A stretch of 64,000 bases of DNA from Lactobacillus sp. (GTDB lineage Bacteria > Bacillota > Bacilli > Lactobacillales > Lactobacillaceae): positions 1-64,000 of the forward strand of contig JALCQM010000007.1 of assembly GCA_022651245.1 (NCBI GenBank). The letters run 5' to 3'. Below are positions 1 through 64,000 of the stretch, one piece after another. The translations under genes and the position numbers were made by a program. Below the pieces are notes generated by a model. It ran no database searches. It saw only the letters and a program-made list of their open reading frames with translations, and was not told the DNA's origin. Position 1 is the first letter of the stretch, and each line of letters begins with the position of its first letter.

Positions 1-112
1 TTTTGTCGGACTGTGACAAAAGGCGCCACTTATACGGCTGGGGTTTCAGCTGATCAGGGAATCGGCGAAGACTTGTCATGCACGATGAAGGGCTTTGTCA
101 TGGGAGGACGAG

Positions 113-568
113 ATGAATTTTGTCAGCAGCGGTTATTTAGTGATCTTAGCGATCGCAATCGGCGTGAGCTTGTGGCTGCGGTTACACTTGGTGTTTCGCG
201 CGCGCCCGCGGGTGGTCACCCGCAGCTTGTACCTCGCGGCGGCACTGGTTGTGGCTTTCGCGACGTTTTGGACGACGACCACTTGGGCGGCTAGGATCCC
301 AGGCATTTTTATTGCGGGCATGCTCTTGGTGTTCGCCACTTGGCAACGTGGGTTGACCACCACCAGTGTGGTCAACGGGTTGGCCAGCGTACGAGCATAT
401 GGCAACCTGACCGCGATCCAGCTACAAGCGGTGCCTGCAGGCGCGACGTTGACTGCGATGGTAGGTTCGATGCCTGTGGTCCGACTGCAATTTAAAGAAA
501 CACCAGAGGTTTTGGCCGAATTTTTACGTCAGTATGTGGCACCCAAGCGTGTGATCATCATTCAATAG
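113..568 (+). CDS. small membrane protein of unknown function
   Basis: This 151-residue protein is not one I recognise. The start is the ATG at 113, which has a GGAGG ribosome binding site five bases upstream; an upstream in-frame TTG would place that site inside the gene. Three hydrophobic stretches (about residues 5-27, 43-60 and 63-80) suggest membrane segments, followed by a C-terminal soluble part of about 65 residues with alternating hydrophobic residues, probably a small beta-rich domain. It ends 63 bases before the next permease gene, which has its own promoter, so the two are probably not one operon. The 112 bases before it hold a short TTTTGTC/GACAAAA inverted repeat at 1-21 and nothing else I can name. 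Confidence 0.65.
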   Translation: MNFVSSGYLVILAIAIGVSLWLRLHLVFRARPRVVTRSLYLAAALVVAFATFWTTTTWAARIPGIFIAGMLLVFATWQRGLTTTSVVNGLASVRAYGNLTAIQLQAVPAGATLTAMVGSMPVVRLQFKETPEVLAEFLRQYVAPKRVIIIQ

Positions 569-577
569 CTTGCGTGT

Positions 578-605
578 TTGCAAATCGTAAACAGCCGTGT
601 ATAAT
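578..605 (+). promoter_or_regulatory. sigma-A promoter of the amino-acid permease gene
   Basis: TTGCAA at 578-583 and a consensus TATAAT at 600-605 are separated by 16 bases. The permease start codon follows at 632 behind GGAGGG. Confidence 0.7.
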
Positions 606-631
606 GCTTGGTATGTGTCTGGAGGGAAAAA

Positions 632-1975
632 ATGCAACAAGAAGACGATACAAAGTTAGCACGCAATCTTAAAAGCCGTCATGTGCAGTTGATGGCGATC
701 GGTGGCACGATCGGCACCGGGCTGTTTTTAGGGGCCGGCCAATCGATCCACCTCGCAGGGCCTTCGATCTTACTGGCGTACCTGCTGGCCGGCGGGATGT
801 GTTTCATGCTGATGCGGGCGCTGGGGGAATTGCTGATGTCCGACTTGAGCAAGAATTCCTTCGTCGACTTCATCGGCCAATACTTAGGTGGAAAATGGGC
901 ATTTGTCACCGGTTGGACTTATTGGATCTGCTGGGCGGCCTTAGCGATGGCGGAGGTCACTGCGGTGGGGACTTATATCCGCTACTGGTTGCCTGGTGTG
1001 CCGCAATGGGTGCCGGGCTTGATCACGTTGGTGTTGTTACTGCTGGTCAATCTGATTTCGGTCGGGCTGTTTGGCGAGGCGGAGTTTTGGTTCTCGCTGA
1101 TCAAAGTAGTGGCAATCATCGCGTTGATTGCCGTTGGGATCATCATGATCGGGATGCGCTACAAAACCGATTCTGGCCATGCCAGTTTGCTGAACTTGGT
1201 CAATTATGGGGGATTTTTCCCGCGCGGTGCCGGGGGCTTTTTCATGGCCTTCCAGATGGTGGTCTTTAGTTTTACGGGGATCGAATTGGTGGGCTTAACG
1301 GCGAGTGAAACGGCAGACCCGAAAACCACGATCCCAGATGCGATCAACAAATTACCGGTGCGCGTGATCTTGTTTTATATCGGTGCCTTGCTGGTGATCA
1401 TGGCGATTTATCCATGGAATACGATCAGCCCAAGTAATAGCCCGTTTGTCACGGTGTTTTCGAATGTCGGGATCCGCGCAGCCGCCGATGTGATCAATTT
1501 TGTCGTGCTGACTGCCGCGGCTTCTGCTTGTAACTCGGGGCTGTACAGTACGGGACGGATGTTGTTTTCCTTGACCTTGACGAGTGACAATCCGCGCTTA
1601 CACCGGCTGTCGAAATTGTCTCGGCGGCAGGTACCTGCCCGCGCCTTGGCCGCTTCTGCTGGTGTGATCGCGATCGCTGTGATTCTCAACATCTTTTTAC
1701 CCGCGTCGGTGTTTACGCTGGTGACCAGTGTGGCCACGATCAGCTTCTTATTCGTGTGGGTGATGATCATCTTAGCGCACCTGTGCTTCCGCAAGGCGAA
1801 CCCTGCAGGCGGCGCGTTCAAATCACCGTTACATCCGCTTGGCGATTACTATGTGTTGGCCTTCTTGGCTATGGTCGTAATCGTCATGTTGTTCACGCGT
1901 GAAACGGCGATCGCTGAAGGGCTAGCCGTCGTTTGGATCGCTGGTTTGTACTTCAGTCAACGACGAAAAAAATAG
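632..1975 (+). CDS. APC-superfamily amino-acid permease (AAT family)
   Basis: A 447-residue integral membrane protein that should import an amino acid by proton symport. The N-terminus carries the family signature IGGTIGTGLFLG (about residues 20-31), and residues around 200-230 show the SFTGIELVGLTASE stretch typical of the AAT family (relatives of CycA, GabP and AnsP). About twelve hydrophobic segments run to the C-terminus, which ends in a short basic tail. The start at ATG 632 is chosen because GGAGGG lies five bases upstream; a TTG further up lacks one. It has its own promoter and a strong terminator, so it is monocistronic. The substrate cannot be read from the sequence; D-Ser/Ala/Gly, GABA or Asn are all possible. 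Confidence 0.88.
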   Translation: MQQEDDTKLARNLKSRHVQLMAIGGTIGTGLFLGAGQSIHLAGPSILLAYLLAGGMCFMLMRALGELLMSDLSKNSFVDFIGQYLGGKWAFVTGWTYWICWAALAMAEVTAVGTYIRYWLPGVPQWVPGLITLVLLLLVNLISVGLFGEAEFWFSLIKVVAIIALIAVGIIMIGMRYKTDSGHASLLNLVNYGGFFPRGAGGFFMAFQMVVFSFTGIELVGLTASETADPKTTIPDAINKLPVRVILFYIGALLVIMAIYPWNTISPSNSPFVTVFSNVGIRAAADVINFVVLTAAASACNSGLYSTGRMLFSLTLTSDNPRLHRLSKLSRRQVPARALAASAGVIAIAVILNIFLPASVFTLVTSVATISFLFVWVMIILAHLCFRKANPAGGAFKSPLHPLGDYYVLAFLAMVVIVMLFTRETAIAEGLAVVWIAGLYFSQRRKK

Positions 1976-1995
1976 GTTGCTGTCACCACTTATAG

Positions 1996-2043
1996 TGCTG
2001 CCACCCCACGATTGTTCGAATCGTGGGGTGGCAGCATTTTTTT
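1996..2043 (+). terminator. intrinsic terminator after the permease
   Basis: A near-perfect stem pairs TGCTGCCACCCCACGATT with AATCGTGGGGTGGCAGCA around a five-base loop and runs into seven T residues. The CACGATT/AATCGTG apex recurs in other terminators of this window. Confidence 0.92.
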
Positions 2044-2180
2044 GCGTGGAAAATTTGGAAATATCAAAAGTGCAGCACCAATAAAATGAAATGAATAAAT
2101 TTAGCCAGTGCTAAGTTGTCATAATTATAGCAACCGAGAATTTAATTTATATATTTAGATATTGATATAACAAGGGTAAT

Positions 2181-2209
2181 TTGCTTGTATGCAAAATACG
2201 AGTTAACAT
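2181..2209 (+). promoter_or_regulatory. possible promoter of the GH65 operon
   Basis: TTGCTT (2181-2186) and TAACAT (2204-2209) are 17 bases apart in an AT-rich 200-base stretch. I saw no convincing cre box or other operator in 2044-2245, although such operons are often sugar-regulated. Confidence 0.4.
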
Positions 2210-2245
2210 AAATTTGTTACGAGGCTAATTGAAAGGAGCTCATTT

Positions 2246-4918
2246 ATGCAAACCGTATCGCTCAAAGTCACCGAAACAGATATCGCGATCACGAGTCCCC
2301 AAACAGATACACAGCAGTGGCGGCAGCTAAGGATTGCCTATGATCCCAAGCAAACCATTGGGGCTAATCTTGAGAATATTCGGGTCCAGCTCGTGGGGCG
2401 TCGTTTTGACGCGATCATCATCGAAAATCCGTTACTCTATCCTTTTTCTGACACGGTGGTCGGGTTGGATCACCGCCGTATCGATATTGGGTTGGCGTTG
2501 ATGAATATGTTCAACAAACCAGTCGTGGCGTTGCCAACCGTCCAGAAGCGCGGTTTGCAGCAAGCCATCGCCGACAAGCAGCAGTATGCGGCGTGGCACC
2601 TCGACTATTATGGGCAGTATCAAGGCCCGCGCAATTATGGTCAAGAGGCCTTGCTGACGGTTGGCAATGGCTTCTTTGGGTTGCGTGGGGCCTATGTCGA
2701 GGCGGATGGCGACCAGGATAATTATCCAGGTCTATATGTTGCCGGCGTGTACGATCAGGCGACCACACCGGTTGCGGGCCGCAATGTGGTCAACGAGGAC
2801 CTGGTCAACTTGCCGAATCCGCAGTATTTAAGCTTTGGGATCGATCACGGGCAACGGTTTGTGGTCCGTGGCCAAGATATTCGGGATAGTTACCGCAGTC
2901 TTGATCTGAAAACGGGACAGCTCAAAACGACGCTTGAAGTCAGTTTAGCGACGGGCCATAAGCTGCAAGTCGAGGCGATCAAAATTGCCGATATGCAGGA
3001 TTGGCATCGTGGCGTGATCCGGTATCGGCTCACCCCAGTAAATTTTGCGGGGAGTTTGCAAGTTTATGCGGGGATCGACGGGACGGTCGTCAATGGGAAT
3101 GTTGCCCGTTATGCGCAGTTTGAGCAGCATCATTTGGCCATCACGGAAATGGGCAGCGTTGGCGAAACGGCGGTCATGGCGGGGCAAACCAAGCAGAGTC
3201 ATTTACAATTTGCACTCGCCAGTCGGCTAACAGACCCCGATGGGCGGCTGCAAGGACGCGTCAAGATGGTCACGCAAGCGCAGCGACTGGAACAGGTGGT
3301 CGATGTGCAGGTGCAGCCCGGACAAACCTATACCTTCGATAAGAATTTCGCAATTTGCACCAGTCGCGAAACGGAAGGACCGCTGGGCGAAGCCGCCAGT
3401 CAAGAAGTGGCCAAAAGTGATTTTGACCAGGTCGCGGCGCACACGCGCGACTTTTTCCATGGCGTCTGGGCCGATGCTGATGTGACGGTCGTACCAGACA
3501 TCATTAACCAAAAACTCTTGCGGGTGAATATTTTTCATTTATATACGGCGAGTGCTGCCTTGGCATCGGGCAAATTGGACGCATCGGTCGGCGCGCGTGG
3601 CCTGCATGGCGAAGCCTATCGTGGCCACGTGTTTTGGGATGAGTTGTTCATGATGCCATTTTATGCGCAACATGCGCCGCAAGTGGCCAAGCAAATGTTG
3701 CGGTATCGGTATCACCGCTTGGCTGCCGCACAAACCGCAGCGCAAGCGGTCGGCAAGCAAGGCGCGATGTACCCTTGGCAATCAGGGGCGAGTGGGGATG
3801 AGCAATCCCAAGTCGTCCACCTGAATCCGTTGACGGATACCTGGGACCCGGATGAATCTAGGCGCCAACGGCACGTCAGTTTAGCGATCGCCTACAATAT
3901 CTGGTTGTATGACCACCTTAACCAGGATCAGGCGTTCATGGCTGGGCCAGGGGACCAGATGTTAACTGAGATCGGCCGGTATTGGTTGAGCATGGCGACG
4001 TACGACGAGACCGACAAGCGCTATCACATCGCTGGGGTGATGGGTCCCGATGAATTCCATGAGAATTATCCGAATGCTGACGTGGCCGGGTTGCGAGACA
4101 ATGCCTATACCAACTTGATGGTGGCGTGGCTGTTTGACTTATTGGTGAAGCGGCAGCCTGCAGGTTTGACCGCGGCCGAGCGCCAACAGATGGCGCAGGT
4201 GCGGCGGCGACTGACGATTGTGCTCAACGGTGATGGCATCATCGGCCAGTTTGCCGGGTATTTTGACTTACCCCAGTTGGATTTTGATGCTTATCGCAAG
4301 CAGTATGGCGATATCTCGCGCCTTGACCGGATCTTGAAAGCCAACCACAAGACGCCAGATGCCTATCAAGTGGCGAAGCAAGCCGATGCGTTGATGGCTT
4401 TTTACTTATTCGATGAAAAAACGCTCACGCGGTTACTGACGGAAATGGGTTACCACTTACCAGCAGATTATTTTGCCCAGAATCTGCAATTTTATCTGGA
4501 TCGCACGACGCATGGCTCGACCCTTTCGCGGATCGTCTACGCGGCGTTGGATCACCAAGCGCACCATTACGATCAGTCGTGGCAATTGTATCGGCAAGCG
4601 TTATTGTCAGACTACTATGACATTCAAGGCGGAACGACGGCAGAAGGCGTTCATTTAGGCGTGATGGGCGCGACTTTAGACGTGGCGGCACGATTTTATG
4701 CAGGAATCGACTTGTTAGGGGAACAGGTCCGCATCACGCCGCACTTGCCAAGTACCTGGACCGAAATGGCGTTGACCCAGCATTTTCGCGGGGCGACCTT
4801 GCGGCTCAAGTTAACGGCACACACGGTGACGATCACCGCAGACCAGGCACTGACCGTCTTAGTCGGTGATCAGCGCGTGACGTTGTCAGCCGATCAGGCA
4901 CAAACGGTGACGTATTAA
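2246..4918 (+). CDS. GH65 disaccharide phosphorylase with N-terminal extension
   Basis: Glycoside hydrolase family 65 enzymes phosphorolyse alpha-linked glucose disaccharides (maltose, trehalose, kojibiose, nigerose) to beta-glucose 1-phosphate and glucose in the cytoplasm. The core is intact: HGEAYRGHVFWDE at about 454-466, the general-acid motif GPDEFHE with Glu about 603, and the phosphate-site motifs HGSTLS (about 756) and GTTAEG..LG (about 795). At 890 residues it is longer than the usual 750-780, because roughly 115 residues of alpha/beta character precede the normal start of the N-terminal sandwich domain. It starts at ATG 2246 behind GAAAGGAG and is followed 18 bases later by pgmB, which consumes beta-glucose 1-phosphate. 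Substrate specificity cannot be assigned from sequence alone. Confidence 0.9.
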   Translation: MQTVSLKVTETDIAITSPQTDTQQWRQLRIAYDPKQTIGANLENIRVQLVGRRFDAIIIENPLLYPFSDTVVGLDHRRIDIGLALMNMFNKPVVALPTVQKRGLQQAIADKQQYAAWHLDYYGQYQGPRNYGQEALLTVGNGFFGLRGAYVEADGDQDNYPGLYVAGVYDQATTPVAGRNVVNEDLVNLPNPQYLSFGIDHGQRFVVRGQDIRDSYRSLDLKTGQLKTTLEVSLATGHKLQVEAIKIADMQDWHRGVIRYRLTPVNFAGSLQVYAGIDGTVVNGNVARYAQFEQHHLAITEMGSVGETAVMAGQTKQSHLQFALASRLTDPDGRLQGRVKMVTQAQRLEQVVDVQVQPGQTYTFDKNFAICTSRETEGPLGEAASQEVAKSDFDQVAAHTRDFFHGVWADADVTVVPDIINQKLLRVNIFHLYTASAALASGKLDASVGARGLHGEAYRGHVFWDELFMMPFYAQHAPQVAKQMLRYRYHRLAAAQTAAQAVGKQGAMYPWQSGASGDEQSQVVHLNPLTDTWDPDESRRQRHVSLAIAYNIWLYDHLNQDQAFMAGPGDQMLTEIGRYWLSMATYDETDKRYHIAGVMGPDEFHENYPNADVAGLRDNAYTNLMVAWLFDLLVKRQPAGLTAAERQQMAQVRRRLTIVLNGDGIIGQFAGYFDLPQLDFDAYRKQYGDISRLDRILKANHKTPDAYQVAKQADALMAFYLFDEKTLTRLLTEMGYHLPADYFAQNLQFYLDRTTHGSTLSRIVYAALDHQAHHYDQSWQLYRQALLSDYYDIQGGTTAEGVHLGVMGATLDVAARFYAGIDLLGEQVRITPHLPSTWTEMALTQHFRGATLRLKLTAHTVTITADQALTVLVGDQRVTLSADQAQTVTY

Positions 4919-4936
4919 TGAGAAAGGAAGCAGTGT

Positions 4937-5623
4937 ATGAGACAGTGGCATGATATCAAAGGCATCTTGTTTGATCTAGATGGGGTGATCACGGCGACGG
5001 CCCGCTTGCATTCGCAGGCCTGGCAACAAATTGCAGAGCAGGTCCAAGCCCCTTGGACAGCCGCCTTACAAGAACAGTTAAAGGGGATCGACCGGATGCA
5101 TGCGCTCGATTTGATCTTGCAAGCGGCTGGTAAGCAAGCGGCATATTCGCCGGCAGAAAAGCAGCAATTAGCGGCTGCCAAAAATACCAAGTATCTGGAA
5201 CTGGTCCACCAATTGACGCCGACAGATATTTTGCCCGGGATCCGCGTCTTTTTGGATCAGCTCCAGCAACACGGGTATCAAATTGCGCTAGCGTCTGCCT
5301 CAAAAAACGCCCCCACCGTGTTACACCAGCTGGGGTTAGCCACCTTCTTCCCTGAAGTCGTCGATCCTAGCACGTTGACCCAAGGAAAACCGGCCCCAGA
5401 AATCTATCTTAAAGCGGCCAGCCTCATTGGCTTGCGGCCTGAACAATGTATCGGGATCGAAGATGCGGCGGCAGGTGTGGCCGCGATCAATGCCAGTGGC
5501 GCGCTTTCCGTCGGTATTGGCGACCGGCAGACCTTAGCGGCTGCTGACGTGGTTTTTGCCAGCACGGCTGAGCTCACCTTGCCGAATTTGCGCCAAGCGA
5601 TCGGGGGTGTCGCGCGTGGTTAA
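4937..5623 (+). CDS. pgmB: beta-phosphoglucomutase
   Basis: Interconverts beta-glucose 1-phosphate and glucose 6-phosphate, feeding the product of the upstream GH65 phosphorylase into glycolysis. The 228-residue protein has the HAD nucleophile motif FDLDGVI near residue 12 with the second Asp two positions on, the cap-domain LHSQAW segment typical of beta-PGM, a K in GKPAPEIYLKAA, and GIEDAAAGV.AI near the end. The usual ITDTA after the nucleophile reads ITATA here. It starts 18 bases after the GH65 stop with GAAAGGAAG upstream and overlaps the next gene by eight bases, so the three genes should be co-transcribed and partly translationally coupled. Confidence 0.93.
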   Translation: MRQWHDIKGILFDLDGVITATARLHSQAWQQIAEQVQAPWTAALQEQLKGIDRMHALDLILQAAGKQAAYSPAEKQQLAAAKNTKYLELVHQLTPTDILPGIRVFLDQLQQHGYQIALASASKNAPTVLHQLGLATFFPEVVDPSTLTQGKPAPEIYLKAASLIGLRPEQCIGIEDAAAGVAAINASGALSVGIGDRQTLAAADVVFASTAELTLPNLRQAIGGVARG

Positions 5624-6386
5624 AGCGGTTGTCTTTTTCGATTTAGATGGGACCTTGTTACAAGACGATAAATCGCTGGCACCGGAGACGTTGATGGCGC
5701 TACGCCAGTTGCAGGAAAACGCGGTGTTGCCCGTGATCGCCACTGGGCGTAATCGCTTCGAGATTCAATATATTCTCGACCAAACGGGGATCGATACGTT
5801 AGTTGCCGCCAATGGCAGTTATGTGCAAGTCGCAGGCCGCCGGCTGTTTGCTGAAGTCTTGCCCCAGTCGCTGATTCGTGCCGTCACGGATTATGCGGCG
5901 GCTTTGGGGGACCCGGTCGGCTGGTACAACGAGGCAGGCTTTGCCTTGAGTGCCGAAAATGCCGATACGCACGAAAATTATCAGCTCTTACACCTGACAC
6001 CGCACGTCGATCCGCAGTGGCCGGCTCACCACGAGGTCAACTTTATGTTTGTTTTTGATCGTGGGCGCGATGCACAGCTACAACACGCCTTCGCCCAGCA
6101 GTTGTCGCTGGTGCGGAATAATCCGCGCGGGTTGGATACCATGTTAGCCGGCGTTTCTAAGAAAACGGGCATTCAGCGCTTATTAGCGGACCCCACGCTG
6201 GTTGGGGTGCCGACGTATGCGTTTGGGGATGCGGCCAACGACTTGCCGATGTTGCAGTTGGTCGACCACCCGGTGGCCATGGGCAATGGGTCTGACGCCG
6301 CCAAGCACACCGCCGAGTTCGTCACCACCAGCAATATGGCTGGGGGCATCGTTAATGGCCTCGCGCACTACCAGTTACTGGGGTGA
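5616..6386 (+). CDS. Cof-type HAD-family phosphatase
   Basis: A 256-residue HAD hydrolase of the Cof/YidA group, probably a cytoplasmic sugar-phosphate or nucleotide phosphatase. Motif I is FFDLDGTLL, a large C2-type cap follows, the conserved Lys lies in VSKKTGIQRL, and motif IV is GDAANDLPML with the family ending VAMGNGSDAAKHTAEFVT. I place the start at the GTG at 5616, overlapping pgmB by eight bases and preceded by a GGGGGTG purine run, because residues encoded further upstream do not resemble the family. Its position after GH65 and pgmB suggests it trims phosphorylated sugars from that pathway, but the substrate is unknown. Confidence 0.85.
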   Translation: MVKAVVFFDLDGTLLQDDKSLAPETLMALRQLQENAVLPVIATGRNRFEIQYILDQTGIDTLVAANGSYVQVAGRRLFAEVLPQSLIRAVTDYAAALGDPVGWYNEAGFALSAENADTHENYQLLHLTPHVDPQWPAHHEVNFMFVFDRGRDAQLQHAFAQQLSLVRNNPRGLDTMLAGVSKKTGIQRLLADPTLVGVPTYAFGDAANDLPMLQLVDHPVAMGNGSDAAKHTAEFVTTSNMAGGIVNGLAHYQLLG

Positions 6387-6403
6387 ACCATAGAATCAAA
6401 GAG

Positions 6404-6450
6404 AAGAGGCGCCTTCCGTGAAACCTTAGGTTTCGCAGGAGGCGCCTCTT
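6404..6450. terminator. terminator hairpin between convergent genes
   Basis: AAGAGGCGCCT pairs with AGGCGCCTCTT, with an inner GAAACC/GGTTTC stem. It lies between the HAD gene and the convergent yaaA gene. U-richness is modest on both sides, so it is probably a bidirectional but not perfect terminator. Confidence 0.65.
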
Positions 6451-6469
6451 GTGCGCTTACGATAGTGGC

Positions 6470-7210
6470 TCAGTGTTCGAGAAAAACTAGGTGGTCTTCG
6501 TCGCTCAAGGTCTCGGTGTAATGGTAATCCGGGTGGTCGAAGGCCTTGATGCCGGCGATGGTCGTCACATTGTTTTCAGCGAGGTAGCGCACCATTTGCC
6601 CGCGGGCCATTTTGGCCAGCGTAGCGCGGGTCTTGACCTTGCCCTCGTCTAAGCGGCCGAAAACGACGGTGACGAAGCGGTCGTGTGGGGTGAGGTAGTG
6701 CTGAATCGCCTTGGCGTATTCTTGTGAGGCCAGGTTCACCACCGGCTGGCGCCAATCGAGACTACGATAAAGCTTGTCTCCCCAAAAGCCATAGAGGTTG
6801 GTGGATTCGGCGACTGCCAGTTTGGCCCCAAGCTCAAGCCGGTAAGGGACGATGCCGTCGAATGGCCGCAGACTACCGTAGAATCCAGACAGGATCCGGA
6901 GGTTGGCTTGGATGTACGCTAGTGCCGGCGCTGTGAACAAGTCAGGGGCCATGTACTGGTATTGAATGCCCACGTAAGCCAAGATCGCCGGCGTCAAGGC
7001 GCGCGTCAGATCCATCGTGGCCAACCGCGCAAAGTTTGGTTGCGCCAGTTTGTCGCTACAATGCCACAAGGTTTTGGCCTGTGTGTAATCAAGCGCCTGC
7101 ATTTGGTGCAGGAGTTGATTGGCCTCGGCCAGGTACTGCGGTTGTGCTTGGGGCAAGAAGGTATCCGTGTCGACTTGCATTTGTTTGGTTGGGGAAATGA
7201 TGATCTGCAT
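6470..7210 (-). CDS. yaaA: YaaA family peroxide-stress protein
   Basis: A 246-residue member of the UPF0246/YaaA family. In Escherichia coli YaaA limits intracellular free iron during hydrogen peroxide stress and binds DNA; its biochemical role in lactobacilli is not established. The N-terminal IIISPTKQM and the later YGSLRPFDGIVPYRLE and NLASQEYAKAI segments are characteristic. The start is the ATG at 7210, which has AAGGAG upstream; an in-frame extension of 32 codons has no family resemblance. It is a single gene that converges on the GH65 operon and diverges from ilvD. Confidence 0.88.
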   Translation of the reverse strand: MQIIISPTKQMQVDTDTFLPQAQPQYLAEANQLLHQMQALDYTQAKTLWHCSDKLAQPNFARLATMDLTRALTPAILAYVGIQYQYMAPDLFTAPALAYIQANLRILSGFYGSLRPFDGIVPYRLELGAKLAVAESTNLYGFWGDKLYRSLDWRQPVVNLASQEYAKAIQHYLTPHDRFVTVVFGRLDEGKVKTRATLAKMARGQMVRYLAENNVTTIAGIKAFDHPDYHYTETLSDEDHLVFLEH

Positions 7211-7386
7211 ATGCTGCTCCTTTAGGGAAAGTCCTAACGTTAGCAAAATTAACAATTGGAAGCCAAGTTTTTCTGTGAAGATTCCGGAAATAGTGTTAGA
7301 ATTCAATTAAAATGTGGTGAAAGAAATTGGGCGTGTCCGATTTTGCGCCGTGTTTTACATACTATACCTGAAAGGGGCGTTTCAAA

Positions 7387-9084
7387 ATGGCTAATGACGA
7401 ATCACTAAAAGATTATCGGATTCGCAGTCATGTGTATGATGGTATCGTGAAGTCAGCTAACCGCGCAATGATGCGTGCCACTGGCATGCAAGATGAAGAT
7501 TTTAAGAAGCCGATTGTCGGGGTCATCAGTACCTGGGCGGAAAATACGCCTTGTAATATGCACTTAGACGGGTTAGGCCGCCAAGCCAAAAAAGGGGTTC
7601 AAGAGGCTGGCGCTTGGCCGGTACAATTCGGGACCATCACCGTTTCTGATGGGATCTCAATGTCGACGCCGGGGATGCGCTACTCCTTACCGAGTCGAGA
7701 CATTATCGCGGATTCGATGGAAGCGGCGGTCGGCGGGCACAACGCCGACGCGTTAGTGGCCGTCGGTGGCTGTGATAAGAACATGCCAGGGAGCTTGATC
7801 GCCATGGCCAATGCCGACATTCCGTCAATTTTCGTTTATGGCGGCACGATCATGCCAGGCAAACTCGATGGCAAAGACATCGACCTCGTGTCTGTGTTTG
7901 AAGCCGTCGGGGCGATGAATGCCGGCGAGATGTCAGAAGAAGAGGTGCGGCGCATCGAATGTAACGCCTGCCCAGGGCCTGGGGCCTGCGGTGGGATGTA
8001 CACGGCGAACACGATGGCTTCTGCGATCGAAGTCATGGGTATGAGCTTGCCGGGCTCCGCCTCTCACCCAGGTGATTCTGAAGAGAAGCGCCAGGACGTG
8101 GAAGCAGCCGGCAAGGCCGTCGTGAATTTGTTGAAAAAAGGCATCTACCCTCACGATATCTTAACCCGCGAAGCCTTCGAGAACGCTTTGACTGTGATCA
8201 TGGCACTGGGCGGCTCAACCAATTCCGTCTTACACTTGTTGGCGATCGCGCATGCGGCCAATGTCGAAATGACGATTGACGACTTCAACACCTTCCAGAA
8301 GAAAGTGCCACATCTCGCTGACCTGAAGCCATCTGGCCACTACGTTATGTACGACTTGTACAAGGCGGGCGGGGTGACGGCTGTGGAGAAGCTGTTGCTG
8401 AAGAATGGTTACTTGCATGGGGATTGCCTCACCTGTACCGGTAAGACCGTGGCAGAAAACCTGGCCGAATTCCCAGATTTGACCCCTGGCCAAAAGGTGA
8501 TCATGCCGCTGGATAAGCCACTGCGTGAAGATGGTCCGCTGATCATTTTACATGGGAACTTATCGACTGAAGGCTGTGTCGTTAAGGTTTCTGGCCTGAA
8601 GACGCGCCGCCATGTCGGCCCAGCGAAGGTCTTTGATAGCGAGCAAGCGGCGATTGACGCCGTGATGGCCGATGAAGTCGTTCCTGGCGACTGTGTGGTC
8701 GTGCGCTATGTTGGCCCTAAAGGCGGCCCAGGGATGCCAGAAATGCTGACATTGTCCGGCTTGCTGAGTGGGAAAGGGCAAGGGGAATCCGTTGCCTTAC
8801 TGACTGATGGCCGCTTCTCTGGTGGGTCGCATGGCTTCGTGGTCGGGCACATTGCGCCAGAAGCGCAAGATGGCGGTAATATCGCCTTGTTGAAGACCGG
8901 CGACACGATCATCATCGACCAAGACACCCGTGAGTTGACCATGGACGTCTCAGATGCCGAATTGGCAAAACGACGCCAGCAGCTTAAGTTGCCACCGCTG
9001 GAATCCCGCGGGGTCTTAGGCAAGTACGCCCATATCGTTTCGAGTGCCGCACAAGGTGCTACGACCGATTTTTGGAAAAAGTAA
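7387..9084 (+). CDS. ilvD: dihydroxy-acid dehydratase
   Basis: Catalyses the third common step of valine, isoleucine and leucine synthesis, dehydrating 2,3-dihydroxy-acids to 2-keto acids, with an Fe-S cluster. The 565-residue length is normal. Cluster cysteines are visible in PCNMH (about 56), GGCDKNMPG (about 122) and [11 protein letters not shown] (about 195), and the C-terminal active-site segment [10 protein letters not shown] is intact. It starts at ATG 7387 with GAAAGGGG upstream. No other ilv or leu synthesis gene is adjacent; ilvE lies about 18 kb away. The gene is followed 55 bases later by a SufT-like Fe-S maturation factor, which may serve it. Confidence 0.96.
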
Positions 9085-9139
9085 CCACCTGGTAGACGTA
9101 CCGGGGGACCAACACCATCATGCCCGTTGAAAGGATCGG

Positions 9140-9487
9140 ATGATTATGCGAGACGATATTAAAGTAAACGACCGCGCTGCGGCGCTTGGCGATCAAATCG
9201 CCGAAAAACTGGAGACGATCTACGACGACGAGCTAGGCGTGGATATCTACAACTTAGGGTTCATTTATGAAGTCTATCTGGATGAAAACAAACACTGTGA
9301 CTTGGTTTTGAGCTTTTCAGAAATGGGGTGCTCGTGCCTCGATGAAGTGCCAGGACAGATCACGGCGGCATTGACCCAGTTGGCAGAAATCGATACGGTC
9401 GACGTTAAAGTCGTCTGGTCCCCGGCTTGGCAAATGACCCGGATCAGCCGCTATGGCCGTATGGCTTTGGGGATCAGTGTTCACTGA
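9140..9487 (+). CDS. SufT-like MIP18/DUF59 Fe-S cluster assembly factor
   Basis: A 115-residue DUF59 (PaaD/SufT/MIP18-like) protein; in Firmicutes such proteins help load Fe-S clusters onto client enzymes. Family hallmarks are a variant of D-x-E-x-G-[IV]-[DN]-[IV]-x-x-L-G (DDELGVDIYNLG, about residues 28-39), a conserved Cys in MGCSC (about 70-74) and the V.VVW.P.W segment near 92-99. Most relatives have T.PGCP where this has SEMGCSC, giving a CxC pair. It lies directly behind ilvD, an Fe-S dehydratase, with GAAAGGA upstream of the ATG at 9140; a second ATG at 9146 is the alternative start. Co-transcription with ilvD is likely since a terminator appears only after it. Confidence 0.82.
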   Translation: MIMRDDIKVNDRAAALGDQIAEKLETIYDDELGVDIYNLGFIYEVYLDENKHCDLVLSFSEMGCSCLDEVPGQITAALTQLAEIDTVDVKVVWSPAWQMTRISRYGRMALGISVH

Positions 9488-9526
9488 TCCCCAGACGCCC
9501 ACGATGGTGCGCAGTGCGTAATGACT

Positions 9527-9574
9527 AAAAAGCCGCTTATCAGCCTGATTTTTCAGGTGGATAAGCGGCTTTTT
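9527..9574. terminator. bidirectional terminator between ilvD-sufT and ppdK
   Basis: AAAAAGCCGCTTATC pairs with GATAAGCGGCTTTTT around an inner CCTGA/TCAGG stem. T-runs on both strands suit termination of the convergent transcripts. Confidence 0.9.
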
Positions 9575-9623
9575 GTCGTCTAGAGGTCCCTAACTGCGTT
9601 CTGTGACATGGCTCAGCAGAAGG

Positions 9624-12248
9624 TTAGGCAGTGACCGTGGTGGTGCTTTTGATCGCGGCCTGGGCGGCTGCGAGGCGGGCGACCGGCACGCGGTAAGGTG
9701 AGCAGGAGACGTAATTAACGCCTAATTGGTTAAAGAAGGCAACACTGGCAGGATCACCACCGACTTCGCCGCAGACGCCGATCGGCAGTTCTGGTTTTGT
9801 TTGGCGACCGCCGGCGATGGCCAATTTCATCAAGGCGCCGACGCCTTCTTGGTCAATGTGTTGGAACGGATCGGCTGCGATCAAGCCTTGTTGACGGTAA
9901 GCTGGCAAGAAACTAGCAACGTCATCTCGCGAATACGCAAACGTCAACTGTGTGAGGTCGTTGGTCCCGAAGCTGAAGAAATCGGCCGCATGGGCGATCG
10001 TCGCGGCGGTGACGCAGGACCGCGGGGTTTCGATCATCGTCCCGATTTCTGCGTGCACGTTGAGACGATTGCCGGCCGCGATTGTGGTGATCACTTTTTG
10101 GACTAAGTGCCGCATGGCCGTCATTTCGGCTTCCGTATTGGTCAACGGGATCATGATGTGCGGGTTGACGGTCAGGCCTTCGTGGTCTAGCCGCACCACC
10201 GCGTGCATCAGGGCGCGGACTTGCATTTGGTAGATTTCTGGGAAGGTGACTGCGAGCCGGTCGCCACGGTGGCCGAGCATGGGATTGACTTCCTTCAAGG
10301 CCGAAACGCGGGCAGCCAAGGCTGTGCGCGTCAGCCCTAGTTGCTTAGCCACGGCTTGCAGCTCGCGGTCATCATGCGGCAAGAATTCATGTAACGGCGG
10401 GTCGAGCAGGCGCACCGTGACCGCTTTGGTCCCTGCGAGCTTATAGAGGTGGTAAAAATCGTCTTCTTGCATTTTCTCCAAAGCGGCCAAGGGTGCTTGA
10501 CGCGCTTCGGTGGTCTCTGCGAGGATCATGCGGCGCATCTGCAAAAGTCGCTCTGGTTGGAAAAACATGTGTTCCGTGCGCGTCAAGCCCACGCCGTCGG
10601 CACCAAATTCGAGGGCCCGTTGCAGGTCTTGGGGGGTGTCGGCGTTGGCGTAGACTGCTAAAGTGGCGCGGTCTTTGGCCCAATCCAAAAAGGTGGTCAA
10701 ATTGCTTTGCACGCCGGTGGCGACGAGCGGTAACTCGCCAAGGTATAAGGTGCCACTGGCACCATCGACCGATAACCAGTCGCCCGTATGCAACGTGTGG
10801 TCACCAATCTGCGCTTCTTCGCCGGTAACGCTCAAGGTTTGCACCCCGACAACGGCGGTGGCCCCCATACCGCGGGCAACCACGGCGGCATGGGAGGTCA
10901 TTCCCCCACGGGCGGTTACGATCGCGGCACTGGCGATCATCCCATCGATGTCTTCTGGGGACGTATCTTGGCGGACCAAGATCACGCGTTTGCCTGTTTC
11001 GGCGGCTTCTTTGGCGGCTTGAGCGGTGAAGTAAATTTGTCCGGCGGCGGCGCCTGGCGAAGCTGGCAGCCCTGTGGCCAAGGGATTGGCCGCCGCTAAG
11101 ATCGTGGGGTCAAATTCTGGGTGTAACATGTCGCTCAAGGCCTCTGGCTCAAGGCGCATCAAGGCCTCGTCTTTGGTGATCAGGCCTTCGGCGACTTGAT
11201 CACAAGCGATCTGTAAGGCGGCCGTCGTCGTTCGTTTGCCCGCACGCGCTTGTAGCAAGAACAGGTGGCCGTGTTCGATCGTGAATTCCAGATCTTGCAT
11301 GTCATGGTAGTGGATTTCGAGCTTGTTGGCGATGGCCACTAATTGTTCATAAACGGCAGGGAGGCTGTCTTGTAAGGCAGCGACGGGTTGTGGGGTACGG
11401 ACACCAGACACCACGTCTTCGCCTTGCGCATTCATTAAGTATTCCCCGAACAGCGCATGGGCGCCGGTAGCAGGGTCGCGAGTGAAGGCGACACCGGTAC
11501 CAGAGTCGCAACCGGCATTACCGAAGACCATTTCACAGATGTTGACGGCCGTGCCTAAGGTGTCAGGAATGTGATTTTGGGCGCGATAAACTCGCGCACG
11601 GTGATTGTTCCAAGAAGAGAAGACCGCAGTGATCGCGGCTTCTAATTGTGCTTTAGGGGATTGCGGGAAAACCCCGGCATCGGTGTCGTGGTACAAGCCT
11701 TTGAATTGCGTGACGATCGCTTGGAGATCCGCAGTGGTCAAATCGAGATCGGAGTCATAGTGGTGCGCCTTTTTAACGGCGGTCAAAATATCATCGAAGC
11801 GCTGCTCTGGGATCCCATAAACGACATTGCCGAACATCGCCAAGAGCCGCCGGTAGCTGTCATAGGCGAAGCGCGGATTTTGCGTGAGTTCCCCTAAGGT
11901 GTCGACGGTGCTGTCGTTAAGGCCGATGTTCAAGATCGTATCCATCATGCCTGGCATCGAAATCGGGGCCCCGGAGCGCACGGAGACTAATAAAGGACCG
12001 ACTGGATCATCGAAGCGCTTGCCAGTGGTGGCGGCCAACGTATTCAGCGCCGTTGCTAGCTCCGCTTGGAGACCTTGGCTGAGTTCGTGGTGTTGTTGGA
12101 AGTCATGGCAGGCGGCTGTTGTGATCGTGAAGCCGTGGGGGACTGGAATGCCTAAGTTCGTCATTTCAGCCAGGTTAGCCCCTTTGCCGCCGAGTAAATC
12201 GCGCATGTGCATGTTGCCTTCTGTGAAGGTATAGATTTGTTTAGTCAT
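9624..12248 (-). CDS. ppdK: pyruvate, phosphate dikinase
   Basis: Converts pyruvate, ATP and phosphate to phosphoenolpyruvate, AMP and pyrophosphate, giving a route into gluconeogenesis or a PEP/pyruvate bypass. The 874-residue length matches the family. The nucleotide-binding domain starts with GGKGANLAEM, the swivelling phosphohistidine domain carries GGMTSHAAVVARGMG (His about 452), and the C-terminal pyruvate domain carries CGEVGGDP (about 824). It is single, with a promoter overlapped by a cre box and a CcpN-like regulator gene immediately upstream. The bifunctional PPDK regulatory protein often encoded next to it is absent from this locus. Confidence 0.96.
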   Translation of the reverse strand: MTKQIYTFTEGNMHMRDLLGGKGANLAEMTNLGIPVPHGFTITTAACHDFQQHHELSQGLQAELATALNTLAATTGKRFDDPVGPLLVSVRSGAPISMPGMMDTILNIGLNDSTVDTLGELTQNPRFAYDSYRRLLAMFGNVVYGIPEQRFDDILTAVKKAHHYDSDLDLTTADLQAIVTQFKGLYHDTDAGVFPQSPKAQLEAAITAVFSSWNNHRARVYRAQNHIPDTLGTAVNICEMVFGNAGCDSGTGVAFTRDPATGAHALFGEYLMNAQGEDVVSGVRTPQPVAALQDSLPAVYEQLVAIANKLEIHYHDMQDLEFTIEHGHLFLLQARAGKRTTTAALQIACDQVAEGLITKDEALMRLEPEALSDMLHPEFDPTILAAANPLATGLPASPGAAAGQIYFTAQAAKEAAETGKRVILVRQDTSPEDIDGMIASAAIVTARGGMTSHAAVVARGMGATAVVGVQTLSVTGEEAQIGDHTLHTGDWLSVDGASGTLYLGELPLVATGVQSNLTTFLDWAKDRATLAVYANADTPQDLQRALEFGADGVGLTRTEHMFFQPERLLQMRRMILAETTEARQAPLAALEKMQEDDFYHLYKLAGTKAVTVRLLDPPLHEFLPHDDRELQAVAKQLGLTRTALAARVSALKEVNPMLGHRGDRLAVTFPEIYQMQVRALMHAVVRLDHEGLTVNPHIMIPLTNTEAEMTAMRHLVQKVITTIAAGNRLNVHAEIGTMIETPRSCVTAATIAHAADFFSFGTNDLTQLTFAYSRDDVASFLPAYRQQGLIAADPFQHIDQEGVGALMKLAIAGGRQTKPELPIGVCGEVGGDPASVAFFNQLGVNYVSCSPYRVPVARLAAAQAAIKSTTTVTA

Positions 12249-12296
12249 ATTAACCCTTCTTCCACGTTATTAAGACGTTATATATTTACGATTTAC

Positions 12297-12325
12297 AATG
12301 TATTATTTTTAGACGAAAAAAGCAA
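12297..12325 (-). promoter_or_regulatory. putative ppdK promoter
   Basis: On the minus strand TTGCTT (12325-12320) and TACATT (12302-12297) are 17 bases apart. The -35 hexamer lies inside the cre box, so CcpA binding would block polymerase. TTGAAA a few bases upstream is an alternative -35. Confidence 0.5.
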
Positions 12326-12334
12326 GCGTTTTCA
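12321..12334 (-). promoter_or_regulatory. cre box (CcpA operator) upstream of ppdK
   Basis: TGAAAACGCTTGCT on the minus strand matches the cre consensus TGWAARCGYTWNCW at all 14 positions. It overlaps the proposed -35, which predicts glucose repression of ppdK. Confidence 0.85.
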
Positions 12335-12399
12335 ATTAAAAATTGGTCTATAAGTAAATCTTAAACATTTTGGTCCGTACCACCGGCGATTTAGGCATT

Positions 12400-12421
12400 A
12401 AAAAAACCGCTCATTGAGCGG
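12400..12421 (-). terminator. terminator of the ccpN-like gene
   Basis: On the minus strand CCGCTCA/TGAGCGG forms a compact hairpin followed by seven T residues, starting five bases after the stop codon. It separates the regulator gene from ppdK transcription. Confidence 0.85.
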
Positions 12422-12425
12422 CGGT

Positions 12426-13037
12426 CTACTTGGCGGCTTCGACGAAGTACGCGAAGATGCGATTTTTCGTGATTTTGCCGATGGCCCGCTGGGGATCATC
12501 GGGTGAGACAACGGGTAAAGAGTCGACATCGTGCCTTAGGAGCAGTTCACTGGCGGTTTTGATCGTGGTTTCCGGCGTCACCGTGATGACATTTGGCATC
12601 CGCGTCATCACGATGCTGGCGACTAAAGATTCTGCGTCGCGACTGGTAAAACTCGCGCGCAGCAAGTCTTTGCGAGAAATCAACCCGACCAAAGCGCCAT
12701 CGCTGTCCACGACGTAAAGCGAGCCCACGTCGGCGAGAAACATTTTGGTCACCGCTTCTTCTAGGGTCGCGTTTTGGCGGATCTCCGTGGTTGGTAGCAT
12801 GATCGTCTGGATCGGGGTCGCATATTGATCAGCGGAGACGCTGGTTGCCGGTGGTTGCTGATAGCTGTAGCCGACTTTAGGGCGCGACGTGAGCAGCTCT
12901 AATGCCGTCAAGACGCGTAAATCCACGCGGATCGTGGGGATGGCCACCCCCAAATGGGAGGCGATGGCTTCACCCGTCAAAGGGCTTTGTGCCTTGAGCA
13001 ACGTAAGAATTTCAGTTTGGCGTGCAGTGAGTTGCAT
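12426..13037 (-). CDS. CcpN-like HTH-CBS transcriptional regulator
   Basis: A 203-residue regulator with an N-terminal winged helix-turn-helix (about residues 1-60; LTARQTEIL, then TGEAIASHLGVAIPTIRVDLRVL) and two CBS domains (about 75-135 and 140-200). This is the architecture of CcpN, which in Bacillus subtilis represses gluconeogenic genes and senses adenine nucleotides through its CBS pair. The neighbour downstream is ppdK, a plausible target. It starts at ATG 13037 behind GAAAGGA, has an extended -10 promoter and its own terminator. Family assignment is firm; the control of ppdK is inference. Confidence 0.88.
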   Translation of the reverse strand: MQLTARQTEILTLLKAQSPLTGEAIASHLGVAIPTIRVDLRVLTALELLTSRPKVGYSYQQPPATSVSADQYATPIQTIMLPTTEIRQNATLEEAVTKMFLADVGSLYVVDSDGALVGLISRKDLLRASFTSRDAESLVASIVMTRMPNVITVTPETTIKTASELLLRHDVDSLPVVSPDDPQRAIGKITKNRIFAYFVEAAK

Positions 13038-13066
13038 GACAGGTCCTTTCTAAACTAATTGCCCTT

Positions 13067-13075
13067 ATTATACCA
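13067..13075 (-). promoter_or_regulatory. extended -10 promoter of the ccpN-like gene
   Basis: Minus-strand TGGTATAAT (extended -10) lies 30 bases upstream of the start codon. No good -35 is seen, which fits an extended -10 promoter. Confidence 0.6.
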
Positions 13076-13133
13076 TCGTTAGCTGACGTGAGGCCGATTT
13101 GGGTGAGATAATTCGCTTAATCTGTTGGCCTAA

Positions 13134-13886
13134 TTAATACGTCGTGACGAATAAGTAGCCAGCTAAGCCGAAGGCGGCCAAGGCAATGAGGATGCGCAGC
13201 GGGCGGACCGGCACGATGCGCACGATTTTTGGCCCCAACCAACCGCCGATCAAAAATCCGATCCCCATTTTCACCACCAGGTCCCAGTGGATCGCCGCTG
13301 TAAAGGCGTAGATTAACATGGCTAAAAAATTGGCCGAGAAGCTGACGAAGTTTTTGATCGCGTTGGTAGTGGCAAACGGCAGGTGTTCTGTGAGGATCAA
13401 GATGGCCAGCATGATCACCCCGGCAGACGCACCGAAGTAGCCGATGTAGATCCCCACCACGAACACAGCGGCCCCTCTAAGCAAGGGGTGGGAGGTCGCG
13501 ATGCGGGCCGGACGGGGCTTGGCAAAAAGCGCGTAAAGCATTAAGCACCCGGCAAAGGCGATCAAAAACGGGACCGCTTTGGCAAAGGAATCGGCCGGCG
13601 CGACGAGGAGTAAGACGCAACCTAAGACGCTACCGCTCAAAGCCCATGCGGTCACGATGCCAGTCGTGCGTTTGGCAGTATTTAATTCGCGGGTGGAGCT
13701 CAGCGTTGAGCCGATCCCTGTGAAGATCTGAGCGGCAGTATTCGTCACGTTGGCCGCCACCGGAGGGAGCCCCATACTTAACAAGACAGGATAAGAGACG
13801 AGTGAGGCCATTCCGGCGATCGTACTGAGCAAGCCGGCTAGGATCCCCGAGACGATGAGATATAGATCGATCAGCAAAAAATGCAT
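13134..13886 (-). CDS. TauE/SafE-family sulfite exporter-like membrane protein
   Basis: A 250-residue membrane protein of the TauE/SafE (DUF81) family, with about eight hydrophobic segments in two repeated halves. The N-terminal stretch GLLSTIAGMASLVSYPVL and the later GYFGASAGVIML are the paired family motifs. The family exports small sulfonates, sulfite or other organic anions; the substrate here is unknown. The ATG at 13886 follows GGAGGTGAT, an excellent ribosome binding site; upstream in-frame codons are not part of the family. It is transcribed divergently from the adjacent histidine phosphatase gene, with only 54 bases between the starts. Confidence 0.85.
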   Translation of the reverse strand: MHFLLIDLYLIVSGILAGLLSTIAGMASLVSYPVLLSMGLPPVAANVTNTAAQIFTGIGSTLSSTRELNTAKRTTGIVTAWALSGSVLGCVLLLVAPADSFAKAVPFLIAFAGCLMLYALFAKPRPARIATSHPLLRGAAVFVVGIYIGYFGASAGVIMLAILILTEHLPFATTNAIKNFVSFSANFLAMLIYAFTAAIHWDLVVKMGIGFLIGGWLGPKIVRIVPVRPLRILIALAAFGLAGYLFVTTY

Positions 13887-13940
13887 TTTATCACCTCCAC
13901 CTTCGATACTTTCCAGTATACTGAATTCGGAGGGAAAGCG

Positions 13941-14567
13941 ATGACAGAATTTTATTTTGTGCGACACGGGGAAACTCAGATCAATCTGCGTAATGGGTTC
14001 AACGGTGGCTTGAGTGACTCACCACTGACGGCCAAAGGTCAAGACGGTGCGCGTGCCGTCGGGCAGGCGTTGGCAGGGGTACATTTTATCCAAGCGGTCA
14101 GCTCGAGTATGCCCCGAGCGTTGACCACGACCCGGTTGATTTTAGCGCCTAACGCGTATACGACGCCGGTGGCACCTGCCGATGGCTTGCGGGAGATGAA
14201 GTTAGGCCGGTGGGATGGGCAAAGTATGGCCACGGTCAACGAACCGGCGTTACTAGATCTGTACTTCCACGACCTGCACGGGTTTGATACCCGCGGTGCG
14301 GCCAAGGTTGGTTCAGAAACTTACAGCGGCGTTTTGGCGCGGAGTTATGGTGTGATCGCCGCGACTGTTGCGGCCCACCCGACCGGTAAAGTTTTGGTGG
14401 TGGCGCACGGGATCGTTTTTCAGCTGTTACTGAATACGTTGGTGGGCGTCCCGTTCGAGCGGTTACGAGAACCGGCGATGATTCACAATACGACGATCAC
14501 GCGGCTAACCACGCGAAACGGGCGTGAATTCGAGCGCTTGTCTTGGGACGAGGCACCTCAAAATTAA
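13941..14567 (+). CDS. histidine phosphatase family protein (phosphoglycerate-mutase-like)
   Basis: A 208-residue cytoplasmic phosphatase of the RHG superfamily. The catalytic RHGET is at about residues 8-12, the substrate loop follows (FNGGLSDSPLTAKGQ), and the second catalytic His lies in VVAHGIV (about 155). Such small proteins are usually phosphatases of varied metabolites rather than true glycolytic mutases. ATG 13941 is behind GGAGGG. A second paralogue lies at 55909-56568. It ends 20 bases before the promoter of the first aromatic leader-peptide unit. Confidence 0.87.
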   Translation: MTEFYFVRHGETQINLRNGFNGGLSDSPLTAKGQDGARAVGQALAGVHFIQAVSSSMPRALTTTRLILAPNAYTTPVAPADGLREMKLGRWDGQSMATVNEPALLDLYFHDLHGFDTRGAAKVGSETYSGVLARSYGVIAATVAAHPTGKVLVVAHGIVFQLLLNTLVGVPFERLREPAMIHNTTITRLTTRNGREFERLSWDEAPQN

Positions 14568-14586
14568 AAAAATCTCACGCAATCCC

Positions 14587-14615
14587 TTGACGGGTCTCAT
14601 TTGACAGCGTATGGT
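14587..14615 (+). promoter_or_regulatory. promoter of leader-peptide unit 1
   Basis: TTGACG (14587-14592) and TATGGT (14610-14615) are spaced by exactly 17 bases. The same arrangement with better hexamers precedes units 2 and 3, which supports this weaker copy. Confidence 0.65.
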
Positions 14616-14652
14616 TAGCCACATACCCGAATCACAGACAGGAGTGTTGAGC

Positions 14653-14709
14653 ATGACCAAGCACCTAACAACACAACTGAATACTTATTACGGCGGCTAT
14701 TACGGATAG
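14653..14709 (+). CDS. 18-residue Tyr-rich leader peptide 1
   Basis: An 18-codon open frame, MTKHLTTQLNTYYGGYYG, with GGAG nine to twelve bases upstream of its ATG. It contains two tandem Tyr-Tyr pairs near the end and stops directly before an attenuator. Homologous leaders precede the two following binding-protein genes, with the TQLN core, the doubled aromatic pairs and the final Gly conserved. A hairpin GTGTTG (14644-14649)/CAACAC (14669-14674) with a 19-base loop encloses the start codon; the same pair and loop length occur in all three units. Its role should be to measure tyrosine supply through ribosome position. No function beyond that is implied. Confidence 0.82.
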   Translation: MTKHLTTQLNTYYGGYYG

Positions 14710-14710
14710 C

Positions 14711-14876
14711 GGGCTTGCACATGGATGTGAGCCTGCGCGCTTGCATCCATGTGGCCGTCGCATTTAACATGCCGATAACGCCACATGGGGAGAATTCTCT
14801 CATGTGGCTTTTTCTTTCCGGAAAGAAGATGGCCGGTCACGTGGGAGTTTCCCAGTGACCGGCCATTTTATTTTTT
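14711..14876 (+). promoter_or_regulatory. tandem-terminator attenuator 1
   Basis: Segment A (14718-14727) pairs with B (14744-14753) over 10 bp; B (14747-14755) also pairs with C (14780-14788); C (14780-14787) also pairs with D (14801-14808) to form an intrinsic terminator with TTTTT at 14809. These three pairings exclude each other as in classical attenuators. A CTTTCCGGAAAG palindrome and a second, independent terminator (GGCCGGTCAC stem, 14831-14864, then a T-rich tail) follow, and the second T-run abuts the GGAGG of the next gene. Confidence 0.83.
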
Positions 14877-14888
14877 GGAGGACTTATC

Positions 14889-15839
14889 ATGAAAAAAATT
14901 ATTTTTGGGCTTGCCGCCGCCATGTCTCTGCTTTTATTAGCCGCTTGTGGGAAAAGTAGCAGTCCCCAGTCGAAGAGTGACGTTAAGATCGGGATTTTGC
15001 AACAACTCGATCAACAAGCCTTAGACGATACGGAAAAAGGCATTCGCGAAGAATTGAAGGCCAAAGGCTACGGGAAAGCGAAGATCAAGTTGCTCAACGC
15101 TCAAGGGGACCAGTCAAACCTCAACCAAATGAGCCAACAATTGAGCCGGATGAACAACACGGTGAACATCTCGATCGGCTCTGCGGCCTCGCAAGCCATG
15201 GAGAAGGCAGGCAACAAGACACCGTTGATCTTCTCAGCAATCACCGACCCGGTGGCTGCGGGTCTGATCACCAAGTCAGCGTTGCAGGCCCCCGACAAGA
15301 ATGCCACCGGCGTCACCGTTTTGGCGAACGTTAAGATGCAGTTGGAATTGCTTCACAAGATGTTCCCCCAGGCCAAGAAGATCGGGATGATGTACGATGC
15401 CGGTGAACCTAACGCGATGGCGATCGTCAAGCGAGCCCGCAAGGCGATGAAGCAGCTAGGGATGACGCCGGTTGAAATGACGGTCGCCTCTGCTTCTGAT
15501 GTTGAATCTACGGCCCGGGCGCTGTGCAAGAAGTCCGATGCCTTGTTTATTCCCAATGACCACGTGGCCGCAGTGGGGATGGCGACGATCGGTAAAGTCT
15601 CCGAAGCCACGAAGGTCCCAGTTGTCAACACGGACCCAACAATGATCCAATTCGCCGGAGTGGCAACTAAAGGGGCTAGCTTTGAAGATATTGGCAAGCA
15701 AACTGCGGACATGGCGATCAAGATCATCAAAGGCAAGAAAGTCAAAGACATCCCAGTCGAAGGCCCTAAGCACATCAAGTTGGTCACGAACGCTAAGCGG
15801 ATGAAGCTTTTCGGCGTTACCAAAGACATGTTGAAGTAA
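14889..15839 (+). CDS. ABC transporter substrate-binding lipoprotein 1 (predicted tyrosine-linked)
   Basis: A 316-residue lipoprotein of the ABC_sub_bind (TrpX-like) family. The signal peptide ends in LLAAC (Cys about 20) and the mature protein starts with KIGILQQLDQ, the conserved entry to the first alpha/beta lobe. It is paralogous to the next two binding proteins but more diverged (for example it has QQLDQQALDD where the others have QLIDQ.AL). GGAGG lies eight bases before ATG 14889. The upstream leader peptide is Tyr-rich, so I infer tyrosine or a related aromatic compound as ligand; the family as such includes tryptophan and other ligands. It must share the permease and ATPase encoded further downstream. 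Confidence 0.88.
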   Translation: MKKIIFGLAAAMSLLLLAACGKSSSPQSKSDVKIGILQQLDQQALDDTEKGIREELKAKGYGKAKIKLLNAQGDQSNLNQMSQQLSRMNNTVNISIGSAASQAMEKAGNKTPLIFSAITDPVAAGLITKSALQAPDKNATGVTVLANVKMQLELLHKMFPQAKKIGMMYDAGEPNAMAIVKRARKAMKQLGMTPVEMTVASASDVESTARALCKKSDALFIPNDHVAAVGMATIGKVSEATKVPVVNTDPTMIQFAGVATKGASFEDIGKQTADMAIKIIKGKKVKDIPVEGPKHIKLVTNAKRMKLFGVTKDMLK

Positions 15840-15884
15840 ACCACCGGTGAACGACAGGCTTTTGGGTGAATGTCCCAAATCACC

Positions 15885-15913
15885 TTGACATGAAGTTTTG
15901 ATGAGCGTATTCT
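15885..15913 (+). promoter_or_regulatory. promoter of leader-peptide unit 2
   Basis: Consensus TTGACA (15885-15890), a 17-base spacer and TATTCT (15908-15913). A small CCAGC/GCTGG hairpin follows at 15923-15938 in the predicted 5' leader and is shared with unit 3. Confidence 0.82.
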
Positions 15914-15956
15914 CAGACACGTACCAGCTAAGCGCTGGGCCGAAGGAGTGTTGATA

Positions 15957-16016
15957 ATGACTAAATTAATGCCAACACAACTTAATCACGCTTATTACTA
16001 CGGCTATTACGGATAG
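15957..16016 (+). CDS. 19-residue Tyr-rich leader peptide 2
   Basis: MTKLMPTQLNHAYYYGYYG, with five Tyr codons in the last eight residues. GGAG lies upstream, within the GTGTTG/CAACAC start-codon hairpin (19-base loop) common to all three leaders. The stop codon sits directly before the A segment of attenuator 2. Confidence 0.84.
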   Translation: MTKLMPTQLNHAYYYGYYG

Positions 16017-16190
16017 CGGCTTGCATTCGCCAAAGGATGCAAACCGCGTTGCAGGTTTGCATCCATGATCGGCGTAGCACTTAACATGCGATTAACGCCA
16101 CATGGATGAAGTGATTCTCCATGTGGCTTTTTCTTTCCGGAAAAAGAAGCGGCCGGCCACTGGGGAATCTCAGTGGCCGGCTTTTTGTTT
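16017..16190 (+). promoter_or_regulatory. tandem-terminator attenuator 2
   Basis: A (16035-16045) pairs with B (16054-16064) over 11 bp. B (CATCCATG then GGCGT, 16060-16075) alternatively pairs with C (16095-16108). C (16097-16106) pairs with D (16118-16127) in a 10-bp stem followed by TTTTTC, the first terminator. A second terminator with an 11-bp GCCGGCCACTG stem (16152-16181) and TTTTT follows. Confidence 0.83.
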
Positions 16191-16222
16191 AGCCTGAGTA
16201 GAAAAAAATTTTTGGAGGAATC

Positions 16223-17191
16223 ATGATGAAAATGAAAAAAGTATTGGTGGGTTTGACCACGATCGTGGCGGTCGCCAGCCTGGCCGCCTGCGGCAATAAA
16301 AGCGCGAAGAAAAGCGACACCGTCAAAGTTGGGATCTTGCAGTTGATCGATCAAAGCGCCTTGAATGCGGCGCGCAAAGGCTTTACGGAAGAGCTGGCCA
16401 AAGAAGGGTACAAAGGCGATAAGATCAAGATCGATTACGTCAACGCACAAGGCGATCAAGCCAATTTGAAGTCGATGAGTCAACAACTCAAGCAAGACAA
16501 GAACGATTTGAATTTGGCCATCGCCACGCCAGCGGCCCAAGCGTTGCAAAAAGAAGATGCTGACACGCCAATGTTATTCACGGCGATCACGGATCCTAAA
16601 TCTGCAGGCTTAACCACCAATCCTAAGGCACCAGATAAAAATGCCACCGGAGTGACCGATATGGTCGACGTCAAAGGCCAAATCGACTTCACGCACAAAC
16701 TGTTCCCGAAGGCTAAGAAGATCGGCTTGCTGTACAACGCGGCTGAAGCCAACTCGGTTTTCCAAATCAAGCTAGCCAAACAAGAAATCAAAAAGTTAGG
16801 CTTGACGGCCGTGGTCAAGACGGCGGCAACCACCAATGACGTGCAGCAAGCGGCTGAAGCCTTAGCGGGACAAGCCGATGCGATCTACATCCCGACAGAC
16901 AATGTGGCGGCTGCCGGCATGGCAACGGTCGGTAAGGTCTCTGAAAAGTCGAAGGTGCCCGTGGTCAATGCGGATGCGACGATGATCAAACTGGCCGGCG
17001 TCGCGACGAAGGGGATCAACTACGAAGACCTCGGCAAACAAACGGCGAAAATGGCCGTCAAGATCCTCAAAGGCAAGAAGGTCAAGTCGTTACCGATCGA
17101 ATCGCCTGCTAAGACCGAATTGGTCTCCAACGCCAAGCGCATGAAATTGTTCAACTTAACGCAAGCTGACCTCGAAAACGCCGCTAAATAG
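16223..17191 (+). CDS. ABC transporter substrate-binding lipoprotein 2 (predicted tyrosine-linked)
   Basis: A 322-residue paralogue of the flanking binding proteins, with signal peptide and lipobox SLAAC (Cys about 23), then KVGILQLIDQSAL and the two-lobe ABC_sub_bind fold. It is very similar to copy 3 over long stretches (KGDKIKIDYVNAQGDQANLK, IATPAAQALQK). The start is ATG 16223 behind GGAGG; a second ATG one codon on is equivalent. It has its own promoter, Tyr leader peptide and attenuator. Most simply it delivers tyrosine to the shared permease; direct evidence for the ligand is lacking. Confidence 0.9.
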   Translation: MMKMKKVLVGLTTIVAVASLAACGNKSAKKSDTVKVGILQLIDQSALNAARKGFTEELAKEGYKGDKIKIDYVNAQGDQANLKSMSQQLKQDKNDLNLAIATPAAQALQKEDADTPMLFTAITDPKSAGLTTNPKAPDKNATGVTDMVDVKGQIDFTHKLFPKAKKIGLLYNAAEANSVFQIKLAKQEIKKLGLTAVVKTAATTNDVQQAAEALAGQADAIYIPTDNVAAAGMATVGKVSEKSKVPVVNADATMIKLAGVATKGINYEDLGKQTAKMAVKILKGKKVKSLPIESPAKTELVSNAKRMKLFNLTQADLENAAK

Positions 17192-17245
17192 CGCCTCAAA
17201 ACTGAATAGCCTCCCCCGTAAAAGCCGTAATGTTAGAATCTGGGG

Positions 17246-17274
17246 TTGACAGTCAGATCTTCCCATAGTATTCT
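17246..17274 (+). promoter_or_regulatory. promoter of leader-peptide unit 3
   Basis: TTGACA (17246-17251), 17-base spacer, TATTCT (17269-17274), the same hexamers and spacing as unit 2. Confidence 0.83.
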
Positions 17275-17314
17275 CATAAACATACCAGCAACGCTGGGCA
17301 AAGGAGTGTTGAAC

Positions 17315-17374
17315 ATGAACTTATTAAACCCAACACAACTGAACACAGTCTTTTTTACCGGCTTTTTCGGATAG
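17315..17374 (+). CDS. 19-residue Phe-rich leader peptide 3
   Basis: MNLLNPTQLNTVFFTGFFG. The two aromatic pairs that are Tyr-Tyr in leaders 1 and 2 are Phe-Phe here, while TQLN, the final Gly-stop and the start-codon hairpin are kept. That coordinated substitution is the best evidence that the codons are the sensed signal. Confidence 0.85.
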   Translation: MNLLNPTQLNTVFFTGFFG

Positions 17375-17550
17375 CGGTTTGCATCATGGATGCAAGCCGC
17401 GGCTTGCATCCATGATGGCCGGTACCATTAAACGTGCGATCAATTGCCACATGGATGAACAGAATTTCTCCATGTGGCCTTTTCTTTTCCGGAAAAAATG
17501 AATGGCCAGCCACGTGGGGATCTCTCTGAACGTGACTGGCCTTTTGATTT
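17375..17550 (+). promoter_or_regulatory. tandem-terminator attenuator 3
   Basis: A (17382-17399) and B (17400-17417) form a perfect 18-bp inverted repeat without spacer. B (CATCCATG-a-TGGC) can instead pair with C (17446-17457). C (17446-17455) pairs with D (17469-17478) followed by a T-rich tail. The second terminator pairs GGCCAG..CACGT (from 17504) with ACGTGACTGGCC (17530-17541), then TTTTG. Confidence 0.82.
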
Positions 17551-17596
17551 GGGCGTGTTGCTAACAAATCAGGCATTTTATCTGGGAGGATATTAC

Positions 17597-18547
17597 ATGA
17601 TGAAGAAGTTATTATTAGGCCTTGGGGCAATCGCAATGTTGGGCTTGGCGGCTTGTGGCAAGCAAGCGGCGGCCAAAGACGACACGGTCAAGGTCGGGAT
17701 CTTGCAATTAATCGACCAAACTGCTTTGACAGATGCGCGCCAGGGATTCACGCAAGAGCTGAAGGCACAAGGGTATAAAGGCGATAAAATCAAAATTGAC
17801 TATGTGAACGCCCAAGGCGATCAGGCGAACTTGAAAACCATGAGTGAGCAACTCAAAAAAGACAAGAACGACGTCAATTTAGCGATCGCGACCCCGGCGG
17901 CACAAGCCTTGCAAAAAGGCGATCCAGAGACGCCGATGGTGTTCACCGCCGTGACCGACCCTAAGGCGGCCGGCTTAGTCGATAACACCAAGGCGCCAGG
18001 GACTAACGCGACTGGGGTAGTGGACATGGTCAACATCGCTTCGCAGATCGCCTACATGCACAAGCTCTTCCCGAAGGCCAAAAACGTGGGGATGTTATAC
18101 AACGCAGCCGAACAAAACTCGATCGTCCAGATCAAGGCGGCTGAAAAGGCCGCTAAGAAGTTGGGCTTGAAGGTCGTCAAGCGCACCGTTGCCTCCACTA
18201 ACGATGTCCAATCGGCGACTGAATCATTAGCCGGACAAGCCGACGTGATCTACGTGCCGACTGACAATACGGTGGCGGCGGCGATGAGCACCGTTGGCAA
18301 AGTTTCCTTGGCTAAAAAGGTGCCGGTGGTCCCTGCGGCTTCGACCATGGTCAAAGATGGTGGGGTGGCCACGATCGGGATTGACTACAAGGATTTAGGC
18401 AAGCAAACGGCCAAGCTCGCGATCAAGATCTTGAAAGGTAAGAAGGTCAAAGACCTCGCCGTTGAAACCCCAGCGAAGGTGACGGTCATCAAGAACCAGA
18501 AGATGATGAAGGCGTTCGCCATCACCGATGCAGACACCAAGCAATAA
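17597..18547 (+). CDS. ABC transporter substrate-binding lipoprotein 3 (predicted phenylalanine-linked)
   Basis: A 316-residue ABC_sub_bind family lipoprotein, lipobox GLAAC (Cys about 20). The true start is ATG 17597 behind GGGAGG; the frame is open for another 41 codons upstream but those overlap the attenuator and lack family similarity. It closely resembles copy 2. Its own leader is Phe-rich, so I infer phenylalanine as the ligand or the co-regulating signal. The permease and ATPase follow at 82 and 2 bases, making this the copy most directly in operon with the transporter. Confidence 0.9.
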   Translation: MMKKLLLGLGAIAMLGLAACGKQAAAKDDTVKVGILQLIDQTALTDARQGFTQELKAQGYKGDKIKIDYVNAQGDQANLKTMSEQLKKDKNDVNLAIATPAAQALQKGDPETPMVFTAVTDPKAAGLVDNTKAPGTNATGVVDMVNIASQIAYMHKLFPKAKNVGMLYNAAEQNSIVQIKAAEKAAKKLGLKVVKRTVASTNDVQSATESLAGQADVIYVPTDNTVAAAMSTVGKVSLAKKVPVVPAASTMVKDGGVATIGIDYKDLGKQTAKLAIKILKGKKVKDLAVETPAKVTVIKNQKMMKAFAITDADTKQ

Positions 18548-18628
18548 TCGGACCTTGGTTGCCTGCAGCAACTGTTTCTCAATCACTGCCCGCTTGTTGC
18601 GGACTGCCAAGAAGGAGTAAATACCAAC

Positions 18629-19528
18629 ATGAGCATCTTAACCTCTAGTGTCTCGCAAGGTTTGTTGTGGTCGATCATGGCGATCGGCGTCTACTTGACC
18701 TTCCGAATTTTGGATATCGCCGATATGACAGCCGAAGGGAGTTTTCCTCTAGGTGCGGCGATCACCGCGCACAGCCTTGTGCACGGCGGCAATCCGATCC
18801 TGGCGACCCTATACGGGTTCTTGGGCGGGGCGTTAGCCGGTTTTGTTTCTGGTTTCTTGCATACCAAGTTGAAGATTCCTGATCTGTTGACCGGGATCTT
18901 GACGATGACCGGGTTGTATTCCGTCAACCTGTTCATCATGGGCCAGGCCAATTTATCCTTGTTGAGCAATATTAAAACGGTATTTACCCTATTTTCGACC
19001 GGCGATTCGACGTTAGACACGATCGCAGTCGGGGCAGTCGTTTTGGCGATCGTGATCATTTTGTTGGTGCTGTACTTTAATACCCAAATGGGCTTGGCGG
19101 CACGCGCGGTCGGGGATAATCAGGCGATGTCTGCAGCCAACGGGATCAATAACGACAACATGAAGATCATCGTCTACATGGTCAGTAACGGTCTGATCGC
19201 GTTATCTGGGAGCTTAATGGCCCAAACCAACGGCTACGCGGATATCTCCATGGGGATCGGGACGTTGGTGATCGCGCTAGCCGCTATCATCATTGCGGAA
19301 ATCTTGTTACGTAACTTGAGTTTTGGCCAGCGCTTATTAACGATCATCGTCGGGGCGATCATCTACCGCTTGATCATTGCCGGCGTCTTGGAACTCGGGG
19401 TCGATCCTAACGCCTTGCGCCTGTTCTACGCCTTGATGTTAGTCGTCTTCTTGTCCTTACCATTGATCCAAAAAGAATTCAAAGTGATCAAGGCACGGCG
19501 CGAAAATAAACAGCGGATGGGGGATTAA
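18629..19528 (+). CDS. ABC transporter permease for the aromatic uptake system
   Basis: A 299-residue membrane protein with about eight to nine hydrophobic segments, of the branched-chain/TrpY-like permease group that partners ABC_sub_bind proteins. The N-terminal GLLWSIMAIGVYLTFRILDI and DMTAEGSF segments and the cytoplasmic GLAARAVGDNQAMSAANGI coupling loop (about 150-170) are characteristic. ATG 18629 follows AAGGAG. The single permease gene must serve all three binding proteins in the locus, presumably as a homodimer. The stop is two bases before the ATPase start. Confidence 0.9.
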   Translation: MSILTSSVSQGLLWSIMAIGVYLTFRILDIADMTAEGSFPLGAAITAHSLVHGGNPILATLYGFLGGALAGFVSGFLHTKLKIPDLLTGILTMTGLYSVNLFIMGQANLSLLSNIKTVFTLFSTGDSTLDTIAVGAVVLAIVIILLVLYFNTQMGLAARAVGDNQAMSAANGINNDNMKIIVYMVSNGLIALSGSLMAQTNGYADISMGIGTLVIALAAIIIAEILLRNLSFGQRLLTIIVGAIIYRLIIAGVLELGVDPNALRLFYALMLVVFLSLPLIQKEFKVIKARRENKQRMGD

Positions 19529-19530
19529 TC

Positions 19531-20334
19531 ATGCCAGCTTTAGAAGTTAAAGATCTACATCAATATTTTGCCCAAGGCACGGTCAACGAAAACCATGCGC
19601 TCAAAGGCATCGACTTGACCCTTGAAGAAGGCGATTTTGTCGCGATTATCGGTGGTAACGGTGCGGGGAAATCAACCTTGCTAAACTCAGTAGCCGGTTC
19701 CTTACCCGTCACGCATGGGCAAGTGAAGATCGCAGGCAAAGATGTGACCTATCAAAGCGTCGCCAAGCGCGCTAAGCTGATTTCCCGCGTTTTCCAGGAT
19801 CCGTTGTCAGGGACTGCGCCGATGCTGACGGTGGAAGAAAACCTCAGCCTGGCGATGCAGCGCGGCACGTGGCGGAATTTCTGGAGTGCCGGGGTGCGCA
19901 AGTCCGATCGCCAGTTATTCCAAGAAAAGCTGGCCAGCCTCAACTTGGGTCTGGAAAGTCGTTTGACCACCGAAATCGGGTTGCTGTCTGGGGGCCAACG
20001 CCAAGCCATCACCTTGTTGATGGCGACCTTGAAAGCGCCGGAACTCTTGTTATTAGATGAACACACGGCGGCGTTAGACCCGCAAACTAGCGCGACTGTC
20101 ATGCAACTGACGGAACAACTGGTTGCGGCGCAGAAGATCACGACCTTGATGATCACGCATGATATGCAAGATGCCTTGCGTTATGGCAACCGGCTCATCA
20201 TGCTCGATCACGGGCAGATCGCGGTCGACATTCGTCAAGACCAAAAACAAGGGCTGACCGTCCCTGATCTCTTACGTTTGTTCAAAGAACAAAGCGGCAA
20301 GGAACTCAACGATGATGCGGTATTGCTCAGCTAA
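19531..20334 (+). CDS. ABC transporter ATPase for the aromatic uptake system
   Basis: A 267-residue cytoplasmic ATPase. Walker A GGNGAGKST (about 42-50), signature LSGGQRQ (about 152) and Walker B LLLLDEH (about 172-178) with the H-loop in MITHDMQ are complete. Walker B ends in DEH rather than DEP, as in the TrpZ-like relatives. It starts two bases after the permease stop, so translation is likely coupled. A terminator follows, closing the transcription unit. Confidence 0.92.
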   Translation: MPALEVKDLHQYFAQGTVNENHALKGIDLTLEEGDFVAIIGGNGAGKSTLLNSVAGSLPVTHGQVKIAGKDVTYQSVAKRAKLISRVFQDPLSGTAPMLTVEENLSLAMQRGTWRNFWSAGVRKSDRQLFQEKLASLNLGLESRLTTEIGLLSGGQRQAITLLMATLKAPELLLLDEHTAALDPQTSATVMQLTEQLVAAQKITTLMITHDMQDALRYGNRLIMLDHGQIAVDIRQDQKQGLTVPDLLRLFKEQSGKELNDDAVLLS

Positions 20335-20349
20335 ACTGATTTGAAAAGC

Positions 20350-20396
20350 GCCTCCTGACTGCGATTCGGTGAATTGTCGTCGGGAGGCTTCTTTTT
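20350..20396 (+). terminator. terminator after the ABC operon
   Basis: GCCTCCTGAC pairs with GTCGGGAGGC (one mismatch), with an inner CGATT/AATTG pairing, followed by TTCTTTTT. Confidence 0.8.
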
Positions 20397-20453
20397 GCTA
20401 TCGCTCTAGGCGCTAGTGTGATAGGCTAGGGCTTATGAAAGGAGGGTGAAGAC

Positions 20454-20672
20454 ATGACTTTTGAAGCAATTTTACCTCAGCTTAAGACTGGGGCTAAAGC
20501 GGTGCGTCGTGGCTGGAATGGTGGCGAAGAATTCATCACGTTGGTTGATGGTCAAAATTACGACGGTATTCCAGTGACTCCGTATTTTTTGATCAAGGTT
20601 CAAGGTGAAGGCTTCAGTGTCTGGGAGCCGACCGGGTGTGATGCGTTGGCGACCGATTGGCAAGCCGTATGA
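20454..20672 (+). CDS. DUF2829 (Tad2-like) small protein
   Basis: A 72-residue protein with the DUF2829 pattern: an N-terminal FEAILPQLKTG.AVRRGWNG, a central strand region ending in TPYFLIK, and the family C-terminus TGCDALATDW. DUF2829 is the family that includes the phage protein Tad2, which sequesters the cyclic ADP-ribose signal of Thoeris defence. Chromosomal members are common in lactobacilli and their function is unknown. ATG 20454 follows GAAAGGAGG, and the stop overlaps the ATG of the next SDR gene (ATGA), so the two are translationally coupled. I see no other phage genes nearby. A role in anti-defence here is not shown. Confidence 0.8.
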   Translation: MTFEAILPQLKTGAKAVRRGWNGGEEFITLVDGQNYDGIPVTPYFLIKVQGEGFSVWEPTGCDALATDWQAV

Positions 20673-21376
20673 GCCAGTTTACGGGTCAAAGAGTCGCGGT
20701 GACCGGCGCCGCTAGCGGTATTGGCTTGGCCCAAGCGACCGCCTTTGTGGCCGCTGGCGCGCAGGTCTTGGCCGTAGATCAAACGCCGCTCACGACCGCT
20801 GGTGTGCGCCCTTTGCAAGCAGATGTGACGGCACCTGCAACGGCTGAGTTGATTGCTGACTTCGCACCCACGATCGTCTGTAATACGGCAGGGGTGTTAG
20901 ATGGCTACCACACGGTCCAGGAAACAAGTCTGGCGGAGTGGGATCAGATCATCGCGGTTGACCTCACCAGCCAGTTTCGCGTGATTAAGGCGGTTTTACC
21001 GGCAATGTTGGCGCAAGGCCACGGGGTTTTCGTCAACATGTCGTCAATTGCTGGCCTCGTCGGTGGCGGCGGTGGTATCGCCTACACAGCCGCCAAGCAC
21101 GCGGTGATCGGCATGACGAAGCAGCTGGATCTCGATTATGCGGCGCGAGGAATCCGGGCCAACGCGATCGCCCCTGGGGCGATCGACACGCCAATGAATG
21201 CTGCTGATTTTGCCGGTGATGGCCAGATGGCGCATTGGGTCGCCGAACAGACCCCGGCTAAGCGCTGGGCTAAGCCCGAAGAGGTGGCAGCGCTGACCCT
21301 GTTTTTAGCCAGCCCTGCGGCGGATTATATCCATGGCGCCGTCGTGCCGATCGATGGTGGCTGGTTGGCAAAATAA
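20669..21376 (+). CDS. short-chain dehydrogenase/reductase (FabG-like)
   Basis: A 235-residue classical SDR using NAD(P)H. TGAASGIG binds the cofactor (about 13-20), NTAG is present in the fourth strand, the catalytic Ser lies in NMSSIAG and the catalytic pair is YTAAK (about 140-144). It ends with the FabG-type IDGGW. An Asp at the end of strand 2 (VLAVDQ) favours NAD over NADP. The ATG at 20669 overlaps the upstream stop by four bases, which fixes the start. Not part of a fatty-acid synthesis cluster, so the substrate is probably another alcohol or ketone. Confidence 0.88.
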   Translation: MSQFTGQRVAVTGAASGIGLAQATAFVAAGAQVLAVDQTPLTTAGVRPLQADVTAPATAELIADFAPTIVCNTAGVLDGYHTVQETSLAEWDQIIAVDLTSQFRVIKAVLPAMLAQGHGVFVNMSSIAGLVGGGGGIAYTAAKHAVIGMTKQLDLDYAARGIRANAIAPGAIDTPMNAADFAGDGQMAHWVAEQTPAKRWAKPEEVAALTLFLASPAADYIHGAVVPIDGGWLAK

Positions 21377-21411
21377 CGTTATTAGAACGAGCTGGATCAG
21401 GCATCCGCTCA

Positions 21412-21472
21412 CTGCGACACTTATGATCCTTTGGTCGCAGTTATCACTAACCGTTTTGGTTATAAAGGAGAA
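21412..21472 (+). promoter_or_regulatory. preQ1-II (COG4708) riboswitch controlling queT
   Basis: Stem CTGCGAC (21412-21418)/GTCGCAG (21434-21440) carries a loop with the conserved CTTA and TCCTTT. A second small hairpin AACC/GGTT (21449-21460) follows, then AAAGGAG. The loop TCCTTT (21427-21432) can pair with AAAGGA (21464-21469), which is the ribosome binding site of queT. This matches the pseudoknot layout of preQ1-II switches and predicts translational repression by preQ1. Confidence 0.87.
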
Positions 21473-21477
21473 CAAAT

Positions 21478-21975
21478 ATGCAAACAACGACAACACGCAG
21501 TTCCTGGTTACACCTAACGCAAATCGCGATCATTGCCGGTATTTACGTGGTTTTGACGGTGGTTTTCGCGCCGCTATCTTACGGGGTGGTACAAGTTAGG
21601 TTTTCGGAGATGTTGAATTACCTCGCTTTGTTTAAAAAGCGCTATCTCTGGGCCGTGACACTGGGTGTTTTGATTGCGAATTGCTTTAGCCCGACTTGGT
21701 TGATCGATGTGCCAGTGGGGACGATCGGCACGCTGATTTTCTTGTGGTTGAGTCGGTGGTTAGCCAAGAAGACCCAGCGGCGGTGGCTGAAGTTCCTGAT
21801 CATGGGCACCTTGTTCACGGTGTCGATGTTTACGGTCGCTGGTCAGTTGGCGATCGTGAATCACCTGCCATTTTGGGCGAGTTATGCGTCGATCGCTTTA
21901 GGCGAGGCGCTTTCGATGGCGATCGGGGCCGTGTTGATGCGCGCCGTGGTCGCGATCTTACCGTTAGATAAGTGA
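21478..21975 (+). CDS. queT: QueT-family queuosine precursor transporter
   Basis: A 165-residue membrane protein of the QueT (COG4708) family, the S component of an ECF-type importer for queuosine precursors such as preQ1. About five to six hydrophobic segments; the family segment FAPLSYGVVQVRFSEML (about 31-47) and NCFSPTWLIDVPVGTIGTL (about 67-85) are clear. The preQ1-II switch at its ribosome binding site confirms the substrate class. No queuosine synthesis genes are adjacent, so salvage is likely. The gene is closed by a strong terminator. Confidence 0.93.
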   Translation: MQTTTTRSSWLHLTQIAIIAGIYVVLTVVFAPLSYGVVQVRFSEMLNYLALFKKRYLWAVTLGVLIANCFSPTWLIDVPVGTIGTLIFLWLSRWLAKKTQRRWLKFLIMGTLFTVSMFTVAGQLAIVNHLPFWASYASIALGEALSMAIGAVLMRAVVAILPLDK

Positions 21976-22003
21976 GTCGCAAAACTGAAACAGTACGCTA
22001 AGT

Positions 22004-22055
22004 GTCCTCATAGCACGATTTTGTTCCTGATAATCGTGGTGTGAGGACTTTTTTT
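22004..22055 (+). terminator. terminator after queT
   Basis: GTCCTCA/TGAGGAC outer stem and CACGATT/AATCGTG inner stem, followed by seven T residues. Confidence 0.88.
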
Positions 22056-22063
22056 GTGAAAGT

Positions 22064-22090
22064 TTAGCACTCGTGTTGACAGAGTGCTAA
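22064..22090 (+). promoter_or_regulatory. CIRCE element (HrcA operator)
   Basis: TTAGCACTC-N9-GAGTGCTAA, a perfect match to CIRCE. The nine-base spacer contains the -35 hexamer of the clpL promoter, so HrcA would occlude polymerase. Confidence 0.95.
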
Positions 22091-22104
22091 ATAGATGCGA
22101 TAAT
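22076..22104 (+). promoter_or_regulatory. clpL promoter
   Basis: TTGACA (22076-22081), 17 bases, GATAAT (22099-22104). The -35 lies inside CIRCE. Confidence 0.8.
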
Positions 22105-22123
22105 ATATTATGTAAACAAGAAG

Positions 22124-22180
22124 ACCGTAGCGGTCCGACTATAATTAGGAGGCACCGCTACGGGTCAGCGGTGCTTTTTT
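22124..22180 (+). promoter_or_regulatory. terminator/antiterminator in the clpL 5' leader
   Basis: CCGTAGCGGT (22125-22134) is perfectly complementary to ACCGCTACGG (22154-22163). The latter overlaps GCACCGCT (22152-22159), which pairs with AGCGGTGC (22167-22174) to form a terminator hairpin followed by six T residues. The two stems exclude each other. No leader peptide is visible between promoter and hairpin. Confidence 0.72.
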
Positions 22181-22231
22181 AGTGCCGTCACCAGAGGCTC
22201 ACGTCTGTTGGGCGTGTTAGGAGGTAAGACA

Positions 22232-24307
22232 ATGGCAAATTTCAATGACCCATTTTTCAATAACGGGATGGATGATTTCTTTGATCAATTGATGCGGCAC
22301 ATGGATGGCAATGGCCAGCGGCGGTACGTCGTGAATGGTCATGAGTTGACGCCTGAAGAAGTCGCACAGCTACAGGCGCAATCAGGGCACGAGATTCCGG
22401 TCGCGACTAAGACGCCAAAGCAAGAAAGTATTTTAGATAAATTAGGCCGCAACTTGACCCAGGCGGCTAAAGATGGCCTGTTGGACCCGGTGATCGGCCG
22501 GGATGAAGAGATCCAAGAAACGGCAGAAGTCCTCAGCCGGCGGATCAAGAATAATCCCATTCTCGTTGGTGACGCTGGGGTCGGCAAGACGGCGATCGTC
22601 GAAGGCTTGGCCCAAGCAATCGTCGCAGGCAATGTGCCCGAAGCGTTGCGTGATCAGCAGATCTATTCTATCGACTTAGCCAACTTGGAAGCAGGCACGC
22701 AGTATCGTGGCGCCTTCGAGCAAAACATCCAAGAGCTCGTTTCCGCAGTCCAAAAAGCGGGCAACGTGATTTTATTCTTCGATGAGATCCACCAGATCTT
22801 AGGTGCTGGCGCGACAGGGGAAGGCGGCAGCAAGGGCCTTGCAGATATCATTAAGCCCGCCTTGTCGCGTGGCGATCTGACCGTAATCGGGGCCACCACG
22901 CAAGATGAATACCGTAACACGATCATGAAAGATACCGCGCTGGCGCGGCGCTTCAATGCTGTCACGGTGAATGAGCCGACGCCGGCCACCACGTTGCAGA
23001 TCCTCCAAGGGCTGCGTAAGCTCTATGAGAACCATCATCACGTCACCTTGCCGGATGCCGTACTGCAAGCTTGTGTGGACTATTCGGTGCAGTATCTCCC
23101 GCAGCGGACGTTGCCCGATAAGGCGATCGACTTGTTAGATATGACCGCGGCCCATTTAGCCGCGAAACATCCGGTGGTTGATAAGGTCGCGTTGGAGAAA
23201 CAGATCAAAGACCTCACCAGCCAAAAGGAAGCGGCGGCCAAGGCAGAAGACTTTGAGAAAGCAGCGCAACTCAAGCAAGCTGTAGCAGACGCGCAACAGC
23301 AACTGGCGAAAAATCCTAATGAGCAGCCGGTGACCGCGACCCCAAATGACGTCGCCCAAGCCGTTGAACGCCTGACCGGGATCCCGGTGGCCCAACTTGG
23401 GGCCAACGATATCCAGCGGCTGCAAGGTATCGGCAAGCGGTTGCGGGGAAAGGTGATCGGCCAAGATGAAGCCGTCAACTTGGTGGCCCGCGCGATTCGG
23501 CGTAACCGGGCAGGCTTTGATGAAGGCGACCGGCCAATTGGGAGTTTCTTGTTCGTTGGTCCAACCGGTGTCGGCAAGACCGAATTGGCCAAGCAACTGG
23601 CCTTAGACATGTTTGGCAATAAGGAAGCGATCATTCGCCTGGACATGTCTGAATATAGCGATCGCACAGCTGTCTCCAAGTTGATTGGCACCAGCGCCGG
23701 CTATGTCGGCTACGAAGACAACGGCAATACGTTGACCGAAAAGGTTCGTCGTAACCCGTACGCGATCGTTTTACTCGATGAAATCGAAAAGGCTGATCCG
23801 CAAGTCTTGACCTTGCTATTGCAAGTCCTAGACGATGGGCGCTTGACCGATGGGCAAGGCAATGTCGTGAACTTCAAGAATACGATCATTATCGCCACGT
23901 CTAATGCTGGGTTTGGTAATGAGGCGCTGACTGGCCAAAAGGCGCAAGACACGGATCTGAAGACCAAGATCGCGCCGTTCTTCCGTCCAGAATTTCTCAA
24001 TCGGTTTGACGGGATCGTTGAATTCTCACATTTGACCAAAACTGACTTGGGCAAAATTGTGGACCTGATGTTAGCCGCAGTCCAAACGACCTTGGCCAAG
24101 AAAGGCATCACTTTGGCGGTAACGCCTGCCGCGAAGCAGTGGTTGATCACCCAAGGGTATGATGAAGCGATGGGCGCTCGGCCACTGCGCCGCGTGATCG
24201 AACAAGCGATCCGCGACCAGGTCACCGACTTCTACCTGGATCACCAAGACGTAAAGGCGTTGAAGGCCGATGTCAGCGATGGCCACATCGTGATTGCAGC
24301 CGCTTAA
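22232..24307 (+). CDS. clpL: ClpL-type AAA+ chaperone ATPase
   Basis: A 691-residue Clp/Hsp100 ATPase lacking the large N-terminal domain of ClpB/ClpC, as is typical of ClpL, a stress chaperone of Gram-positive bacteria. The N-terminus is the Asn/Phe-rich [20 protein letters not shown]1 has GDAGVGKTA (about 111), a short coiled-coil middle region follows near 320-375, and NBD2 has GPTGVGKTE (about 443) and LLDEIEKA. There is no ClpP-binding loop I can point to. The ATG at 22232 follows TAGGAGG; the frame extends upstream but without a ribosome site. CIRCE indicates heat-shock control by HrcA, plus possible attenuation in the leader. Confidence 0.92.
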
Positions 24308-24361
24308 AGACTGCCGTCGGACAATCGGTATTTACTGGTTTAGGTCAGTGTTATAGATCGA

Positions 24362-24396
24362 AGAGAAACAGCTTGTGTGAGCTGTTTCTCTTTTTA
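24362..24396 (+). terminator. terminator after clpL
   Basis: AGAGAAACAGCT/AGCTGTTTCTCT perfect 12-bp stem followed by TTTTATTT. Confidence 0.93.
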
Positions 24397-24414
24397 TTTG
24401 GTTAAAATACGGCC

Positions 24415-24428
24415 AGTAAACGTTTTTT
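24415..24428 (+). promoter_or_regulatory. possible cre box upstream of fbp
   Basis: AGTAAACGTTTTTT matches the cre consensus at 12 of 14 positions. It lies about 70 bases before fbp. Weaker than the ppdK site. Confidence 0.45.
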
Positions 24429-24495
24429 TGAATGCGCTTTTATGGTACGATAACCACAGTTTTACAAAATTGGTCTACCTGTATGGAGGGATTCG

Positions 24496-26400
24496 ATGAC
24501 AGACCCGACGGCACCTTACCAAACCATTCCAGAAATCACCACAGAACTGATCAACTTGACGGCAATCATGCACCTGCCGAAGCCGACTGAAGCGTTCATG
24601 AGTGATATTCACGGGGAATATAATGCATTCCAGCATGTTTTGCGTAACGGCAGTGGCAATGTCTTAGCCAAGATCCGGGAGTGTTTCCACGGGGAAATGA
24701 CAGAAACGACACTTAAAGAAGTGGCTTTTTTGGTGTACTACCCGAAAGAACGGCTAGCAGCCAGGCACCAGGAATTGACTGGTGAGGTACTGGACCAGTG
24801 GTATTTGACCACGGTCCAGCGCTTGGTGCGCTTATTGGCGTTTACGGCGACCAAGTATACCCGCTCGAAGGTGCGAAAAGCCATGGCGCCGGCTTTTGTC
24901 TACATCACCGAGGAGTTGTTATACAATTCCGCTGACGATCCCGACAAGCTCGATTACTATTGGGCTATCATCAATAACTTGATCGCGCTGCGGCAAGTCG
25001 ATGAGTGGATCATCGCCACGTGTACGACGATCCAACATTTGACGGTCGAGCATATTCATATCGTGGGCGATATTTATGATCGGGGCCCGGCGCCTGATCA
25101 GGTCATGGAAGCCTTAATTCAGCGCCAACACGTCGATATCCAATGGGGCAACCATGACATTTTGTGGCTCGGGGGGGCGGCGGGCTCGCCGCTGTGCATC
25201 GCCAACTTAGTGCGCATTTGCGCGCGGTACAATAACCTAGGCATTCTAGAAGATCGTTATGGCATCAACTTACGCCACTTGGCGCGGTTGGCGGAGCATT
25301 ATTACCAAGACAACCCGGCTTTTCGGCCAAAAGGCGCCGAAGACCTCTCCGCAGATGAATTGCTTGAGATCACGAAGATCCATCAGGCGATCGCGATCAT
25401 TCAATTTAAGTTAGAAGGACCGGTGATTCAACGGCGGCCAGAATTTGAAATGGGACACCGGCTGATGTTAGATAAGCTTAGTGCCGATCGCACCAGCATC
25501 GCCTGTCATGGGCACCGTTACCCGATCCAAAATGGTTGCTTCCAAACGGTGGCCGAAAAGGACCCGTATACCCTGCTGCCGGAAGAACGCCAGGTGATCG
25601 AACAGTTGGTCAACGCGTTCACGCATTCGGAAAAACTGCATCGGCACATGGACTTTTTGGTCGCCAACGGGGGGATGTACTTGCGGTACAACCATAACCT
25701 TTTGATTCACGGGTGCGTGCCGGTTGACGCAGCTGGCGACTTCATCGGCTTAACGATCAACGGGACGACGTATGCCGGGCGCCAATTATTCGAGATGCTT
25801 GAAGCCAATCTGCGCTTGGCTTATGCCAACCCGAAGGAACAAGCCGATTTGGCGACGGACCTTTTGTGGTATTTGTGGACTGGTCCGCATTCGCCGCTTT
25901 TTGGCAAGCACGACATGACGACCTTTGAGCGTTATTTCATTGCTGCCTCCGAGACGCACGAAGAACACCCTAACGCCTATTATCAGCTGCGGCATGACGA
26001 AGGCTTCGTGCGCAAACTCTTGAGCGCTTTTGCGCTGGACCCAGAACTCGGCCATGTGATCAATGGCCACACTCCGGTGAAAAAAGGCAAGTCGCCGATC
26101 ATGGCGAACAAGAAAATGCTCGTGATCGACGGTGGCTTTTCTCGTCCGTATCAAAAAACGACTGGTATCGGCGGCTATACCTTGTTGGATAACTCTTATG
26201 GGATGCAGTTAGTGACGCATCAGCCGTTTGTCTCAAAGCAAGAGGCATTGGCTAATTTGACCGATATCATTTCGACGAAGCGGGTCGTGGAAACAGAGGC
26301 CAAACGGCGCACGGTGGCTGAAACCGATATTGGGGTGCAACTGAACGCACAGATCAAGACGTTGAAGGCTCGCTTGGCAGAATTACAAGGTATGGTATGA
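24496..26400 (+). CDS. fbp: class III fructose-1,6-bisphosphatase
   Basis: Hydrolyses fructose 1,6-bisphosphate to fructose 6-phosphate for gluconeogenesis. At 634 residues it fits the Firmicutes-specific class III. Metallophosphatase motifs are visible: SDIHGEY (about 36-42), GDIYDRG (about 192-198), WGNHD (about 217-221) and NGHTPVKKGKSP (about 523). ATG 24496 follows TGGAGGG. It has its own promoter region with a possible cre box. With ppdK, it gives this organism a catabolite-controlled gluconeogenic set. Confidence 0.95.
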   Translation: MTDPTAPYQTIPEITTELINLTAIMHLPKPTEAFMSDIHGEYNAFQHVLRNGSGNVLAKIRECFHGEMTETTLKEVAFLVYYPKERLAARHQELTGEVLDQWYLTTVQRLVRLLAFTATKYTRSKVRKAMAPAFVYITEELLYNSADDPDKLDYYWAIINNLIALRQVDEWIIATCTTIQHLTVEHIHIVGDIYDRGPAPDQVMEALIQRQHVDIQWGNHDILWLGGAAGSPLCIANLVRICARYNNLGILEDRYGINLRHLARLAEHYYQDNPAFRPKGAEDLSADELLEITKIHQAIAIIQFKLEGPVIQRRPEFEMGHRLMLDKLSADRTSIACHGHRYPIQNGCFQTVAEKDPYTLLPEERQVIEQLVNAFTHSEKLHRHMDFLVANGGMYLRYNHNLLIHGCVPVDAAGDFIGLTINGTTYAGRQLFEMLEANLRLAYANPKEQADLATDLLWYLWTGPHSPLFGKHDMTTFERYFIAASETHEEHPNAYYQLRHDEGFVRKLLSAFALDPELGHVINGHTPVKKGKSPIMANKKMLVIDGGFSRPYQKTTGIGGYTLLDNSYGMQLVTHQPFVSKQEALANLTDIISTKRVVETEAKRRTVAETDIGVQLNAQIKTLKARLAELQGMV

Positions 26401-26440
26401 TTATTATAAGCATAAGAAATTAACGAAAAAGAGGTGACCT

Positions 26441-27274
26441 ATGCAAAAGTTTTTCCGAACCACGCTTGGTCGCGGCACCTTGATGGTCGTCGCGTTAGGG
26501 TTAATTGCCATCAGTATCAATTGGTTTTACGCACCGCATGGGGTGGCGGCTGGTGGCGCCACCGGGATCGCAATCTTAGTGCAAGAGGCTTTTGGTGTCC
26601 CTGTTGGGGTGACCACGCTGGGGGTCAACGTTTTGATGTTGGGGCTCGCTTGGTGGTTACTCGATTCGGGGACCACGCGCCGCATTTTGATCGGTAGCTT
26701 GTTGTTGCCGGCGATGTTGGCGGTGATCCCGCAAGCCGAAGTGGTCTCCGACCGTCTGCTGGCGGTGGTGGTGGGGAGCATCATTTTTGCCGTAGGGGTG
26801 GCGATCAATTACCGCATCGACGCGTCAAGCGGCGGTACCACGGTTCCCCCGCTGATCTTGAAGCGGTACTTGGGTCTTAAACCGGCGTTAGGGCTGTTCA
26901 TTATCGATATGGTGGTGTGCCTGTTCAACATCCCGGTTTCCGGGGTCGAGGCCTTTGTGCTGGCCGTGTTTGCGATCGGTTTGACCAGTCTGGCGATGAC
27001 GTATGTCGAAACCGGCTTCGATCGCAAGAAGGCAGTGTACATCATGAGCGGTGACATCGAAACGATCAAAACGGCGATCCGTGACCATAGTGATCATGGC
27101 CTCACTGTCCATTCGGTGGTTGGCGGTCACTCTGGCCAAACGATGGAAATGTTGATGGTGGTGGTTGAACAACCTGATTTCAAGCACCTCGTCGATAAGG
27201 TCCGAGCGATCGATCCGACGGCGTTTATCCTTGCGACTGAGGCGACAGAAGTCCACGGTGGCAGTTTGGGTTAA
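26441..27274 (+). CDS. YitT family membrane protein
   Basis: A 277-residue protein with about five hydrophobic segments (residues 10-165) and a C-terminal cytoplasmic DUF2179 domain (about 190-270). The N-terminal LIAISINWFYAPHGVAAGGATGIAIL and IDASSGGTTVPPLI segments are typical of the YitT/DUF161 family. The physiological role is unknown; related proteins have been linked with transport. ATG 26441 follows AAGAGGTGA and the gene starts 40 bases after fbp, so read-through from fbp is possible. It ends at a bidirectional terminator. Confidence 0.86.
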   Translation: MQKFFRTTLGRGTLMVVALGLIAISINWFYAPHGVAAGGATGIAILVQEAFGVPVGVTTLGVNVLMLGLAWWLLDSGTTRRILIGSLLLPAMLAVIPQAEVVSDRLLAVVVGSIIFAVGVAINYRIDASSGGTTVPPLILKRYLGLKPALGLFIIDMVVCLFNIPVSGVEAFVLAVFAIGLTSLAMTYVETGFDRKKAVYIMSGDIETIKTAIRDHSDHGLTVHSVVGGHSGQTMEMLMVVVEQPDFKHLVDKVRAIDPTAFILATEATEVHGGSLG

Positions 27275-27300
27275 CGGTTGGTCGTTAGCAATCTGGACGC

Positions 27301-27349
27301 AAAAAAGGCGGGTCATCAGCCGTTTCGTAGCTGATGACCCGCCTTTTTT
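27301..27349. terminator. bidirectional terminator between yitT-type gene and ilvE
   Basis: AAAAAAGGCGGGTCATCAGC pairs perfectly with GCTGATGACCCGCCTTTTTT; T-runs on both strands. Confidence 0.95.
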
Positions 27350-27354
27350 GCGGT

Positions 27355-28377
27355 TTAGTCGACTGGGAAGATCCAGCCTTCTGGCGCTTTGACATCCCCA
27401 AATTGGATGCCGATCAGTTCGTCATAGATCTTTTGCGTCAAGGGCCCAATACTGCCATCGCCGAAGGTATGTTCGTCGTCACCGTAAGTGATGCTTTGAA
27501 TCGGGGTGATGACCGCAGCGGTCCCGCAGGCGCCGGCTTCACTAAACTGGTCTAGGTCATGGATGGAGATCTGAGTTTCTTCCGTTTCGAGACCGAAGCG
27601 TTCTTTAGCCAAGTCGAGGATCGAGTACTTGGTCACGCTGGGTAAGATCGATGGGGACTTCGGGGTCAAGAGGCGTTTGCCGTCTTTGGTGATCCCAAAG
27701 AAGTTGGCGCTGCCGACTTCTTCTAAGTATTCATGGTGAATCGGGTCGAGGTAGATCGCATCGCCATAGCCGTGTTCATGCGCATACTTGCCGGCTTGAA
27801 GGCTGGCGGCATAGTTGCCACCGACTTTGGCACCACCAGTCCCAAAATGGGCCGCGCGGTCGAAATTGTCGGCCACGATGAACTTGGTTGGTGCCATACC
27901 GCCTTTGAAGTAAGGGCCAACGGGCATCGCAAAAATGGTGAACAAGTATTCTTTGGCAGGAGAAACGCCGATGTTTTCCCCGACCCCGATCAAAATTGGC
28001 CGTAAGTATAAGGTGGCGCCAGTCCCATAAGGGGGCACGTAGTCTTCATTGGCCTTGGCTACTTGCTTGGCTGCATTGATGAATTTGTCTATCGGCACTT
28101 GTGGCATCAATAGCTTGTCGGCGGAGTCTTGCATCCGCTTGGCGTTGCGGTCGACACGGAAGAGCTGGACGTGGCCATCTTTGGTCCGGTAAGCTTTCAA
28201 GCCTTCAAAAGCGCCTTGACCATAATGTAAGATGGGCGAGCTTTCATTGATCGTTAACATGTTGTTGTCGGTCAGCTTGCCGTCATCCCATTGGCCGTCT
28301 TGCCAATGCGAAATGTAGCGGTAAGGGAGGTTCATGTATTCAAAGCCAAGGTTATTCCAGTCAATATTTACAGTCAT
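27355..28377 (-). CDS. ilvE: branched-chain amino acid aminotransferase
   Basis: A PLP enzyme of fold type IV that transaminates leucine, isoleucine and valine and their keto acids. The 340-residue protein shows HYGQGAFEGLKAYR (about 57-70), YLRP..IG, the PLP-lysine region GAKVGGNYAASLQAG (Lys about 189), YLEEVGSANFF and GTAAVITPI. The start at ATG 28377 is preceded by AGAGG; six upstream codons are possible but unneeded. It stands alone between a terminator and a 350-base intergenic region. It can act in synthesis together with ilvD, or in amino acid catabolism. Confidence 0.95.
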   Translation of the reverse strand: MTVNIDWNNLGFEYMNLPYRYISHWQDGQWDDGKLTDNNMLTINESSPILHYGQGAFEGLKAYRTKDGHVQLFRVDRNAKRMQDSADKLLMPQVPIDKFINAAKQVAKANEDYVPPYGTGATLYLRPILIGVGENIGVSPAKEYLFTIFAMPVGPYFKGGMAPTKFIVADNFDRAAHFGTGGAKVGGNYAASLQAGKYAHEHGYGDAIYLDPIHHEYLEEVGSANFFGITKDGKRLLTPKSPSILPSVTKYSILDLAKERFGLETEETQISIHDLDQFSEAGACGTAAVITPIQSITYGDDEHTFGDGSIGPLTQKIYDELIGIQFGDVKAPEGWIFPVD

Positions 28378-28734
28378 ATTAGGTCCTCTTTTCAAGTATG
28401 TCGCATAACATTAGACAAATATTAAAATATAGTGAGGAAAAAAGCAAGGTAAATCGCTAAATTAGTCGGTTTATTTTTGTGCAAGGCCGCGGTGACGGCA
28501 TCACTATCATAACGAAGATATTCTGTGAAAACTAGTGATTATTCAGAAGTTCTGGTACGCTTACATTGGTAGGGTGTCCCTGAATCAATGGCGAATGGCC
28601 GTGGATAATCGGAAACTGTGAATTAATCATCTGAATATTGATTTAAATATTCTGAATAAGTTTCCTTTTACGTCCCGACCTGGAGTAGACTAGGCAGTGA
28701 AACGCGTTGACAACAAAGCTTGGAGGCGGATGGC
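28378..28734. other. intergenic region between ilvE and arsR-type gene
   Basis: About 357 bases of AT-rich sequence between divergent genes. It contains imperfect TTCAGAA and TTCTGAA palindromic stretches (near 28544 and 28649) that resemble degenerate CodY sites at 10-11 of 15 positions. I see no T-box, leader peptide or clear promoter pair. Confidence 0.4.
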
Positions 28735-29082
28735 ATGGGAGATCAATATTCAAAAGCACAGCAGGCGGCGTTACAAGAATTTCAATCTGACATTGGTCAT
28801 TTGAACGCGCTGGCGAATCCGAATCGGCAGCGGCTACTCATGATCTTAGGCACGATGCAAGAACCGCATGGCCTGATGGTCAATGACCTCGCCAAAGCGA
28901 TCGGGCTTTCGCAACCGGCGACCTCTCATCATCTCAAGGCCTTACGGGATATTGGTATGGTGGCTTCACGGCAAGAAGGGAACATTGTTTACTATTATTT
29001 GACCCTAGATGATACGATCGCCCGTTTAGAACGCTTGACGAGTGCGCTCAAGCGGCAGGCCGAGCACGCCACCAAGTGGTAA
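28735..29082 (+). CDS. ArsR-family transcriptional regulator
   Basis: A 115-residue winged-helix repressor. The helix-turn-helix is LMVNDLAKAIGLSQPATSHHLKALRDIGMV (about 45-75), followed by a beta wing with EGNIVYYYL. No Cys is present, so the usual ArsR thiol metal site is missing; any effector is unknown. ATG 28735 follows GGAGGCGGATGGC; an upstream TTG overlaps that ribosome site. It converges with the VIT transporter pair over a strong terminator, so those are not obviously its operon targets. Confidence 0.85.
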   Translation: MGDQYSKAQQAALQEFQSDIGHLNALANPNRQRLLMILGTMQEPHGLMVNDLAKAIGLSQPATSHHLKALRDIGMVASRQEGNIVYYYLTLDDTIARLERLTSALKRQAEHATKW

Positions 29083-29127
29083 TAGCTAAGGTGAGGCCGA
29101 CGAAGTGATTGCAACCTCAAGACAAAC

Positions 29128-29180
29128 AAATGCCCTCGCACCACGATTCCAAGAAGACGAATCGTGGTGCGAGGGCATTT
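29128..29180. terminator. bidirectional terminator between arsR-type gene and VIT operon
   Basis: AAATGCCCTCGCACCACGATT pairs with its perfect complement ending GAGGGCATTT. The apex again contains CACGATT/AATCGTG. Confidence 0.88.
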
Positions 29181-29219
29181 GCGTGCGTGGCTAAAAATAG
29201 TGGTTCACTCAGCCGTACA

Positions 29220-29918
29220 CTACATCACTTGCCCGATACCATAGTGGATCGCCATCGTGATGATGCCGATGATCACATTGCGAATGATAGCAGTTTTGAC
29301 GAGGCCATCGCCGAACTTGGCGGATAAGAACCCGGTCAAGCAACTGGATAAAATAACCGCCAAGATCGTGCCTGGCCAAGCCCAAACGCCAGGCAAGAAA
29401 GTCATCGCCACTAACGGGAAGATCCCCCCGCTGGCCGCAGAGATCAGTGACGAAAACGCCGCGTCCCAAGGGTTCATGAAGTGGTTTTCTTCCAATTGGT
29501 ACTTAACGCTGATCACGGTACCTAAGGCGTCTTTTGCCAGCAGCTGATCGGCGATCTCACCGGCCGTTGCGGTGCTGACGCCGCGAGCAATGTAATGCTG
29601 CACCACGGCATCGCGTTCGCCGGCGTAGTCGTCAACGAGCAGTTGCTTTTCTTGGGCAACAACGGCTTGTTCCGTGTCTTTTTGTGAACTGACACTCGCG
29701 TATTCACCGCTCGCCATCGAAAACGCACAGGCTAGCAGGTCGGCTAGACCCGCGATGAAAATCGTGAAGTGGTCAGTCGTCGCGGCGGCGACAGAAAACA
29801 GCACGCCGACAACCGTTAGGATGCCATCATTGGCACCAAGGACACCGGCGCGCAAGGTGTTGGCGCGCTCGGCCATCGTCGGTTTATTTTTCTTCTTTTT
29901 CAACGTAATCGTGGTCAT
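29220..29918 (-). CDS. VIT1/CCC1-family metal transporter (second gene)
   Basis: A 232-residue membrane protein of the VIT family, which moves Fe2+ or Mn2+. The N-terminal helix motif LRAGVLGANDGILTVVGV and the FSMASGEYASVSSQKD segment, which holds the conserved Glu and Met of the metal path, are clear; about five hydrophobic helices with a charged cytoplasmic insertion (about 85-145). ATG 29918 follows AAAGGAGG. It lies 13 bases after the upstream VIT gene and the pair forms one operon. Confidence 0.88.
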   Translation of the reverse strand: MTTITLKKKKNKPTMAERANTLRAGVLGANDGILTVVGVLFSVAAATTDHFTIFIAGLADLLACAFSMASGEYASVSSQKDTEQAVVAQEKQLLVDDYAGERDAVVQHYIARGVSTATAGEIADQLLAKDALGTVISVKYQLEENHFMNPWDAAFSSLISAASGGIFPLVAMTFLPGVWAWPGTILAVILSSCLTGFLSAKFGDGLVKTAIIRNVIIGIITMAIHYGIGQVM

Positions 29919-29931
29919 AGTGGGCCTCCTT

Positions 29932-30600
29932 TCAGCGCGCAAACAGCGAGCCGACGCCGTAAGTGACTAACATCGTCAAAATTCCTGAAACGATGTTACG
30001 CAAAACGGCCCGACCGCGGTTGGCTTGCCCTAAGGCGGCTGCGGAATAACCGGTGATCGCCAAAGCAAGCACCACAGCAGCGACAGTGGCCCAGATCCGG
30101 ATCGCCGTTGGGAAAAAGGTGATCGCGACGAGTGGTAAGATCGAGCCGATTGGAAATGAAATCATCGACGCTAAGGCCGCTGCGATCGCACTGGTTTTCT
30201 CGTGTGGATCGAAGCCGTAGCGCTCTCGAACCGCGACGTTGATCGCATCGTGGCTGAGCATTTCGGTCGTTGCCTTGGCAGCGAGCTCCGGCGTGATCCC
30301 GGTGTCGATGTATTTTTGCCGGATCAGTTGGATTTCACCGGCATAATTATCATCTAACAAGCGACTTTCCTGGATCACGGCGTTTTTCTCGCTGTCTCGC
30401 TGGGTATTGACGGAAACGTATTCGCCCATAGCCATTGAAACCGTCCCCGCAAGCATACCGGATAATCCGGCAAGTAATATTGCATATCGATTGCTGGTCG
30501 CACCTGCGACCCCAATGACGATCCCCGCAACAGAAAGGATACCGTCATTTGCCCCCATAACGCTGGCCCGCATCACATTGATCTTTTCTGCTAAGCTCAT
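29932..30600 (-). CDS. VIT1/CCC1-family metal transporter (first gene)
   Basis: A 222-residue paralogue of the next gene. INVMRASVMGANDGILSVAGI and VSMAMGEYVSVNTQRDSEK are the family motifs, with a Glu-rich metal-binding insertion (about 70-125) and five hydrophobic helices. ATG 30600 follows TGGAGG. A strong promoter with a PerR-like box between the -10 and the start suggests peroxide or metal control. Export or compartmental detoxification of Fe/Mn is the likely role; direction cannot be read from sequence. Confidence 0.88.
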   Translation of the reverse strand: MSLAEKINVMRASVMGANDGILSVAGIVIGVAGATSNRYAILLAGLSGMLAGTVSMAMGEYVSVNTQRDSEKNAVIQESRLLDDNYAGEIQLIRQKYIDTGITPELAAKATTEMLSHDAINVAVRERYGFDPHEKTSAIAAALASMISFPIGSILPLVAITFFPTAIRIWATVAAVVLALAITGYSAAALGQANRGRAVLRNIVSGILTMLVTYGVGSLFAR

Positions 30601-30623
30601 TGTGTGGCCTCCATAAATCTAGA

Positions 30624-30638
30624 TTGTAATAATTCTAA
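30624..30638 (-). promoter_or_regulatory. PerR/Fur-type box at the VIT operon
   Basis: TTAGAATTATTACAA on the minus strand matches the PerR consensus TTATAATNATTATAA at all but two positions, symmetrically placed, and lies inside a longer AGATT/AATCT inverted repeat. It starts 14 bases after the -10 hexamer. Confidence 0.62.
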
Positions 30639-30651
30639 TCTAACAAAGTCT

Positions 30652-30680
30652 ATTATAAGGCGTTGTTAGTTGAATGTAAA
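30652..30680 (-). promoter_or_regulatory. promoter of the VIT operon
   Basis: Minus strand TTTACA (30680-30675), 17 bases, consensus TATAAT (30657-30652). Confidence 0.83.
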
Positions 30681-30782
30681 CCACCTTCCCATTAATATTT
30701 TGGCTCTCCTAACTATTTTTAATTATACCGTGCCTAGGGCAGTCAAAGAAGCCTGAAAGCCGACTGCTAAGCATGAAGACAA

Positions 30783-30810
30783 TTGACAACAAGCCGGGTT
30801 GTGCTAAACT
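30783..30810 (+). promoter_or_regulatory. promoter of the tyrS T-box transcript
   Basis: TTGACA (30783-30788) with TAAACT (30805-30810) at 16 bases. Confidence 0.7.
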
Positions 30811-30816
30811 ATTGCC

Positions 30817-31030
30817 AATAGCAAACCAAGGGTCCAGTAGGGCTTGATACGGGAGTGCAGAAAGTTGGCGGTCGCTGCGAGCCAACCCCGTATTGAGGCT
30901 GAATTACAGCCCGTCCATATTGGTCACGGGTGATGCCGCTATCCATCATCAAGAGGTGGCTTCGGCCATAAACTGGGTGGTACCGCGGAAATTTTCGTCC
31001 CTGTTCGCAATGCGAGCAGGGGCTTTTTTT
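30817..31030 (+). promoter_or_regulatory. T-box leader of tyrS
   Basis: The T-box core GGGTGGTACCGCGG is at 30975-30988. A long Stem I region precedes it with a TAC tyrosine specifier most likely at 30905-30907 (GAATTACAG). A terminator stem CCCTG/CAGGG with inner GC pairs (30999-31021) and seven T residues follows. Uncharged tRNA-Tyr should favour read-through. Confidence 0.95.
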
Positions 31031-31059
31031 GGCCCAAAAACATTTTAGGAGGAACAGCG

Positions 31060-32322
31060 ATGAGCGAGAATATTTTAGACGAATTGGCTTGGCGCGGCGC
31101 GCTGAATCAGATCACAGACGAAGACGGGTTACGCCAGTTGACGAGTGAAAAACAGGTGGGCATCTATGTTGGGACCGACCCGACAGGTGATTCGCTGCAC
31201 GTGGGGCATTTGATCCCGTTTATGATGCTCAAGCGGTTCCAGCTAATGGGACACAAGCCGGTGATTTTAATCGGCGGGGGGACCGGGTCAATCGGGGATC
31301 CGTCCGGACGTAATTCGGAACGGGTCCTGCAGACGATGGACACGATCAACCATAATAAGGAAAAGTTGACGGCCCAAATGGAGCGTCTTTTCGGCCGGAA
31401 TAACTTCCGCATCGTGGATAACTACACGTGGTTGAGCAAACTGTCGATGCTTGAGTTTTTGCGCGATTACGGGAAGCTATTCCCAGTCAACCAAATGCTG
31501 GCCAAGGAAGTGGTCGCGTCACGGTTAGAAAAAGGGATCTCTTACACCGAGTTCACCTACCAAATCTTGCAATCGATCGACTTTTTACAACTCTACAAGC
31601 ATGAAGATGTGCAAGTGCAGCTAGGGGGCGCCGATCAGTGGGGGAACATCACTGCGGGGATCGATTTGATCCACAAGGTCGAAGGCGCCGAGGCCAAAGT
31701 CTATGGGTTGACCAATCCGTTGATGTTGAAAGCCGATGGCAGCAAGTTCGGGAAGTCAGCCGGTGGCGCTGTGTGGCTGGATCCAGAAAAGACGAGCCCT
31801 TACGAGTTCTACCAGTTCTGGTACAACCAAGACGATGCGGATGTTGAGAAGTTCTTGAAGTTCTTCACCTTCTTGTCCAAAGAAGAAATCGCCAGTTTGG
31901 TCGAAGCCACGACGACACACCCTGAAAAGCGGGCGGCACAACGGCGCTTGGCCCAAGAAGTGACCAAGTTTGTCCACGGACAAGCAGCCGTCGAACAAGC
32001 CGAAGCCATTAGTGCCGCACTGTTTTCCGGCGCAGTACAAGACCTCACCGCCGCAGAGATCGAACAAGGCTTTAAGCAGTTCCCCGACACCACTGCACCC
32101 AAAGACGCTGAAAATATAGTGACGTGGCTTGTGGACACGACGAAGATCGAAAACTCCCGACGCCAGGCCCGTGAAGACGTTCAAAACGGCGCCATCACGA
32201 TCAACGGCGAAAAACAACGGGACCTCGACTTTGTGGTCGATCCGACCAGCCATTTTGATGGTCAGTTCGTGATCGTTCGCCGAGGCAAGAAGAAGTACTT
32301 CTTAGTCCGCGTCCAAGACTAA
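31060..32322 (+). CDS. tyrS: tyrosyl-tRNA synthetase
   Basis: A 420-residue class I synthetase. The HIGH-type motif appears as HVGHL (about 48-52) after YVGTDPTGDSL, the KMSKS-type loop is KFGKS (about 229-233), and a C-terminal S4 RNA-binding domain spans about 350-415. ATG 31060 follows AGGAGG. The gene is monocistronic and controlled by the T-box. Tyrosine is thus sensed in this window by a T-box here and apparently by Tyr leader peptides at the ABC locus. Confidence 0.97.
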   Translation: MSENILDELAWRGALNQITDEDGLRQLTSEKQVGIYVGTDPTGDSLHVGHLIPFMMLKRFQLMGHKPVILIGGGTGSIGDPSGRNSERVLQTMDTINHNKEKLTAQMERLFGRNNFRIVDNYTWLSKLSMLEFLRDYGKLFPVNQMLAKEVVASRLEKGISYTEFTYQILQSIDFLQLYKHEDVQVQLGGADQWGNITAGIDLIHKVEGAEAKVYGLTNPLMLKADGSKFGKSAGGAVWLDPEKTSPYEFYQFWYNQDDADVEKFLKFFTFLSKEEIASLVEATTTHPEKRAAQRRLAQEVTKFVHGQAAVEQAEAISAALFSGAVQDLTAAEIEQGFKQFPDTTAPKDAENIVTWLVDTTKIENSRRQAREDVQNGAITINGEKQRDLDFVVDPTSHFDGQFVIVRRGKKKYFLVRVQD

Positions 32323-32332
32323 GCCTGACGTC

Positions 32333-32387
32333 AGCACCTGTAATCCGGTTCGAATCTCGAGCCAGGGGTTGCGGGTGCTTTTTTTTT
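32333..32387 (+). terminator. terminator after tyrS
   Basis: AGCACCTG pairs with GCGGGTGCT around an imperfect middle, then nine T residues. Confidence 0.82.
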
Positions 32388-32442
32388 CGCCCACCAAGAC
32401 GTTACGGGCTGTGACGCAAATGTATGGCGATGGTAATTCACC

Positions 32443-32475
32443 TGTAACAAGGGTGTAACACTCTAGCGGTAGACT
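32443..32475 (+). promoter_or_regulatory. WalR-type box and promoter of the CHAP hydrolase
   Basis: TGTAAC-AAGGG-TGTAAC (32443-32459) fits the WalR consensus TGTWAH-N5-TGTWAH exactly. A TAGACT -10 (32470-32475) lies 10 bases downstream, the same spacing as at the next hydrolase gene. Confidence 0.75.
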
Positions 32476-32515
32476 GCATAACAGTGATTAACAAAAAAGG
32501 GTGGAAAAAAATTCT

Positions 32516-33748
32516 ATGAAGTTACAAACGATCCTCACCACAATGATTACCGCAGTAACGTTGACGGCATTTGCTGCGAATACAGCGCAGGTGTCCGCAG
32601 CTAGCGACACCCAATCCGCAATTTCTTCTAATAAGAGTGATACAGATAAGTTGGTTGCTGAACTTGAATCGGCTAACGCTGAAGTGATCAAGCTCAACAG
32701 TCAAATCGATGCTAAGAACACCGCGATCTCCGATGCGCAAGCGAAGATCACTTCGACGCAAGCACGCATCACCGCTTTGCAAGGCGAAGTGGCCAAGGCG
32801 CAAACCGAATTGGCAGCGCGTAAGTCCGTGTTGAAGAAGCAACTGGTTTCCTTGCAAAAAGAAGCCGGGGATTCGGTTACAGGGAACGTCTATGTTGACT
32901 TCGTGCTCAACTCCGACGACTTGTCCGATTTGATCTCTCGGACTTCGACGGTCAACAAGTTGAACCAAGCGAACAAAGATGCCTTGAGTGCAGTCGATGC
33001 CGCCAAGACCAAGTTGGCCGGTTTACAAACTGAACAAGAGACCAAGAAGCAAACCTTAGTTTCCACCAAAACCACGTTGGAAACTGAAAAGACCCAATTG
33101 GTTAGCTTGAAGTCGACTGCAGACACCAAGTCTTCCGCGTTGAACGATAAGATCAACGCTAACAAGGCGACCTTAGTTGCTTTACAAACCAAGGCGGCGC
33201 AACAAGACGCTGCGGCTAAGGCAACTTTGGCGAAGCTGAGTGCTAAAACCGCGACAGTTGCTGCTAGCTCGTCTGCAGCAACGGCAACGCCAGCTAAGAG
33301 CACGACCACCAATGCAACGACCAGCACCAACACGGCTAAGGCAGCAACGACGCCAGCAGCGATCAGCAACACCGGTAGCACCCATACCTCTAGCGATTCT
33401 GCGGGTAACGCCTACGCTTACGGCCAATGCACCTGGTACGTGAAGTCAGTGGCACCTTGGGCCGGTAACCATTGGGGCAATGGCGCCCAATGGGGCAGTT
33501 CCGCGGCTGCTGAAGGCTTTACCGTTAACAACAGCCCAGCGGTTGGTTCCATCGTCGTCTTCGCTGCCGGTCAATCTGTCGGTGGTCAGTGGACTGCTGA
33601 TGGTTCTTACGGGCACGTGGCTTATGTCGTTGGGGTCAGCGGCAATTCCATCACGATTCAACAAGGCGGGATGGGCTTCTCCACACCAGGTGGCCCGAAC
33701 ACGCAAAGTGTCAGCGGCGCATCGGGTTACACCTACATTCATCGTTAA
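32516..33748 (+). CDS. PcsB-like secreted CHAP-domain peptidoglycan hydrolase
   Basis: A 410-residue secreted protein. A signal peptide ends near residue 29 (VSAAS). A long coiled coil (about 35-240) contains the PcsB signature GDSVTGNVYVDFVLNSDDL. A low-complexity Thr/Ala linker (about 245-295) leads to a CHAP domain with catalytic Cys in YGQCTWY (about 308) and His in GHVAYV (about 368). PcsB-type enzymes split septal peptidoglycan and are activated through FtsEX. The ATG at 32516 is preferred because an upstream GTG overlaps the GGGTGG ribosome site. A WalR-type box precedes it and a close paralogue with another catalytic domain follows. Confidence 0.9.
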   Translation: MKLQTILTTMITAVTLTAFAANTAQVSAASDTQSAISSNKSDTDKLVAELESANAEVIKLNSQIDAKNTAISDAQAKITSTQARITALQGEVAKAQTELAARKSVLKKQLVSLQKEAGDSVTGNVYVDFVLNSDDLSDLISRTSTVNKLNQANKDALSAVDAAKTKLAGLQTEQETKKQTLVSTKTTLETEKTQLVSLKSTADTKSSALNDKINANKATLVALQTKAAQQDAAAKATLAKLSAKTATVAASSSAATATPAKSTTTNATTSTNTAKAATTPAAISNTGSTHTSSDSAGNAYAYGQCTWYVKSVAPWAGNHWGNGAQWGSSAAAEGFTVNNSPAVGSIVVFAAGQSVGGQWTADGSYGHVAYVVGVSGNSITIQQGGMGFSTPGGPNTQSVSGASGYTYIHR

Positions 33749-33792
33749 GCCAATAGAAGTGCATGCTAAACTCGCTTTAGCGCAGGACTGCA

Positions 33793-33842
33793 AAAAGACG
33801 CCTGATAAAATCCAGTTTTGGATTTTGCTAGGCGCCTTTTTT
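33793..33842 (+). terminator. terminator between the two wall hydrolase genes
   Basis: AAAAGACGCCT..TAAAATCC pairs with GGATTTT..AGGCGCCTTTTTT. Confidence 0.8.
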
Positions 33843-33903
33843 GTGCGGAGAGGAGCGACGTGTTTGGCGAATTCTTTAAATGGACGTGTAGGCTTAACTG
33901 TCG

Positions 33904-33936
33904 TGTTACAGTCCTGTAATAGTCGTTTGCTACACT
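33904..33936 (+). promoter_or_regulatory. WalR-type box and promoter of the NlpC/P60 hydrolase
   Basis: TGTTAC-AGTCC-TGTAAT (33904-33920) fits TGTWAH-N5-TGTWAH. TACACT (33931-33936) lies 10 bases after it, as at the preceding gene. Confidence 0.75.
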
Positions 33937-33970
33937 GTTAGATAGAAACTTAGAGGAGAGCGAACCCATA

Positions 33971-35182
33971 ATGAAACTGATGAAAACAGTGACCCTGATC
34001 GCAGCAGCAACTGTTTTAACTGCGGCTGGTGCTGGTATCCAAGGCGTTTCTGCCGCTAGTGTGAGCGAAACGAAGTCGGCCTTGTCCAGCAAACAGTCTG
34101 AAACCAGCACGTTGCAAACGCAACTGCAAGCCGCACAGGCCCAAGTGGCCAAAGTGGATGCGCAAGCGTCTGCAAAAGCGCAAGAAATCACCACGGCTAA
34201 GGCCACTATCACGACCGCGACGAACCAGATCGCCTCTTATGACACGCAGATCGGCAAGGCCAAAGTGGAATTGAGCGACCGGACAGCGGCCATGAAGAAA
34301 CAATTGCAATCGTTACAAAAACAAGCCGGGGACTCTGTGACCGGGAACGTCTACGTCGATTTTGTCTTGAACGCGGACAACTTCTCTGATGCGGTGTCGC
34401 GCTCCTTTACTGTGGGCAAGTTGAACGCGGCCAATAAGGAAGCGCTGAGCGATGTGCAAGCGGTAAACCAGAAGCTGTCTGACTTGAAGGACGCCGCGGT
34501 AGCCAACAAAGCGACCCTAGAAGCAAATGAAGCGCAACTGGAAAAGGATCAAGTCGAACTAACGAAGTTGACCACGACCGTCCAGGCGAAACAAGCCGCA
34601 CTGCAGGCCAAAGTGAGTGACAACCAAGCCGCCGTTCAGGCCTTACAAGGCGACCTAACGAAGGCCAATGCGGAGGCCAAAGCTAAGGCAGCGGCAGCTG
34701 AAAAGGCCGCAACCGAAAACAAGACGACCACGCAGACAACTGCGCCAGCTAAGGCTGCGAGTGCCACAAGTGCCGCGACTACGACCAAGACGACCGCCGC
34801 TTCTTCGAGCAGTTCGAGCAGCGTTGCCACCGGTAGCCTCAGTGGCATCGGCGGGATCGCGGCCAAGTATATCGGCGTCCCGTATGTTTGGGGCGGCAGC
34901 ACGCCAAGCGGCTTTGATTGCTCCGGGTTAGTGTGGTATTCCGCTAAGCAAATGGGCATCAGCCTGCCACGGACTTCGCAAGCTATGAGCACGATCGGGA
35001 GCAGCGTTTCCCTATCTAGCTTACAAGCCGGTGACTTGTTGTTCTGGGGTGGTGTGGGCAGTGCCTACCACGTCGCAATTTATATCGGCGGGGGCCAATA
35101 TATCCACGCACCAGAACCTGGTCAAAATGTCACGATCCAAAGTATGTCTTACTTCGCGCCGAGTTTCGCCCGACGCCTTTAA
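33971..35182 (+). CDS. PcsB-like secreted NlpC/P60 endopeptidase
   Basis: A 403-residue secreted protein with a signal peptide to about residue 29 (VSAAS), a coiled coil (about 33-235) closely similar to the preceding gene, including GDSVTGNVYVDFVLNADNF, an Ala/Thr/Ser linker (about 240-290) and a C-terminal NlpC/P60 domain. The catalytic Cys is in GFDCSGLVWY (about 320) and the His in YHVAIYIG (about 366). It should cut gamma-D-Glu-diamino-acid bonds in stem peptides, like Lc-p45 of the Lacticaseibacillus casei group. AGAGGAG lies upstream of ATG 33971. The WalR-type promoter and terminator make it a separate unit. Confidence 0.92.
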   Translation: MKLMKTVTLIAAATVLTAAGAGIQGVSAASVSETKSALSSKQSETSTLQTQLQAAQAQVAKVDAQASAKAQEITTAKATITTATNQIASYDTQIGKAKVELSDRTAAMKKQLQSLQKQAGDSVTGNVYVDFVLNADNFSDAVSRSFTVGKLNAANKEALSDVQAVNQKLSDLKDAAVANKATLEANEAQLEKDQVELTKLTTTVQAKQAALQAKVSDNQAAVQALQGDLTKANAEAKAKAAAAEKAATENKTTTQTTAPAKAASATSAATTTKTTAASSSSSSSVATGSLSGIGGIAAKYIGVPYVWGGSTPSGFDCSGLVWYSAKQMGISLPRTSQAMSTIGSSVSLSSLQAGDLLFWGGVGSAYHVAIYIGGGQYIHAPEPGQNVTIQSMSYFAPSFARRL

Positions 35183-35194
35183 AAGTTTCGCTCG

Positions 35195-35216
35195 CCGCGG
35201 GGAACCGCGGTTTTTT
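35195..35216 (+). terminator. terminator after the NlpC/P60 gene
   Basis: CCGCGG-GGAA-CCGCGG followed by six T residues. Confidence 0.9.
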
Positions 35217-35264
35217 CTTTGCAGTGATGCTATACTAAAGTAAATGCGAAAAGAGGCGTTGCGG

Positions 35265-35633
35265 ATGCAATATAGTGTAATTGGCGCGAGTTACCAACAA
35301 GGCTCGCTGGCTGTTTTCCATTCAGGGTTAGATGATGAGCCACTAGCGACTTTTGCCCAAGCGACGCAAAAGGCGCTGCGGCTATTGGTCAATGAATTAG
35401 CGGCGAGCACCTTGGCGGATGTTCATGCGCTGTTAGATCAGGTGATGCACTTTTTGAGCCAGCACAAAGGCAACGTCCGGCAGTTAGCCGCCGCAACAGC
35501 GGATACCTTGACGTTGAGCTGGTTTGATGATGATCATTTTGTGATCAACGTGATGGACCAATCAGAAGCGTACCAGCTCCACGTCGAGGTGGTGCCGATG
35601 ACCGTGAATGGAGGACAATCAGGTGAAGCATAA
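35265..35633 (+). CDS. conserved small cytoplasmic protein of unknown function
   Basis: A 122-residue protein without signal or membrane segments; I do not recognise the family. Its sequence alternates short strands (MQYSVIGASYQQGSLAVFHSG, then LTLSWFDDDHFVINVMD) and helices (about 28-75), suggesting a small alpha/beta domain. A TATACT -10 at 35231-35236 puts the transcript start near 35243, which makes the first in-frame ATG (35244) leaderless, so I choose ATG 35265. It overlaps the guanylate-kinase-like gene by 11 bases, implying coupled translation. Confidence 0.6.
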   Translation: MQYSVIGASYQQGSLAVFHSGLDDEPLATFAQATQKALRLLVNELAASTLADVHALLDQVMHFLSQHKGNVRQLAAATADTLTLSWFDDDHFVINVMDQSEAYQLHVEVVPMTVNGGQSGEA

Positions 35634-36195
35634 GTTGATTGTGATCACCGGCGCAACTGGGACCGGTAAGACCACTGTCAGCCGGTATCTGACGACCCAA
35701 TACGCCATTCAACGGGTGATCACCCATACGACGCGGCCGAAGCGGGTCGGCGAAGTGGACGGGGTGGATTATGCCTTTGAAACGCCCGCGAGTTTTGCCC
35801 ACAATCATTATATTGAACACGTGACGTATGCTGGCTACCAATATGGGAGCTCTTATGAGTCCTTGTATGCGGCGTGGGCCAAGGCTGCTTTTGCCAGCAT
35901 TGTCTTGGATACTAAAGGCGCGATCACGTATGCGCAAACCCTCGGGGATGCCGTGGCGACCTTGTTTTTGACGATTGATGAGCCGAAGATCTTGAAGCAG
36001 CGGCTATTGGCTCGTGGCGATGCCCCTCAAGCCGTGGCGCAGCGGCTCGCCAGCCCAGAGTACCAGCGCGACTTGTTGTTGCCGCCGGCGTTGGCCCAAA
36101 ATGCGACGGTGATCGCCAATGATGACTGGGCCCAAGCCCGGCTTGCAGTTGACCGCTTCATGAAGACGCTAGCGGTGACCATGGCTGACAAGTAG
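35623..36195 (+). CDS. guanylate kinase-like P-loop protein
   Basis: A 190-residue nucleoside monophosphate kinase-like protein. The P-loop is GATGTGKTT (about 9-17), followed by THTTRPKRVGEVDGVDY, the guanylate-kinase GMP-binding stretch, and a lid Arg region RLASPEYQRD (about 148). True Gmk has a longer conserved EY.HGNYYGT segment; here it reads EHVTYAGYQYGSS, so it may be a divergent paralogue with altered substrate. The GTG at 35623 is the start, eight bases after GGAGG; the in-frame ATG upstream overlaps that site. It overlaps the preceding gene. Confidence 0.78.
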   Translation: MKHKLIVITGATGTGKTTVSRYLTTQYAIQRVITHTTRPKRVGEVDGVDYAFETPASFAHNHYIEHVTYAGYQYGSSYESLYAAWAKAAFASIVLDTKGAITYAQTLGDAVATLFLTIDEPKILKQRLLARGDAPQAVAQRLASPEYQRDLLLPPALAQNATVIANDDWAQARLAVDRFMKTLAVTMADK

Positions 36196-36238
36196 GGGCA
36201 AGCATGTTAGACTGAAGGCGAAGAAAAGGGGGATGCGG

Positions 36239-36670
36239 ATGTCGAATACGACCATTGCAATTGAACGCATGAAGGCCAGTGGCATGCGCGTGACGAAGCA
36301 GCGGCGCGATTTGGTCGCGTATTTAGATCGCCACGCCGATAGTTATGTGACCGTGACCAGTATCGATGCGTATATGCGCGAACAGTATCCCGGGTTGTCA
36401 CACGATACGATTTATCGCAACGTCAAAGCGTTCCAAAAACTCGGGATCCTGGAATCAGAAGTCCAAGGTGAGCAGGCGATCGTCAAGCTTCAGTGTGACT
36501 ATCAGCACCCGCATCACCATCACTTTATCTGTACCAATTGTCACCGGGTCCAAGAGTTACAAATGTGTCCACTTGGTTTTTTTGAAGACCAAGTGCCAGG
36601 CGCCAAAATTGCGAGCCACAACTTTGAATTGTATGGCCTGTGTGCTGATTGCGCGAAGAAAGCAGAATAA
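36239..36670 (+). CDS. Fur-family metalloregulator
   Basis: A 143-residue dimeric repressor of the Fur/PerR/Zur family. The winged helix occupies about 12-80 (YPGLSHDTIYRNVKAF is the recognition helix) and the dimerisation domain carries HPHHHHFICTNC and CADCAKKAE, so both CxxC pairs of the structural zinc site are present. Regulatory-site residues that separate Fur, PerR and Zur cannot be decided by eye. The ATG at 36239 is preferred over 36233 because GGGGG lies six bases before it. PerR/Fur-like boxes occur at 30624 and, less clearly, 54430. Confidence 0.88.
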   Translation: MSNTTIAIERMKASGMRVTKQRRDLVAYLDRHADSYVTVTSIDAYMREQYPGLSHDTIYRNVKAFQKLGILESEVQGEQAIVKLQCDYQHPHHHHFICTNCHRVQELQMCPLGFFEDQVPGAKIASHNFELYGLCADCAKKAE

Positions 36671-36691
36671 CTGGGGCGACCTCGCCCATAA

Positions 36692-36744
36692 CAAGCGCCT
36701 TTGTTCGATGATCCCGACTCGTGGATCGCGGACAAAGGCGCTTG
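36692..36744 (+). terminator. terminator-like hairpin after the Fur-family gene
   Basis: CAAGCGCCTTTGT pairs with ACAAAGGCGCTTG around an inner CGAT/ATCG. The T-run is poor, so efficiency is uncertain. Confidence 0.6.
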
Positions 36745-36845
36745 TGTTGTCAGGGCGGACTGGAACTTTGCATTTCCTTAACTGAGCCAAGGCGTCGAGT
36801 GCGGTACAATGAAGTTATGTTGTTTTAGTGAAAGGAGTCCGCTCT

Positions 36846-37358
36846 ATGGCATACCGGACAGCGCCATTATTATCACCAGCGGCCATCGTGTCGCTGATCA
36901 TCTTGATCAGTGGGTTCAATGTGATCAATACCACCGTTAACCCTAGCAGTAAGCCGAAATCGGCCGCATCGCAAAGTGCGTTGATTTCAAAGCAAAAAGC
37001 GGCCACTGCCAGCACCACGACCAGTACCTCAAGCAAATCGGCACCAACTAAAAGCAAACCCGAAGACGAAAAAACGACTTCTTCATCAATGCCGTCTGCG
37101 TCTCAGTCATCACAAGGACAAACCTCTCAAGGTCAAACCGATGACACCCAAGGCAACGGCACGACGACTGGGAGTGGGCAGGGAACCGATGACTCGGCAG
37201 ATAGCAGCCAGTCCGCTTCGTCTTCCGGGCAAACGAGCGGCAACACCGGAGCCACCGGTGACACGACCGACGCCAGTTCGGGCTCTAGTGATGGAACTGG
37301 GACGACGGAGACGACGAATTCGGCGTCGAGTTCACAACAAACGACGACAAACCAATAG
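36846..37358 (+). CDS. Ser/Thr-rich membrane-anchored extracellular protein
   Basis: A 170-residue protein with one N-terminal hydrophobic segment (about 8-28) and then an almost pure Ser/Thr/Gly/Gln/Asp tail to the end, with no recognisable domain. It is probably anchored by its uncleaved N-terminal helix and extends through the cell wall. GAAAGGAG precedes ATG 36846; the GTG 18 bases upstream overlaps that site. Twelve bases separate it from the next membrane protein, so they probably form an operon. Confidence 0.65.
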   Translation: MAYRTAPLLSPAAIVSLIILISGFNVINTTVNPSSKPKSAASQSALISKQKAATASTTTSTSSKSAPTKSKPEDEKTTSSSMPSASQSSQGQTSQGQTDDTQGNGTTTGSGQGTDDSADSSQSASSSGQTSGNTGATGDTTDASSGSSDGTGTTETTNSASSSQQTTTNQ

Positions 37359-37370
37359 GGGGACGTTGAT

Positions 37371-38192
37371 ATGCTGACCTTTTTAGATATTCTCAACCGC
37401 CTGTTGGGGTACTTCAATATTCAAGACAAGGCGAAAGGTAAGGCCTTTACGATCGTGGCGTTCATCGCCAATTTTTACCTGTTATATGTCGCGATCCAAG
37501 GGTTGCGCTATAGTGGTTACCGCATCCAAGGGTTGCTGTTTTTAGCGGCGTTTTTGGTATTGGAATACTTTATCACGTTGAATTTCTTTTATTACTACAC
37601 GAATAAGCAGCTGAAGTTCGATATCTCGCCGAAAATCGAAAAGGCGCTGGGAGGCAACCAGGCGCAAGTCAAGGCAGCCGAAAATAAGCTGGCCCAAAAC
37701 ACGATGAGCGGCCCGGCCAGTGGGTTGTTTGAAGACGATAAGCTACTGCCCACGGCGGTTTTAGTTTCGGCTTCACAGCAAGCCAACTTAGACGCGCTGG
37801 TCGAACGCTTGGTCCAGCAAGGTAACTTGGCGGCCAATTATTCCGGCCTGGATGAACACGCGGTTGCGCGCGTCGCCCAAAAAACGCATCAGCCGGTGTC
37901 TGCGTTAGGCGCGCTGGTCGAATTACCGTTTTTTGAACTGCGCCAAGAATCCGGACAATTGTTAGTCTATGCAGGGGTGAATTCGCTTTCGGCAGTAGCA
38001 GTCGCAACGATTCAGCGGGTTGGATTATTACCCGTAAAGGCCGCTCAAAATGAATATCAATTAGCCGTGGCTCATGTTTATTTGACCGGTGGTGAAAGCA
38101 AGCAAATGGGCCGTAGATCCTTGATTGTTAAGCATGAACCTTATGGTGTGACGGTTCAATTGGCCTACCGCGCACATGACACGAACAAATAA
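37371..38192 (+). CDS. conserved membrane protein with cytoplasmic domain
   Basis: A 273-residue protein with two hydrophobic segments (about 24-45 and 52-75) and a long soluble C-terminal region (about 80-273). The first 20 residues (LDILNRLLGYFNIQDKAKG) and the paired helices look like a lactobacillus-specific family, possibly DUF6681, but I cannot confirm that. No catalytic motif is visible. It follows the Ser/Thr-rich protein gene by 12 bases with AGGGGGA upstream of ATG 37371. Confidence 0.65.
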   Translation: MLTFLDILNRLLGYFNIQDKAKGKAFTIVAFIANFYLLYVAIQGLRYSGYRIQGLLFLAAFLVLEYFITLNFFYYYTNKQLKFDISPKIEKALGGNQAQVKAAENKLAQNTMSGPASGLFEDDKLLPTAVLVSASQQANLDALVERLVQQGNLAANYSGLDEHAVARVAQKTHQPVSALGALVELPFFELRQESGQLLVYAGVNSLSAVAVATIQRVGLLPVKAAQNEYQLAVAHVYLTGGESKQMGRRSLIVKHEPYGVTVQLAYRAHDTNK

Positions 38193-38215
38193 TCAAGTGT
38201 AAAGACTAGCTTTCA

Positions 38216-38250
38216 TGAGTGAAAAATGATAAATTATTCATAATCACTCA
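38216..38250. repeat. inverted repeat upstream of the glutamine-type ABC operon
   Basis: TGAGTGA (38216-38222) and TCACTCA (38244-38250) flank an AT-rich centre with an inner ATGA/TCAT pair. It lies 65 bases before the operon and could be an operator or a 5'-leader hairpin. Confidence 0.45.
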
Positions 38251-38314
38251 CGTCAATGCCCGAACGATATTCGTGGCACCGAGGGGTGAAACACGATTAG
38301 AGGAGGGGATCACG

Positions 38315-39052
38315 ATGTCGATGATCGAATTTCACGATGTCGAGAAATACTACGGCAAGTTCCATGCGCTGAAAGATATTAATCTGACCATCGATCGCGG
38401 GGAGGTCGTTACTGTTATCGGCCCATCCGGTTCGGGGAAGAGCACGCTGTTACGGACGATCAATGGGCTAGAACGCGTCCAATCAGGGCAGCTGATCGTC
38501 AATGATTTTGATCTCGCCGACAAGAAAACGGATATGAACCGGATCCGTAAGAACGTCGGCATGGTGTTCCAGCACTTCAACTTGTACGCCAACAAAACCG
38601 TGATGGATAACATCACCCTAGGCCCGACCTTGGTCTTAAAGCGCAACAAAGAAGAAGCGCACGAACAAGCGTTGAAGTTGTTAGATCAGGTGGGTTTGCG
38701 CGACAAGGCAGATAGTTATCCCTCTGCTTTGTCTGGTGGGCAAAAGCAACGGATCGCGATCGCGCGTAGCTTGGCGATGAACCCTAAAGCCCTTTTGTTT
38801 GATGAACCGACCTCTGCGCTGGACCCGGAAACGATCGGGGACGTGTTGGACGTTATGAAAGACATCGCACAACAAGGCATGACCATGGTCGTGGTGACCC
38901 ACGAAATGGGCTTTGCGCGCCATGTTGGCGACCGGATCGTCTTCATGGCCGATGGGGAGATCCTAGAAGACGCAACGGATGTTGGTGCCTTCTTTGACCA
39001 CCCGAAAGAACCGCGGGCCCAGGAGTTCCTCAGCAAGATCATCAACCATTAA
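38315..39052 (+). CDS. glnQ: polar amino-acid (glutamine-type) ABC transporter ATPase
   Basis: A 245-residue ATPase of the GlnQ/HisP group. Walker A GPSGSGKST (about 36-44), LSGGQKQR signature (about 135), Walker B ALLFDEPTSALDPE and TVVTHEMGFAR are complete. The start is ATG 38315 with AGGAGGGG six bases before it; an in-frame upstream extension of 32 codons has no similarity. First gene of a four-gene unit with binding protein and two permeases, all separated by 0-15 bases. glnQ is used in the family sense; glutamine, glutamate or another polar amino acid is the likely substrate. Confidence 0.92.
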   Translation: MSMIEFHDVEKYYGKFHALKDINLTIDRGEVVTVIGPSGSGKSTLLRTINGLERVQSGQLIVNDFDLADKKTDMNRIRKNVGMVFQHFNLYANKTVMDNITLGPTLVLKRNKEEAHEQALKLLDQVGLRDKADSYPSALSGGQKQRIAIARSLAMNPKALLFDEPTSALDPETIGDVLDVMKDIAQQGMTMVVVTHEMGFARHVGDRIVFMADGEILEDATDVGAFFDHPKEPRAQEFLSKIINH

Positions 39053-39065
39053 GGGAGGGCTAGCT

Positions 39066-39887
39066 ATGAAAAAACGCTTATTACCCTTAATGGTTGCCGC
39101 GTTGTGTGGCATGTTGCTGCTAGTGGCAGGGTGTGGCAAGTCGATTGCTGACCAAGACGTTTTGCAACATGCCAAAAAAACCAACACGATCGTCTGGGGC
39201 GTCAAAGCAGATACGCGGTTGTTCGGGTTAATGAACACGAAGTCGGGGCAGATCGAAGGCTTCGATATTGACATGGCCAAGGCGTTGACCAAGGAGATCT
39301 TAGGCCCAAAGGGGAAAGCCCAGTTGGTCCAAGTGACCTCTGATACCCGGGTGCCGATGCTTAAAGGCGGGAATATTGATGCGATCATCGCGACGATGAC
39401 CATCACGCCGGATCGGCAGAAGGTGCTGAATTTCTCGCAGCCATATTTTAATGCGGGGCAGTCGTTGCTGGTGAAAAAAGGCAGTCGCATTCACTCCGTC
39501 AAAGACCTGAAAAAAGGCGATAAAGTGATCGGGGTGCAAGGGTCAACTTCTGTGGATAATATCCAAAAAGCCGCACCTCAAGCGACGGTTTTGCAGTTGT
39601 CTGACTACGCCCAAGCCTTCACCGCGTTGAAGTCTGGCCAAGGGTTGGCTGTCACAACGGATAACGGGATCTTGTACGGGATGTCCGAGCAAGATCACCG
39701 CTTCGTCGTGGTTGGCGGGACCTTCACCAAGGAGCCATACGGGATTGCGATCAACAAAGGACAAACCGCGATGACCAAGCGTGTGGACCAGGCGATCAAC
39801 ACATTACGTCGAAACGGGACGTACGAGAAGTTGATCAACAAGTGGTTCGGCTCGGTGCCAGGCTTTGATATCAAGGAGGTGGAGTAG
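39066..39887 (+). CDS. polar amino-acid ABC transporter substrate-binding lipoprotein
   Basis: A 273-residue family 3 solute-binding protein. The signal peptide ends with the lipobox LVAGC (Cys about 23). The mature domain begins TIVWGVKADTRLFG and carries the signature GFDIDMAKALTKEIL (about 65-79) and TPDRQKVLNFSQPYF. ATG 39066 follows GGGAGGG. It delivers ligand to the two permeases encoded next. Confidence 0.93.
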   Translation: MKKRLLPLMVAALCGMLLLVAGCGKSIADQDVLQHAKKTNTIVWGVKADTRLFGLMNTKSGQIEGFDIDMAKALTKEILGPKGKAQLVQVTSDTRVPMLKGGNIDAIIATMTITPDRQKVLNFSQPYFNAGQSLLVKKGSRIHSVKDLKKGDKVIGVQGSTSVDNIQKAAPQATVLQLSDYAQAFTALKSGQGLAVTTDNGILYGMSEQDHRFVVVGGTFTKEPYGIAINKGQTAMTKRVDQAINTLRRNGTYEKLINKWFGSVPGFDIKEVE

Positions 39888-40532
39888 ATGTTCACGATAC
39901 TCGCGAATAACTGGTCGACATTGCTGTCTGGCCTGGGCTACACCTTGATGGCGAGTTTGATCGCTTTAGTCGGTAGCCTCGTGATTGGGACGCTGTTTGC
40001 CTTGATGGAGATCTCGGCACACCGGTGGGTCGCGGTCATTGGTCGGGTGTATGTCGAAGTCGTGCGGAACATTCCGCTGCTGGTCATCACCATGGCGTTT
40101 TACGTGATCGTGCCGACGTACTTCGTGCAGATCGATGGGTTTACCGCCGGGACGATCGGCTTGACCATTTATACCAGCGCCTTCATCGCCGAAACCGTTC
40201 GGGCCGGGATCGAATCGGTCGCCGTCGGCCAGATGGAAGGGGCACGTAGCGTGGGGATGACCTACACGCAAGCGATGGTGCAGATCATTTTCCCGCAAGC
40301 GATCAAGATCGTGATTCCGCCGTTAGGCAATCAGTTCATCAATTTGGTCAAAAATTCCTCGATCCTGGCTTTCGTGGCCGGCTTCGACTTGATGTATCAA
40401 GGTAAGATCATCGCGAATACGACCTTCAACACCTTCGATACGTATCTGGCTGTCGGCTTATTGTACCTGATCTTGACCATGCCGTTGTCTTATTTCATGC
40501 GGCATCTGGAAAAGAAATGGAACGTCGCCTAG
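39888..40532 (+). CDS. polar amino-acid ABC transporter permease 1
   Basis: A 214-residue HisM/GlnP-type permease with about five hydrophobic segments. The EAA coupling motif is VAVGQMEGARSVGMTYTQAM (about 108-127). The GGAGG ribosome site of ATG 39888 lies inside the end of the binding-protein gene, which stops immediately before. Probably heterodimerises with the next permease. Confidence 0.93.
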   Translation: MFTILANNWSTLLSGLGYTLMASLIALVGSLVIGTLFALMEISAHRWVAVIGRVYVEVVRNIPLLVITMAFYVIVPTYFVQIDGFTAGTIGLTIYTSAFIAETVRAGIESVAVGQMEGARSVGMTYTQAMVQIIFPQAIKIVIPPLGNQFINLVKNSSILAFVAGFDLMYQGKIIANTTFNTFDTYLAVGLLYLILTMPLSYFMRHLEKKWNVA

Positions 40533-40547
40533 GAAGGAGGACCTGCG

Positions 40548-41213
40548 ATGCAAAACTTTATTGATGCCTATTCACAGGTGAATTTGAATTACTTGCTGCA
40601 AGGCCTCTGGGTGACCCTAGAAGTCAGTGTGACCTCGATCTTCTTCAGTTTCATTATCGGGACCCTGCTCGGGGTGGCGCGGTATGTCAAGGTACGCTTC
40701 TTTAGCGCGTTCGTCGGCTTCATTATCGATTTGATCCGGAACCTACCGCTGCTGTTGATCTTATTCTTCACTTACTTCGCACTACCAAATATCGGCGTGC
40801 GCCTGCCGGTGATCCCAGCTTCAATCGTGGCGATGACGGTATTTGAGTCGGCGATGCTAGCTGAGATCGTCCGTTCGGGGATCAACGCGGTGCCGACAGG
40901 GCAAATGGAAGCGGCACGGTCGAATGGGTTGACCTATACGCAAGCGATGCTGTATATCATCTTGCCGCAAGCCTTCAAGGCCATGATTCCACCGATCGTG
41001 TCTCAGTTCATTTCGCTGGTCAAAGATACGTCTTTGGCAACGATCATCTTATTGCCGGAGTTGACCTACCATGCGCAGATCATCTATGGGCAAAACATTA
41101 ACTACATGATCCCAATGTTCGTGGCCTTGGCCGTGTTGTACTTCATCGTCAACTACGCGCTATCTGTGGCGTCACGCGCATTGAATCGGCGGTTATCTTC
41201 GGGTATCCGTTAG
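40548..41213 (+). CDS. polar amino-acid ABC transporter permease 2
   Basis: A 221-residue paralogue of the previous permease, with about five hydrophobic segments and coupling motif VPTGQMEAARSNGLTYTQAM. GGAAGGAGG lies upstream of ATG 40548. Last gene of the operon, followed by a strong terminator that is also used from the opposite strand. Confidence 0.93.
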   Translation: MQNFIDAYSQVNLNYLLQGLWVTLEVSVTSIFFSFIIGTLLGVARYVKVRFFSAFVGFIIDLIRNLPLLLILFFTYFALPNIGVRLPVIPASIVAMTVFESAMLAEIVRSGINAVPTGQMEAARSNGLTYTQAMLYIILPQAFKAMIPPIVSQFISLVKDTSLATIILLPELTYHAQIIYGQNINYMIPMFVALAVLYFIVNYALSVASRALNRRLSSGIR

Positions 41214-41230
41214 CCTTGAAAAAGGCCACC

Positions 41231-41279
41231 AAAAAAACGCCGTCCCAGCGCGAGTCAATCGTGATGGGACGGCGTTTTT
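41231..41279. terminator. bidirectional terminator of the ABC operon and the minus-strand RNA
   Basis: AAAAAAACGCCGTCCCA pairs with TGGGACGGCGTTTTT. T-runs on both strands (five on plus, seven on minus). Confidence 0.92.
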
Positions 41280-41732
41280 GGGGTGTCTTGCAGTGGTGCT
41301 GAGCGCACCTTCAGGAGTTAGGCTTGACTGGCCATAAACTGCATAATCGGTTAGAAGACGTGGAAGTTGTAAGGCGCCAGTTGTGTCAGCCGTGAAGCTT
41401 GTTCACGCACAACAAAGACACGTCAGGTTTCCCCAAACGTGTCCCGGGCAATTCCCCAAATGAAGAGGCGCGGTTGCCGACCCGCGAAAACCTTTGATTA
41501 CGGTGCCTGAGTTTGCACTCAGGACTGGGATAACAGCGGCCTCACGCGGGTTGATCCCGCCATGAGGGTCATGCTACCAGATGTCTCGCCCGTGCCCGAT
41601 CAGTTCCAGGCCATTTTCAGGATTTATCCCTTAGCGCGTGTGGAGGCCGACAAGGATCATCGACTGGTACCCCCACTGTTACAACTGGGAAAGCATATGG
41701 AGTGCGCACCACCATACCCAGCTGTATAAGCT
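41231..41732 (-). ncRNA. candidate ~500-nt structured noncoding RNA
   Basis: A 770-base stretch without a plausible protein gene is dense in complementary segments. Read on the minus strand it starts just after an extended -10 promoter and ends in the T-run of the terminator at 41231. Helices include: CTTAGC (41735-41730) with GCTAAG (41635-41630), closing a first domain; GGGATAA (41630-41624) with TTATCCC (41533-41527), closing a second; CAGCTGGG/CCCAGTTG; CCTCAT..CGGG/CCCG..TGAGG; CCTGAGT/ACTCAGG; CGCGG/CCGCG; GACACGT/ACGTGTC; TTGTG..GTGAA/TTCAC..CACAA. It does not show the conserved cores of RNase P RNA, tmRNA, SRP RNA, 6S RNA, T-box or group II introns as I know them. It could belong to a known large RNA class such as ROOL, which I cannot exclude. 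Confidence 0.7.
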
Positions 41733-41738
41733 AAGGTC

Positions 41739-41747
41739 AGTATACCA
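41739..41747 (-). promoter_or_regulatory. extended -10 promoter of the structured RNA
   Basis: Minus-strand TGGTATACT, an extended -10 element. No clear -35 is present (GTTCCA at the expected place), which fits dependence on an activator or on the extended -10. Confidence 0.6.
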
Positions 41748-41781
41748 GCTTTTGCCGATAATGGAACCCCTTACACAAACA

Positions 41782-41798
41782 TTTACATAACATTTACA
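41782..41798 (-). promoter_or_regulatory. WalR-like direct repeat upstream of the structured RNA
   Basis: TGTAAA-TGTTA-TGTAAA on the minus strand fits TGTWAH-N5-TGTWAH. It ends 37 bases before the -10, further than at the two hydrolase genes (10 bases). In AT-rich DNA a chance match is possible. Confidence 0.42.
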
Positions 41799-42000
41799 AT
41801 AAGTAAGTAAATGACAAATTACAGGTGATCTCATCATTGCTCTGCATCAATTTAGCGCAATAAGCATAGACAAAACAATAAAATGACGAGATTCGGATCA
41901 AACGGCACAACGGTAGAAACAAGCATTCCGCAGTGCTAAAAGGGCGGCAATAGGGTATGTAAGTTGACGCATCTGAAAAATTTTAAGGTCATTCCTGAAG

Positions 42001-42051
42001 ACTAACAAAAAAGACCTCGGCGCAAAAACTCGACGAGGTCTTTTTGTTAGT
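42001..42051 (-). terminator. terminator of hflX
   Basis: Minus-strand ACTAACAAAAAGACCTCG pairs with CGAGGTCTTTTTTGTTAGT. The hairpin overlaps the hflX stop codon and ends in a T-run. Confidence 0.88.
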
Positions 42052-43324
42052 CTTCGGTGAGGTACTCACGTAGTTGACCAGCTTGGATCGGGTTGACTGT
42101 GGTGGTGATCTTCGTTCCGGTTTCGGTGTAGTCTGTGGCGCTAACACTGGTTTCGCGGTTGATGAAGTCAACGACGGCGCCTTTTGCAAAGGGGATCAAG
42201 TAGGTGTTGGTTTGATCTTGGGCGAACAAGCGCGCCTTGAGTAACTCGGTAAGCTTTTCCAAGGAGGCGTGATCGCGGGCGGAATAGATCAAGTCATCGC
42301 CGTTGACCTCGGGGTAATGTGCACCTTCACGTAAGTCGGCTTTGTTGTAGGCGACGATCATCGGGATGTCGTGCACCCCGACGTCTGCCAAGGTCTTTTG
42401 CGTGACGGCCATCATTTCCGGATAGTGTTCGTCGGAATAATCGACCACTTGGATCAAAACGTCTGCATTGGCGGCTTCGGCCAAGGTCGCCTTGAAGGCG
42501 TCGACTAGCGTGTGGGGCAACTTGGAGACGAACCCGACGGTGTCAGAAAGCAAAAACTTGCGGTTGTCGGGTAACGTGATCTGGCGAACCGAGGTGTCCA
42601 AGGTGGCGAACAGCATGTCTTTTTCGAAGACTTGCTTAGTTTCTGGATGCTCGGCGAACAGTTCGAGCAAACCGTTCATGGTGGTCGACTTGCCAGCGTT
42701 GGTGTAGCCGACTAAAGCGACGGTCGGCAAGGCCTTGTCGTCGCGTTGCGCGCGGCGAACGGTTTCGCCGACATCGGCTTCTTTCAGTTCCCGGCGCAAG
42801 CGGGCGATGCGCTTGTTCAGCACGCGGCGATCCATTTCCAACTTGGTTTCGCCGGCCCCACGGTTGGCGAGACCGCCACCGCCACCTTGCTGGTCGAGTT
42901 TATTGGCACTTGGATGCAAACGCGGTAAGGCATATTGCAGCTGGGCGATCTCGACTTGCATTTTGGCCGCCTTGGATTGTGCCCGGTTGGCGAAGATCTC
43001 CAAGATCAGCTGCGTCCGATCGACGATGTGCAGCTTGGTTTCACGCTCCAAATTGCGCAGCTGTGACGGCGATAGCTCATCGTTGACCAAAACGGTGGTG
43101 GCACCGTGGGCGTTCGCTAATTCACGGATCTCGTCGACTTTACCGCTACCGAAGTAAAAGGCGGCTGTCGAGCGATCGAGGTTTTGGCGCAGTTCGCCGA
43201 CGACAGCGTAATTGTTGGCCTTAGCCAATTCGACTAGTTCGGTCATGGTGTAATCAAAATCGTCCTTGCCGCGAGAAATGCCGCTGACGAGGACTTTTTC
43301 AGGTTGTTGGTGTAAGTCTTGCAT
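42047..43324 (-). CDS. hflX: ribosome-associated GTPase HflX
   Basis: A 425-residue GTPase that splits stalled or hibernating ribosomes under stress. The N-terminal HflX domain (about 10-180) contains ATTVLVNDELSPSQLRNLE and the glycine-rich KLDQQGGGGGLANRGAGETKLE linker. The G domain has G1 GYTNAGKST (about 203), switch and DTVGF, and NKAD. The start at ATG 43324 follows AAGGAG; nine upstream codons are open but lack a site. Upstream sequence contains a small CGCACC/GGTGCG hairpin. A TnpB gene is inserted divergently upstream. Confidence 0.95.
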   Translation of the reverse strand: MQDLHQQPEKVLVSGISRGKDDFDYTMTELVELAKANNYAVVGELRQNLDRSTAAFYFGSGKVDEIRELANAHGATTVLVNDELSPSQLRNLERETKLHIVDRTQLILEIFANRAQSKAAKMQVEIAQLQYALPRLHPSANKLDQQGGGGGLANRGAGETKLEMDRRVLNKRIARLRRELKEADVGETVRRAQRDDKALPTVALVGYTNAGKSTTMNGLLELFAEHPETKQVFEKDMLFATLDTSVRQITLPDNRKFLLSDTVGFVSKLPHTLVDAFKATLAEAANADVLIQVVDYSDEHYPEMMAVTQKTLADVGVHDIPMIVAYNKADLREGAHYPEVNGDDLIYSARDHASLEKLTELLKARLFAQDQTNTYLIPFAKGAVVDFINRETSVSATDYTETGTKITTTVNPIQAGQLREYLTED

Positions 43325-43439
43325 AAAACTCCTTAATGGCGCACCACGCAAATAGGTGCGTCTGACGTGGGGAAACTATCTTGCCCAGCCGGCAAACTTC
43401 AAGCGTAAGTAGCGCATGCGGCTGTATATACCCTGCCAG

Positions 43440-43477
43440 CCAATTCCTCTCGGTAATTGATTGCCGAGAGGAATTGG
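43440..43477. repeat. 14-bp perfect hairpin between hflX and tnpB
   Basis: CCAATTCCTCTCGG and CCGAGAGGAATTGG flank a 10-base loop. No T-run follows on either strand, so it is not an obvious terminator. It may be a left-end hairpin of the IS200/IS605-like element or a regulatory hairpin. Confidence 0.55.
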
Positions 43478-43544
43478 CGTTTAGGTAGGGCATTATCATG
43501 GCTTTTTTAGAATAATTATTTTTTGAAAAGTAAGCGAGTTTAGC

Positions 43545-43572
43545 TTGACTAGGGAACGTACGTTTGTTATCT
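43545..43572 (+). promoter_or_regulatory. tnpB promoter
   Basis: TTGACT (43545-43550) and TTATCT (43567-43572) with 16-base spacing. Confidence 0.6.
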
Positions 43573-43599
43573 TCTGGGTACACGGGAGGTGACGTGACA

Positions 43600-44895
43600 A
43601 TGAAGCCGAAATCAGTTGATAAAGCCAGGAAACCGCGCTTTGCCAAACTTGACTATCACTTTGGCATCAAGCTTGTGGCTTTCCCTAGTGCCGATCAAAA
43701 GACCACGATACGCCACAATTCTGATGCTGCTAGGTTCGTCTACAATGAATTCGTTGCGCTTGGTCGAGAAGCTTGGCACTTACGACGTTTAGAGAAGAGC
43801 CTATTTCAAAATCAAGCGTGCTCGACTAATCCAGGTTGGTTTGAACAACCGATCAAATTAGTTGCCGCAAGACTGGCAGTGATTGGTGACCAACTTTACA
43901 ATCCAACCCATTTGAAACGCCGCTTTAAGTGGCTGGATAAGAACAAGCGGTTAGATTCAATGATGTTTTACGCGACGTTAAATTTCTATCGCGCTAGTTG
44001 GCACATGTTTCGTCAAATTCACTCTGCTGGTGTTCCTAAATTTCACAAGAAGTCAGACCGCCAACGCTACTCAACGTTAAAAACAAACAACAATATTCGC
44101 ATATTAGACCAAAAGCATTTACAGATTCCTAAGCTTGGCAAGATTCGAGTGGTTAAATTGCCAGATTGGTTGCTAAACCGCACCGATATCGAAATCGGCG
44201 GCGCCGCCGTGAAGATGGATGCCATTGGTCGCTACTCGATTTCACTAACCTTGGGTTCAGAACAGGCGTTTAAGGACGCATTACCGAAGACCGGTTCTAA
44301 AGTTGGCATCGACGTTAACGTTGAGAATTTGCTTACTGACTCGTTTGGTGAGGTCGTTGAGAACCCTCGCTTCTACCAGAAACAGTTACAGCGACTCCAT
44401 CGTGAACAACGTAAGCTAGGTAAGCGTGCCGCTCGCGCGAAGCAAGAACACCGGCCACTGCGAATGGCCAAGAATTATCAAAAGCAACGCCAGGTCGTCG
44501 CCTCCCTTCACCGGCGCGTTTATAACCAACGTCAAAATTTCTTGCATCTTGTTTCCACGGCATTGATCAAGAACCACGATCTCGTCGTGGTGGAGAAGTT
44601 GCAAGGAAAGAATCTGCTTAAAAATCACGCCTTGGCGCAACGGCTCCAAGATGTCGGCTGGGGCATCTTATTTGAAAATCTTGCTTATAAGGCCGAACTC
44701 TATGGCAAGGGATTTGTGCAAGTCGATCCGAGATTGACCACCCAAACTTGTCACCGGTGTGGTTTTGTGATGGGGCGGGCTGGCACGCGTAAGTTGACCT
44801 TGGCAGACCGAATTTGGGTGTGTCCACAATGCCAAACTAAGCATGTGCGTGACCATAACGCGGCGATTAACATTTTGAACAAAGCAGTAGCGTAA
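43600..44895 (+). CDS. tnpB: RNA-guided endonuclease TnpB
   Basis: A 431-residue TnpB. The N-terminal wedge/REC region is about 1-220. The RuvC-like active site is intact by eye: D in GIDVNVENLLT (about 237), E in VVVEKLQGKNL (about 331) and D in VRDHNAAINIL (about 418). The four-Cys zinc finger (CHRCG and CPQC, about 384-410) is complete. TnpB cuts DNA using an omega-RNA from the element's right end and needs a transposon-adjacent motif. ATG 43600 is used, ten bases after GGGAGG; a GTG at 43594 is an alternative. With no TnpA it cannot move by itself. It appears functional rather than decayed. Confidence 0.92.
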   Translation: MKPKSVDKARKPRFAKLDYHFGIKLVAFPSADQKTTIRHNSDAARFVYNEFVALGREAWHLRRLEKSLFQNQACSTNPGWFEQPIKLVAARLAVIGDQLYNPTHLKRRFKWLDKNKRLDSMMFYATLNFYRASWHMFRQIHSAGVPKFHKKSDRQRYSTLKTNNNIRILDQKHLQIPKLGKIRVVKLPDWLLNRTDIEIGGAAVKMDAIGRYSISLTLGSEQAFKDALPKTGSKVGIDVNVENLLTDSFGEVVENPRFYQKQLQRLHREQRKLGKRAARAKQEHRPLRMAKNYQKQRQVVASLHRRVYNQRQNFLHLVSTALIKNHDLVVVEKLQGKNLLKNHALAQRLQDVGWGILFENLAYKAELYGKGFVQVDPRLTTQTCHRCGFVMGRAGTRKLTLADRIWVCPQCQTKHVRDHNAAINILNKAVA

Positions 44896-45069
44896 CCATT
44901 TGGGGCGCGGCAACCTGCCTCGTGAGTTTGGGAACTCCTGACTTGGAGATCGCTAGTCAGCATGCATAGTGATTTCTGTCTCAGACTATCCAAATAAATT
45001 ATGATCGCCTTAGAGGTTACGAGGGCTAAGGCACTTACAAGCCTGCGAATTTATTCGCGGGTGGTTAAC
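44870..45069 (+). ncRNA. probable omega-RNA region of TnpB
   Basis: The sequence from the tnpB 3' end through the element's right end is where omega-RNA is encoded in this family. It contains CTTGGAGATCGCTAGTCAG-like paired stretches and ends with the hairpin GCGAAT/ATTCGC (45047-45060) followed by GGGTGGTTAAC. The guide would be the bases after the right end (about 45070 on). Inferred from family architecture. Confidence 0.5.
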
Positions 45070-45194
45070 TCCCTTCATTATCAATTACGTTCAGTGTAAC
45101 ATGTGACCGCAAACGTGCCTAGCGTTGACGTGGGGAGTGGTAAAATGCCCAAAGATTTAGGTGGCGGGTGCAGCAGACATACATCTATGCGCAG

Positions 45195-45247
45195 AAAACC
45201 CCTGTCGGGGACAATCCACAAAGTTTTGGGATTGGCTCGGCAGGGGT
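45195..45247 (-). terminator. terminator of the iron-uptake operon
   Basis: Minus strand ACCCCTG..CAATCCC pairs with GGATTG..CAGGGGT, followed by TTTTC. Confidence 0.75.
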
Positions 45248-45267
45248 CTGTGACTGGTGGCTAACGT

Positions 45268-46206
45268 TTAGTTTTGTTTCAGCATGGTCGTGGTGATCAG
45301 CTTGACTTGGCCCTTCAAGGCGTAAGGGTCGGAGTAGTACATCTTGTTGAACGGTAAGGACACGACGTGGTTATTCTTGACGGCTGCCAGGCCTTGCCAG
45401 ACGGGGTTACCTTTCATATCGTCGATGGCTTGATCGTTGCCGGTTGCCGTGGCGGTCGTGTTGGAGAAGAACAGCCAATCTCCTGCGTAGGTCGGCAGCG
45501 ACTCAGTCGAGATCTGCTTGTAACCTGCACCGTCTTGCACTTTTTGGCCTTCTGTGGTGAGCTTGAAGCCCATTAAGGTGACTAAGGCCTCGCCACCGCG
45601 ACCCCAGCTGGACCCGTCGACGTAAAGCTTGTTGCTTTGCATGTCGAACAGGCTGATGGTGGTCTTGCTTGGCGTGATGCCGGCCTTCGTCAACTTGGTA
45701 GTTGCTTGTTTAGCAGTGGTTTTCAGCGCGGTCGTGACCTTTTTGGCCTGCGCTTTGCGGTTCAGTAAGTCGCCGAACTTGGTTAAGGTTTGGTAGGCGT
45801 CGCCGGTACTGCCGAAGGGGATGTAGAGGACCGGAGCGATGTCTTTGAGTTTCTTGACGTCGCCTTCGTTGCAGGTGACGATCAAGTCGGGCTTGAGTTT
45901 CAGGATCGCTTCGGCGTTCATGGCGTTGCCTAGGTCCTTGATGCCTTTGGTGTCAGTTTTGCTCAACCAAGGGCTTTGGAGGTCCAAGCTCGTGGCGCCG
46001 ACCACGTGCACGCCCAGAGACAGCAGTTCTGGGGAATAGACGGTCGAGACGACGCGCTTGGGGTGCGTCGGGATCTTGACGTTGCCTGTGGTGGTTTTAA
46101 CGACGCGGGTGGCGGCGCTAGAACTCGTGGCGGCAGATTTGGTTTGACCACAGCCCGCGAGGATAAGACCGGCGACAGCGGCGATGAGTAAGAATCCTTT
46201 TTTCAT
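45268..46206 (-). CDS. iron-siderophore (FepB/FhuD-type) substrate-binding lipoprotein
   Basis: A 312-residue periplasmic-binding-protein-type lipoprotein (cluster with Fe3+-siderophore, haem and cobalamin binders). Lipobox LILAGC (Cys about 19). The signature HPKRVVSTVYSPELLSLGV (about 49-67) and AILKLKPDLIVTC are typical. AAGGAG lies upstream of ATG 46206; a TTG two codons upstream is less likely. It is the last gene of the operon, after two permeases and an ATPase. The ligand, siderophore or haem, is not identifiable here. Confidence 0.9.
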   Translation of the reverse strand: MKKGFLLIAAVAGLILAGCGQTKSAATSSSAATRVVKTTTGNVKIPTHPKRVVSTVYSPELLSLGVHVVGATSLDLQSPWLSKTDTKGIKDLGNAMNAEAILKLKPDLIVTCNEGDVKKLKDIAPVLYIPFGSTGDAYQTLTKFGDLLNRKAQAKKVTTALKTTAKQATTKLTKAGITPSKTTISLFDMQSNKLYVDGSSWGRGGEALVTLMGFKLTTEGQKVQDGAGYKQISTESLPTYAGDWLFFSNTTATATGNDQAIDDMKGNPVWQGLAAVKNNHVVSLPFNKMYYSDPYALKGQVKLITTTMLKQN

Positions 46207-46220
46207 AGACAAAACGCTCC

Positions 46221-47204
46221 TTATTGGCGAAAAAGTAAAAAGAGAAAGTATGGCATCGTAATAACGGCAATGACCAAGCCGACGGGTAAGACGGAAGGCA
46301 AAAATACATTGTTCGCCACGATGGTTGCAAGCAGCATGAGCGCTTCACCGACCATGATCGTGACAGGTAAAAGGGCGGCAAAGCGGTGTCCGCACCAATG
46401 CTTGGCGATGTTTGGCGCCATGAGGCCGACCAGGCTGATCGCCCCGCCGACAGCTACGGCCACCGCTGCTAAGGCGATAGCCAGCAGTAAGGCGCCACGC
46501 TTGACTCGCGCGACGTTGACGCCGCTGGCGGCGGCCATGTCATCGCCGAGCACCAGCATGCCTAATGGCCGCGTCATGGCGGCAACGATTCCGATCAAGA
46601 GAATCGCGGCGATGCCGTAGTGGCCTAAAAACGCCCAATCGATATTCCAAAAGCTGCCGGATAGCCATACGAGCACGCGGTCGAAGTCAAAACTGTTCAT
46701 ATTGAGCTGGAGCATCAAGATCACGCCGTTCAACAAGGCGGTCAAGGCGACCCCGCGCAGTAGCAGTTGCAAGCGACTCCCTGTGCCGCGTTGGCCGGCA
46801 ACGATCGCTAGGCTCAAACACGCGCCTAGCAATGCCGCTACGGGCAGCCACGTGTCGGTCGAAAAGCCGTGGCGACCCGCGCCTAAAGTGATCAATAAGA
46901 CAGCGCCAAGGCTGGCGCCGGCGTTGACCCCGAGAATACTGGAATCGACTAAGGGGTTGTGCGTCAGCACCTGCAGCAACAAGCCGCTGACGGCGAGGCA
47001 AGCACCGGTAATCAGCGCGGCGACAACGTAGGGGAGGCGCATTTTCCACACAACGATGGTGGCGATGCGATCGTGACTGCCGAATAAGCCGGCTAAAACT
47101 TGGCTCAAGCTGAGGTGAATGTCACCGAGGCTGAGGAGCAATAGCGTCAAGCCGAGCATCACGACGGTAGTCAAGGCCCAGCCCAAGAATGCTTTTTTGG
47201 TCAT
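46221..47204 (-). CDS. FecCD-family iron-complex permease 2
   Basis: A 327-residue permease with about nine to ten hydrophobic segments of the BtuC/FecCD type. RLPYVVAALITGACLAVSGLLLQ and NPLVDSSILGVNAGAS are the family motifs, and GAISLVGLMAPNIAKHWCG is the coupling helix region. Its ATG at 47204 overlaps the stop of the preceding permease by four bases (ATGA). Confidence 0.93.
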   Translation of the reverse strand: MTKKAFLGWALTTVVMLGLTLLLLSLGDIHLSLSQVLAGLFGSHDRIATIVVWKMRLPYVVAALITGACLAVSGLLLQVLTHNPLVDSSILGVNAGASLGAVLLITLGAGRHGFSTDTWLPVAALLGACLSLAIVAGQRGTGSRLQLLLRGVALTALLNGVILMLQLNMNSFDFDRVLVWLSGSFWNIDWAFLGHYGIAAILLIGIVAAMTRPLGMLVLGDDMAAASGVNVARVKRGALLLAIALAAVAVAVGGAISLVGLMAPNIAKHWCGHRFAALLPVTIMVGEALMLLATIVANNVFLPSVLPVGLVIAVITMPYFLFLLFRQ

Positions 47205-48178
47205 AGGCGTTGCCCCCGGGGATGAGAAAGAATAATGAATAAGAAGCAGCCGCCACAGATCGCACTTAAAGCCGACAAGGGCAACTCGTTAGGGGCAGCT
47301 AGCGTCTTGGCCAAAATATCGACGACCAACATGAAGGCGGCACCGCCAAGCATCGTCGGCGCCACGTTTTTTTCGAAGCGGTCGGGGTGGAGGTAGGCGA
47401 TCACCTGCGGGACGCCGAGCCCGACGAAGCCGATATTGCCTGCGATTGCAACGGCGATGCCGGCACAGATCACGACCAAGATGGCGGCGAGCAGGCGCAC
47501 GCGGCTGGGATCGACGCCGAGGCTGCGGGCAGTGGTGTCATCCAGGACCATCAAGGAGAGTTCCTTGTGGGCGAGTAAGGTGATGACCAGCACAAGCACC
47601 AAGCCGGCGCAGGCGAGTAGCGCTTGGCTGCGCGTCGCGCCGGTGAAGCCGCCGACTAACAAATTGCGAAACTGCGCGGTGCTGTTGGTCAGCAAGCCCA
47701 CGGCGTACGACAAACAGGTGATCAAGCTGGACAAGACGGTGCCGCCTAAGATGAAGCGCAATACATCGAGCGCGCCGCGGCGCATCGCCAAGGCTAAGAC
47801 GCCTAAAAAGGCGATCGCTGCACCCAATAAGCTGAGCCATAAGGTGTTGATAATGTTCAGCGATAAGCCGCCTAGTGCGCCGAGCATCAACAGCAGCGTG
47901 GCCCCGGCATTGACGCCGAGGATCGACGGGTCTGCGATCGGGTTGCGCGACAGCCCTTGCATCAGTTGCCCGGCATATGCCAGCAAGGCGCCGACAGCCG
48001 CCGCCGCAAGCGCACGCGGCAGCCGAATGCTCCACATGATCGGCGTGACGAGCTTGCGGGTCGTCCATAAGGCACTCGGCGCATACCAGTGCACCCCAGC
48101 ACTAAGGCTGATCGTGGCCAACACGAGCACGGCCGCCAAGAGCCCGGCGTTCAGGGCCCATGACCGGCTGCGCATCAT
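47201..48178 (-). CDS. FecCD-family iron-complex permease 1
   Basis: A 325-residue paralogue of the next permease, with RLPRALAAAAVGALLAYAGQLMQGLSRNPIADPSILGVNAGAT conserved blocks and GNIGFVGLGVPQVIAYL near the coupling helices. I choose ATG 48178, which overlaps the ATPase stop (ATGA); upstream codons would overlap further. The two permeases should form a heterodimer. Confidence 0.92.
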   Translation of the reverse strand: MMRSRSWALNAGLLAAVLVLATISLSAGVHWYAPSALWTTRKLVTPIMWSIRLPRALAAAAVGALLAYAGQLMQGLSRNPIADPSILGVNAGATLLLMLGALGGLSLNIINTLWLSLLGAAIAFLGVLALAMRRGALDVLRFILGGTVLSSLITCLSYAVGLLTNSTAQFRNLLVGGFTGATRSQALLACAGLVLVLVITLLAHKELSLMVLDDTTARSLGVDPSRVRLLAAILVVICAGIAVAIAGNIGFVGLGVPQVIAYLHPDRFEKNVAPTMLGGAAFMLVVDILAKTLAAPNELPLSALSAICGGCFLFIILSHPRGQRL

Positions 48179-48969
48179 GCGCCTACCAGCGTCTGGCAAT
48201 TCAATAATTGCGGGTAATCGCAGTCGGTTGGCGTGACCACTTCGGCACTAACTTGGAACACATCAGCGAGTAGTGGCGCGGTCAAAACGGCCTTGGGGGT
48301 GCCGGTAGCAACGACTTGGCCAGCGCGCAAGCAGAGCAGTTGGTCACAGTAGCGTGCGGCTTGATTAAGGTCGTGTAGCACCACGATCACCGTTTTGTTG
48401 GCGGCTTGGTTCAGGTGTTGCATCAGGTTCAAGACATCGAGCTGATGCGTGAGGTCTAAGTAAGTGGTCGGCTCGTCGAGCATGATGATCGGGCTGTCAT
48501 GTGCGAGCGTCATCGCGATCAGCGCCCGTTGGCGTTGGCCGCCAGAAAGACTGGCTAAGGGGCGATTGGCGAGGTCGGCGACTTTGGCTTGGACTAAGGC
48601 CGCCCGAACCTGGGCCTCTTCTTGCGGGTCTTGGCCAAAGATGCCGCGGTGATAGGCGTAACGCCCTAGCTTGACTAACGTGGCCACCGTCAAGTCGCCA
48701 GGGACATCAGGGGCCTGCGCCAGGTAGGCGAGTTCTTTGGCTAAGGCTTTGGGCGATAGGCTGGCTTGGGCTTGGCCGTTGATCGTGATCTGGCCGTTGC
48801 GGATGGGGTTGATCCCGGCGAGGGCTTTCAGTAAGGTCGATTTGCCACTGCCGTTAGGCCCGATCAAGCCGGTGATCTGACCGGCTGGGACGTGTAGGGA
48901 TTGGTGATCGAGGATCGTTTTGCGACCATAGCCGACGACCAGGTCTTCACCTGCTAAGGCATCAGTCAT
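48175..48969 (-). CDS. iron-complex ABC transporter ATPase (FepC-like)
   Basis: A 264-residue ATPase with Walker A GPNGSGKST (about 37-45), signature LSGGQRQR (about 135), Walker B IIMLDEPTTYLDL and H-loop VLHDLNQA. It has its own GGAGGTG ribosome site seven bases before ATG 48969, so it is translated as a separate protein even though the frame is open far upstream into the flavodoxin-like gene. It energises the two FecCD permeases. Confidence 0.92.
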   Translation of the reverse strand: MTDALAGEDLVVGYGRKTILDHQSLHVPAGQITGLIGPNGSGKSTLLKALAGINPIRNGQITINGQAQASLSPKALAKELAYLAQAPDVPGDLTVATLVKLGRYAYHRGIFGQDPQEEAQVRAALVQAKVADLANRPLASLSGGQRQRALIAMTLAHDSPIIMLDEPTTYLDLTHQLDVLNLMQHLNQAANKTVIVVLHDLNQAARYCDQLLCLRAGQVVATGTPKAVLTAPLLADVFQVSAEVVTPTDCDYPQLLNCQTLVGA

Positions 48970-49467
48970 AGGGCACCTCCTGCAATTGCTGTTGAAATGG
49001 CGCGAGGGTGGTCGGGGGTAGTCTTGGGGACGCTGGACGATGCTGGTATCGACCACGAAGGTGTCTTGGTAGTCAAGTTTCAAAAAGTCGGCCAGCTGTG
49101 CGATCGCCGGGGTAATCCCGGGTGCCGTGGTGGCCGGGTCTTGAGTCCCGTCGATCAGAACATAGGTGGGAATATGGCTAAAGTCGAGCTGTTGGGCCAC
49201 CAACGTGCAGCGGTCTAAGAACGTCTTCAAGAGGCCGGTCATGTCTGACCAATAAACCGGCGTGCCGATCAACAGCGCGTCACAGTGCGCGATCGTTTGC
49301 GCCAGCGCGAAGAAGTCGTCAGCTTGATGGTTATGCTGGCCTAATTGCGCGATGTGATAGTTGACGAGCGGCCAGTCAGTGTAAGGACGATCGGTCAGAA
49401 GGTACTGCGCAAGGGACGCGGTGTGGCCTTTGGCATTTGGACTCCCATTTAAAAATCCCCATGACAT
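48962..49467 (-). pseudogene. flavodoxin-like NAD(P)H:FMN oxidoreductase, probable frameshift near its end
   Basis: A flavodoxin-fold protein with the phosphate loop NGSPNAKGHTASL (about 7-19), GTPVYWSDMTGLLKTFLDR and LIDGTQDP, most like iron-reducing NADPH-dependent FMN reductases. ATG 49467 follows GGAGGG. As given, the frame does not stop but runs into the ATPase frame, giving an apparent 433-residue fusion. One extra base in the C5 run (complement of GGGGG at 49014-49018) would instead give a protein of 168 residues ending FQQQLQEVPYD, with its stop overlapping the ATPase start by eight bases, a normal operon layout. So this is a homopolymer indel (natural or a sequencing error) or programmed slippage. 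The N-terminal 150 residues are intact, so activity may remain. Confidence 0.7.
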
Positions 49468-49513
49468 GATCATTCCCTCCTTTTTGTGAAAATTAAATGA
49501 CAATGTAGTGTGA

Positions 49514-49542
49514 ATTATATGGCAATTCTTAGAGCGAGACAA
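49514..49542 (-). promoter_or_regulatory. promoter of the iron-uptake operon
   Basis: Minus strand TTGTCT (49542-49537), 17 bases, consensus TATAAT (49519-49514). GAATT/AATTC forms an inverted repeat around the -10. I see no clear Fur box, though iron control is expected. Confidence 0.7.
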
Positions 49543-49703
49543 GCGGCGATTGGCCAAATAATGTCCCGGTACCGCTTGCAAACGTTGCCGTGACTAGCAT
49601 AGCAGGCTAAACAGAAAAGCACAACTTTTTTTGTTCAATAACAGTTTTGTCCGTTTTAATAATACTCATTCTAATTTATACCGTGTGTTATGATGTGGCG
49701 CGA

Positions 49704-49747
49704 CAAAAAAACACCTGGCTAAACCCGGGTGCGGGTTTAGCCAGGCG
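49704..49747 (-). terminator. terminator of the APC permease gene
   Basis: Minus strand GCCTGGCTAAACCC pairs with GGGTTTAGCCAGG, then GTGTTTTTTT. Confidence 0.93.
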
Positions 49748-49755
49748 CTTGATGG

Positions 49756-51399
49756 CTAGTTACTGGTGGTGCCGTGGCGACCGTTGGCGGTAAACTGCAG
49801 GATCACGGCTAGCAAGATGAGATCGACCACGATGATCGTCCCGTAGCGCAACGCAGCGGTGGCGTGGGCGAGCAGGCTCGTCGCGATGCCGTAGCTTGCT
49901 AGACCCAGCAAACCGACGATCAAGAGCGCTGTGAAGGCCCACCAGCTGCTTTGGCCAAAGGCATTGCCTTGGCTTTGGCGTTTGGCGATCCAAGGCATCA
50001 CGAAGCCCAAGATGACCATGCCGATAGGGACGACGATGTTCAGTGTCAACATCAAGACGAAGGTCTGCTCGTTGGCGTCGGTAGGGAAAAAGCCTAAAAC
50101 CGCCAACAAGAAGGTAATGATCAGCATCCATAAGCCGACGATGACGCCTAGTTTATCGGATTTGATGAAGGTGTAATCCGGCGTCGGGAAGCGGTCCGCA
50201 TGGCGCCGGACCATCAGGTAAGACCAGAATAAGAAGCAAGTGGAGAAGGGACTGACGATCCCGTTAAGGTTCAGTAGCCAATTGAAGATGTCGTTGATCT
50301 TCGGTAACAAGCCGCCTAACGCCATGATCAACGCGCATAAAACGGTCGTTAACCAGTAACCGTTGATCGGCAAGCCATCGGCAGTTTTCTTGGTCAATTG
50401 GCGCGGCATGAAGCGCTTAGCGACGTCTGATAGGAAGACACGCGTCGATGCGTCAAGGATCACGGCCAGCTGCGCGAGCATGTAGACCCCTTGCACGACA
50501 GCGAATAAGTACATTAAGCTATTGCCCAAGCCGAACTGTTTGCCGATCGCTTGGAACGCATAGTAGGAGCCGTTCATTTTCAAGTCATTCGGCAAGTGGT
50601 GGGCGTTGAAGTACACCCCTAACGAGAAAGTGCCGAATAAGGTCAAGAACATGGTCATGATGGCGATCATTTTCAACGCTTTCGGGAAGTCCTTGGCCGG
50701 GTGCTTCATGTCGGCAGTGTACGGCGCGGCGAGTTCCGAGCCGTTCATCGCGAAGACGAACAGGCCAAACGTCGAAAGGAAGCTCAAGGAGAAGAAATCC
50801 TTCGGCATGAAGCTCGAGAAGTGGAAGGGGTGCGTGGCGATCGGGTTGCCGTGTGCTAAGCCGGCAAACGTCATGATCACGAACAGCACCGTCATGATGA
50901 ACATGGCTCCGCCGCCGATGGTGGACATCACCTCTAACGACTTATTCTTGAAGAAATGTTGTAACCAAATGAAAACCACGAAGATCACGGCGGTCAAGAT
51001 CCCAAACCAGGCGTTACCCAGGTTTTCTTGAATGTTGCCGTTCCCATTCAAAATCCAGCCGAAGGAGATGACGACGGAATTGGCCACGTCGACCACGTAT
51101 GGCAGCCCGGTGATCCAATAAAACCACGCGGCGAAATAGCCGACGGTGTCGCCGTTGGTCTGGCGCATCCAGCTGGTGATGCCTCCGCCGTGTTCGGCGA
51201 AGGTCGACCCCATATGGGCGACGATCAGGTTATACGGAATCACGTAGAAGATGGTCATCAGCACCCAGCTGGTGACGGCGACTAAGCCTTGGTTCTGGAA
51301 ATTATAAATAATATCGTCAAAGCCGATGACGGTCACGAAGTCCATCAAACCGACAATGATCCAGGGAATATATTGTTTTTGCTTGGTTTCAGGTTGCAT
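49756..51399 (-). CDS. APC-superfamily permease (glutamate/GABA antiporter-like)
   Basis: A 547-residue membrane transporter with about thirteen to fourteen hydrophobic segments. The N-terminal IIYNFQNQGLVAVTSWVLMTIFYVIPYNLIVAHMGSTF blocks and the GGGITSW loop place it with the APC glutamate:GABA antiporter-like group (YjeM/GadC relatives). The start at ATG 51399 has GGAGG five bases upstream; two earlier in-frame codons would overlap that site. Monocistronic with its own terminator. There is no glutamate decarboxylase gene nearby, so the exchanged substrates are unknown. Confidence 0.87.
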   Translation of the reverse strand: MQPETKQKQYIPWIIVGLMDFVTVIGFDDIIYNFQNQGLVAVTSWVLMTIFYVIPYNLIVAHMGSTFAEHGGGITSWMRQTNGDTVGYFAAWFYWITGLPYVVDVANSVVISFGWILNGNGNIQENLGNAWFGILTAVIFVVFIWLQHFFKNKSLEVMSTIGGGAMFIMTVLFVIMTFAGLAHGNPIATHPFHFSSFMPKDFFSLSFLSTFGLFVFAMNGSELAAPYTADMKHPAKDFPKALKMIAIMTMFLTLFGTFSLGVYFNAHHLPNDLKMNGSYYAFQAIGKQFGLGNSLMYLFAVVQGVYMLAQLAVILDASTRVFLSDVAKRFMPRQLTKKTADGLPINGYWLTTVLCALIMALGGLLPKINDIFNWLLNLNGIVSPFSTCFLFWSYLMVRRHADRFPTPDYTFIKSDKLGVIVGLWMLIITFLLAVLGFFPTDANEQTFVLMLTLNIVVPIGMVILGFVMPWIAKRQSQGNAFGQSSWWAFTALLIVGLLGLASYGIATSLLAHATAALRYGTIIVVDLILLAVILQFTANGRHGTTSN

Positions 51400-51538
51400 G
51401 CTAACCTCCATGGTCAAAAGGTGACGACGACACGGCTAGCACCTGGCGCCTTATTGCGGAACATAAGCGCGATCCTCCTTTTTTGCACAATCGTCTCATT
51501 GTACCGAAAATAGCGGGGCTTAACAAATTCTTAACGCC

Positions 51539-51552
51539 TTACAGCTTTGTTA
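51539..51552 (+). promoter_or_regulatory. possible BceR-type operator
   Basis: TTACA-GCTT-TGTTA differs at one position from the TNACA-N4-TGTAA inverted repeat used by BceR-like regulators. It lies about 70 bases before the BceA-type gene. Confidence 0.45.
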
Positions 51553-51623
51553 GGTGATGTTCGGCGCAAAGTGGCCGGAATACGGTAACATGGACTTATC
51601 GAAAAAACATTGGAGGCATATAC

Positions 51624-52382
51624 ATGCAAACTCAACCTGTCGTCGCCGTTAACGGCGTGACCAAGACTTACGGCAAGCCGAATGAGAAACAATTCCAAGC
51701 CCTAAAAGGGGTGACGTTCTCGGTGCAACCCGGTGAATTCGTCGGGATCATGGGCGCGTCTGGCTCTGGGAAAACGACGCTGTTAAACATTTTATCCACC
51801 TTGGACCGGCCAACGGCGGGTACCGTTGTCATCAACGGTCAAGACGTGACGGCGCTCAAAGGGGACCGCTTGTCGGATTTCCGGGCCAAGCAGGTCGGCT
51901 TTATCTTCCAAGACTTCAACTTGTTGGAGAACTTGACTGCGCGTGAAAACATCGCCTTACCGCTGGCGCTACAAAATGTCAGCCACGCCAAGCAAACCCA
52001 AGCGGTGGAGAAAATCGCCGCGACTTTGGGGATCGAAGCGGTGCTCGACCACTACCCGACCGAGTTGTCAGGGGGGCAAAAGCAGCGGGTCGCTGCGGCC
52101 CGGGCCTTGGTCCAAGAGCCAGCGATCTTGTTCGGGGATGAACCGACCGGCGCGTTGGATTCCCAATCGGCTAAGGAATTATTGAACACGATGGCCAGCC
52201 TCAATCAGGAGCAAGACGTCTCGATTTTGCTCGTGACCCACGATCCTTTCTCAGCGAGCTATGCCCAGCGAATCTTATTCATCAAAGATGGGCAGATCGG
52301 CCAGGAACTCGTGCACGGGGACAAGAGCCAAAGCGCGTTTTATCAGGAGATCTTAGACACGCTGGGGACGTTCCAGCAGTAA
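51624..52382 (+). CDS. BceA-type ABC transporter ATPase
   Basis: A 252-residue ATPase of the MacB/BceA group, which handles antimicrobial peptides. Walker A GASGSGKTT (about 44-52), FIFQDFNLLENLT Q-loop region, signature LSGGQKQR (about 148) and Walker B ILFGDEPTGALDS are complete. ATG 51624 follows TGGAGG. The permease follows 28 bases later. A two-component BceRS pair, usually adjacent, is absent from this locus. Confidence 0.92.
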   Translation: MQTQPVVAVNGVTKTYGKPNEKQFQALKGVTFSVQPGEFVGIMGASGSGKTTLLNILSTLDRPTAGTVVINGQDVTALKGDRLSDFRAKQVGFIFQDFNLLENLTARENIALPLALQNVSHAKQTQAVEKIAATLGIEAVLDHYPTELSGGQKQRVAAARALVQEPAILFGDEPTGALDSQSAKELLNTMASLNQEQDVSILLVTHDPFSASYAQRILFIKDGQIGQELVHGDKSQSAFYQEILDTLGTFQQ

Positions 52383-52410
52383 TTGGTCGCGCCACTTTGG
52401 GGAGGAAAGT

Positions 52411-54216
52411 ATGTTACGCAAACTTGCACTCGGCGGGATTCGCTCCCGCTTCCGCGACTACGCGGTATTGTTTTCAGGGTTAGTGATCGCCAGCGCCGTT
52501 TTCTACATGTTCATGGCCTTGGCCACGAACGACGCCTTTTTGAAAAGTAATTCGCCTGTATCGATGACTAGCTTCATCTTCGGTTTCGGGGAGGTGTTGC
52601 TGGTGATCATCACCATGGTGTACATCGTCTACGCCAACACGTTCTTGATGAGCATGCGGCAGCGGGATTACGCCATGTTCATGATGCTAGGAGCCAAAGG
52701 GCGCAAGATCGCCCAACTGATCTTCATCGAAACCGTCAGCGTGGGCTTATTGGCGGCGGTGGTGGGGGTCGTGATCGGCATGGGCTTGACCGGGCTTGCC
52801 GGAAACCTGCTGATCTCGATGCTACACGCCCCGGCGACGCACTTCTCGGTTTTCTGGGCGCCTGCGCTGTTATGGACCTTCGGCTTTTTCCTGGCGATGT
52901 TCGTGCTCGCGGCGATCGTGAACGCCATCCGGTTATTGAAAACACCGATGCTGGATCTGCTACACGCGGCCACAACGCCGAACCGGATCCAACAAAAAAA
53001 GACCGTCTTGTTCATTCAGGCGGTGTTGGCGGTCATCTTGTTGGCTATTGGGTACTGGGCGATGACCCAGTTGGCGAAGTTGCAGATGATGGCGATCGGG
53101 GTTGCACTAGTCACCATTGTATTAGGCACGTACTTCTTGTTCAATTCGTTGTTGGTGTGGCTGATCGGCTTGTTGAAGCGCAATCAGCGCTTCGCGGCGC
53201 GGGGGCTACATACGTTCACCTTGAGCCAGTTGAGCTTCCGTATCCGGGATTACACCAAGATTCTATCCGTGGTGGCGATGCTATTTGCCTTGGCTCTCGG
53301 GGCACTCACGGTGGGGCTGGGCTTTCAGCGTGAGATCCCAGAAATGGCGCGGCACCAAAACGCGTATGATGTGGTGACGATCGCGGCTAGCGCCAAAACG
53401 CAAAAGGCGGCCAAGCAATTGACCGGTGTCACCGCCAAAACCGCGTATACGCAAAAAGTCACCGCCAAGGCCGTGTATTTCGACGCGGATCAGCTCAAGG
53501 CGCAGCCGCTGCAGTTTGAGCTGTTTGATCAAGGCAAGTGGCAGCACGTCACCGTGACGGCGAAAAACTTTGCCCGCTACGCCGAAGACGGGGATAGCCA
53601 ACTGTTGCAATTCCGCATTCCAGCCGACAATGCGCGGCGATTGCAAGTGGTTTCGCATGCGGCGTTTATTGCTGCCAGCGGGCAGACGCGTCAGGTCATG
53701 ACCTACCAAGTCCGGAATTTTGCGGCGAACTACGACACGATCGAAACCATGGTGACCCAACAAAATCGCCAGTTCGGGGTGAAGTCGTCGGATCAATCAG
53801 GCCAGAAGTTCACCGTGTATGCGTTGATCAACAGCTTGTATTCTGGGTTAGCGTTCATGGGCTTCTTCTTAGGCATCGCGTTTTTGGCGATGCTCGCCTC
53901 GACCTTGATGTTCAAGATCCTCAGCGGCGCGAGCTTCGATGCTAGCCGGTACACGATGCTCCAAAAAATCGGGGTGCGGCCGAGTCTCTTACGGCGTTCT
54001 GTGCGTCAAGAAATCGGGGCCTTGTTCTTATTCCCCGGTGTCCTTGGGATTACGCACGTGTTGTTCGGCTTGAACATGTTTAAGGGCCTTTTGCAACAAC
54101 CATATGGCAACTTGCTGCTACCGTTTGGGATCTTCATCGTCTTGTACGCGGTGTATTACGCGCTTACCGTGTGGCTCTACGAAAGCATCGTGATCAAACG
54201 CGACCGCCACGAGTAG
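52411..54216 (+). CDS. BceB-type FtsX-domain permease
   Basis: A 601-residue permease with about ten hydrophobic segments: an N-terminal four, then six, with FtsX domains at about 60-195 and 475-590. A large extracellular region of about 180 residues (roughly 310-470) separates them, as in BceB-type bacitracin/lantibiotic detoxification exporters. LMSMRQRDYAMFMMLGAKGRKI is the cytoplasmic coupling segment. ATG 52411 follows GGGAGG. It is a little shorter than most BceB proteins (about 650). Confidence 0.88.
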   Translation: MLRKLALGGIRSRFRDYAVLFSGLVIASAVFYMFMALATNDAFLKSNSPVSMTSFIFGFGEVLLVIITMVYIVYANTFLMSMRQRDYAMFMMLGAKGRKIAQLIFIETVSVGLLAAVVGVVIGMGLTGLAGNLLISMLHAPATHFSVFWAPALLWTFGFFLAMFVLAAIVNAIRLLKTPMLDLLHAATTPNRIQQKKTVLFIQAVLAVILLAIGYWAMTQLAKLQMMAIGVALVTIVLGTYFLFNSLLVWLIGLLKRNQRFAARGLHTFTLSQLSFRIRDYTKILSVVAMLFALALGALTVGLGFQREIPEMARHQNAYDVVTIAASAKTQKAAKQLTGVTAKTAYTQKVTAKAVYFDADQLKAQPLQFELFDQGKWQHVTVTAKNFARYAEDGDSQLLQFRIPADNARRLQVVSHAAFIAASGQTRQVMTYQVRNFAANYDTIETMVTQQNRQFGVKSSDQSGQKFTVYALINSLYSGLAFMGFFLGIAFLAMLASTLMFKILSGASFDASRYTMLQKIGVRPSLLRRSVRQEIGALFLFPGVLGITHVLFGLNMFKGLLQQPYGNLLLPFGIFIVLYAVYYALTVWLYESIVIKRDRHE

Positions 54217-54298
54217 ACCAATTAAATGAGAAACGGGTAGGCCAAGTTTTGGCACTACGGCGGCCTGAATTAGGGCGCACGTTATAGCATAGAAAAAG

Positions 54299-54324
54299 GC
54301 TGACAGTCGCTGTCAGTCTTTTTT
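54299..54324 (+). terminator. terminator after the BceAB-type operon
   Basis: GGCTGACAG-TCG-CTGTCAGTC followed by six T residues. Confidence 0.9.
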
Positions 54325-54429
54325 GGTCTATGAGAAAAGGGGATGGCATGGGCGCATTCTGTGACTGGTCTAGGGGACGGGAACACGCGGCAGAAGGCTC
54401 ATCATTAATGACGCAAAAATTATAGATTA

Positions 54430-54446
54430 ACAATCATAATGATTGT
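54430..54446. repeat. perfect 17-bp palindrome upstream of the LPxTG gene
   Basis: ACAATCAT-A-ATGATTGT is perfectly symmetric. Its 7-1-7 geometry is that of Fur-family boxes although the sequence is not a classical Fur, PerR or Zur box. It lies about 105 bases before the surface-protein start. Confidence 0.5.
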
Positions 54447-54550
54447 GGACTGCGTTAGAAAGTATTCATATAGTGATAAATTGATTGACGTTAACCTTTT
54501 TAACTTGATAGGGTGGTGCTATAAGTCGTATCAAAAAAGAGGAAAATATC

Positions 54551-55777
54551 ATGAAATATTTGAGTTCGTACTGGTTACTGACGCTCCCTGCAGCTGGGAT
54601 CATGCTTACCACCAGTTTGTCGGCCCCCCAGTCAGTGACCGGCACGACCGTCGCAGTGTCTCGCCAGCGGTTGGAATTTTCGGTCAATCACATGGACATG
54701 CACCTGCCAGACGCAGAAAACATGGCCAATTCGGGTATTCCGCGAGTGGCCTACGGGCGGGCCTATGATGGCACCATGGTCATGCCATACACCAACGCCA
54801 ACGGGCCGGTGCCGGTTGAACGGCTCCAGTTAGTCAGCGCTAACCCGCAAGTCACGGTTGAAACGTTAGGCGGTCGCGCCGTGGTCGCGCCGGATAACGC
54901 CCATAGTGGAACCATCACGATGCAAATTCGGGTGACAGTCGCGACAACCGCGCCTGATCCCGTCTTGGCAAACATCAGAGTTTATGTTGACGGAAAGCCA
55001 TGGGCCACCGGAACGTCGCAAACGCAAAAGTTTATCCGCGTGCCGGTGGTGCCAGAACCAGGGGTAACGCCAGAACCAAAGCCGGACCCGGAACCAGGCG
55101 TAACACCAGAGCCGAAGCCAGACCCGGAACCTGGTGCCACGCCGGAGCCAAAGCCAGATCCAGAACCAGGCATCACGCCAGAGCCAAAGCCAGATCCAGA
55201 ACCAGGCATCACGCCTGAACCGAAGCCGGACCCGGAACCCGGTGTCACGCCGGAGCCAAAGCCCGACCCGGAACCAGGCGTCACACCAGAACCGAAGCCG
55301 GACCCAGAACCCGGCGTCACGCCTGAGCCGAAGCCGGACCCAGAACCGGACATCACGCCGGAGCCGAAGCCAGATCCGGAACCTGGCGTAACACCAGAGC
55401 CGAAGCCAGACCCAGAACCAGGCGTCACGCCGGAGCCGAAGCCAGATCCAGAACCAGGCATCACGCCTGAACCGAAGCCGGACCCGGAACCCGGTGTCAC
55501 GCCGGAACCAAATCCGCAACCAGCGCCCGGCCAGCATCAAGAAGCAGCGCCAGACCCACGACCTGTTTTAAAACCTACGCTACAATTGATCACGTCTGGT
55601 GATACTGTGGCAGGTAAAGGTCAGACCCCGAAGCCAGTGGCGTTGTCGGCCGCATCGCAAGCGTCAGCAGTTTTGCCGCAAACCGGTAGCCATAAGGTCC
55701 GAGGGCTCGCGGTCATTGGGGTGGTCTTCTTAGGCTTGTTGGGGCTCGTGATCAAGACTCATCGTCGCGAAGACTAG
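54551..55777 (+). CDS. LPxTG cell-wall-anchored protein with Pro-rich repeats
   Basis: A 408-residue surface protein. A signal peptide (about 1-28) precedes a folded region of about 135 residues without known domain. Residues about 168-323 consist of thirteen 12-residue repeats, [12 protein letters not shown] with small changes, which should form an extended rigid stalk across the wall. The C-terminus has the sortase motif LPQTG (about 374-378), a hydrophobic segment and THRRED tail. GAGGAAAA precedes ATG 54551. The ligand or partner of the N-terminal head is unknown. Confidence 0.9.
55052..55519. repeat. thirteen tandem 36-bp repeats encoding the Pro-rich stalk
   Basis: Each unit encodes [12 protein letters not shown] or a close variant (V/I/A at position 5, one PEPD). 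Synonymous differences between units show they are not recent perfect duplications. The pattern also opens a long Gly/Ser frame on the other strand. Confidence 0.93.
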
Positions 55778-55865
55778 TTTGCCGACTGGTAGACTGAGCG
55801 GATAACCACGCGCTACCGATAAGTTAAGGGCGTCCAGATCGCGAGTGGGCCCAGAACATGACAAT

Positions 55866-55898
55866 AGGGGGTGAGTCAGTCGGCTCACCCCCTATCGC
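55866..55898. terminator. hairpin between convergent genes
   Basis: ATAGGGGGTGAG pairs with CTCACCCCCTAT. Neither side has a good T-run. Confidence 0.55.
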
Positions 55899-55908
55899 TG
55901 CTTAATGG

Positions 55909-56568
55909 TTATAGACTGGTTTGGTTGTAGCTCAAGATCTTGACGCCTTCTTCGGTCAGCGCGATCTTGGTGACGGAACCGTTCAGCGGCGACTCGGTGA
56001 CTTTGAACCCGTCTTGTTTACCGAATTTGTCGACGATGCTACGGATCGTCGTGCCATGGCTGACCAACAAGACGTTGTCACCATGTTGATTTTCTTGCCG
56101 CAACAACTTGAAGCCTTTTTGCAGGCGATTCCAGTAGGTCAAGGCGTCTTCGGCGTCACCGAAGGGGTCGGCCTCGTGCATGAAGTCTTTTGAGGCGTCG
56201 ACGCCGTACTTGGTGATCAGTTCCTTGAAGGTCGGCGTCCCGTGTGGTGCCCCGACGGCGTACCAGACTTTAGGGGAGTTTTCGCCTTCGTAATAGCCGT
56301 AGAATTGTTCACGGAAAAATGGCGTGATGGTCAGCTCAACGTTGCTGTTCAAGTTGAGGCTGAGGATCTTGCGGGCGGTGTTGCTGGCGCGCATGGTATC
56401 ACTGGAGTAGGCGTGGGTGAAGGTAATGTGTTTGAGCATTTGCCCCGCGCGCTCGGCGTCTGCCAAGCCTTGTTCGGTCAGCGGGGAGTCAGACCAGCCT
56501 TGCATTTTGTTGAAGTGGTTGAACCAAGTTTGACCGTGCCGCACTAAGTATACCGTGACTGTTTTCAT
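55909..56568 (-). CDS. histidine phosphatase family protein (phosphoglycerate-mutase-like), second copy
   Basis: A 219-residue RHG-type phosphatase. VYLVRHGQTWFNHFNKMQGWSDSPLTEQG holds the catalytic His (about 11), and VSHGTTIRSIV holds the second (about 171). Longer than the copy at 13941 and with a different insertion (FFREQFYGYYEGENSPKVWYAVGAP). GGAGGCAAGAAG precedes ATG 56568. Substrate unknown; monocistronic. Confidence 0.88.
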   Translation of the reverse strand: MKTVTVYLVRHGQTWFNHFNKMQGWSDSPLTEQGLADAERAGQMLKHITFTHAYSSDTMRASNTARKILSLNLNSNVELTITPFFREQFYGYYEGENSPKVWYAVGAPHGTPTFKELITKYGVDASKDFMHEADPFGDAEDALTYWNRLQKGFKLLRQENQHGDNVLLVSHGTTIRSIVDKFGKQDGFKVTESPLNGSVTKIALTEEGVKILSYNQTSL

Positions 56569-56661
56569 CTTCTTGCCTCCGATTCGTTTGGCTTTAGTTT
56601 AGCACAAAGCCGTGGCACTTGCGCCAGTGTCCTGATAGACTGAAGGTAGGAGGACAGGCAA

Positions 56662-56883
56662 ATGAATCGCTTTCAAAAATTGGTCCAAAGTGCGGGCACG
56701 CAAGGCGCATCTTCGGGAAGTTACTGGCTGGTGTCGGCGGTGATCGCCTTAGGTGGCGGTGGTTATGTCACCTACTGGTTATGGCCGAAACACCCGCTTG
56801 GCGCTGTGATCGCAGGCGCCGTGTTCTTACTGGTCGGCCTCTACGACTTGAACTTGGCGTGGCGTGCCCGCAAACAGCGCTAA
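56662..56883 (+). CDS. small two-helix membrane protein
   Basis: A 73-residue protein with two hydrophobic helices (about 20-41 and 46-64) and a basic C-terminal tail (ARKQR). TAGGAGGACAGGCAA precedes ATG 56662, a convincing ribosome site for such a small gene, and a terminator begins at its stop codon. Function unknown. Confidence 0.68.
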   Translation: MNRFQKLVQSAGTQGASSGSYWLVSAVIALGGGGYVTYWLWPKHPLGAVIAGAVFLLVGLYDLNLAWRARKQR

Positions 56884-56910
56884 AAACTGGCTGAATAGGC
56901 CAGTTTTTAT
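56882..56910 (+). terminator. terminator after the small membrane protein
   Basis: AAAACTGGC-CTGAATA-like loop-GGCCAGTTTTTATTTG. Confidence 0.82.
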
Positions 56911-56963
56911 TTGTTTTTTTATGGCAGGCGTGGCACTCTAGTCAAGAAGAGGTGGGAAAGAAA

Positions 56964-58076
56964 ATGAAAATTTGGCAAACAGCGACGCTTTTGAGCTTGG
57001 GGTTGGTTTTGACCGGTTGCGGTGGGCAGCAAGCGGCGAAGTCCTCAAACACGAGTAGCATGAGCAGCGTGATCAAGTCAAGTAGTGCCAAGACGACTGG
57101 CGTTAAACTAGCCTGGGATGATACCAAGGCTAAGAAATTAGCGGCTTTCATGCAGGATTTTGGGACCACGATGAATCAATCCTATACGCAAGTGGGCGCG
57201 ACGACCCACGCACAGTGGCAAGGGACGGACCTGGCGACGCTGTCTAAGGGGCAAAAGCCGATCAACTTAGCGGGCACGACGACCAAAGTGACCTGGTTGC
57301 CACAAACGGGCCAAGCCAGCAAGACGCAACCCAATGTGGTGGCGGTTTATGTCGATAATGCCGACAAGATCTTATACTTATTCACGTTAACCGCAGACGG
57401 CCAGGCAAAGGCGTTAGTCAGCCAAGCCGCGGCCAATGCCGATGTCTTAGCGGTCAAGGAGACGGCCAACACTGACCTCGCCGGTGGCTTCAAGGCGATC
57501 GCGGCCGGGCAAGATGCCGCAAACGACACCTCCAGCACAGCGACCGCCGCCAGCAGTAGTAGCTCTAGCAGCAGCCAGCAAGCTAGTCCTAAGGCATCTG
57601 CGAGCGATGTGGTCTTCAACAGTAGCTATCAACATACGTGGTATACATACGATGATGCCAGCAGTGAAGATGAAGATAGTAGTGTCCACCAAATACAGTT
57701 TACCGCTAATTCGAGGGCTTATGATGGCACCACGTCACCAGTATATCCAGCTTCGAAACGGACAGCGGCGGATGAAGCAGTGCTTAGTGGCGACACGTCG
57801 CAAATGGATGAAAGTAAAAGCAATTGGGGAGCGGCTGGTGAACTGACTGATGACGGCGGGCGACATTGGATTAACGTGCGTGGTTGGTATCAAGGCGCCG
57901 GCGATGGCACTTATTACCGAATCGTTCAGCGTAATCTTGATGGTCAAATGGCGCCTGTGCTAGAAGTTGCTAGTGGTGCTGAAATGTGGCATGACAGTAA
58001 CTACTTCTTGACAGAGGCGCAGGCGCAAAAGTACAAGGACATCACTTATGATGATGAGCACGCTTATGATGATTGA
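56964..58076 (+). CDS. DUF4767-type lipoprotein
   Basis: A 370-residue secreted lipoprotein; lipobox VLTGC (Cys about 18). After a short Ser-rich linker, residues about 47-175 (WDDTKAKKLAAFMQDFGTTMNQSY onward) resemble DUF4767, common in lactobacillus lipoproteins. A Ser/Gln-rich linker (about 190-215) leads to a C-terminal acidic region of about 155 residues without a match I know. The second half (from about 57620) is visibly lower in GC than the first, which hints at a composite gene. ATG 56964 is preferred over an upstream GTG that overlaps the AGGTGGG ribosome site. Confidence 0.75.
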   Translation: MKIWQTATLLSLGLVLTGCGGQQAAKSSNTSSMSSVIKSSSAKTTGVKLAWDDTKAKKLAAFMQDFGTTMNQSYTQVGATTHAQWQGTDLATLSKGQKPINLAGTTTKVTWLPQTGQASKTQPNVVAVYVDNADKILYLFTLTADGQAKALVSQAAANADVLAVKETANTDLAGGFKAIAAGQDAANDTSSTATAASSSSSSSSQQASPKASASDVVFNSSYQHTWYTYDDASSEDEDSSVHQIQFTANSRAYDGTTSPVYPASKRTAADEAVLSGDTSQMDESKSNWGAAGELTDDGGRHWINVRGWYQGAGDGTYYRIVQRNLDGQMAPVLEVASGAEMWHDSNYFLTEAQAQKYKDITYDDEHAYDD

Positions 58077-58086
58077 GGTCACGTTC

Positions 58087-58125
58087 AAAAAAGCAGGTCA
58101 CCCTTCCCAGGGCGGCCTGCTTTTT
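58087..58125 (+). terminator. terminator after the DUF4767-type gene
   Basis: AAAAAGCAGG..CCTGCTTTTT hairpin. Confidence 0.85.
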
Positions 58126-58135
58126 GAATAAAACA

Positions 58136-58188
58136 AAAAGCGCCCCTGCACCGCGATTCAATGAGCAAATCGTGGCGCAGAGGCGCTT
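58136..58188 (-). terminator. terminator of the minus-strand lipoprotein gene
   Basis: AAGCGCC..GCACCGCGATT pairs with AATCGTGGCGC..GGCGCTT; the T-run is on the minus-strand side. Apex resembles the other CACGATT/AATCGTG terminators. Confidence 0.8.
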
Positions 58189-58210
58189 AGTTTATCGTCC
58201 AGGTAACGCG

Positions 58211-59095
58211 TTAATGTAAGCTGGTCGCGACGCGAATCAAGTTCAACGCATCGACGCCGTTAGCGGTGTACAGTGCGTTGCCGCTACGCCAGGTGATCGT
58301 GTTCAAGCGCATGCCGCCTGCGTTGACTCGTAAGTTAACGGCACCGTGTGTGGCTGGAGCAGGAAGCGCCAGCGTGGAGAACAAGGCCACCGCCTGTTTG
58401 GCGAGTGGTAAGCCGTCTTCTTGGGCCATGTTGTTGGCTTGGACGGTGACCGACCAGCGGCCTTCGTTCCAAGTCGTGTACGTCGACCCTGCGGCGCCTT
58501 GTTGCATCGCCTTGAGGTTATCGCCAACATCGATGGTCGCATTGGCGCTGTCAACGGCTTGATAGTTGATCGCCGCTTCTGCGCTGGCCGCATTGGCGTA
58601 AGTTTGCTTGCTCAACTCAATAGCCGCAGCGTTGGCATGCACACTGGCGGTATTGAACGCTAGTGCTTGACCACTCGTCCCATAATAAATGTGGTAGTTG
58701 GCTGAGTTGCCGGTGTAGCTGGCGTTGAGCACTTGGCCACCGGTTGGATAGGTGGCGGGTAATAAGGCTCCCGGCAAGGCCTTAGCCAATTGTTGATTCA
58801 AGGTGGTCAGCCGGTCACCGGTTGCTTGTGGTGCCGTTGAAGTCGCAGAACTACTGCTACGACTGCTTTGAGCGGCAGCTTGACTACTACTGCTACTGCT
58901 GTTACTGGTGGCGGTGCTACTCGTCGACTTGGAAGACGCGACGCTACTAGATTTAGCCACTTTTTTCTTGCTGGTTTGGGTTTGGCGCGTGCTGGATTTG
59001 CTGCTTGAATCCGTTGATTTGGCATCGTTGTTGCCGCACCCCGCAGCGACTAACATCATGGCCAATACTGGTAAGAAGACCCAACTTTTCTTCAT
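58211..59095 (-). CDS. Ser-rich lipoprotein of unknown function
   Basis: A 294-residue lipoprotein; lipobox LVAAGC (Cys about 20). Residues about 22-95 form a Ser/Lys/Ala-rich linker expected to cross the wall. The C-terminal 195 residues form a compact domain (DRLTTLNQQLAKALPGALLP, then strands) also found on its own in lactobacillus lipoproteins, but I cannot name it. A TATAAT (minus strand, 59125-59120) lies 25 bases upstream of ATG 59095. Monocistronic. Confidence 0.7.
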   Translation of the reverse strand: MKKSWVFLPVLAMMLVAAGCGNNDAKSTDSSSKSSTRQTQTSKKKVAKSSSVASSKSTSSTATSNSSSSSSQAAAQSSRSSSSATSTAPQATGDRLTTLNQQLAKALPGALLPATYPTGGQVLNASYTGNSANYHIYYGTSGQALAFNTASVHANAAAIELSKQTYANAASAEAAINYQAVDSANATIDVGDNLKAMQQGAAGSTYTTWNEGRWSVTVQANNMAQEDGLPLAKQAVALFSTLALPAPATHGAVNLRVNAGGMRLNTITWRSGNALYTANGVDALNLIRVATSLH

Positions 59096-59143
59096 AATAC
59101 CGCCTCCATTTCTAACTTCATTATACCGCCAAGTGCGGGTTAA

Positions 59144-59170
59144 GAAAACGCCCCAGCAGAAGCTGAGGCG
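59144..59170 (-). terminator. terminator of the proline iminopeptidase-like gene
   Basis: Minus strand CGCCTCAGC-TTCT-GCTGGGGCG followed by TTTTC. Confidence 0.75.
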
Positions 59171-59178
59171 ATTCTTAA

Positions 59179-60081
59179 TTAATCATTGAAGTTGCCAGTT
59201 TCGACGTCTTGGATGAATTGCTTCAAGTGGGCGAAGTAAACCGGTGCATTGTCGATCATATGGTGATGACCACCGTCAGGCGTTGTGACTAAGCGCGCGT
59301 GGGGGATGACTTCTGCCATCCGTTGTGCGGACTTCATCGGCATGGTTTCGTGTTCGCCGAAGGTCAACAAGGTGGGCACGGTGATCTTGTGGATCTCTTT
59401 GGAGATGTCCCAGTCTTTGAGCTTGCCGGTGACGACGAATTCGTTATCGCCTTGAAAAGCGTTGTAAACGGGTGTCGCCATGGTCGAGATCAAGTGGCTG
59501 ATCGCTTTAGGTTGCTTGCGGTCAACGTAACCGGCATTGAGAACGTCGACGTATTTTTGATACTGCGCATCGTCCCACTTGCCTTCTTTTTCGATCTTCT
59601 TCATGTATTTGACGGCTGAAGGTGGCAACGCCTCTTCACGGCATAAGTTGACGTGTTCGAGGTATTCGTTGATGTTGTCGACCATGCTGGAGACGATCGC
59701 CCCTTTGAGGTGTTGCCCGTACTTCAAGGCGTACAGTTGCACCAAGGCACCGCCCCAGCTTTGACCGATCAGGTAGAAGTTATCGAGACCCAGCTTTTTG
59801 CGAACTTCTTCGACTTCATCCAAAAAGTAATCGGTGGTGAGGTACTTTTGGTTCTCTGGGTCAGAATAGTCGGGCTGGTCGGAGTAAAAGCTCCCCAGCT
59901 GGTCGTACATATGGACTTGAACGCCGAGATCGGCGAGTTCTTCTCCGAAGTTCTCCCAGTATTCATGGGTGCCGCCCGGGCCGCCATGAAGGCAAAGCAG
60001 ATGGATGTCACCGGAGCCTTGCGTGTTGGTCCATAAGTGATAGCCGTTGTCCAAGGTCAAGATCGTCGTTCCTTGTTTCAT
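59179..60081 (-). CDS. pip: proline iminopeptidase-family alpha/beta hydrolase
   Basis: A 300-residue cytosolic alpha/beta hydrolase (peptidase S33). LCLHGGPGG.HEYWENF (about 29-45) forms the oxyanion region, GQSWGG (Ser about 106) is the nucleophile elbow, an Asp follows near 240, and the catalytic His is in DGGHHHMIDN (about 270-279). It should remove N-terminal proline from peptides, an activity typical of dairy lactobacilli. ATG 60081 follows a moderate GGTGAT site. It lies downstream of the KefB-type gene, 46 bases apart, and may be read from there. Confidence 0.9.
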   Translation of the reverse strand: MKQGTTILTLDNGYHLWTNTQGSGDIHLLCLHGGPGGTHEYWENFGEELADLGVQVHMYDQLGSFYSDQPDYSDPENQKYLTTDYFLDEVEEVRKKLGLDNFYLIGQSWGGALVQLYALKYGQHLKGAIVSSMVDNINEYLEHVNLCREEALPPSAVKYMKKIEKEGKWDDAQYQKYVDVLNAGYVDRKQPKAISHLISTMATPVYNAFQGDNEFVVTGKLKDWDISKEIHKITVPTLLTFGEHETMPMKSAQRMAEVIPHARLVTTPDGGHHHMIDNAPVYFAHLKQFIQDVETGNFND

Positions 60082-60127
60082 GTTGATCACCACTTTCTAT
60101 AATTGCTTTTATTGTAGCACGTACCGC

Positions 60128-61948
60128 TTAGTTGAGCTTTTCCATTTGCTGACGGATCTCGGCCACAGCACTTTTATCGCCAGAAAAAATGATGTGATCG
60201 CCCAAATGAATCTGAGTATCCCCATGCGGCGCGATGAAATGCTTGTCACGGTAGATCTGGCTGATCGTGATCTCATCGACGAACGGCAAGCTCTTGACTT
60301 CCATGCCGGTGAAGCGGCGATTATGCACGGTGATTTCGAAGATGCCGGCCTTGGTATCGTCCAAGATCTTCAAGGTCGACGGACTTTCGATCAAGGAGCG
60401 CAAAAGCGATATCGAAGCGTCGATGGTGCTGTAGACTTCGACACCGGCGTCGCGAAGCTCATCGTAACGCGGATTTTGCACGTTTTTGGATTCGAAGCGG
60501 GCGATGATGCGCGGTACCTTGGCGGCCAGCGCCCATTGCGCCAGCTCGAAATTCTTGTCGTGGTCAAAATACGCCAGCATCACGATGTCGGCGTCGTACG
60601 CCCCGGCTTCCATCAAAGCGCCTTGCGAAAAGGCTGGCATCAACTTGACATTGGCTTCGGAATTGTAGGTCCGATACTTTTCTGGGTCGTCGGTGAACAT
60701 GGTGATCTCATACAAGCCGGAAGCGAGTTGTTGCGCGATCGGCACGGTCAAGATGTTGGTGCCGATGAAGTGGACCACTGTTTTCTTGAAGTCGTCTTTT
60801 TCTGCGCGGTAGAAGCGGTTGAATAGGATCGGGCTGAAAATACAGGTGATGATTGCGGCCAAGGTGAAGGCGCCGGATTGTTGGGTGGTGATGATCCCCA
60901 ACGAGCGGCCGATGGTCAGTGCTGGGACGACTAAGGTGATGGTTGTCGACACCAGGAAGGTCCCGGCGAGCGCGTTTTCTTTGCGGAAACGCAGGCGCAA
61001 TAGTACCATCAGCAGGGCTTTGGCGAGGAAGAACCCGATGAGCAGCAGCGGGATCAAGGCGAGACTTTGCGGATCCGAGAGTAATTGCTTCAAGTCGATT
61101 TTGGCCCCGGTCATGATGAAGAAGATCGGGATGAAGAAGCCGTAACCGAGGCTGGTCAGCTTATCTTGCGTCTCTTCACGTGGACGCAGGAGTTTCATCA
61201 CGATCCCGGCTAAGAAGGCGCCGAGAATATTTTCTGCGCCAACGGTTTCGGCGACGGTGACGAGCGTGATGATCAAGAAGAAAGCCAGGCGGATATCCAG
61301 TTGCGTGGTCGACTTATCGATGCGGGCGAAGAACTGATACGGGCGGCGAAACCGCATCAATAAGAAGATCGCCACAGCAAAAATCGCCAAGAGCCACCAG
61401 ACGCTTTTGCTTGAGGAGCCGTTGATCGAGGCGTAAACCGTCAGCGACAGCAGGGGCAAGACTTCTCCCAGCGCGGCGATCAGCAAGATAGTTTGCCCAA
61501 AAGGCTTGGAGAGTAATTCTTTTTCCTTCAACGCCGCGATCACGACCCCTAGCGCAACTGTGCCATACACGATCGTAGCGAAAACAGCGTGGGTGAACAG
61601 GCCCGTGAGTTGCAAGACGAAAGCAAAGGCTCCTGCCATGGCAATGATGCTGGCGTAGCTGATGATCGCTAGCTTAGCCGGGCCAATCTGCGTCGCATTT
61701 TTTTGCGGCTTGAATAGGCTGAAGTCGATTTCCATCCCCGAAAGAAACATCAACACAATCACGCCAAGGCTGGAGAGTTCGGCTAAGACGTCGTTGTTTG
61801 TGACGACGCCCAGCAAACTCTTGCCCAAAACGATTCCGGTCACGATTTCGGCAACCGCCGTCGGGGTGCTGGTGATCTTGAACTTAGCCATGACCAAAGG
61901 AATGGCCAAGGCCGCAAACAAGACGATCAGTAACGATAAACTTTCCAT
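60128..61948 (-). CDS. CPA2/KefB-type cation:proton antiporter with RCK domain
   Basis: A 606-residue protein with about twelve hydrophobic segments (residues 1-385) of the CPA2 monovalent cation:proton antiporter family, then a TrkA-N/RCK nucleotide-binding domain (about 390-515) and a TrkA-C domain (about 525-606). The antiporter core segment LGVIVLMFLSGMEIDFSLF and ENILGAFLAGIVM are clear. The RCK Rossmann motif (usually GxGxxG) reads HFIGTNILTVPIAQQL, degenerate, so nucleotide binding may be altered. GGAGGTG lies upstream of ATG 61948. Confidence 0.9.
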   Translation of the reverse strand: MESLSLLIVLFAALAIPLVMAKFKITSTPTAVAEIVTGIVLGKSLLGVVTNNDVLAELSSLGVIVLMFLSGMEIDFSLFKPQKNATQIGPAKLAIISYASIIAMAGAFAFVLQLTGLFTHAVFATIVYGTVALGVVIAALKEKELLSKPFGQTILLIAALGEVLPLLSLTVYASINGSSSKSVWWLLAIFAVAIFLLMRFRRPYQFFARIDKSTTQLDIRLAFFLIITLVTVAETVGAENILGAFLAGIVMKLLRPREETQDKLTSLGYGFFIPIFFIMTGAKIDLKQLLSDPQSLALIPLLLIGFFLAKALLMVLLRLRFRKENALAGTFLVSTTITLVVPALTIGRSLGIITTQQSGAFTLAAIITCIFSPILFNRFYRAEKDDFKKTVVHFIGTNILTVPIAQQLASGLYEITMFTDDPEKYRTYNSEANVKLMPAFSQGALMEAGAYDADIVMLAYFDHDKNFELAQWALAAKVPRIIARFESKNVQNPRYDELRDAGVEVYSTIDASISLLRSLIESPSTLKILDDTKAGIFEITVHNRRFTGMEVKSLPFVDEITISQIYRDKHFIAPHGDTQIHLGDHIIFSGDKSAVAEIRQQMEKLN

Positions 61949-62007
61949 GAGACACCTCCATGCATTCTAGGATAAGATACCGCAAAATGCTGGAAAACAA
62001 CAGACCA

Positions 62008-62218
62008 AGAGCGAATCAACCAGAGCGAAGCAAGGCGGTTTTAGCAATGTGTGTAAGGCGGCCTGGGTGCGTCGCGGCACGCGGCGTGACCGGGACGACT
62101 TACACGCAATTGCGTTGGCTTGCGTAGCTCGACGATGGAAGAAAAGTGACCACATCCCGGCACTTTTCGTCGAGTTACGTCCCCCATAACCGCGCCACTT
62201 CGCTCTGGTATTCGCTCT
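62008..62218. repeat. 211-bp structured inverted-repeat element
   Basis: The arms AGAGCGAAT..CCAGAGCGAAG..GGCGGTT (62008-62040) and AACCGC..CTTCGCTCTGG..ATTCGCTCT (62188-62218) are complementary with short internal loops. Inside are two further hairpins: GTGTAAG/CTTACAC with a GC-rich inner stem, and CTCGAC..AAAAGTG/CACTTTT..GTCGAG. The whole can fold as a three-way junction on either strand. No promoter is obvious. An open frame across it on the minus strand looks spurious. Confidence 0.7.
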
Positions 62219-62223
62219 GTATA

Positions 62224-62252
62224 TTGTGAAACTGCGGGAAAAGTGGTACCAT
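62224..62252 (+). promoter_or_regulatory. promoter of helD
   Basis: TTGTGA (62224-62229) and TACCAT (62247-62252), 17 bases apart, directly after the inverted-repeat element. Confidence 0.55.
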
Positions 62253-62294
62253 ATTAAAACGATTATTTTGTCGCGATTAAGGGGGAGGCAGCCT

Positions 62295-64000
62295 GTGGCA
62301 GATTTGGAGCAACAATTCGAACAGACCCATCTTGACGGCATCATGGATGAGCTTGGCCAAGCCGATAAGCGCTTGAGTGCCGAGATCGACCGGACTAAGG
62401 CCGAACAGAGATCATTGAACCAGAATTTCTTCAGTGATTTTTCGATCAACTTAACGAACGATGCTGAAACCATCGAAACCGCGGCTAGTATCCAGCAACA
62501 ACAACAGATGCTGGATGAACGGGCGAATTCTTGGCAACAGTCTAGCGCGCAATTGAAGACGGTCCGCCGCTTGCGGCAGAACCCGTATTTTGCGCGGATT
62601 GATTTTCAAGAAGGGCAGGAGAAACCCGAGACGATCTATATCGGCTTGGGGTCGTTCACGAACGCGCAAGGCAAGTTTTTGATCTATGACTGGCGCGCGC
62701 CAATCAGTTCGATCTATTACGATGGTGGCTTAGGTAAGGTTACGTACCAGACGCCTGATGGTCCGCAAACGGTGCAGGTCAACTTGAAGCGGCAGTTCGT
62801 GATCGCGAATGGCCAGATCCAGACGATGTTTGATACCACCGAGACGATCGGTGATCAGATGCTGCTCGAGGTGTTGGGGGAGAAGTCCGACACCCAAATG
62901 AAGAGTATCGTCACCACCATCCAGCGCGAACAAAACCAGATCATCCGCGACACCTCGGCAGAGTTACTCTTCGTCCAAGGGGCGGCGGGTTCTGGGAAAA
63001 CGTCTGCGGTGTTGCAGCGCGTCGCTTACTTGCTGTATCGCTATCGCGGGAACTTGAACGCCAGCCAGGTGATCATGTTCAGCCCGAACCAGTTGTTCTC
63101 TGATTACATCGGCAACGTGTTGCCAGAGCTTGGCGAGCAAAATATGGTCCAGTTCACGTTCTACCAATACGTGACGCGGCGGGTGCCGAACATCGACGTG
63201 CAAGACTTGTTCTCACAATTCGAAGTCGTGCAGACGCCGGCGCAAAAACAAGTGGCGAAACTCAAAGGCAGTCTGGCATTTTTTGACGCGACCAAGGCCT
63301 ATGCGACCAGCTTGGAACGCAGCGGAATGAAGTTCCGTGACATCCGCTTCCGTGATACCGTCTTCTTCTCCAAGCACCGTATCCAAGAGATCTTCTACAG
63401 CTTCAACGAAAACTACCATTTGGGCAACCGCTTGAGTGCGACCAAGGAGCGCCTGATCAGCATGCTCAATCGCAAGGTCGAGTCGACGATGAAGGCTAAG
63501 TGGGTCCAAGAAGAAGTGGAAGACCTGTCGGCTGAAAAGATTCGCGAACTGCAAGCGAACGGTCCCGCAGAATTCAAGAACTCTGACGACGAGTACCGTT
63601 TCTTCGCCCGCAAGATCGTGATGGATGCCTTCAAGTCGGTCCAACAAGCGATCGTGCGTAATCATTTTCTCAACACTCGCGGCCAATACCTGGCCTTCTT
63701 GAAGACTGCCGGTAAGTTCGTTGATTTGTCGGCTTTTGGGTTGGATGAAGCAGCGTGGCAAGCAGACGTTGAGACGTTCTTAGGCGCGTTCAAAAAGCGC
63801 CAGCTGGCGATGGCCGATGCGACGCCGTACCTGTACCTGTACGACTTGATGACTGGGCGCCACGGCGAGCGGAACATGCGCTACGTCTTCATTGATGAAA
63901 TTCAAGACTACACGCCGTTTCAGCTGGCGTATTTGCGAACCAGCTTCCCGAAGGCCAAGTTCACGTTGTTAGGAGACTTGAACCAAGCCATTTTCACCAA
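62295..64000 (+). CDS. helD: HelD-type RNA polymerase recycling ATPase (3' end outside the window)
   Basis: The first 568 codons of a UvrD/Rep-superfamily ATPase. The N-terminal coiled coil (about 1-75) that enters the RNA polymerase secondary channel in HelD is present, followed by GLGSFTNAQGKFLIYDWRAPISSIYYD, Walker A GAAGSGKTS (about 230) and motif II FIDEIQDY near the right edge. Proteins with this architecture free stalled RNA polymerase rather than acting as true helicases. The start is GTG 62295 with GGGGGAGG six bases upstream. Truncated only by the window end; no frameshift seen. Confidence 0.92.
   Translation, partial: MADLEQQFEQTHLDGIMDELGQADKRLSAEIDRTKAEQRSLNQNFFSDFSINLTNDAETIETAASIQQQQQMLDERANSWQQSSAQLKTVRRLRQNPYFARIDFQEGQEKPETIYIGLGSFTNAQGKFLIYDWRAPISSIYYDGGLGKVTYQTPDGPQTVQVNLKRQFVIANGQIQTMFDTTETIGDQMLLEVLGEKSDTQMKSIVTTIQREQNQIIRDTSAELLFVQGAAGSGKTSAVLQRVAYLLYRYRGNLNASQVIMFSPNQLFSDYIGNVLPELGEQNMVQFTFYQYVTRRVPNIDVQDLFSQFEVVQTPAQKQVAKLKGSLAFFDATKAYATSLERSGMKFRDIRFRDTVFFSKHRIQEIFYSFNENYHLGNRLSATKERLISMLNRKVESTMKAKWVQEEVEDLSAEKIRELQANGPAEFKNSDDEYRFFARKIVMDAFKSVQQAIVRNHFLNTRGQYLAFLKTAGKFVDLSAFGLDEAAWQADVETFLGAFKKRQLAMADATPYLYLYDLMTGRHGERNMRYVFIDEIQDYTPFQLAYLRTSFPKAKFTLLGDLNQAIFT

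Follow-up and report, generated by a model that had tools for sequence, protein, structure and literature searches.

The E. coli trp, pheA and his attenuators pair a leader peptide carrying repeated control codons with alternative RNA stems. In Lactobacillales, T-boxes are the usual expectation for the sensing of aromatic amino acids. They are also the commonest histidine control in this order (PMC9413887), and in S. suis the trpXYZ T-box, a tRNA-binding RNA without a leader peptide, controls a related TrpX importer according to amino acid supply (PMC9382623). Leader-peptide attenuation outside Proteobacteria is documented by the His leader peptides of Firmicutes (PMC2965389, PMC9413887), which differ from the units below in their amino acid, histidine, and in their lineages. 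Another upstream frame, uORFC-13-1, is a Phe uORF before aroF with 24 representatives from Acholeplasma and environmental sequences (PMC8632094). The closest described RNA is the trpB motif (RF04312, or SRC-39-1). Narunsky et al. 2024 (PMC11109978) presented it as a strong candidate riboswitch with hairpins that covary and an antiterminator shoulder; the paper also names Fusobacteria. The motif comprises a P1 hairpin bearing this shoulder, followed by a terminator, and is located in the 5'-UTR of trpB or of a gene for an amino acid ABC transporter. The passages of that paper that were consulted do not mention a leader ORF for it, and in the literature that could be consulted we found no link between a leader peptide and either RF04312 or RF02863 (Enterococcus sRNA_2410), which is filed as a small RNA gene.

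The window analysed here is a stretch of 64,000 nucleotides from a Lacticaseibacillus genome. It contains three ABC_sub_bind binding-protein genes (PF04392), each with its own upstream switch unit, followed by one permease gene (PF02653) and one ATPase gene (PF00005). Every unit consists of a promoter-like site, a leader of 18-19 codons, and alternative RNA stems that end in tandem terminators. The features, all on the + strand, are:

14587 to 14615, +: promoter-like hexamers of unit 1, TTGACG-17-TATGGT (consensus match only)
14653 to 14709, +: leader ORF 1, MTKHLTTQLNTYYGGYYG and stop (Tyr control codons; ends YYGGYYG-stop)
14710 to 14724, +: segment A2 of unit 1, pairing with B; A1, which pairs with C, lies in the last codons of leader ORF 1
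14718 to 14753, +: central hairpin B:C of unit 1, start of a sub-threshold RF04312 match (14718-14819)
14780 to 14808, +: terminator hairpin D1:E1 with U-run, unit 1
14831 to 14864, +: second terminator-like hairpin D2:E2, unit 1
14889 to 15839, +: binding protein copy 1 (PF04392); pocket pair Asp/Phe, altered ligand contacts
15885 to 15913, +: promoter-like hexamers of unit 2, TTGACA-17-TATTCT
15957 to 16016, +: leader ORF 2, MTKLMPTQLNHAYYYGYYG and stop (Tyr control codons; ends YYYGYYG-stop)
16035 to 16064, +: central hairpin B:C of unit 2
16097 to 16127, +: terminator hairpin D1:E1 with U-run, unit 2
16151 to 16182, +: second terminator hairpin D2:E2 with U-run, unit 2
16223 to 17191, +: binding protein copy 2 (PF04392); pocket pair Asp251/Tyr267
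17246 to 17274, +: promoter-like hexamers of unit 3, TTGACA-17-TATTCT
17315 to 17374, +: leader ORF 3, MNLLNPTQLNTVFFTGFFG and stop (Phe control codons; ends FFTGFFG-stop)
17382 to 17417, +: central hairpin B:C of unit 3 (sub-threshold RF04312 match at 17383-17489)
17446 to 17478, +: terminator hairpin D1:E1, unit 3
17504 to 17541, +: second terminator-like hairpin D2:E2 with U-run, unit 3
17597 to 18547, +: binding protein copy 3 (PF04392); pocket pair Ala/Tyr
18629 to 19528, +: shared permease (PF02653)
19531 to 20334, +: shared ATPase (PF00005)

The promoter-like matches are weak by themselves (3 observed versus 2.7 expected); each ends 37-43 nt 5' of a leader ORF, and the spacer is 17 nt in all three. 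The window leaders share TQLN and a final Gly; an SD-like site precedes each of them, and by sequence they are translatable. Leaders of this kind occur above chance: all 40 of the 40 regions fetched from related genomes contain at least one, and LN recurs in 54 of 55 leaders listed by a scan of relatives that did not require it. The Phe/Tyr rows from binding-protein loci were selected with a pattern requiring LN, LQ or QL, so that the LN count there is partly circular. In relatives, four or more of the last eight codons are aromatic. The Leu of Leu-Asn is encoded by all six Leu codons, so that selection seems to act on the peptide and not on the RNA alone.

Seven pairings (A1:C, A2:B, B:C, C:D1, D1:E1, E1:D2 and D2:E2) show coordinated complementarity across relatives. 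We judged covariation by comparing each leader's own pairing with cross-species pairing, without a covariance model of our own or formal pair counts on an alignment. By this measure, own pairing exceeded cross-species pairing for each of the seven proposed pairs in 40-49 of 49 Phe/Tyr leaders. Among the 79 Trp leaders, where five pairs were tested, it did so in 51-78, the weakest pair being C:D (51/79). The mutually exclusive stems thus covary better than controls. A coarser two-terminator test on 21 Lacticaseibacillus-like leaders gave only weak results: 13/21 for C:D1, 15/21 for E1:D2 and 11/21 for C:D2. The initial terminator parse took 150 of 169 leaders, many of the 19 omitted having a U-run only at the second hairpin; a stricter parse that required two hairpins succeeded for 60 of 61 Phe/Tyr leaders. 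The presence of two hairpins in every unit rules out a single terminator.

In a folding model, C:D pairing is high when the ribosomal A-site lies at codons -7 to -4, that is, at the aromatic codons, and low when it lies at the stop codon. For unit 2 the values are 0.84 stalled, 0.83 without a ribosome and 0.36 at the stop; for unit 3 they are 0.43, 0.43 and 0.25. In both units, the model does not separate the stalled state from the ribosome-free one, and it runs the wrong way for 5/79 Trp and 5/49 Phe/Tyr leaders.

All three units match RF04312 below threshold (41.4, 33 and 41.5 bits for units 1-3), none reaching the 59-bit gathering threshold, and the match of unit 2 covers its two terminators and not B:C. 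We therefore regard the window RNAs as relatives of RF04312 and not as filed members; the Phe/Tyr form differs from it by the second hairpin in the relay. RF04312 itself passes its gathering score in 52 of 295 Lactobacillales genomes. A Trp- or Phe/Tyr-rich leader ORF lies directly 5' of the modelled RNA at 112 of the 122 loci checked, as compared with 1.65 expected by shuffling and 0 in the reverse complement, which rules out chance ORFs as the source of these leaders. The 122 loci, a subset of the RF04312 matches, were chosen to spread over genera, with Fusobacteria left out. Among the ten without a scored leader, six look like unrelated terminators (L113, L116, L117, L118, L160 and L183), and L105, L133 and L164 contain Trp-codon ORFs that the scoring criteria missed. 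Locus L107 carries a His-rich leader before hisZ.

Five Enterococcus loci have Phe/Tyr leaders that fall under RF02863 (71.7-135.8 bits, cut-off 61), as do two leaders in a Lactobacillaceae locus (L061); in the window, RF02863 has no match at gathering score. T-box control is ruled out by the absence of gathering matches to the Rfam T-box models in the window and in 30 loci. In relatives, Trp leaders stand before trpB and TrpX-type binding proteins, and Phe/Tyr leaders before binding proteins, DAHP synthase, shikimate dehydrogenase (aroE) and prephenate dehydratase. uORFC-13-1 resembles the latter in placing a Phe-codon uORF and a terminator before DAHP synthase, with no relation shown. The likely picture is thus a family found across Lactobacillales in two forms, one for Trp (the RF04312 trpB motif) and one for Phe/Tyr, the latter also standing before genes of aromatic biosynthesis. 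Our leader scans found none for 41 distinct binding proteins of the family.

A preliminary description of the locus had proposed three leaders with alternative stems ending in a terminator before three binding proteins, and this held, together with promoter-like sites that rest on a consensus match only. It had set loss of the leader frames or of the Tyr/Phe codons in homologous loci as a refutation beforehand; both are conserved, and the TQLN-type ORFs before ABC_sub_bind genes in Lactobacillaceae and the stem covariation that it proposed to look for were both found. Its A:B, B:C and C:D wiring held in part: the exclusive stems covary, but the wiring differs and runs through tandem hairpins, the second of which had been missed in every unit. 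The statement that no such leader-peptide family had been described was not quite right, because the RNA half resembles RF04312 and, in enterococci, is RF02863.

The binding proteins provide a separate view of the control amino acid. We took the ligand code of the pocket residues from PMC6816091, in which Glu-263 of CD0873 hydrogen-bonds the tyrosine hydroxyl (PMC6816091). The corresponding position is Asp, Asp and Ala in copies 1, 2 and 3, whose leaders carry Tyr, Tyr and Phe codons, which independently supports the Tyr/Tyr/Phe assignment. The same holds across relatives, where leader codons and the published ligand-selecting residue agree. All 100 distinct proteins with a Trp leader have Gln at residue 267, and all 96 with a Phe/Tyr leader have Tyr or Phe there. 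Residue 251 is Asp or Thr in 23/26 pure-Tyr rows and 0/31 pure-Phe rows, and Ala or Val in 13/31 pure-Phe rows and 0/26 pure-Tyr rows. Ser at this position occurs with all three kinds of leader (Tyr, Phe and mixed), which leaves half of the rows uninformative about the Tyr/Phe rule. These counts derive from 237 distinct proteins that are related and hence not independent, and two rows (L061_4712 and L064_4467) were labelled by hand. On the binding-protein tree, a split with 99% SH-aLRT support separates 66 rows without a Trp leader from 107 rows without a Phe/Tyr leader, and the leader-type label changes 15 times, versus 68.5 in shuffles.

Within the window, only copy 2 (Asp251/Tyr267) meets the CD0873-type test of an acidic residue at the Glu-263 position plus Tyr at the Tyr-279 position; copy 1 has Asp/Phe, and copy 3 has Ala/Tyr, the Phe-type pair of VC_1101. 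No copy meets the 390-bit cut-off of NCBIfam TrpX (NF041285; 260, 308 and 330 bits for copies 1-3). In copy 1, two otherwise nearly invariant ligand contacts are lost, Asp146 being replaced by Val and Asn227 by His; its ligand is therefore uncertain, and whether it is an ordinary Tyr receptor is not settled. Copy 1 is 77-80% identical to genes of L. songhuajiangensis and L. hulanensis and 54% identical to copy 2, and L. manihotivorans, the nearest named species that we found, lacks it at this position. For copy 1, these identities and this absence rule out a simple tandem triplication; it is a unit of separate derivation whose pocket is altered. Accordingly, the earlier view of the units as triplicated was only partly right. 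The assignment of copies 1 and 2 to Tyr and copy 3 to Phe is supported by conserved codons and pocket residues, without expression or binding data. The proposed sharing of one permease and ATPase held as a gene layout; import of each leader's own amino acid is an inference from pocket residues.

By sequence, the units show the features expected of an attenuator: a leader ORF with repeated codons of the amino acid concerned, and alternative stems that exclude one another and lead into an intrinsic terminator. The regulated genes also fit the pathway of the control amino acid, as judged by pocket residues and by trpB, aroE, DAHP synthase and prephenate dehydratase in relatives. We consider it likely that each unit is a ribosome-mediated transcription attenuator with Tyr (units 1 and 2) or Phe (unit 3) as control codons, an inference from sequence alone in the absence of expression, ribosome or binding data. 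In the proposed mechanism, scarcity of charged tRNA would stall the ribosome at the first aromatic codons, covering A1 and leaving A2 free to pair with B. C, thus released, would pair with D1, and E1, freed in turn, with D2, so that neither terminator works and the binding protein is produced. With ample amino acid, a ribosome at the stop codon would cover A2, allowing B:C, D1:E1 and D2:E2 to form and transcription to stop. Without translation, A1:C could also hold C and keep the switch off. The binding proteins, together with the common permease and ATPase, would take up whichever amino acid their own leader reads, as predicted from pocket residues without binding data. The E. coli his attenuator likewise has several stems in series. 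The present units depart from the E. coli attenuators in that the tail of the ORF (A1) is a pairing partner of C, the stop codon marks the start of A2, and a stalled ribosome would allow the first stem to form instead of blocking it; we claim no sequence kinship.

Three other explanations deserve weighing. The RF04312 RNA could act as an aptamer with an aromatic amino acid, or a relative of one, as its direct ligand, and the leader ORF would then be secondary; its published standing as a strong candidate, with hairpins that covary and an antiterminator shoulder (PMC11109978), speaks for this. Yet the leader ORF, which lies outside the RF04312 model, is present at 112/122 loci, its amino acid changes with the gene and the pocket residue, and the covarying segments extend into the ORF (A1:C); we consider a riboswitch very improbable. 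Alternatively, the leader peptide in the tunnel might bind free Tyr, Phe or Trp and arrest the ribosome at or near the stop codon, turning the genes off. TnaC is the model for such nascent-chain sensing of a free amino acid. This explanation predicts the same sign of regulation and would account for Leu-Asn preceding the aromatic codons in 54/55 leaders, with Leu in all six codons. However, the presence of at least four aromatic codons among the last eight agrees with codon sensing, and QLN/HLN is missing from 59/79 Trp leaders and from many leaders found by the YFSYFR pattern, leaving it little chance of being correct. That the leaders sense slowed translation in general or another tRNA, such as Asn or Gln, with incidental aromatic codons, draws support from the QLN kept in many leaders; it is virtually excluded, as the identity of the aromatic residue follows gene and pocket and the aromatic codons are where the model places the ON window.

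Attenuation by control codons thus remains our preferred reading. A bolder variant, which we regard as improbable, is a hybrid sensor in which Phe/Tyr leaders count codons while the nascent Gln-Leu-Asn also acts in the ribosome tunnel. In this variant, the conserved Gln-Leu-Asn would, for example, prolong the stall or recognise the free amino acid, and three successive strand exchanges would relay the signal to the distal terminator. If true, codons, peptide, RNA and receptor pocket would co-evolve as one unit.

Since leader codons and pocket residues agree, leader sequences can be used to predict the ligands of unassigned importers. Leader-peptide attenuation offers a possible answer for RF04312, a published riboswitch candidate without a ligand, and gives the enterococcal 'sRNA' family RF02863 a likely function. 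It would then be a broad way in which Lactobacillales sense Trp, Tyr and Phe.

The window's genome is Lacticaseibacillus-like, and the closest named match that we found to binding protein 2, the product of the second unit, is from L. manihotivorans (86%). Each of the three units combines a promoter-like site with a leader ORF, a group of hairpins and an ABC_sub_bind (PF04392) binding protein. The leader peptides read MTKHLTTQLNTYYGGYYG, MTKLMPTQLNHAYYYGYYG and MNLLNPTQLNTVFFTGFFG, each followed by a stop codon. With the NCBIfam TrpX model (cut-off 390), binding proteins 1 to 3 reach 260, 308 and 330 bits, all too low to pass.

Features of the locus (window positions)
14587 to 20334: three units, then one permease and one ATPase
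14889-15839: copy 1, the binding protein of unit 1
21478-21975: gene for a QueT-type transporter (PF06177), after the importer genes

A further binding-protein/permease/ATPase set with a Trp-type Gln pocket lies elsewhere in the same genome (L004, contig C4 near 84355); it starts close behind another reading frame, and no leader is visible.

The leaders recur in relatives. A homologue of binding protein 2 is present in 185 of 201 genomes of the family, and we scanned 40 retrieved regions around such matches for short ORFs that contain aromatic residues and follow a Shine-Dalgarno-like site. The first scan found leaders in 37 regions and a second scan in the remaining three, so that the Tyr/Phe leader frames reported in the preliminary description are conserved in homologous loci. 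The 55 leaders of the first scan start 236-656 nt upstream of the binding protein. Their ends fall into types, with YYYGYYG and FF.GFFG in Lacticaseibacillus, FAFSFFFR in Companilactobacillus, and ..FS[YF]FR in Lactobacillus, Enterococcus and some Streptococcus. Leu-Asn precedes the aromatic codons in 54 of the 55, without having been a criterion of the scan, and in 48 of 49 Phe/Tyr leaders, a partly circular choice of rows; QLN or HLN occurs in 20 of 79 Trp leaders. Because Leu-Asn is kept, with its Leu written in all six codons, there is a hint that the peptide itself may have a role in part of the family. At three loci (L047, L048, L049), one leader of the RFYYGYFR type is common to two or three consecutive binding-protein genes, and a Na+ riboswitch (RF03071) adjoins another related locus (L057, 3905-3964). 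Scanning of up to 700 nt revealed no leader at L252-L274, mostly from the Streptococcus mitis group and with a Ser/Tyr pocket pair, four of which had less upstream DNA; L255, the only one of these searched against Rfam, gave no match.

To describe the RNA, we divided each leader into A1 (the last codons of the ORF), A2 (just after the stop), B, C, D and E, with a second hairpin, D2:E2, in Phe/Tyr leaders. Covariation was assessed by comparing the duplex energy within one leader with the energies obtained when one partner came from another genome. A first parse succeeded for 150 of 169 leaders, 116 after thinning. Among the 79 Trp leaders, the native pair was better than the cross median in 62 (A1:C), 70 (A2:B), 76 (B:C), 51 (C:D) and 78 (D:E), against 26-43 for seven unproposed pairs; among the 37 Phe/Tyr leaders, the values were 31, 30, 37, 28 and 37, against 14-21. 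A rougher test of the second hairpin, in 21 leaders, gave weak results (C:D1 13, E1:D2 15, C:D2 11). A stricter two-hairpin parse succeeded for 60 of the 61 Phe/Tyr leaders; in the 49 kept after thinning, the counts were 47 for A1:C, 47 for A2:B, 48 for B:C, 40 for C:D1, 48 for D1:E1, 45 for E1:D2 and 49 for D2:E2. Nine of eleven unproposed pairs scored 21-29; the other two, D1:E2 (34) and A1:E1 (35), may reflect indirect signals. Thus the mutually exclusive stems first proposed are supported by covariation, with a wiring of A1:C, A2:B, B:C, C:D1 and E1:D2 rather than a simple A:B, B:C, C:D series. The first hairpin lacks a U-run in Companilactobacillus-type (FAFSFFFR) and several Lactobacillus-type leaders; because of this, the signal in those leaders would pass via E1:D2 to the second hairpin.

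Counted from the first base of the A-site codon, a ribosome's footprint reaches 13 nt further downstream. With this footprint, a ribosome on the first aromatic codon leaves A2 free in 76 of 79 Trp and 37 of 37 Phe/Tyr leaders, and one at the stop covers at least half of A2 in all of them (79/79 and 37/37), an outcome favored by our having sought A2 from the stop onward. We also computed partition-function folds, with each RNA ending with the 5' arm of its first terminator.

Modelled C:D pairing without ribosome, with the ribosome on the first aromatic codon, and at the stop
79 Trp leaders (mean; first Trp codon): 0.42, 0.71, 0.34; codon above stop in 67, below in 5
49 Phe/Tyr leaders (mean): 0.39, 0.68, 0.40; codon above stop in 38, below in 5
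Unit 1: 0.54, 0.81, 0.55
Unit 2: 0.83, 0.84, 0.36
Unit 3: 0.43, 0.43, 0.25

Within the ORF, C:D pairing peaks between codons -7 and -4, counted from the stop (-6 to -4 in the Trp set), the site of the aromatic codons; it climbs again past the stop, at positions that no ribosome would translate in this frame. All three window units exceed their stop value on the codon, unit 3 most weakly, and only unit 1 exceeds its ribosome-free value.

The leader codons match the receptor pockets. A tree of 173 binding proteins separates 66 rows without any Trp leader from 107 without any Phe/Tyr leader (99% SH-aLRT), and the leader labels require 15 changes on it, compared with 68.5 in shuffles. Eleven rows carry no leader in the table behind this tree; of six such rows in one Trp-side clade, two were read, and both do have a Trp leader. 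Solved relatives of binding protein 2 (6hni, 3lft and 3lkv) bind Tyr, Trp and Phe, respectively, and select their ligands through Glu-263, Ala and Ala at one position and Tyr-279, Gln and Tyr at another (PMC6816091), equivalent to Asp251 and Tyr267 in binding protein 2. In a pocket table of 251 rows with named loci added (237 distinct, 41 without a leader found), residue 267 is Gln in 100 of 100 Trp-leader rows and Tyr or Phe in 96 of 96 Phe/Tyr-leader rows. Residue 251 is Asp (17), Thr (6) or Ser (3) behind 26 pure-Tyr leaders, Ser (18), Ala (11) or Val (2) behind 31 pure-Phe leaders, and Ser (28), Asp (6), Ala (4) or Glu (1) behind 39 mixed leaders. Asp and Thr thus occur in no pure-Phe row and Ala and Val in no pure-Tyr row, and Ser is uninformative. 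The rows share kinship, so these counts are not independent trials. Copies 1 to 3 carry Asp, Asp and Ala, in line with the Tyr, Tyr, Phe assignment of the preliminary description, for which there are no binding data. Twelve rows, some of them clostridial, have the Glu/Tyr pair known from CD0873, a Tyr binder, and no detected leader (L217, L229, L230, L237, L240, L241, L244, L248, L249, L253, L272, L273).

Two contacts that are nearly invariant elsewhere are lost in the pocket of copy 1, where Asp146 is replaced by Val and Asn227 by His. Val146 and His227 recur in only two other proteins of the set, one from L. songhuajiangensis (77% identity to copy 1) and one from L. hulanensis (80%), both likewise behind Tyr leaders; copy 1, L213 and L214 all have Phe267 and Asp251 in common. 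The usual amino acid contacts are therefore altered, and the hydroxyl-binding position is still acidic. In L. manihotivorans, a phosphatase gene is followed by a Tyr leader with copy 2 and then by a Phe leader with copy 3; copy 1 is missing. We infer that copy 1 is probably a separately derived Tyr-regulated unit, so that the units are "triplicated" only in part; its ligand, for which binding data are lacking, could be a tyrosine relative.

Behind Trp leaders lie genes for TrpX-type binding proteins and trpB, the latter called by sequence at L082, L089, L093, L128 and L150 (backed by TIGR00263 at L089 and a PALP domain at L128). We found the pattern [FY][FY]S[FY]FR-stop in 112 of 295 Lactobacillales genomes; reversed, it yields 10 matches, spread over 9 genomes. 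Thirty loci were returned and inspected, and the genes behind the pattern include binding proteins and the following.

Other genes behind [FY][FY]S[FY]FR-stop
L296, L297, L301, L302, L303, L305: shikimate dehydrogenase
L288: DAHP synthase
L289, L290: prephenate dehydratase
L292 (Pfam), L293 (likeness): CitMHS-type transporter, roughly 185 nt downstream of a YFSYFR leader

Pfam or NCBIfam confirmed L288, L289, L292, L296, L301, L302 and L182; other gene calls rest on sequence likeness. The substrate of the CitMHS-type transporter is unidentified; an aromatic compound is possible. Four of the 30 loci lack a scored leader start, of which L288 (MLHAQIQLHSNRYYFSYFR) and L295 (MKNEQVYPTQLNNFFFSYFR) hold one when read directly. 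The matches at L298 and L300 look like chance, and no gene lies within reach of the pattern at L299 and L300.

An Rfam search of the window at the gathering score gave no match. A sensitive search found RF04312, the trpB ncRNA motif, in units 1 to 3 at 41.4, 33 and 41.5 bits (cut-off 59), the unit 2 match lying on that unit's terminators. RF04312 was published as a strong riboswitch candidate with more than 900 representatives, most commonly upstream of an uncharacterised ABC transporter, and its authors state that a classic attenuator cannot be excluded (Narunsky et al. 2024, PMC11109978); in the passages searched, supplements not covered, we saw no leader ORF described for it. RF04312 matched 160 of 295 Lactobacillales genomes (52 above cut-off), 15 of 299 in a class sample and 5 of 299 in a phylum sample; the latter two overlap the first in some genomes and include the window's own. 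We studied 122 loci (30 + 10 + 3 returned by searches, 79 retrieved), picked for spread over genera, and scored as leaders 9-30-codon ORFs with a Shine-Dalgarno-like site, an end at most 35 nt before the match, and Trp, or at least three Phe/Tyr/Trp, within the last nine codons. Such an ORF is present at 112 of the 122, with typical ends ..QLNxSWQNWRR, ..NTRWQSR and ..QLNNYYFSYFR, compared with 1.65 expected from dinucleotide shuffles and 0 in the reverse complement. Because of this excess, we consider it very likely, by inference from sequence and without expression data, that the published RNA is the 3' part of a leader-peptide attenuator, at least in Lactobacillales. Of the ten loci without a scored leader, three do hold Trp-codon ORFs outside the criteria and six resemble unrelated terminators. 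The last (L107, genome G482) has a His-rich leader (FQFHHHHRFKGL) about 90 nt upstream of a 54.5-bit match and upstream of hisZ, possibly a version for a fourth amino acid, from a different family of Bacilli. RF02863 (Enterococcus sRNA_2410) matched the Phe/Tyr leaders at five Enterococcus loci with 71.7-135.8 bits (cut-off 61) and had two further matches in the related locus L061. Reading from these matches, RF02863 is probably the same attenuator, a link not mentioned in the relevant parts of two enterococcal sRNA papers (PMC7724050, PMC3166299).

In the literature searched, which excludes most subscription papers and is not proof, we found no paper describing these leader peptides. The initial statement that no such family had been described is still not fully correct, since the RNA part of the family resembles RF04312. 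Near systems are the His leaders of Firmicutes (PMC2965389, PMC9413887), a Phe uORF upstream of aroF in Acholeplasma (PMC8632094) and the T-box of S. suis trpXYZ (PMC9382623); a T-box survey was also consulted (PMC2494555). Although predicted and without expression data, the leaders very probably form a real, conserved family of attenuators covering three amino acids. Ribosome-mediated attenuation is of a known kind; judged by the literature searched, what is new is this family, together with its wiring and its reach.
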